A stretch of DNA of 23,243 bases, taken from IMG/VR virus record IMGVR_UViG_3300030002_000113, positions 1-23,243 of that record; one strand, given 5' to 3'. The notes under the pieces are model-generated. The model worked only from the letters and a program-made list of their open reading frames with translations. It ran no database searches and was not told the origin of the DNA. Below are positions 1 to 23,243 of the stretch, piece by piece (the first letter of the stretch is position 1; each line of letters begins with the position of its first letter). Made by a program: the position numbers and the translations under genes. Source of the DNA: a virus.

Positions 1-1
1 G

Positions 2-403
2 AGTAATAACTATAAGTCTGCCGAAATGGCTAACGTAGCTTTTCTAAGTACTACATTAAATCCTTATTTGCGGAAGATAGAAACTGAGTTATTGCGCAAA
101 CTTATTGCGCCGTCATTAGCAACTAAACGTAAATTTCAGTTTGACCGGCGCGGCCTGTATGCGTGTGACCTGGATAGTCGTGTTAAGTATCAGACACAGA
201 CGATAGCCGCGGGAATCTATACAGTTAATGAATGGCGTAGAGAAGAAAATAAAGAGCCTGTTAAGGGCGGAGATGCCGTACTGGTATCAGCTAACCTTAG
301 AGGCATAAATGAGGCCCTAGCAGCGCCCGCAAAGCCTACGACTCCTGTGGACAAAAACGATAGTAACAACGAAAATAACGATGGTGATGGAAACAAAGAA
401 TAA
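2..403 (+). CDS. Phage portal protein, HK97-like, 3' part only
   Basis: The reading frame is already open at the left edge, so only the C-terminal 133 residues are visible; the first internal ATG at 26 is not the true start. The visible part begins around N-N-Y-K-S-A-E and continues with a segment rich in L-N-P and helical charged residues (L-S-T-T-L-N-P-Y-L-R-K-I-E). This resembles the C-terminal stem and wing of HK97-type portals, where the ring docks on the head vertex and DNA passes. The tail is low-complexity, Asn/Asp rich. The order portal, protease, capsid downstream is the standard HK97 head module, which supports the call. It overlaps the protease gene by 23 nt, suggesting translational coupling. 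Confidence 0.8.
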   Translation, partial: SNNYKSAEMANVAFLSTTLNPYLRKIETELLRKLIAPSLATKRKFQFDRRGLYACDLDSRVKYQTQTIAAGIYTVNEWRREENKEPVKGGDAVLVSANLRGINEALAAPAKPTTPVDKNDSNNENNDGDGNKE

Positions 404-1079
404 TAAAGACAAAGTAGTAATAAGGATGCTGCATACCTGTAGCGACGTACAGATACGCGAAGCTGGTGCGGGTGAAGAACCCAGCAGAACTATTACCGGT
501 TATGCTATACTTTTTGGTGTGCCATCTAATCCGATTTGGTGCGATGATGAAAGTGAGGCGCGCGAAGTAATAGCCAAAGAAGCGATAACCAAAGAACTGT
601 TAGATGGGCAGGACATTAAGTTTACTATGTTCCATGACAGACAGTTGATATTGGCGCGTAGTAACAAGGGACAGGGGACATTAAAATACAATGTGGATGA
701 TAAGGGAGTTAGCTTTGAGTTTGAGGCGCCAAATACTACCGACGGGGACAAAGCTTTGGAACTGATACGCCGCGGCGACATCGCAGGATGTAGTTTTATG
801 TTTAGTACGCGCTATTATGATGACGCCTGCGTAGAACGTGCCGCTAATGTAGTCAATGGTGTAACTATGATCACCTATAACGTTAAGGCAGTCACGGGAA
901 TTTACGATTTTACACTCGCGGCCGATCCGGCATATCCGGACACTTCTGTGGAAGCCCGCGACTTTGCTAGTAAATTGCATGAATCGGCTAAGCCTCAGCA
1001 GCAGGACGACAAAGAAAAAACAACGAAAATGCGCGAGCAGGTGCGCGAAATGCGCCGCGCTGCCGGGCATATAATTTAA
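381..1079 (+). CDS. HK97-family prohead protease (peptidase family S78)
   Basis: A 232-residue protein of usual length for the family. It shows the I-T-G-Y-A-I-L-F-G opening strand (residues 38-46), the F-H-D-R-Q segment with probable catalytic His85, the L-A-R-S-N-K-G-Q-G-T-L segment (91-101), and G-D-I-A-G-C-S-F-M-F with probable nucleophile Ser138. Family members cleave the N-terminal scaffold domain from the capsid protein during head maturation. The next gene encodes a capsid protein with such an N-terminal extension. The start overlaps the end of the portal gene; a second in-frame ATG two codons downstream (387) is equally possible. The C-terminus is basic and rich in Arg/Lys/Gln, as is common in these proteases. 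Confidence 0.9.
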   Translation: MVMETKNNKDKVVIRMLHTCSDVQIREAGAGEEPSRTITGYAILFGVPSNPIWCDDESEAREVIAKEAITKELLDGQDIKFTMFHDRQLILARSNKGQGTLKYNVDDKGVSFEFEAPNTTDGDKALELIRRGDIAGCSFMFSTRYYDDACVERAANVVNGVTMITYNVKAVTGIYDFTLAADPAYPDTSVEARDFASKLHESAKPQQQDDKEKTTKMREQVREMRRAAGHII

Positions 1080-1110
1080 CGACAATGTTTAACAATAAAA
1101 GTTTTAGAAA

Positions 1111-2418
1111 ATGCCAAAAGAAAAGAAAACTTTGAATGTTCGCGAATTGGTTAACCAATATCAAGCGAACTGCGATCGTATCACCGAAATGGCTGATACG
1201 TGCGAAAAGGAGCAGCGCGAGCGTACCGAGGGCGAAACCAAAGAGTACGAAACCCTGGCGCGCGAAAATCAGTTGCTTAGTATGAAAATGCAGGCTGCGA
1301 CAGCGGAGCATTTACGCGAAAATCCTAACGCCCGCGAGGATGCTATTAAGATTATTCGTGAAAACGCTACAAACGGAAAGAAAACAGAACTTGTTTTTGT
1401 CCGCGATCTGATGATGGTATCTGATATTACCAGCGGCGCTACAGTACCGCTTAATATACAAGATATCCTAAAGCCGCTGACAGAGGGCTTTATTTTGGAC
1501 AAAGTAGGTTTGTCGATGCCAACTGGCTTGGCTGGTGACTACGTTTGGCCTATGTATGAAATGGTAGAAGCGCAGATTGCTGGTGAGGGCGTGGCACTTG
1601 GCGACACTAAGATACCATTCAGCAAGATGCAGGCAGCTCCTGAGCGCATGGGTATTGCTATACCTGTAACTAATCAATCGCTGAATCAAAGTGTAGGGAT
1701 CTTGGAAACTATTATCCGCGAAATCATGCCAATGTCTATCCGTTTGCTGCTTAATAAGATCTTGTTCAGCACAACAAAGGTAAATGGCGCTACTAATTTG
1801 GTTGGGCCTTTTGTAGGATTGGTAGATAACGCGGTAGCACTTTCGTCTGTACCTACATTTACGCAGCTTAATTCCAAAATGAAAGCAGCTGTGCTTAGTA
1901 CCGGAATTGACGGCGAGCATCTTTGTTGGATTATGAGTAAGAGCCTAGAAGCTATTTTGGAGGGTACCCCAATTAATAGTTCGGGTGTCTACATTCCGAT
2001 GGCTCAGAATCACGTAATGTGTGGTTTACCTGTCTACACGACTAACGTTATTAGTCCGCGTGTTATATCTTATCAGAAATACACGGCAGGAAGTACTAAC
2101 GCCTGGGCACCTTATACATTAGTAGAGGGCGATGCAGTTACATACGAAGTAACAGGGGATTCAGTAGGACACGCTTTGGCCGATATTACTACTCCGGTTG
2201 GTGGCAAAATTGCTAAGGTTACTGTAGTAACTGAGTACATCGGATTAGGCGACTGGAGATACCAGCCTATGGGTTTGTTTGGCACCCTACGTTTTATCGT
2301 GGATCCATACAGCCAGGCACGTAAGGACGCGGTAGATTTTGTACTTAATACCGATTACGGTACTAAGACACTGCGAAAGGAGGCGTTTAAACTTGGTAAG
2401 GTAGTACCTGCGGTGTAA
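1111..2418 (+). CDS. Major capsid protein, HK97 gp5-like
   Basis: A 435-residue protein. Residues 1 to about 90 are strongly charged and helical (Glu/Lys/Gln-rich coiled coil), matching the delta/scaffold domain that the prohead protease removes. The remainder has the HK97-fold pattern, including P-E-R-M-G-I-A-I-P-V-T-N-Q-S-L at about residues 178-192 followed by a long amphipathic helix (spine helix) and a C-terminal strand-rich part. It forms the icosahedral shell. It sits directly after the protease with a 31-nt A-rich gap, as expected for a highly expressed Bacteroidetes gene, and is followed by connector genes. The cleavage site cannot be fixed from sequence alone; it probably lies near residues 90-105. 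Confidence 0.92.
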   Translation: MPKEKKTLNVRELVNQYQANCDRITEMADTCEKEQRERTEGETKEYETLARENQLLSMKMQAATAEHLRENPNAREDAIKIIRENATNGKKTELVFVRDLMMVSDITSGATVPLNIQDILKPLTEGFILDKVGLSMPTGLAGDYVWPMYEMVEAQIAGEGVALGDTKIPFSKMQAAPERMGIAIPVTNQSLNQSVGILETIIREIMPMSIRLLLNKILFSTTKVNGATNLVGPFVGLVDNAVALSSVPTFTQLNSKMKAAVLSTGIDGEHLCWIMSKSLEAILEGTPINSSGVYIPMAQNHVMCGLPVYTTNVISPRVISYQKYTAGSTNAWAPYTLVEGDAVTYEVTGDSVGHALADITTPVGGKIAKVTVVTEYIGLGDWRYQPMGLFGTLRFIVDPYSQARKDAVDFVLNTDYGTKTLRKEAFKLGKVVPAV

Positions 2419-2450
2419 GTAATACATAAATTTAAAGTTAGGATTTAATT

Positions 2451-2774
2451 ATGGCCAGCGTAGTAAGTTTGGAAATTTTTAAAAAGCATGTTAGATCGGA
2501 TGATTTCGCCGACGATGATACGTATTTACAGCATCTTATAGATGCTGCCCAAGAAAGCGTTATTAATGCTACGAATCGTTCAGAATCGGAATTAACAGAA
2601 ATGGGTAAAGGAACATTTCCGTCAACCCTACAGCATGCTATAATGGTGTTAGCCGCACACTGGTATAACCAGAGAGAAAGTGTTAGTACTACACAAATGT
2701 ATGAAGTTCCAGACACACTACAGGCCTTAATTAAACCTTATCGTAAGTTAGTGGATGACATTACGCCAACATAA
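2451..2774 (+). CDS. Head-tail connector protein, gp6-like (adaptor)
   Basis: A 107-residue protein with the compact all-helical pattern of the gp6-like head-tail connector family. An N-terminal segment (L-E-I-F-K-K-H-V-R and D-D-T-Y-L-Q-H-L-I-D-A-A) is followed by a second helix with P-S-T-L-Q-H-A-I-M-V-L-A-A-H-W-Y-N-Q-R. The H/D-W-Y-x-x-R-E motif in the second half is typical of the family. These proteins form the ring under the portal onto which the stopper docks. Its position between capsid and head-closure genes agrees with this. Confidence 0.85.
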   Translation: MASVVSLEIFKKHVRSDDFADDDTYLQHLIDAAQESVINATNRSESELTEMGKGTFPSTLQHAIMVLAAHWYNQRESVSTTQMYEVPDTLQALIKPYRKLVDDITPT

Positions 2775-2788
2775 CAAACACATAGAAA

Positions 2789-3109
2789 ATGCAAGCTGGT
2801 AGAATGAAATATAGCATTACGCTATTAGAGCCAAAAAAGACTACGAATGAGTACGGAGAAGAGGCTACAGAATATGTAGTTACTCGGACCGTGCATGCAG
2901 AACGTAGCAAAGCTACGGGTCACCGTAGTGAGGAAGTAGGTGAACATTTTCCAGACTATAATGCCGAATTTAATATACGTGATGCGCATCCGATACAAGA
3001 AAATTGGAGACTACAGCAGAAAGGCGGCTATCTTTATACCATAACAAATATTATACCTAACATCGATCGTGGTATGAATACTTTAATTTGTGTAAGAGTA
3101 AACGAATAA
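2789..3109 (+). CDS. Head closure (stopper) protein, head-tail joining family
   Basis: A 106-residue, strand-rich protein opening with M-K-Y-S-I-T-L-L-E-P after a short leader and T-N-E-Y-G-E-E-A-T-E (the usual x-D/E-x-x-G-E segment). The central part is alternately charged and hydrophobic (V-H-A-E-R-S-K-A-T-G-H-R) and it ends with Y-L-Y-T-I-T-N-I-I-P. This is the pattern of the phage head-tail joining family (lambda gpFII / SPP1 gp16-like), which closes the connector after DNA packaging. The stop codon overlaps the next ATG (TAATG). An internal ATG at 2804 is an alternative start. Confidence 0.82.
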   Translation: MQAGRMKYSITLLEPKKTTNEYGEEATEYVVTRTVHAERSKATGHRSEEVGEHFPDYNAEFNIRDAHPIQENWRLQQKGGYLYTITNIIPNIDRGMNTLICVRVNE

Positions 3110-3633
3110 TGGGACAAAGCGCTATAACATACGACGATAATAATTTGCAGCGGTTATTCGCTGAAATGGACGTAAAGCAGAGGCTGCAGGCACTTAAAGG
3201 GGCTTTTCGGAGAGAAGCAAACCAAGTGCGTAAGACGGCATTAAACAATCTGCGCGGAAGCATCCGAACCGATAAGGATATGGAAAGCGGAGTTAGGGCT
3301 ATTGTCTTTAAACGTACTTCTGGTTTTCGTGTTACTATAGGTACTAAGAAAGCTACTAAGAGTGGTGGTAAAGATTACGGATTTCATAAAAACCGCCAGG
3401 GTCTTAAAAAGCCAATACTTATCTGGGCAGAAGAAGGAACTGCGCCTAGGCAAACAAAAAGTAAAACAAAGATCTATATGCGTGCAAGAAAAGGGCACGC
3501 TACGGGTAGGATGAAACGATACGGATTTATGCGTCAAACTCTTTCTGATGTAAGAGATAGCGTAACGGAGAATCTACAGAATGAAGTTATTAATAATGTA
3601 CAAAAGATAGCTGAAAAGTATGGTTGCAAGTAA
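3109..3633 (+). CDS. HK97 gp10-like neck/tail component
   Basis: A 174-residue basic protein. The start is taken at ATG 3109, which overlaps the preceding TAA by one base; an upstream in-frame TTG at 3088 would lie inside the preceding gene and is less likely. It contains a helical N-terminus (L-Q-A-L-K-G-A-F-R-R-E-A-N-Q-V-R) and a strand-rich middle with many Lys/Arg, then a C-terminal helix. This matches the gp10-like family, whose members sit at the neck or tail terminator position in siphophages and are encoded between the head closure and DUF3168 genes, exactly as here. Specific function in this phage is inferred from position. Confidence 0.75.
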   Translation: MGQSAITYDDNNLQRLFAEMDVKQRLQALKGAFRREANQVRKTALNNLRGSIRTDKDMESGVRAIVFKRTSGFRVTIGTKKATKSGGKDYGFHKNRQGLKKPILIWAEEGTAPRQTKSKTKIYMRARKGHATGRMKRYGFMRQTLSDVRDSVTENLQNEVINNVQKIAEKYGCK

Positions 3634-4015
3634 AAAAACATCATTAAGCGCAGGTAGTATTATACGTGCAATACTATTAGAGGATGAGATCGTTAGGAAT
3701 ATAACTACAAACATATTTCCTGTCGCTACTGATACAGCGGTATTGCCCTATATATTATATAGACGTACGTCTTTAGAACATAATCCGAACAAGACAAAGC
3801 AACCCGGCGCAGACACCGTACAGATAGAAGTTTTATGCTTTACTGATAAATATAAAGATGGCGTAGAAATGGCAGAAGCGGTAAGAGCTTCTTTAGATTA
3901 TGCGCAAGGAGAATTAGATGGCTTGACTATGCGTAGCTGCACACTTAGTGATAGCGAAGAAGCTTGGCAAGATGATGCCTACGTACAGCAATTAGTGTTC
4001 AGTGTTAAAATATAA
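3620..4015 (+). CDS. DUF3168 / gp17-like tail completion protein
   Basis: A 131-residue protein with the DUF3168 pattern. A helical start S-A-G-S-I-I-R-A-I-L-L-E-D-E is followed by I-F-P-V-A with L-P-Y-I-L-Y-R-R (the P-Y-I-x-Y strand is characteristic). A strand Q-I-E-V-L-C-F-T-D, a helix with M-A-E-A-V-R-A-S-L and a final strand Q-L-V-F-S-V-K-I complete it. Family members (SPP1 gp17, lambda gpU-like) terminate the tail tube and join it to the head. It overlaps the preceding gene by 14 nt and is followed by the tail tube gene. Confidence 0.85.
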   Translation: MVASKKTSLSAGSIIRAILLEDEIVRNITTNIFPVATDTAVLPYILYRRTSLEHNPNKTKQPGADTVQIEVLCFTDKYKDGVEMAEAVRASLDYAQGELDGLTMRSCTLSDSEEAWQDDAYVQQLVFSVKI

Positions 4016-4033
4016 AAATTAAAAATTAAAAAA

Positions 4034-4507
4034 ATGAGTACAACAAAATCAGGTTATTGTAACGGTAGTGATATGCTACTGTACCTAGCGGGGAAAGCTT
4101 GCGGGCACTGTACCACACATACTACTACTCTTAGTTCTGAAACGAAAGACCGCGCCGTAAAACCGGTAGCTAATAAGGGTATTTCCGCTGGACTATGGAA
4201 GGGCAAGGGCGTTACAGGCCTTAGTATTTCTATTTCCGCAGAAGGTCTTAACTTCTACGACGAAACCGAAGCCGGGTATAAGGAATTATTCGTAGCCTGG
4301 AAAGCCGGAAAGAGCATAGAGGTAAAATGTATGGAAAGAGAAAATAGCGATAAGCCTTATCTTGTAGGCAACTTCGTTATCGCATCTCTGGAGCGTGTTG
4401 ATCCTGCTCAGGATGATAGCACTTATAGTATTTCACTTGACAATGACGGAGAGCCTGATACATTGGATGAAACGGCTATCACGGAAAATACAGTAGTAGC
4501 ACCATAA
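4034..4507 (+). CDS. Major tail tube protein
   Basis: A 157-residue protein placed between the tail completion gene and the tail chaperones, the standard site of the tail tube gene. It has alternating strand-forming segments, a T-L-S-S-E-T-K-D-R region and a long W-K-G-K-G-V-T-G-L-S-I-S-I-S-A-E-G-L segment. It ends in an acidic Asp/Glu-rich tail (D-D-S-T-Y-S-I-S-L-D-N-D-G-E-P), features of the TP901-1-like major tail protein group. The leader is almost pure A/T (4013-4033), typical for strong translation in Bacteroidota where SD sites are weak. Identity rests on position and pattern rather than on a catalytic motif. Confidence 0.8.
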   Translation: MSTTKSGYCNGSDMLLYLAGKACGHCTTHTTTLSSETKDRAVKPVANKGISAGLWKGKGVTGLSISISAEGLNFYDETEAGYKELFVAWKAGKSIEVKCMERENSDKPYLVGNFVIASLERVDPAQDDSTYSISLDNDGEPDTLDETAITENTVVAP

Positions 4508-4511
4508 GACT

Positions 4512-4835
4512 ATGATGAAAATAGAAATAACTATTGACGGAAAAGCATACCCTTGTAGGCCAACTATGGGGGCTATGCTTCGTTTTAAAAATGAAACCGG
4601 CAAAGAAGTCACAGACATCGATGGTGGATTTAGCGATTTGTGTATTTACTTGTGGTGTTGTATAGTATCTGCGTGTAAACATGACGGTGTCGATTTTAAT
4701 CTATCTATAATAGATTTCGCGGATAGTATTTCACCGGAAGATATGACAGTATGGAGTCAGGCTATACAAGAATCAGCACAGAAATCAGAAACTGAAGATA
4801 AAAATAAGGGACAAAAAAAAAGCCCTTTGAAATAA
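4512..4835 (+). CDS. Tail assembly chaperone (gpG-like), upstream frame
   Basis: A 107-residue protein that opens with a short strand pair (M-K-I-E-I-T-I-D-G-K-A-Y-P-C-R) and continues with M-L-R-F-K-N-E-T-G and a helical body. It is the first of two overlapping frames between the tail tube and tape measure genes, the invariable location of lambda G/T-like tail chaperones that coat the tape measure during tail assembly. Near its 3' end (4813-4821) is a run of nine A where ribosomes can shift to -1 and enter the next frame; without shifting, translation ends at TAA 4833-4835. Confidence 0.8.
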   Translation: MMKIEITIDGKAYPCRPTMGAMLRFKNETGKEVTDIDGGFSDLCIYLWCCIVSACKHDGVDFNLSIIDFADSISPEDMTVWSQAIQESAQKSETEDKNKGQKKSPLK

Positions 4836-5158
4836 TTGAATTATTAGGCATCGCGTTGGGTCGTGTCCATATCTCATACGAAGATTTTTGCAAATGTACG
4901 CCCGAAGAGTTTGAAGCAGTTTGCAAGGCTTGGCAAGAAACTCGCGATGCCGAATATAAAGAAAATTGGGAACGTATACGTTTATTAGCAACGATTACTA
5001 TACAGCCGCATGTTAAACAAAAAATTACAGCGCAAAAACTATTACCTTTTGCCTGGGATAAAAAGACATTCGGTATCGCAGAATCTAAGCAAATGACATC
5101 GAAAGAGAAACGTGAACGGATGGATAAGATACTTAATAAGTTAGGTAAGACAATATAA
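4808..5158 (+). CDS. Tail assembly chaperone, -1 frame extension (gpGT-like)
   Basis: This frame opens after an in-frame TAA at 4805-4807 and contains no ATG or GTG before the first plausible start, a TTG at 4856. That makes independent initiation unlikely. If ribosomes slip back one base on the A run, the product continues from the upstream chaperone as K-P-F-E-I-I-E-L-L-G-I-A-L-G-R, reading smoothly into a helical domain with C-T-P-E-E-F-E-A-V-C-K-A-W-Q-E. This second domain resembles the T part of GT fusions, which recruits the tape measure protein. It ends 11 nt before the tape measure gene. Full fusion product would run 4512 to 5158. Confidence 0.75.
   Translation, partial: GTKKKPFEIIELLGIALGRVHISYEDFCKCTPEEFEAVCKAWQETRDAEYKENWERIRLLATITIQPHVKQKITAQKLLPFAWDKKTFGIAESKQMTSKEKRERMDKILNKLGKTI
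4813..4821 (+). promoter_or_regulatory. Probable programmed -1 ribosomal frameshift site (A9)
   Basis: Nine consecutive A. In the upstream chaperone frame the heptamer at 4814-4820 reads A AAA AAA, which fits the X-XXY-YYZ rule for tandem slippage by -1. A weak, all-A/T 6-bp stem (4831-4836 with 4840-4845, 3-nt loop) begins ten bases downstream. No strong pseudoknot is obvious. Frameshifting between tail chaperone frames is widely conserved in tailed phages. Confidence 0.75.
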
Positions 5159-5169
5159 AAATTATTACA

Positions 5170-8100
5170 ATGGCCGGTAAAAGCACCATATCAATAACGT
5201 TTAAGCTCGACGGAGACGGAAAGGGATTTAAGCAGTTAGCCAACGACGCTGACGGCTTAAAGAAGGTCTTGAGTTCTACCTTGATGGAGGCACAGAAATT
5301 CAATACAAACGCAATTAATTTTGCTGCCTTAGCTACTGGTATTGATCAGATGCAAAGTAGTTTAGTGCAATTGCAGGCTACTATGAAAGACTTAACAGCC
5401 GGTTATACCGCGGCAAAGCAGGCTGATACGCAATTGATAACGGTAATGCACCAGCGTATGAATGCAAATGATGCTGATATACAAAGTATCAGAGATCTTA
5501 TTAGTGCGCAGAAGGACCTAGGTGTTATAGGTGGAACAGTTCAGAAAAGAGGAGCTCAGCAGTTAGCGACCTTTTTAAATCAAAGAAAGAGTTTAGAAAC
5601 CTTGATACCAGCTATGAATAATCTTATAGCGCAGCAAAGAGGTTTAGAAGCTTCACAAGAGGATGCCTATGCAGCCGGTAATATGCTGGGTAAAGCCATG
5701 CAGGGTCAGACAACAGCATTACGTCGTGTAGGTATTACTTTTACCGACGCTCAGGATCATGTAATGAAGTATGGCGATGAAAGTCAGCGTGCGGCTATGT
5801 TGGCTCAGATTATTACGGATAATGTCGGTAATATGAATGCCGAATTAGGTAAGACCGACATAGGAAAGCAGAAACAATTAGAAAATCAAATATCAGGTAT
5901 AAAAAATAAGTTAGGAAGCCTGGTGCAGGGTGGCTTGCCATTTGTTACGATGGCAGCTCAGTCCGCAATCGCTTTAGGAGCCGTTATTAAATTATCAGCG
6001 GGTATTAAGGCCCTTATTTTTTCAACTACTGCTTGGGACCTTAAAAATAAAGCCGCTAGTGTAAGTATGATATTATTAGGTTTGCGTACATCTCAAACTG
6101 CTGTAGTTACTCGTATTTTTTCGGCTGCTATGACATCTGGGGCTTTTACAGCTACGGCTTTTAAAATTGCGCTCAGAGGATTAATGATATCTACAGGAGT
6201 AGGTGCGGCCATAGCTGGAGTTACAATGCTGATTGAATATTTTGTTAACTCTAGTAATAAGGCCGCAGATGCGTCTGGGGTATTTATGAGTGAAGAAGAA
6301 AAGGCGAAGAAAAAAATAGAAGATACTGAAGCCGCTCGTAATGCAGAAACAGAAGCTTTGCAACAATCGAGAGCAGCTTTAGAGATAGATATAGCAAGAC
6401 TTAAAGATTTCAGGGGGTCTAAACAAAAAGAAAAAACTATTATCGAAGAAATGAATAATACCTACGGTAAAACGATGGGGTATTTTTCTAGTGTAGCATC
6501 TTGGTATAATGCTTTAATAAAAAATAGTGAGGCATACTGCCGACAAATGGTTTTAGAGGCTAAAACTAGAATTTTAGCTAATCAGATTGCGCAGAAGGAA
6601 CAAGAGACACATAATCTTATCTATAATAACGAGGGTAATAAAAATAAATACAGTACAAAAAAAGAAACGAAAGATATAGTAACAGGACAGGTAAATGCCG
6701 GAGACGGTAAAATACTGCCTATTTACACGACGGTAGAAGTAAAAGGAAGCAGTGACTTAGATAAAGTAAATGCTAAAATAAAATCTAATAACGCTGGGGT
6801 TAAGAATCTCAAAAATCAATTATCGAGTGCCGTTACAGAATCTAATAATATTAAATTTAAAGTTAGGGGTTCGGATAAAATACCGGATCTAAATGCAAAA
6901 AAGAAAACTAGGGTTGCTGTTGCGGATCCAAAAACGTATGAGCAATTATCAACGAATATTGATATATATAAGAAAAAGCTTACCGGAGAAAATACGGAAG
7001 AACAAAAAATAATCCGTGAGAAAATTGCCAAATGGACAAAACAAAAGGAAGCTATTGAACTAGCTCAAAAGGCGGCTGAAAGGCCATTATCTTTAAATAA
7101 TCTGCAAGATGTTGATAATGAAATTAAGTATCAGCAGACTTTGCGTGAAACAGCTAGTAAAAAATCTATATCCGGAATAGATAGTGAGATTAAGCGTTTA
7201 GAATTATTAAGAGCTTCTATGGAACGTCCGACAGAATTAAAAACCTTGCAAGACGTTGATAATGAAATTAAGTACCAACAATCGCTACGTGAGTCAGCCA
7301 ATACAGAGTCTATATACGCCATTGATACGGAGATTAAGCGGTTAGAAGATTTGCGTAAGCAAATGGAAAGAAGCGGTCACACGACGATACCGATAGAATC
7401 TATTAAGACTTATGAACAATTAAATCAAGAATTATCATACTACAACGAGGCCCTTACTACAGCAACGGCCGCAGAAAGAACAAAAATACAACTCCAGATC
7501 AATGCACTTGACGATCTTAAAAAGAAATGGGATGATATACAAAGTGATTTAAAGAAGCCAGGAGATATATCTACACTTAATAGCATTTTTGATTTAGATG
7601 AGGCTATTAACTATTATGGCGATTTGCAAAAAAGACAGAGCGCTGATGAAATTCAGAATACCCAAAAAACTATAGATGCTTTAGAGGCTAAAAGAAAAGC
7701 TTTGCAGAGGGGTATAGATATACCAGCTATGCAAAAAGAAGTAGCTCAGATTAGCGGCCTTAGCAGTAAAGAATTTAAGCTAAAAGTACGAGGTATTGGT
7801 ATTGATGAATTAAAAGAGAAAATTAAAGACTTACAAACGCAATTAAATGATGTAAACAATCCTCCTACTGAGAATCAACGCAAAGATATTGAGAATCTTA
7901 TAGGAACGTATGAAAGTTGGCGTAGTACGGTGGCTCATAGTTTTGCAACATATAAAGAAGGTTGGGAAGGTATAAAAGGTTTTGGAGACGGAATAAATAA
8001 TATAACTAGTGCATTAAACAGCAATGGAAATGCTTGGCAGAAGATTACGGGGATTATAGATGGTTTTATACAATTGTATGAAAGCATTAGTACCATAGTA

Positions 8101-8637
8101 GGTATTATTAATTTGCTAACTACTGCTACAACGGCACACGCGGCGGCCAAAACAGCGGAAGCTGTAGCTACTGGTGCGACGGCAACTGCTACTGGCATAG
8201 ATGCGGCTGCCCAGGCGGCTGCCGCTGTAGCAATTTTACCGGTTATTGTTGCGAATAAATTAGCTACTGCGTCTTTTATGGAATTGGCAAGCGCCGAATA
8301 TTTTGCGGCTCACGCGTCATTACCTTTCGTCGGATTTGGAATAGCAGCGGGATTTGTTGCCGCGGCAACAACTATAACACAGGGAATAGGCGTTATGCCT
8401 TTTGCTAATGGCGGTGTTATATCAGGGCCAACGCTAGGTCTTATGGGTGAATATCCCGGGGCAAGTAATAATCCGGAAGTCGTGGCACCGTTAGACAAAC
8501 TGCGTGGGATGCTTAAATCAAACAATGTGGCAGTAGGTGGAGAATTCAGAGTTAAAGGCCGTGATTTAGTAGCTACTATTGCGAATGAGACGCGGATTAG
8601 TAGCAAGTCTGGTCATAGAACTAATATTAAACTATAA
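5170..8637 (+). CDS. Tail tape measure protein
   Basis: A 1155-residue protein, the longest in the window, placed right after the tail chaperones. The N-terminus is rich in coiled-coil heptads. Residues about 170-205 include G-N-M-L-G-K-A-M-Q-G-Q-T-T-A-L-R-R-V-G-I, a typical tape measure segment. Hydrophobic stretches lie at about 255-280 and 335-360 and near the C-terminus (about 970-1075, Ala-rich), as expected for a protein that sets tail length and is ejected to help DNA cross the membrane. The final part carries the common F-A-N-G-G-V-I-S-G-P-T-L segment. The middle holds a tandem 48-residue repeat (nt 7084-7371). No peptidase or lysozyme domain was recognised. Confidence 0.92.
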   Translation: MAGKSTISITFKLDGDGKGFKQLANDADGLKKVLSSTLMEAQKFNTNAINFAALATGIDQMQSSLVQLQATMKDLTAGYTAAKQADTQLITVMHQRMNANDADIQSIRDLISAQKDLGVIGGTVQKRGAQQLATFLNQRKSLETLIPAMNNLIAQQRGLEASQEDAYAAGNMLGKAMQGQTTALRRVGITFTDAQDHVMKYGDESQRAAMLAQIITDNVGNMNAELGKTDIGKQKQLENQISGIKNKLGSLVQGGLPFVTMAAQSAIALGAVIKLSAGIKALIFSTTAWDLKNKAASVSMILLGLRTSQTAVVTRIFSAAMTSGAFTATAFKIALRGLMISTGVGAAIAGVTMLIEYFVNSSNKAADASGVFMSEEEKAKKKIEDTEAARNAETEALQQSRAALEIDIARLKDFRGSKQKEKTIIEEMNNTYGKTMGYFSSVASWYNALIKNSEAYCRQMVLEAKTRILANQIAQKEQETHNLIYNNEGNKNKYSTKKETKDIVTGQVNAGDGKILPIYTTVEVKGSSDLDKVNAKIKSNNAGVKNLKNQLSSAVTESNNIKFKVRGSDKIPDLNAKKKTRVAVADPKTYEQLSTNIDIYKKKLTGENTEEQKIIREKIAKWTKQKEAIELAQKAAERPLSLNNLQDVDNEIKYQQTLRETASKKSISGIDSEIKRLELLRASMERPTELKTLQDVDNEIKYQQSLRESANTESIYAIDTEIKRLEDLRKQMERSGHTTIPIESIKTYEQLNQELSYYNEALTTATAAERTKIQLQINALDDLKKKWDDIQSDLKKPGDISTLNSIFDLDEAINYYGDLQKRQSADEIQNTQKTIDALEAKRKALQRGIDIPAMQKEVAQISGLSSKEFKLKVRGIGIDELKEKIKDLQTQLNDVNNPPTENQRKDIENLIGTYESWRSTVAHSFATYKEGWEGIKGFGDGINNITSALNSNGNAWQKITGIIDGFIQLYESISTIVGIINLLTTATTAHAAAKTAEAVATGATATATGIDAAAQAAAAVAILPVIVANKLATASFMELASAEYFAAHASLPFVGFGIAAGFVAAATTITQGIGVMPFANGGVISGPTLGLMGEYPGASNNPEVVAPLDKLRGMLKSNNVAVGGEFRVKGRDLVATIANETRISSKSGHRTNIKL
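7084..7371 (+). repeat. Two tandem 144-bp (48-codon) repeats in tape measure gene
   Basis: Units at about 7084-7227 and 7228-7371 encode closely similar 48-residue segments built around L-Q-D-V-D-N-E-I-K-Y-Q-Q followed by I-K-R-L-E. The spacing between the matching Leu codons (7102 and 7246) is exactly 144 bp. More diverged relatives (T-Y-E-Q-L at about 6940 and 7410) flank them. Such units form coiled coil, and unit number would change tail length. Confidence 0.8.
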
Positions 8638-8642
8638 TCGAT

Positions 8643-11306
8643 ATGTATATACATGGATCATTTATAAATCAGATAGGCGATACCATTACCGTGCATATCG
8701 TTACCGGTAATGATACTACTAAAAATGTAGAGATCGGCAACGATGATGCCGGGCTATATTTTACTGCCGATAACCCAGTAGAAATAAAAAGCCAAATTAA
8801 TGATACTTTTGACCATCTACTAAAGTATCAGGCATCTATACATTTGCTAACTAGCAACTTCATATCTGATTTTTTCTGTGCCTCTGCCAGGGACGCGGTA
8901 ATAAACATATATAAAAATGAAACGTGCATATTTGCAGGGTTTATCGAACCCCAAGCTTACTCGCAAGATTATAATGAAGTTTACGATGAATTAGAATTAA
9001 GTTGTATAGATGTGCTATCGGCATTGCAATATTCTAAGTATCATAATATCGGCGCCGCCGGTATATTATATAATATAGTTAAGTCAGAAGCTAGCCAACG
9101 TACTTTTTATGACATACTAACAGAAATATTTAACGGAGCATCAGCTGTATTGGACATAGTGGGCGGCCATAATATTGACTATTACTATGACGGAAGCAAA
9201 GCCGTAGACAATGTAGCAGCTAACAAGTATATGATATTCGAGCAGCTAAGTATATCTGAACTGTTATTTTTAGGTGACAAAGAAGATGATACTTGGCAGC
9301 AGGATAAAGTAGTAGACGAGATTTTTCGCTATCTTAATTTGCACATTGTGCAAGACGGATTTACTTTTTATATTTTCGATTGGTCAAGTATAAAAGGCGA
9401 CGATGATATAGTTTTTACAGATATAAACGATGTCACTAAGACGATTACGGCATCACATGGAGTAACCACAATAGAAACTGCTATAGCTGCTGACACGGAC
9501 ACTACGATTAGTGTAGGTGAAGTATTTAATCAATTGCTACTTACCTGTAAAATAGAGAGTATAGAAAGTATTATAGAAAGTCCTTTAGATAGTGACTTGC
9601 TAGTATCACCTTACGGAAATAAACAAAAGTACATGACTGAATACTCTAGCGACGGAGAAGGAATAACAGCATATAATGCTTTTGAAAATATGGTTAAAGG
9701 AAAAAGTACAGACTATGATGGGGGAACTATTACTAATTGGTATTTGCAGGTAATGAATAATAAGCAATGGATTTTTCCTATGAACGGTGGAACTACTAAT
9801 TTTATAGATCTTTACGCGCAAAATAATGCGAATCAGCAAGTATTACCGAATCTGCTACGTACGATTCCGGGGGCGTGCATTCTTTCTCTGGGTAAGGTAA
9901 CTAATACGGCTAAAAACGATAATAGTTTAACATCCAAAGTAGAGATGACAAATTATTTAGTGATTAGTATTAATGGTAATGGCGTAGATAATGACGAAGA
10001 AAAAACGTACCCTCTGGATAGTGATATCAAAGCGCATATACCGTATGCCGTATATAAAGGTAATACTACAGGAGGCGTATTTTCGCCATCAGATGAGGCT
10101 ACAACTAATTATATAGTATTATCTGGTAATGTGATACTTAATCCAATAATGGCTATTACTGGATACTATAATGCTTTGCTCAATACACAAGCCTGGGAGG
10201 ATTTGTGGTATCATCGTACAGTACCCAGTAGAAACAACGGAGACGGCAGATATTATACGCAGCAGTGGTGGAAAGCTTCTACACCTTCTTCTACACCTGT
10301 ATGGGACAATACTACTAATAATGGCCTAGTACCTTTTACAGGTACCGGCCCGGAGGAATATGAATTTAATTATAGTGCAATAGGTGACAACACGGACACG
10401 ATAAGTAAAGTAGCTGTCTTAGCTTGTATGCTAATTATAGGTAATAAATGTGTAGTAGAAACAGGTATTGCGGGCCAGGTGTCTGATTTTTCTTGGCGAA
10501 CTTATAAGACACGTGAGCAGTGTGCCAGTGATGACGAGTACTACCAACAATGCTTTACTATTGGCTTCGATCCTAAGATAGGCGATAAATTAGTAGGTAC
10601 TGAATTTAGCCTACAGAATAATATCAACTATACTACGGGCATCGACGTAGAGGGTATAGCCATACCGATTAAAAAGAGCGATAAGATAAGTGGTCAAGTT
10701 AAATTTATGATACTTGGCCCGGTCAATACTACCTGGGATGTTATTACGCGTAGGCATCCTACATTCTTTAGACACACTGCATGGGGCAGCAGCAGCGTAC
10801 CACTACTGGCTCACGTTAGTAGTATTATGCTAAAATCTTTTGAGGTTAAAGTATACAGTGATAACGGACTAGTTAACAACACAGGGGATAATGATCTAAT
10901 TTATATGAGTGATACGGTAGAAACTTATGTGAATAAAAAAGATGATTTGGAAATGAAGATTAACAGCGCTTTAACTACTTCCGAATGTCAGGCTCTGGGT
11001 ATTACGGATACGGTTAAGTTATCAACACCGCTAAATATATCTACACAAAATGGCCTACTGACTATATATGATTATATGAAAGACTCAGAGGCTAAACCAG
11101 AGCATCTGTACGTAGATAACTACTACAATGAGTATCACGCCCCGAGGATACTTATAGAACAAAAATTAATGGATAAGACCGGCATAATAAGTATGTTTAG
11201 ACACTACACACATCCGGCATTGGATAAAGAATTTTTTGTTCAGGGTATAGGGCGCAATCTTATGGAAGGTTATGCGGAATTATCATTAAAGGAGGTTAAC
11301 GCATGA
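8643..11306 (+). CDS. Distal tail / baseplate protein, function unproven
   Basis: An 887-residue protein, five bases after the tape measure gene, where siphophages encode distal tail or hub proteins. The first roughly 130 residues (G-D-T-I-T-V-H-I-V-T-G-N-D, then S-A-R-D-A-V-I-N-I-Y-K-N-E and F-A-G-F-I-E-P) read as a beta-rich domain like those that cap the tail tube. The remainder is strand-rich and Asp/Asn-rich, with an internal W-W-K-A-S-T-P segment near residue 540. No enzymatic motif was recognised. The stop overlaps the next gene by 4 nt (ATGA). A large hub/receptor platform role is inferred from length and position. Confidence 0.6.
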   Translation: MYIHGSFINQIGDTITVHIVTGNDTTKNVEIGNDDAGLYFTADNPVEIKSQINDTFDHLLKYQASIHLLTSNFISDFFCASARDAVINIYKNETCIFAGFIEPQAYSQDYNEVYDELELSCIDVLSALQYSKYHNIGAAGILYNIVKSEASQRTFYDILTEIFNGASAVLDIVGGHNIDYYYDGSKAVDNVAANKYMIFEQLSISELLFLGDKEDDTWQQDKVVDEIFRYLNLHIVQDGFTFYIFDWSSIKGDDDIVFTDINDVTKTITASHGVTTIETAIAADTDTTISVGEVFNQLLLTCKIESIESIIESPLDSDLLVSPYGNKQKYMTEYSSDGEGITAYNAFENMVKGKSTDYDGGTITNWYLQVMNNKQWIFPMNGGTTNFIDLYAQNNANQQVLPNLLRTIPGACILSLGKVTNTAKNDNSLTSKVEMTNYLVISINGNGVDNDEEKTYPLDSDIKAHIPYAVYKGNTTGGVFSPSDEATTNYIVLSGNVILNPIMAITGYYNALLNTQAWEDLWYHRTVPSRNNGDGRYYTQQWWKASTPSSTPVWDNTTNNGLVPFTGTGPEEYEFNYSAIGDNTDTISKVAVLACMLIIGNKCVVETGIAGQVSDFSWRTYKTREQCASDDEYYQQCFTIGFDPKIGDKLVGTEFSLQNNINYTTGIDVEGIAIPIKKSDKISGQVKFMILGPVNTTWDVITRRHPTFFRHTAWGSSSVPLLAHVSSIMLKSFEVKVYSDNGLVNNTGDNDLIYMSDTVETYVNKKDDLEMKINSALTTSECQALGITDTVKLSTPLNISTQNGLLTIYDYMKDSEAKPEHLYVDNYYNEYHAPRILIEQKLMDKTGIISMFRHYTHPALDKEFFVQGIGRNLMEGYAELSLKEVNA

Positions 11307-12871
11307 TAGATGTAAAAGTTTTAGTTAAGCAAAAAAGTAGTGGCAGTGCCTCTGGTATTACTACGGCTGGAAATAGTACAGGCACTAGTACCGTTAAAGA
11401 AGCAGCGCACGCAGTTAAAGCCGATTTGGCAGAGTATTCTGATAAAGCAGGATATGCGAATAATGCCGGAACAGCTAATGAAGCTACGCACGCGGCTAAA
11501 GCTTATGACTTGGATGCAGACAGCCCAATACGCGATGAATTTTTAAGCAGTGTAGCGGATGATGTAGCAGCCGGTAAGATAACATTCCAGAAGGGTTTAG
11601 AATCTATAGGACTGTCTATCTTTAAAGACGGTGCGCAATTTGGTACATTCATTAAATCACTATACGCCGGCTCTGGTGCAGGCGTAGACGATTTGGGTAA
11701 CGGCGAGTTTGAAAGCATCCGGGTACGCAGTTACTTCGAGGCCGTAGAATTTATAGTTAACAGGCTTTCTACTATCGAAGGTGACCAACTATTAACCGAG
11801 GCAGACACGATAGAAAGTGTAGACGAATTGGGTAATAGTTGCTACGGCTTGCATCTGCGCAGCAAGTGGGATGGATATTTCACCGCCCAGGTTGTTAATA
11901 ATGTCCTTAAAGGAATAATTAACAACCTAAGCGCCGGAAGTGGTACTTACTATACTGCGTGGTTTAGAGTTAACAGCGTTAACACGGCTAATAATTACAT
12001 CGAAGTAACGCAGTACCCGGACGACGAAACGCCTGCAGGTAAAAATTATCCGCCGGCGGCTATGATGAAAATAGCACGCTGGGGCAATCAAACGGATACG
12101 ACACGACAAAGCTGCTTATATCTTAGTAGCACAGAAGGACGAATAGTTAAGCTGATAGGGGTGACTAAGCCTATCATCGATAAGACTAACTACGGTGCTG
12201 TACTGGGAACGCCACCCGATTTTTTGAAAGCTTTAAATTTGCCACTGCGTGATGGCCGTGATTATATGTATATACCAGGTATTATTACTACGGATATGAT
12301 CCGTATAGATTATCAAGGTGCACCTATAGCAGAATATGTAGACCGCGGCGCCTGGAGTGATACAGAATCATACTATCATAATGCGAAGAATCCTACAACC
12401 GGCGTATATGAGATTTCGGACGTGTGGTATAACGGTTGTAAATATCGCTGTCAAAAAACAGGTACTACCACAGCGCCAGCATGGAATAATACCGACTGGG
12501 CCATGATAGAAGGAAATCCCGAGTTTACAGTGGATTTCGCGGAAATGGAAAATATATACGATATGGATAATTTTAACACCGCATTAACTATTGTAGCAAA
12601 GTTGTATAACTTAGATATAACCGAAGATATATTAGACGCAGACGTGATGTGGACGCGATATAGTGAAGATGCAGACGGAGTAGAGCGCATTGCATCTGAT
12701 AACGCCTGGGTGCTCCGGAGAGCTAATAGTGGTAAATACCTATCGCTAATTATTTCCGACTGCGATATTAACGGGTATATGCCAAAGAAGATTAGATTTA
12801 CAGCTACTGTAACACTTCGGGACGGGGAAGGAAACGCAGCCTGTGTGCAAAGCGCAAGTTTTGAATATTAA
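11303..12871 (+). CDS. Tail fibre/tip protein, unproven
   Basis: A 522-residue protein starting within an ATGA overlap and preceded by an unusually good Shine-Dalgarno site (AAAGGAGG at 11288-11295). Residues 1-70 are low-complexity, Ala/Gly/Thr/Ser-rich (repeated A-x-H-A-A-K-A), suggesting a fibre shaft or attachment part. Then comes a strand-rich body with F-E-S-I-R-V-R-S-Y-F-E-A-V-E-F, a segment frequent in Bacteroides phage tail proteins. Near residue 373 a small Cys/aromatic module (W-Y-N-G-C-K-Y-R-C followed by W-N-N-T-D-W) resembles short carbohydrate-binding modules. It lies among tail genes; adsorption role inferred. Confidence 0.55.
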   Translation: MIDVKVLVKQKSSGSASGITTAGNSTGTSTVKEAAHAVKADLAEYSDKAGYANNAGTANEATHAAKAYDLDADSPIRDEFLSSVADDVAAGKITFQKGLESIGLSIFKDGAQFGTFIKSLYAGSGAGVDDLGNGEFESIRVRSYFEAVEFIVNRLSTIEGDQLLTEADTIESVDELGNSCYGLHLRSKWDGYFTAQVVNNVLKGIINNLSAGSGTYYTAWFRVNSVNTANNYIEVTQYPDDETPAGKNYPPAAMMKIARWGNQTDTTRQSCLYLSSTEGRIVKLIGVTKPIIDKTNYGAVLGTPPDFLKALNLPLRDGRDYMYIPGIITTDMIRIDYQGAPIAEYVDRGAWSDTESYYHNAKNPTTGVYEISDVWYNGCKYRCQKTGTTTAPAWNNTDWAMIEGNPEFTVDFAEMENIYDMDNFNTALTIVAKLYNLDITEDILDADVMWTRYSEDADGVERIASDNAWVLRRANSGKYLSLIISDCDINGYMPKKIRFTATVTLRDGEGNAACVQSASFEY

Positions 12872-12888
12872 CATAAAAATCGTTGAAT

Positions 12889-14049
12889 ATGAGAAGAAAG
12901 AGAATTGAATTCAATATTAGGTCGTTGCAAATTGATGTAAGTTTTGCGATAGACGGAAGCGTCCCGGAAAGGCAGAGTTACGACGCGGATGCCCAGGAAT
13001 ACACTCCGGATTATACTGTTACACCTGTAATAATACAGCCAAACATATCACGTCTGGATAGAGATGAAGTGGTATTTGCTGGACGTATAAATCAGTATCT
13101 AACTAATGTAAAATGGTATGAAATAGTAAATAAGATTACTACCCTGATAGATAGTGGAAATATCAATTATGAAGTTACCGGAAGTGGGGATAATGCCGGG
13201 CGGATAAAGGTTAAAAAGAATGCTTCTACAAATGCGCCTATTACATTACAATTCTACGCAGAGTATATAGATACTCGCACTAACCAGGTGTATATTATAC
13301 AAGGAACAAAGCAGGTATTCTGCGGAAATTCTACGGTTTATCAGCCATTGCTAAATTTAGATACTGCGGATACATCGGTATACAATCCTCTAACTGATAC
13401 TGATACACAAACTATTACGGCATCTTTAAAATTAGGTTCCAACGAATGCCCGGCAGCAAAACGGTTGTTTGTTTGGGAAAAATGGAACCCGAATGATCTT
13501 ATCTGGGCCGTTGTGGGCGCAGAAACAACATTAGATTACGACATTACCGTATCTCCGGATGGAACTAGTTGTGTTGTAAATAAAAATTTAATGGGGACTG
13601 ACTTGTATATTAGATGCCGGGCTAAATACGACATAAACGGCAATCCGTCTGGTATCACGCTTAATGATTCTTCACCCTGTAAAGTTGTAGCGTTTGTTCG
13701 TAGACTCCCTAAATTTGAATTTGATTATTCGGCGCCTACTAACATACCTTCTAATCTTATGGTAATAGCAGTGGAAGCTAGAATATGGGGCACTAATGGG
13801 AGTATCAGTAATCCGGAAAGAGAATTACTTCCTTTGTGGTATATAGCTACAAACACTTCTGGAGGTAGCCTTAGCTATAATCTAGTGGCGCAAGGAATGA
13901 ACGTAACAATACCAACAGCTGCACTAAGTCAATTGTTTGGCGCTGTTATTGGGTTAGATGTTATAGATCGCGGTCCAGTAGCAGCGATGGAGGACGGAGA
14001 CGGAGTAGTATTTGAAGATGGAGACGGAAACGTATTATTAATACATTAA
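12889..14049 (+). CDS. Tail-associated protein of unknown function
   Basis: A 386-residue protein, start taken at ATG 12889 (an in-frame TTG two codons upstream at 12883 is less likely). The N-terminus R-R-K-R-I-E-F is basic. The body is beta-rich with an Ig-like central part containing L-F-V-W-E-K-W-N-P-N-D and Y-I-R-C-R-A-K-Y-D, a W...C pattern seen in immunoglobulin-like domains of phage tail decorations. The C-terminus is acidic and Gly/Asp-rich (M-E-D-G-D-G-V-V-F-E-D-G-D-G-N). No family was firmly recognised; the tail-module position suggests a structural or adsorption component. Confidence 0.5.
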   Translation: MRRKRIEFNIRSLQIDVSFAIDGSVPERQSYDADAQEYTPDYTVTPVIIQPNISRLDRDEVVFAGRINQYLTNVKWYEIVNKITTLIDSGNINYEVTGSGDNAGRIKVKKNASTNAPITLQFYAEYIDTRTNQVYIIQGTKQVFCGNSTVYQPLLNLDTADTSVYNPLTDTDTQTITASLKLGSNECPAAKRLFVWEKWNPNDLIWAVVGAETTLDYDITVSPDGTSCVVNKNLMGTDLYIRCRAKYDINGNPSGITLNDSSPCKVVAFVRRLPKFEFDYSAPTNIPSNLMVIAVEARIWGTNGSISNPERELLPLWYIATNTSGGSLSYNLVAQGMNVTIPTAALSQLFGAVIGLDVIDRGPVAAMEDGDGVVFEDGDGNVLLIH

Positions 14050-14061
14050 AAAATAAAAATC

Positions 14062-14409
14062 ATGGCACGTTACATTAAAGTAAACCCAAAAGTAGCAGCT
14101 TATCTGCACTTAGAAAACGACCGTAATACGGTCAAGGATGGTAATTATTTGCTTTGGCAAGGAGACATGTTGGCCTTTGGCCCATTAACCCAGCTAAGTA
14201 CTATTTTAGCGCAAATCGGCGGCATCGCATTGTTAGCGCATGAAGCGAAAGAAGAGCAAGATGGCACAGCTAGCCGGGATCTTCCACAAGCAACGGATGA
14301 GAGATTTATTGTACCAATAACTGACAGTGCAACAGAGTCTACTGAGCAAACCGAGAGTCCTGACAACGCAACAGAGTCTACAACAGTAAATGAAGAAACG
14401 GAGGTATAA
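14062..14409 (+). CDS. Small tail-module protein, unknown function
   Basis: A 115-residue protein. The first half (Y-I-K-V-N-P-K-V-A-A-Y-L-H-L-E-N-D-R-N-T) is folded-looking, with G-N-Y-L-L-W-Q-G-D-M and a hydrophobic helix. The second half is low-complexity, rich in Thr, Glu, Ser and Asp (T-E-S-T-E-Q-T-E-S-P), probably disordered. It sits between two beta-rich tail genes. Function unknown. Confidence 0.55.
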   Translation: MARYIKVNPKVAAYLHLENDRNTVKDGNYLLWQGDMLAFGPLTQLSTILAQIGGIALLAHEAKEEQDGTASRDLPQATDERFIVPITDSATESTEQTESPDNATESTTVNEETEV

Positions 14410-14411
14410 TT

Positions 14412-15461
14412 ATGAGTAGCGCATCAGCAACAAGAACTATTAAGTTTATATCAAAAGCAGGTACATATACCGCGCTTATTATGTGTCCTGATGGAGACAT
14501 ATATCAAGAATACGAAGGAACACTGCAAGAAATTACGGCAGTACGACCAGATTTCTCTACGACTAAGCCCACCTTATATTTTGTGTGTACAAGTAGTCGT
14601 GTGGCGGAAGGGGTTGCAACACCAGACGCTATCGATTATTATTTCAACGGCACTAAAATAACTTTTAGCGGTGACACATCTACGGGAGTATTTGCCGGCT
14701 TGTTTAAAAAGATTTCTCCCGCTGGCGACAATTTATATTACGGTTTGCAAATAATTTCTAATATCGCAGCTACAGCCGGATACGCCTCGGCCGTAATTAA
14801 GATGGTAGCTAGTATATCGTATGGCACGCAGTCCGACAACATACAAGCCAGCTACACTATACCGATACAACAAGCAACGGGTAGTAGTTATCGTGTTACA
14901 ATAGCGGCAGGGGATACGAAGAATTTTGTTATCACTGCTAAAGCCGGGAGTTGTATTTTGAAGGCAAAAGCGTATCAAAGTGGAAATGAACTAACACAGA
15001 ATCTAACGTACGCCTGGGAAAAAATGGGTGCAAGCGGGTGGGCAATTATCACGGGCCAAACTGCCCAGACTTTAACAGTAAATGCTTCGGATATCACCAC
15101 GTATGGAGAGTACCGAGCAACCGTATATCGAAGTGGTACCGAGATCGGAAAAGATATACAAGGGGTTATGGATGCTAGTGATCCATACGACATTGATCCG
15201 CATCCGTCTCCTGAGGATGAAGCAATAACAGAAGATACAAGCGGTAATGGCGTTGTTACTTACACGCCCGTTGTAGTCAAGCGTGGAACTAGTACACAGG
15301 CTTTAGCAACGACTTTCTATTTTGTTATTAAAGATGCTGCCGGTGTATATCTTAATTCCGACTCCGATCGAAATACGGATAAATTAAGTTCTGACGTTAC
15401 ACGCGCGCACTGTCAACAAGCAGGGGGCGATGTATCAATTACGATAACCTCAAAAAATTAA
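14412..15461 (+). CDS. Tail protein with Ig-like domain, unknown function
   Basis: A 349-residue protein with a well-placed Shine-Dalgarno (GGAGG at 14400-14404). A beta-rich N-terminal half is followed by an Ig-like segment with Y-A-W-E-K-M-G-A-S-G-W and T-L-T-V-N-A-S-D-I-T-T-Y-G-E-Y-R-A-T-V, the W ... D-x-x-x-Y pattern of Ig folds in phage tail proteins. The end lies 5 nt before the collagen-like fibre gene, so the two are likely co-translated and may interact. Function in adsorption or fibre attachment is inference. Confidence 0.55.
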   Translation: MSSASATRTIKFISKAGTYTALIMCPDGDIYQEYEGTLQEITAVRPDFSTTKPTLYFVCTSSRVAEGVATPDAIDYYFNGTKITFSGDTSTGVFAGLFKKISPAGDNLYYGLQIISNIAATAGYASAVIKMVASISYGTQSDNIQASYTIPIQQATGSSYRVTIAAGDTKNFVITAKAGSCILKAKAYQSGNELTQNLTYAWEKMGASGWAIITGQTAQTLTVNASDITTYGEYRATVYRSGTEIGKDIQGVMDASDPYDIDPHPSPEDEAITEDTSGNGVVTYTPVVVKRGTSTQALATTFYFVIKDAAGVYLNSDSDRNTDKLSSDVTRAHCQQAGGDVSITITSKN

Positions 15462-15466
15462 AATAA

Positions 15467-17488
15467 ATGGGAGTTGCTGTAACTCGGGTGGTTAAATATA
15501 TCCTTAAAGGGGATAAGGGAGATAAGGGCGATGCTACAATTATATATAGCATCGTTCCATCTTCCAATTATATAATTGTTGACCCTAATGATAATTCGTC
15601 GACTCCTAGTTATGTAACCGTAAAGATTAAGCAATCTTCTGGTAACCAGATTATATATCCAAATTCAATTCCTACCGGGTTCGCTATGTGGTATAAAAAT
15701 AATACAGATACTTCGTGGGCTTCTGTAATAAACAAAGGATATGTATATCAGGAGGGATGGGACATACCGGATTATATTGAAGTGGCATTAACATCAGATA
15801 CCAATCAACCCGGGGCAGGAAATATTATCAGCTCTATTAATATAGCGGTCATAAAATCTGGTCTTAATGGCTCTGATAATTATTTATTAGATCTTACAAA
15901 TTCAATGTCGGCCGTGGCTTGTGATGAAGATGGAATAGTAAATGATGACGCCACTTTGGAAACTACCACAACCTTTATATATAAAGGATCTTCACTTAAT
16001 GCCGGGTGGGTTTACACAGTCAAAAAAGATGGCGTGCAGGTAGGAACATATACGGACACTACCGGAAACGGCTATGTATTTTCCCCAACTTTAGCGATGA
16101 TAACAGCCGACCTTAATACTTTTGTAATATCAGCAACAAAAGCTTCGGTAGGAATATTATCCGCGGTTTACACAATAAAAAAAGTATATTCCGGAGCGTC
16201 AGGATATCCAGGAACAAATGGAACAAATGGAACAAATGCGATATTATATCAAATTACTCTTAGCGCAGACTCTGTCACTATAAGTAATGATAATAGCGCG
16301 TCTCCAAGCGATTGCACGGCATCTATTAGAGTTAATAATGGAGGGGAAATTACATATCTATCACAGCCTCCAGCAGGATTCAAGCTGTGGAAAAAGAGTC
16401 AAGTAGATAGTTCTTGGATAGACGCGTCTACGGATTCATTTATTCTTTTCCAGAATGACTGGGAAGCGGCTCGATACGGGAGATATATAAATGTGGCATT
16501 AACATCAGATGCCAATCAACCTGCAAATGATTATAGTAATGTGCTTGATTTTGAAACTCTTCCTTTTATTATGGATGGGGCCAAGGGTGATACAGGTAAT
16601 GACGGCATCCCGGGGAAAGACGGAGTAGGAATAATTTCCACAACAATTACCTATCAGATAGGAAGTAGTGGTACGGTGGTTCCTACTGGGGCCTGGTCAA
16701 GTAATATACCTACAGCCGTTCCAGGTGGCTATCTATGGACAAAAACAGTTTGGAACTACAGCGACAATACATCAGAAGTTGGATATAATGTATCGAAATA
16801 TGGCGAACGCGGAAATACGGGGCCTACTTTACGCGGGCCTCAGTCCTGGAGCGATTGCGTAGTAGGTTACGTATTTCAGTCGGGGGGGAATTCAGATACC
16901 TGGAAAGATGTTGCAATGTATGGGGATAATTATTACAGTTGTGTAAAGTCGCACACTAAGACTTCTACAAATTATCCAACTAGTACGGAAGATAATAATA
17001 ATGGTTACTGGCAACTTGGAGACAAAATAGAACTTGTGGCCACAAAGATATTATTAGCTACATATGCATTGGTTAAGAACATGGGTGTAGAAGCCATAGA
17101 CATGAAAGATAGTTCCGGTAATATATTATTTCAAGCTAAAGACGGGAATGTTATTTGCAAGACAGGAACTTTTGAAAATATAACAATTAAAAGCGAGGAT
17201 GCAATACATGGAAACAGCATTATAATAGATGCTAATAGTGGGGGATTAAAAATGCGCGGGCCCGTATCGGTGCAGGATGGGACAAACTTACCGCAGGGGG
17301 ACGCCAGAACTGATTTAGTTAGATTTAATTATGAAACAGATTCGGACAGTCTAACACGGGTTGGTAATTTAGAATTACTATCAGGTAGAGGGGTGAAAAT
17401 TAGGATAGATCCGATTGAAGGACTGACCTATACCGACGGATTAGGAAATACCCATTATAAAACATGGGACACTATATTTAATACATAA
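15467..17488 (+). CDS. Tail fibre with collagen-like Gly-X-Y segments
   Basis: A 673-residue protein. Collagen-like triplets occur near the N-terminus (K-G-D-K-G-D-K-G-D-A), at about residues 244-257 (G-T-N repeats) and at about 370-385 (G-A-K-G-D-T-G-N-D-G-I-P-G-K-D-G), as in trimeric phage fibres. Two similar modules of roughly 95 residues, each ending in V-A-L-T-S-D-x-N-Q-P (nt about 15783 and 16494), are an internal duplication. Around residue 489 an aromatic/Cys module (Y-Y-S-C-V-K-S-H) recalls small carbohydrate-binding modules. The C-terminal part is beta-rich. It directly precedes the DGR target gene, which may attach to its tip or share its platform; that link is inference. Confidence 0.75.
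   Translation: MGVAVTRVVKYILKGDKGDKGDATIIYSIVPSSNYIIVDPNDNSSTPSYVTVKIKQSSGNQIIYPNSIPTGFAMWYKNNTDTSWASVINKGYVYQEGWDIPDYIEVALTSDTNQPGAGNIISSINIAVIKSGLNGSDNYLLDLTNSMSAVACDEDGIVNDDATLETTTTFIYKGSSLNAGWVYTVKKDGVQVGTYTDTTGNGYVFSPTLAMITADLNTFVISATKASVGILSAVYTIKKVYSGASGYPGTNGTNGTNAILYQITLSADSVTISNDNSASPSDCTASIRVNNGGEITYLSQPPAGFKLWKKSQVDSSWIDASTDSFILFQNDWEAARYGRYINVALTSDANQPANDYSNVLDFETLPFIMDGAKGDTGNDGIPGKDGVGIISTTITYQIGSSGTVVPTGAWSSNIPTAVPGGYLWTKTVWNYSDNTSEVGYNVSKYGERGNTGPTLRGPQSWSDCVVGYVFQSGGNSDTWKDVAMYGDNYYSCVKSHTKTSTNYPTSTEDNNNGYWQLGDKIELVATKILLATYALVKNMGVEAIDMKDSSGNILFQAKDGNVICKTGTFENITIKSEDAIHGNSIIIDANSGGLKMRGPVSVQDGTNLPQGDARTDLVRFNYETDSDSLTRVGNLELLSGRGVKIRIDPIEGLTYTDGLGNTHYKTWDTIFNT
16211..16237 (+). 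repeat. Three perfect 9-bp tandem repeats (collagen-like codons)
   Basis: GGAACAAAT is repeated exactly three times, encoding Gly-Thr-Asn triplets in the fibre gene. Each unit is in frame, so slippage would lengthen or shorten the collagen-like rod without breaking the frame. Confidence 0.85.
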
Positions 17489-17504
17489 TATTAAAATTAA
17501 GATT

Positions 17505-18278
17505 ATGACAAAACAAACAAAAAAGTTGAGTGCCCAAACTACTGTTACAACAGTAAATACGGGCCAAAAAGTACTGATGACGGATGCCAACGGTAATGTG
17601 ACACTTATCGCGCCTTCTGATTTAAAGACGGCGATGATTGGGAGTGTAAATTTAAACGGAATAGAAGATGGTATTTTTATAATGTACCATCGAAAATCAG
17701 ACAATTACCCTTTGATGGTAAAACCGTATAAGTGGACAGCAATACAGACAGGGGGAGAAACCTCCGACGGTGTTGTTATTGTTGAGGGCGGAAAATGCCT
17801 TGTGGTGGCACCTACTGAGTCAGCAAGTAAATTAAACTGGAGTAGCGCTGCTATTAGCGGGGGAGGTGTGACTACACCCGATCGGGTTACTGCCATAAAC
17901 GACTGGGCCGGAAAAACAAATACCGCCGCTCAAATTGCCGCTTCCGGAAGTGCTGTTACAAATACAGTTAGCTATGCCCCGGGCTTTTGTAATTTATATA
18001 GCCGCGTAAATGCAAATAGTTATGGATTGACAGCGGGTAAATGGTGGCTTCCTTCCACAGGTGAAATGATGATGATATATGCTAACATGCTTAAAGTAAA
18101 TTACGCTCTAAGTCTTATTAGTGGTGCTATGCAGTTAGTAGAAGATGCTTATTGGACATCTACCGAGGACAGCGCTACGAATGCCTGGTATCTGAGTCTT
18201 ACCGACGGCGGCGTGAGCAACTACACTAAGTCTACGTTCACGATTCGAGTTCGCCCTGTGTCAGCATTTATTTCTTAA
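17505..18278 (+). CDS. DGR target protein, C-type-lectin-like variable tail protein
   Basis: A 257-residue protein. The first 45 residues are Thr/Gln-rich (likely attachment region). The C-terminal part has the DUF1566/Lcl_C-type C-lectin-fold signature: K-W-W-L-P-S-T-G-E (179-187), Y-W-T-S-T-E (216-221), N-A-W-Y (226-229) and terminal R-V-R-P-V-S-A-F (248-255). The last 38 residues (220-257) hold the variable repeat up to Ala254. Compared with the template, residues 222, 229, 231, 233, 236, 237, 238, 240, 245 and 247 differ. All are Asn in the template translation except 237 (Met). These positions would form the exposed ligand-binding face known from Mtd and TvpA. Placement after the fibre gene suggests a receptor-binding tip. 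Confidence 0.9.
   Translation: MTKQTKKLSAQTTVTTVNTGQKVLMTDANGNVTLIAPSDLKTAMIGSVNLNGIEDGIFIMYHRKSDNYPLMVKPYKWTAIQTGGETSDGVVIVEGGKCLVVAPTESASKLNWSSAAISGGGVTTPDRVTAINDWAGKTNTAAQIAASGSAVTNTVSYAPGFCNLYSRVNANSYGLTAGKWWLPSTGEMMMIYANMLKVNYALSLISGAMQLVEDAYWTSTEDSATNAWYLSLTDGGVSNYTKSTFTIRVRPVSAFIS
18161..18266 (+). repeat. DGR variable repeat (VR)
   Basis: A 106-bp copy of the template repeat at 18810-18915, lying at the 3' end of the target gene. Twelve differences occur, all where the template has A: six A>G (18168, 18196, 18210, 18211, 18213, 18217), five A>T (18189, 18222, 18237, 18238, 18244) and one A>C (18202). None of the other 70 template bases differs. The last 22 bases (18245-18266) are identical, matching the conserved homing end (IMH) of DGRs. 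Confidence 0.95.
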
Positions 18279-18300
18279 TCTTTAACTCTTTTAAATTTTA

Positions 18301-18320
18301 GGTGCGGCGAAAGCCGCACC
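18301..18320 (+). promoter_or_regulatory. DGR target-site hairpin/cruciform downstream of VR
   Basis: A perfect 8-bp inverted repeat, GGTGCGGC and GCCGCACC, around a GAAA loop, 34 bp after the VR and 15 bp before avd. In Bordetella phage and related DGRs a hairpin of 7-10 bp with a 4-base loop just downstream of the VR enhances homing; this one fits that description. No T run follows on the + strand, so it is unlikely to be a terminator. Confidence 0.8.
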
Positions 18321-18335
18321 ATATTACAAATTAGG

Positions 18336-18722
18336 ATGGACAAAATAAAATTAGTGTCAAATACACGCATATACATAGATGTAAATACACTATTGGATAA
18401 AATATTAGATATTACACCGAACTTTCCACACGCCTATAAATATACCATAGGGGCTAAGATGCACGATCTAGGTATACAACTTTTACAGGACATAGCGGCG
18501 GCGTACATAAATCGTAATAGAGAAATTCGTATACAGTATTTAATAAATTTCCAAACTGAATTTGAAATTTTAAAAACCCTAATGCGTAAAGCTGGAGAAA
18601 GAGAATGGATAAAAGGAAGAGGACAGCATGCAAATATTATAGAATTAATGGACGCCATAGGCAAACAGTGTACAGCTTGGAAAAACTCACTAATTAGAGA
18701 GCAGCCAGAACCGGGCAGTTAA
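18336..18722 (+). CDS. avd: DGR accessory variability determinant (Avd), four-helix bundle
   Basis: A 128-residue basic, almost all-helical protein, the same size as Bordetella phage Avd. Residues 17-57 (V-N-T-L-L-D-K-I-L-D-I-T-P-N-F-P-H then Y-T-I-G-A-K-M-H-D-L and Q-L-L-Q-D-I-A-A-A-Y) follow the characteristic first and second helix of the Avd/four-helix-bundle family. R-I-Q-Y-L and L-K-T-L-M-R-K-A-G lie in later helices. Avd forms a positively charged pentameric barrel that binds the DGR RNA and the reverse transcriptase and is needed for mutagenic cDNA synthesis. It sits between VR and TR, the typical order avd, TR, RT. Confidence 0.9.
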   Translation: MDKIKLVSNTRIYIDVNTLLDKILDITPNFPHAYKYTIGAKMHDLGIQLLQDIAAAYINRNREIRIQYLINFQTEFEILKTLMRKAGEREWIKGRGQHANIIELMDAIGKQCTAWKNSLIREQPEPGS

Positions 18723-18756
18723 GACCAACCGGGAGAGCAATTTCCGTAATAAATGG

Positions 18757-18795
18757 GCTGCATACCATCATTCATGGTTAAGAAAACAATGCAGC
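18757..18795 (+). ncRNA. Potential stem-loop at 5' side of TR in DGR RNA
   Basis: GCTGCAT (18757-18763) pairs with ATGCAGC (18789-18795), and directly inside it ACCAT (18764-18768) pairs with ATGGT (18774-18778) around the loop CATTC. A 10-base A-rich bulge separates the two stems on the 3' side. It ends 14 bases before the TR. It may be a protein- or RT-binding element of the template RNA; this is inference. Confidence 0.5.
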
Positions 18796-18809
18796 ACAGA
18801 TTTGCGACT

Positions 18810-18915
18810 TACCGAGAACAGCGCTACGAATGCCTGGAATCTGAATCTTAACGACGGCAACATGAACAACAACACTAAGTCTACGAACACGAATCGAGTT
18901 CGCCCTGTGTCAGCA
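18810..18915 (+). repeat. DGR template repeat (TR)
   Basis: A 106-bp template for the VR at 18161-18266. It contains 36 A, and read in the VR frame it is dense in AAC/AAT codons, the usual design in DGRs because changing A in AAY gives many amino acids and no stop codon. Thirteen AAY codons occur in that frame, nine of which differ in the VR. The 3' end (CGCCCTGTGTCAGCA) is identical in both copies, then the sequences diverge at a non-A base. Confidence 0.95.
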
Positions 18916-18944
18916 CTATTTACGGATTTTATAAATAACAAATT

Positions 18945-20126
18945 ATGGTTAATACAGAAGATATTTTAGAAGCGTACTATAACTGCCGCAAAAATAAGCG
19001 GAGAACAGCTAGCGCGATAGTGTATGAAATAAACTACGAAAGTAATTTAATTACTTTACGAGATCGTATCAACACCCGAGCGTACACACCGGGTAAATCA
19101 ATCTGTTTTATCGTGTCACGACCACGATATAGAGAAGTATTTGCGGCGTCCTTTGAAGATAGAATAGTACACCATTATATAGCGCTTCGGCTGGAATCGC
19201 TATTTGAATTAGTATTTAGCCCGCGTACGTTTAACTGCCGAAAAGGAAAAGGACAACTGTACGGAATTAACAGACTACGCCAAGACATAGCGGAATGCAG
19301 CAACATGTATACCACTGATTGCTACATATTGAAACTTGATTTAAAAGGCTTTTTCATGAGCATTGATAAAATGTTATTAGCCCGGATAATAGACCAATTT
19401 ATAGTTAAGTATTATACCGGTGCGGATATTGACGATTTACGCTACCTATGTCAAACGGTGGTGTTACACCATCCGGAAAGGAACTGTGAACGACATAGCC
19501 CGACTAAGTATTGGGATTATCTCCCGGCTAATAAATCGTTATTTACCAACAGCGAAAACAAAGGCGTAGCCATCGGGAATTTATTTGCTCAACTATTTGC
19601 TAATTTTTTACTCAACGCGGTAGACTGGTATATAGAAGATTTAGGCATAAAATACCACGGCAGATACGTAGACGATATGTATTGTATACACGCCGATAAA
19701 AAGAAGCTGCTAAGTATTATACCGGCAATGCGTAACAAGCTGGCAAGTTTGGGCCTAAGCTTCAATGAAAAGAAGTTTTATTTGCAATACTATAAAAAGG
19801 GCGTAGAGTTTACGGGCGCTATCGTAAAACCGGGTCGTGTGTTTTGTTGCAATCGAACGCTAACTAACTTTATAGCAGCTGTGCGCCGATTGAATAGGGC
19901 CAAGACACTGCCAGAAATACGTCACTGTATTTGCTCTATCAATTCATACTTAGGTCTTATGAGACATAACAATGAATACTCAAATAGATGCCGCATTTTA
20001 AATATGATAGATAGCCGATTATTCGAGTACCTATACATAAAAGGACACCACGAATCGGTAGCGATAAAGAAAAAATATAAAACCAGGGAATTAACATTAA
20101 AACGTATTCGTGATGGCGACTATTGA
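18945..20126 (+). CDS. DGR reverse transcriptase
   Basis: A 393-residue basic protein with reverse transcriptase motifs in order. Motif A is L-K-L-D-L-K-G-F-F (residues 129-137, catalytic Asp132). Motif B is the DGR-type I-G-N-L-F-A-Q-L-F-A-N (210-220), where group II and retroviral enzymes have other sequences. Motif C is Y-V-D-D (241-244), motif D is K-L-A-S-L-G-L-S-F-N-E-K-K (265-277) and motif E is G-V-E-F-T-G (286-291). It has no endonuclease or maturase domain, as is usual for DGRs. With Avd it copies the TR RNA and misincorporates at A. All catalytic residues are present, so the system looks functional. It overlaps the next small gene by 14 nt. Confidence 0.96.
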   Translation: MVNTEDILEAYYNCRKNKRRTASAIVYEINYESNLITLRDRINTRAYTPGKSICFIVSRPRYREVFAASFEDRIVHHYIALRLESLFELVFSPRTFNCRKGKGQLYGINRLRQDIAECSNMYTTDCYILKLDLKGFFMSIDKMLLARIIDQFIVKYYTGADIDDLRYLCQTVVLHHPERNCERHSPTKYWDYLPANKSLFTNSENKGVAIGNLFAQLFANFLLNAVDWYIEDLGIKYHGRYVDDMYCIHADKKKLLSIIPAMRNKLASLGLSFNEKKFYLQYYKKGVEFTGAIVKPGRVFCCNRTLTNFIAAVRRLNRAKTLPEIRHCICSINSYLGLMRHNNEYSNRCRILNMIDSRLFEYLYIKGHHESVAIKKKYKTRELTLKRIRDGDY

Positions 20127-20274
20127 AGAAACAAGTAAACCGGTAACGGTACTAAGAACAGATGAAATAAATATGAATCTGTTATTTTTATTAGAATCGC
20201 GGTATATAGTAATAATATCGCAAAAAGACAACGAAATAGTTTTAGAACTTTATAACAAACAGAGCAATGTATAA
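20113..20274 (+). CDS. 53-residue protein of unknown function
   Basis: Starts with ATG inside the last codons of the RT gene and ends 8 bases into the holin gene, so both neighbours overlap it and translation is probably coupled. The protein begins M-A-T-I-E-E-T-S-K-P-V and has a strand-like core R-Y-I-V-I-I-S-Q-K-D-N-E-I-V-L-E-L-Y. No signal peptide or membrane segment is evident and no family was recognised. It could be a small DGR accessory or a lysis-module protein; nothing in the sequence decides this. Confidence 0.6.
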   Translation: MATIEETSKPVTVLRTDEINMNLLFLLESRYIVIISQKDNEIVLELYNKQSNV

Positions 20275-20734
20275 TGTAATTTTAGAATTTGCGCAGCATC
20301 ATTTATTTTTGCATGTTGTACTAATCTTTATTAGCACCCTGGCGCTGTTGGTAGCGATGGGTACGGATTTAATTTTCGGAGTTAGAAAAGCTAAACAGTC
20401 AGGCAGGGCCAGGACGTCAACGGGGTATAAAAAAACCTGCGAAAAAGGACGAAAATACTTTTCCCCATATATCGTACTGATATGTATAGACCTAATAACA
20501 TGCGTGATCGTGCCATTCCCTGCCTTTTCGATGGCTTGGGCTGCCTGGTGTGTTTACTGCGAATTTAAGAGTGTACGCGAAAAGGCCTGGCAGAAAGAAG
20601 AACTACGCAATGCTGAAAATACTATGAATGTCATAATACAGAATAAAGACGACATAGCAAAATTATTAAAAGAAGTATTATTTACGGAGGACAAAAATAA
20701 TGAGAAAGATAAATCTAATAATAGTGCACTGTAG
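20267..20734 (+). CDS. Phage holin family protein
   Basis: A 155-residue membrane protein with hydrophobic segments at about residues 12-36, 66-84 and 84-100. Between the first two is a basic loop beginning D-L-I-F-G-V-R-K-A-K-Q-S-G-R (34-47), the pattern of the phage holin family found in Bacteroides phages. After the last segment, a charged helical cytoplasmic tail follows. Holins open the inner membrane at the end of infection. The gene immediately precedes and overlaps (35 nt) the amidase gene, the usual holin-endolysin pairing. Confidence 0.82.
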   Translation: MYNVILEFAQHHLFLHVVLIFISTLALLVAMGTDLIFGVRKAKQSGRARTSTGYKKTCEKGRKYFSPYIVLICIDLITCVIVPFPAFSMAWAAWCVYCEFKSVREKAWQKEELRNAENTMNVIIQNKDDIAKLLKEVLFTEDKNNEKDKSNNSAL

Positions 20735-21110
20735 TGCAACACCGGAAGGCAAAGACTTTACGGTGGATGATATTACACGCTGGCATAAGGCGCGCGGGTT
20801 TAAAACAATAGGTTACCATTTTGTTATCTACCGTGATGGAACGATACATGGAGGGCGACCAGTTAGCGAGATAGGAGCGCACTGCGTAGGACATAACGCT
20901 AATAGTATAGGTGTTTGCTATATCGGAGGTCTAGCCACGGATGGGAAAACGCCAAAAGACACGCGTACAGACGCTCAAAAATCTTCACTGCGTAACTTAT
21001 TAACTCAGCTTAAAAAAAGCTATCCCGGCGCCACTATACATGGCCACCGTGATTTTGCGGCAAAGGCGTGCCCGTCTTTCGACGCAACAAAAGAATATTA
21101 TAATTTATAA
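20700..21110 (+). CDS. N-acetylmuramoyl-L-alanine amidase (endolysin, T7-lysozyme-like)
   Basis: A 136-residue Amidase_2 domain protein without a signal peptide, which fits release by the holin. It cuts the bond between MurNAc and L-Ala in peptidoglycan. Zinc ligands expected from T7 lysozyme are visible: His10 (I-V-H-C-S-A-T), His116 (G-H-R-D-F) and Cys124 (K-A-C-P-S-F). The probable catalytic Tyr39 (G-Y-H-F) and Lys122 are also present. A good Shine-Dalgarno (GGAGG, 20686-20690) lies within the holin gene nine bases before the ATG. Confidence 0.95.
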   Translation: MRKINLIIVHCSATPEGKDFTVDDITRWHKARGFKTIGYHFVIYRDGTIHGGRPVSEIGAHCVGHNANSIGVCYIGGLATDGKTPKDTRTDAQKSSLRNLLTQLKKSYPGATIHGHRDFAAKACPSFDATKEYYNL

Positions 21111-21122
21111 AACAAAAAGATC

Positions 21123-21530
21123 ATGGAACGACTATTAATAATATTTTCGGCCGTCCTGGCCGTCCTAGTAAGCCTTAGTGGCTGCCGAGTAACTAAGTAC
21201 ATAGATAAGCCGGTTAAAGTGCCCTACGCCGTTCACGATACGCTTAGGGCTTCAACCTACGCGGTAGATACAATTTACAACCGCGACAGCATCTACGTAG
21301 ACGGGCAGACCATCTACAAAGAAAAATGGAGATTTAAGATACAAATACGGCACGATACTGTGTACAATCATAAAATAGATAGCGTTAGTGTGCCGGTGTA
21401 TCTTAACACGACAACGGAAATAGACGTGCCCTGGTATAACAAAATATTCATACATATAGGCCGAATATGCCTAATAGCTATAATAATTTGTGCAGCTATA
21501 TATCTAATACGTTTGTATCTAAGACGATAA
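21123..21530 (+). CDS. Probable unimolecular spanin (lipoprotein plus C-terminal TM)
   Basis: A 135-residue protein. The N-terminus is a type II signal peptide ending in the lipobox L-S-G-C with Cys21 as lipidation site. Residues 22-105 are hydrophilic and strand-rich, with Y-x-V-x-D-T-I-Y-type repeats. Residues about 108-131 form a transmembrane helix followed by a basic end (R-L-Y-L-R-R). An outer-membrane lipid anchor plus an inner-membrane helix in one chain is the topology of u-spanins such as phage T1 gp11, which fuse the two membranes in the last step of lysis. Position after holin and amidase fits. Family homology was not recognised, so the call rests on topology and context. Confidence 0.65.
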   Translation: MERLLIIFSAVLAVLVSLSGCRVTKYIDKPVKVPYAVHDTLRASTYAVDTIYNRDSIYVDGQTIYKEKWRFKIQIRHDTVYNHKIDSVSVPVYLNTTTEIDVPWYNKIFIHIGRICLIAIIICAAIYLIRLYLRR

Positions 21531-21552
21531 ATTAACTTTCTGAAAACGCACG

Positions 21553-21586
21553 CCGCGGCCGCCTGTGATAGGTAGACGCGGTTTTT
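21553..21586 (+). terminator. Probable terminator after the lysis genes
   Basis: CCGCG (21553-21557) and CGCGG (21577-21581) enclose an inner CCT/AGG stem, followed at once by five T. It lies between convergent genes (spanin gene + strand, integrase - strand) and would end the late transcript. The stem is interrupted, so confidence is moderate. Confidence 0.5.
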
Positions 21587-22808
21587 ATTTCCCCATTATA
21601 TAATCTATCACCTGTCGATTTGCGGAATCTACCTTATCACGATTATACTTTATATACACACCCGTAACCTTTGCGCCGTGAGAGTGCCCTAGGGCTTCGC
21701 TAATAGTGTCTTTGGGTATATCGAGTTCAGCGGCAAAAGTAGCCCAGCTGTAGCGCGCATAGTATATAGATAGATGTTTGTCTATAGGATCCATTTCTCT
21801 GCGATTATTGCCGGTTAGGATATAATTACCTTTTTTGTCCGTCAATGGCGGGCCCATCTTGGCAAGAGCATTATTAATAGATCCTTGCAGGGCCTTGTAA
21901 TCTTTGTATCTATCAAAGCAGCGTATAAGGTGCTTTGTACCGTGATAACGGTTTATTATTTCCGCGGCTTCGGGCTGTATTTTGATGCTGTACAGCTTGC
22001 CAGTCTTGGCGCGCCGATATTCTAGGCGGCCGTCTACTATATTATCGTCAGTAAGCATAGATAGATCCACAGTGTTAATACCGATAAGATAGAACGTAAG
22101 TAGAAACATATCACGATATTTCGGGTACATGCCTTGTAAATCTAAAGATAGTAAAAGTCGGAATTTATCTAACGTAAGTACTCGCATCCTTGTTTCTTCT
22201 ATCAGTATGCGATAATTTCTAAAAGGGTTATTAGTTGTAATTCCATTATCGAGCGCCCAGTTGAACGCCCTACGCAAATTTCGCATATATGTAGATTTGG
22301 TATTAATCGACATATCTGGCATGGATTTATAAAAATCTTCGAGCCAGGTATGTGTTATATCCTCAAAATGTATGTTACTAGCATCTCCGGCGTAAACATT
22401 TATTTTAAGGACCGTGCTTTTAACTGTACCCTTTGTGCGATCGCGTCGACCGTCCATCATTTTTTCAAATACTTCCGCGAGGGTTGGTACACCTACCGTG
22501 GGCTTAACTAGATCCAAATTGGTAAGCATTTGTTTTATTTGCGCGTCAGATAGCTTTGGCCACTGGCCAGTCTCTTTTAATTCGAGTATGCGGTTACTAA
22601 CATTAGTTAGCATCGACACCAGCGCGCTGTTAATACGTCTACCTGATTTGCTAGTACAAAGGTTAGTGGTATTGTCCCAATCTTTTGAATCTATATAAAT
22701 ACCGGTACTAAGATATATATTTGTACCGTGGCCGACAGCTATCTGTATGGGGTATGTACCATCTTTTAATTGACGCCTAGTATCAAGCCTTAACTTAGAT
22801 CTTGCCAT
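21585..22808 (-). CDS. int: Tyrosine recombinase/integrase, Bacteroidetes type
   Basis: A 407-residue protein; the ATG at 22808 (M-A-R-S-K-L-R-L-D) is preferred over an in-frame TTG at 22844. Residues 1-50 form an arm-binding domain, about 105-200 the SAM-like core-binding domain, and 210-407 the catalytic domain. Catalytic elements seen are Lys268 in the beta-hairpin (R-A-K-T-G-K), Arg352 in Y-Y-A-R-Y-S-W-A, His375 in L-G-H-S and nucleophile Tyr385 in G-V-Y-I-K-Y. The usual first Arg is replaced by Asn245 (G-I-N-T-V-D-L), and the His three before Arg352 by Tyr349. IntDOT of Bacteroides CTnDOT also lacks the first Arg, so this need not mean loss of activity. It would integrate and excise the prophage. 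Confidence 0.92.
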   Translation of the reverse strand: MARSKLRLDTRRQLKDGTYPIQIAVGHGTNIYLSTGIYIDSKDWDNTTNLCTSKSGRRINSALVSMLTNVSNRILELKETGQWPKLSDAQIKQMLTNLDLVKPTVGVPTLAEVFEKMMDGRRDRTKGTVKSTVLKINVYAGDASNIHFEDITHTWLEDFYKSMPDMSINTKSTYMRNLRRAFNWALDNGITTNNPFRNYRILIEETRMRVLTLDKFRLLLSLDLQGMYPKYRDMFLLTFYLIGINTVDLSMLTDDNIVDGRLEYRRAKTGKLYSIKIQPEAAEIINRYHGTKHLIRCFDRYKDYKALQGSINNALAKMGPPLTDKKGNYILTGNNRREMDPIDKHLSIYYARYSWATFAAELDIPKDTISEALGHSHGAKVTGVYIKYNRDKVDSANRQVIDYIMGK

Positions 22809-22830
22809 GATAATTTGCTGATAATTTGCT
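22809..22830 (-). repeat. Two 11-bp direct repeats at the integrase start
   Basis: GATAATTTGCT occurs twice in tandem directly upstream of the integrase ATG. It could be an operator, an arm-type integrase site or chance; nothing decides. Confidence 0.6.
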
Positions 22831-22844
22831 GAAATTAGTACCAA

Positions 22845-22992
22845 AAAGAGCCGTTTTACGCCCTAATACTACAAATAAATGACACGAAAGTAGATATAAA
22901 AAAGCGCGAAAAGCCCTTTGTATAAGGGTTTTTTGATATTACCGTGCGCTTTCCATTTAATAATCCCATTTTTCGTTTTATATTAAAAATAA
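22845..22992. other. Intergenic, prophage-chromosome junction region
   Basis: A/T-rich gap between the integrase leader and a probable host gene. It must hold the promoter of the integrase and, if the last gene is chromosomal, the prophage attachment site. No tRNA gene or tRNA fragment was seen. A sequence close to the Bacteroidetes -7 element (TACTTTCG on the - strand, about 22885-22892, against TAnnTTTG) is a weak promoter candidate. The core att sequence cannot be defined without the other end of the prophage. Confidence 0.5.
22909..22934 (-). terminator. Hairpin with T runs, probable terminator of the TetR-like gene
   Basis: A 10-bp stem with one G-T pair (22909-22918 with 22924-22933) around TGTAT, flanked by T runs on both strands, so it could act in both directions. 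It lies about 60 bases after the stop of the last gene on the - strand. An outer 7-bp inverted repeat (AAAGCGC 22901-22907, GCGCTTT 22946-22952) encloses it. Confidence 0.55.
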
Positions 22993-23243
22993 TTAATCTA
23001 ACATATCATCACTTTTCCCTAAAGCACCGTAAACGAACTTTGCCACAAGCGGTCTGCTCGTCTCTTCGGTAAGTCCTTTACCCAAACGACCATAGATGTA
23101 TGGAACTTCAAGTCCTTTTACACAGTAGTGAGTTATATCGGCTACCAGTTCAACATTGTCAATATCGAATTCGCCATCTGCTTTCCCCTCAGCAAAGACC
23201 TTTCTAAAGAGCTCAATCTCATCTTCATCGAAATTCTTTCTGA
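22993..23243 (-). CDS. Probable TetR-family transcriptional regulator, C-terminal part
   Basis: The frame enters from the right edge and ends at 22993, so only the last 82 full codons are visible. The segment E-L-F-R-K-V-F-A-E-G-K-A-D-G-E-F-D-I-D-N, followed by V-A-D-I-T-H-Y-C-V-K-G-L, matches the pattern of TetR ligand-binding domains (a helix, K/A-x-G-E-F, then a helix ending in K-G-L). The DNA-binding domain is outside the window. Its less extreme A/T content and position beyond the integrase suggest a chromosomal gene flanking the prophage. Family assignment is from the C-terminus alone. Confidence 0.55.
   Translation of the reverse strand, partial: RKNFDEDEIELFRKVFAEGKADGEFDIDNVELVADITHYCVKGLEVPYIYGRLGKGLTEETSRPLVAKFVYGALGKSDDMLD

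Follow-up and report, generated by a model that had tools for sequence, protein, structure and literature searches.

The locus analysed here raises the question of whether a DGR, whose parts all appear to be in place beside the tail genes of a prophage, is able to vary its target protein, and which sequences around its template could serve this purpose. The window comprises an entire IMG/VR record, 23,243 bases long, whose left end is cut inside the portal gene. Read from left to right, it contains genes for head, tail and tail-fibre-like proteins, the DGR, and a holin-like gene followed by an amidase, with an integrase and a host regulator located on the opposite strand. The DGR cassette (17505-20126) is complete: target gene with VR, target hairpin, avd, TR and RT are all co-oriented, and all ORFs are intact. 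A complete set of adjacent, co-oriented parts, lying within a tail module, had been proposed in the initial annotation; part-by-part matches and open reading frames bear out the former statement, while the major tail protein, the other tail proteins and the tail-fibre-like gene bear out the latter. By the features that define the class, i.e. TR/VR changes confined to A, a YxDD RT, an Avd, a lectin-fold target, and an IMH with its hairpin, the element is a DGR. The best explanation overall, with a probability of about 0.85, is an intact and very probably active DGR, carried by a temperate tailed phage integrated in the fabG of a Prevotella-like bacterium. The features are collected in Table 1.

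Table 1. Features located in the window, with strand and supporting evidence or remarks.
Feature	Position	Strand	Evidence or remarks
Tail-fibre-like gene, immediately upstream of target	15467..17488	+	PHROG tail fibre/host specificity matches
DGR target (variable) protein, 257 aa	17505..18278	+	Pfam Lcl_C 8e-7 (below cut-off), AF2 model
VR, last codons of target	18161..18266	+	Direct repeat; 3' end CGAGTTCGCCCTGTGTCAGCA is an unchanged IMH-like end
Target-site hairpin, 8 bp stem, GAAA loop	18301..18320	+	34 bp past VR
avd accessory gene, 128 aa	18336..18722	+	Pfam bAvd 6e-25, NCBIfam DGR Avd 7e-9
Structured RNA 5' of TR	18739..18800	+	Covariation, covariance-model matches
TR, 36 A, 11 AAY codons in VR frame	18810..18915	+
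TR-RT spacer, 29 nt	18916..18944	+	Length and sequence vary among relatives
DGR RT, 393 aa, YVDD	18945..20126	+	RVT_1 1e-15, PHROG 1423
Holin-like gene and amidase (lysis cassette)	20267..21110	+
Tyrosine integrase	21585..22844	-
Right attachment junction ATGGGATTATTA, first fabG codons	22958..22969	-	Empty vs occupied site comparison
Host regulator gene, 3' part	22993..23241	-	TetR-like by inspection

VR and TR were found as a direct repeat with a spacing of 649. The 106-bp core has 12 differences and 36 template A, and each difference lies on one of these A (hypergeometric P 5.7e-7), in agreement with the chance of about one in a million given previously for differences restricted to A. The changes, six A>G, five A>T and one A>C, produce 11 amino-acid substitutions and no stop. 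The 11 AAY codons of the template allow about 10^12.9 possible proteins, and the sole template codon able to yield a stop is an AAG.

The catalytic residues and the DGR-type motif B expected for the RT are both present, as YVDD and AIGNLFAQ respectively, but motif B reads GxxxAQ, a form common to most relatives, rather than the textbook GxxxSQ. A profile search identified BPP-1 bRT (8ub7, E 3.8e-32) as the closest PDB relative. RT residues R63 and I210 show no variation among 18 aligned RTs; their counterparts in bRT are R74 and I181, which we take to be the positions that set adenine infidelity in BPP-1.

The target hairpin has a DNA fold z of -3.7 and, in 16 distinct sequences, 8/8 pairs are kept, 6 of them via changes on both sides. 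Functional hairpins have been described as having a stem of 7-10 bp, a GRNA loop and a distance of 4-34 bp (Guo 2011, PMC3240598); stem, tetraloop and distance from VR in the window all fall within these rules. Loops outside this BPP-1-derived GRNA rule occur in L039, L022 and L026 (GTTT, GCAA and GTTA), whose VRs are diversified.

No nucleotide match to phage records was obtained by megablast with the window, and a genome scan with the single RT was also negative; relatives were found by an alignment-based scan, and a scan with the target returned 41 related loci in viral contigs. Of the complete loci, most contain the whole cassette and a TR/VR pair biased to A. Among described phages, Bacuni F1, F2 and F4 of Bacteroides uniformis (Hedzet 2021, PMC8143477) show the same order target-avd-TR-RT-holin-amidase-integrase, with identities to the window of 62-66% for RT, 64% for the target and 68% for avd. 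They also have a DUF1566/lectin-type target, the hairpin and the RNA element 5' of TR (L010, L012), and differ in host group, Bacteroides uniformis as opposed to Prevotella-like for the window phage. The window has their gene order and homologues of their DGR, tail and lysis genes. As a DGR it belongs to this published Bacuni-like kind; its novelty lies in the stretch between avd and TR, where a structured RNA covaries. Phage-borne DGRs with host-attachment-type targets also occur in other phages of gut Bacteroidota, Hankyphage among them (PMC6199706; PMC8144416); Hankyphage, a transposable phage, was set against the window by description. A survey lists over 30,000 DGRs (PMC8144416).

Bacuni phages have a second, remote target, which in Bacuni F1 lies beside the DNA polymerase; no such target is found in the 23 kb record, which is cut where the gene would be. 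A second remote target is present in G005 (L120, at about 104676-105584 of G005:C1), as an ORF with an N-terminal cysteine motif. Its VR matches the TR of the main G005 locus (L058) with 22 differences, 18 of them on A (P 5e-8), and is followed downstream by a GAAA hairpin of its own. In a further variation, the RTs of Bacuni F4 and F1 (L011, L012) are without 19 aa before LYGIN, including TFNCRKGKG, while F2, the window and the other relatives examined keep them. The F2 form thus looks ancestral and the F1/F4 form looks like a deletion, which may have impaired the RT; the difference is worded as an insertion in F2 in PMC8143477.

The nature of the varied protein was evaluated by modelling. 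The target was modelled with AlphaFold from 26 sequences, taken from the window and the loci (pLDDT 82.9); the model has as its best match the Bacteroides fimbrial protein BACOVA_04982 (4eps, Z 15.6, 180 residues), followed by the Legionella Lcl C-terminal domain (8q4e, Z 11.7) and then by C-type lectins. In the model the C-terminus is a C-type-lectin fold of the Lcl/DUF1566/fimbrial-tip kind, with VR at its 3' end. The Bacuni authors matched their own target to the same fold, and proposed a receptor-binding role for it, on the grounds that phages infecting different host strains differ in VR (PMC8143477). With the tail-fibre gene on one side and the lysis genes on the other, the window target is most likely a receptor-binding tip of the virion. 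A surface adhesin expressed during lysogeny, in place of a virion protein, could be suggested by the fimbrial protein at the top of the structural matches, but is unlikely, as inspection of the target N-terminus (MTKQTKKLSAQTT) gave no evident signal peptide or lipobox, the gene shares its orientation with the tail-fibre-like gene before it and the lysis cassette after it, as in Bacuni phages, and in these phages VR differences track the host strain. For a receptor-binding tip in the window phage, we infer that the receptor may be a glycan and that host switching could occur, along the lines of the initial annotation.

Activity was evaluated by comparing relatives whose TR and backbone are the same or almost the same. 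L025 and L029 differ at 11/37 A sites, 1/74 other VR sites and 0/2394 positions elsewhere; for L043 and L045 the corresponding values are 16/36, 0/76 and 4/2642, and for Bacuni F1 and F4 17/35 and 1/73, with no difference elsewhere in the cassette. Related prophages with an identical TR and different VR alleles, which had been suggested as a check on activity, therefore exist, and a VR identical in all related genomes, which would have argued against it, is not what the family shows. When 26 distinct VR/TR pairs of the clade were pooled, 375/951 template A were changed, versus 19/1837 other bases. In AAY codons the first-position A is changed in 67% of cases and the second in 49%, while values for other A's range from 7 to 15% and the conserved AAG is never changed (0/50). 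This codon pattern is consistent with selection for a working protein scaffold; part of it may come from template context, as misreading in BPP-1 is greater when the context is AAC (PMC12875486). Judged from these VR-only differences among relatives, the DGR family of the window is active.

Reduced forms of the cassette were also observed. L041 retains target, VR and hairpin but has lost the 3' end of avd together with TR and RT; L040 has the target and a cut avd, without TR and RT; L037 has a target without hairpin, avd, TR and RT. The DGR is thus dispensable, as losses of the kind seen in L041 indicate.

For the exact lineage of the window no VR diversity was found, the near-identical records L003 and L004 carrying the same VR (two records, possibly one population). 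A DGR intact in sequence but silent or decaying, with its VR as a frozen allele, would account for the VR shared by these records and would be in line with relatives that hold target and cut avd without TR/RT (L040, L041) or have no DGR beside the target (L037). It is nevertheless quite unlikely: in the window all ORFs are open, the catalytic and A-infidelity positions, the hairpin, the IMH and the 5' RNA are intact, close relatives with the same parts vary in VR only, and the identity of L003 and L004 may reflect a single population.

The prophage state and the host were established from the right end of the record. The regulator fragment has intact counterparts in Prevotella sp. P2-180 and P3-122, at 86-88% identity (88% for P2-180), and in both the gene stands upstream of fabG. 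The window departs from this host pattern just past ATGGGATTATTA, at about 22969-22958. A relative, G005, has the same junction and carries the remainder of its fabG at the opposite prophage end, at a distance of about 55 kb; since both junctions are visible there, the phage integrates into the fabG 5' end. A tRNA attachment site was considered and rejected, as the window is without a tRNA and the site is fabG. The left junction of G005 provides a new ATG (ATGAACACAACAAAATTATTACAAGGA), where integration separates the fabG start from the rest of the gene, and this may keep fabG translatable after integration. The prophage assignment proposed initially is in this way supported by an integrase, by a right attachment junction next to a host regulator and by both ends in a relative; the Bacteroidota host is also supported, the best matches of the host gene being in Prevotella, and by sequence similarity of this gene the host is Prevotella-like. 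Judging by their labels, several relatives come from gut and rumen assemblies. Bacteroidota-type prophage DGRs were also found in assemblies labelled Elusimicrobiaceae, Saccharibacteria and Clostridia (L059, L060, L061, L070, L071); these contigs are most likely misbinned.

The structure located between avd and TR, which the initial annotation does not mention, was proposed by RNAalifold on the relatives. It consists of 14 bp, in an outer stem (GGCTGCAT/ATGCAGC; 7-8 pairs among relatives) and an inner 5-bp hairpin (ACCAT-CATTC-ATGGT), which is stacked on the 5' side of the outer stem and leaves the 3' side unpaired; in the window, it ends 10 nt before TR. In 20 distinct sequences, 97.5% of cells are paired and 10 of the 14 pairs have double-sided changes, for a total of 38 double-sided cells versus 11 in shuffles; control structures slid by 1-3 columns are paired in 26-39%. 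A covariance model (R1) detected the element in 58 DGR loci, all on the TR strand, extending as far as RTs of about 45-54% identity. In 57 of these loci the distance from the element's end to the start of TR is -2 to 20 nt, and in one it is 59 nt. For 36 sequences, in an alignment fitted to the model, 120 double-sided cells were counted, versus 32 in shuffles. A distant group (RT about 35%), beyond the reach of the model, shows the same fold with independent covariation (24 versus 7 double-sided cells, 98% paired), and the sequence it leaves unpaired, TTACGAAG.TGCA, is similar to TTAAGA in the first group. The two groups may be homologous.

Folding energy is unremarkable (z +0.5 for the whole avd-TR-RT RNA, with mostly weak upstream z-scores) and is not exceptional by itself, so that the case for a structured RNA rests on covariation. 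A pseudoknot between the CATTT loop and an upstream AAATG was dropped, since L025 (AAACG with CATTC) breaks the pairing without compensation. A reading of the element as a short ORF (ATGGG...) or as a terminator, rather than as a structured RNA, is very unlikely: it includes a conserved ATG, and Bacuni annotation places an ORF over TR, but frame and stops are not conserved (in the window the ATG and the VR are in different frames, and L020 has an early stop), changes are compensatory across the stems, and the hairpin has no downstream T-run.

Comparison of the structured RNA with Rfam 15 gave no match at the gathering score, and nothing relevant on the window at a lax threshold. No description of a conserved structure 5' of TR was found in the literature searched, to which the candidate structured RNAs of Weinberg 2017 did not belong. 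The model does not match BPP-1, a Faecalibacterium phage or a Pseudomonas phage, and the element is therefore not universal.

In the literature, the conserved RNA structure of DGRs is placed 3' of TR (PMC8867640, PMC12875486), and the BPP-1 spacer is described as a structured RNA which recruits RT-Avd (PMC12875486). The window shares with BPP-1 the gene order (mtd-avd-TR-brt), A-specific change, a GAAA target hairpin, Avd and the RT family (8ub7). The BPP-1 layout attributed to this locus in the initial annotation is therefore correct for gene order and not for RNA: BPP-1 has a TR-brt spacer of 144 nt and no avd-TR gap, whereas the window has a 29-nt spacer and a covarying RNA 5' of TR. A structured 3' spacer of the BPP-1 type was also considered and is not supported, the spacer of the window being short, unconserved and without covariation. 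From the TR end into the RT start no covarying structure was found (2/20 pairs), and the first 10 RT codons show mild codon conservation only (ratio 1.20).

Taken as in BPP-1, the mechanism would start from a transcript spanning avd, TR and RT, acting as template. RT and Avd would copy TR into cDNA, misreading adenines, and the cDNA would replace VR at the 3' end of the lectin-fold target by mutagenic retrohoming, guided by the shared 3' end (IMH) and by the hairpin after VR. Through the target tip, the phage could continually sample new binding surfaces. The 5' RNA, as a presumed part of the template RNA, would dock RT-Avd or stop cDNA synthesis at the TR 5' end, taking the role that BPP-1 assigns to the long 3' spacer and the avd end. 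We infer docking or termination rather than regulation from the close and consistent position of the element next to the TR start. There is an even chance that, in a broad group of Bacteroidota phages, this undescribed, strongly covarying element directly 5' of TR, with its conserved unpaired 3' strand, replaces the 3' spacer of BPP-1 for RT-Avd docking, marks the cDNA stop, or both.

The cassette extends phage hypermutation of a likely receptor-binding protein to a Prevotella-type prophage, the evidence for activity being comparative and drawn from close relatives. Work on the DGR mechanism rests largely on BPP-1, where the RNA recruiting the RT lies 3' of TR. The structured RNA 5' of TR may be an overlooked working part of such DGRs; if essential, it would provide a different RNA architecture to test, a covariance-model route to DGR template RNAs and a handle for the use of such DGRs as protein-evolution tools.
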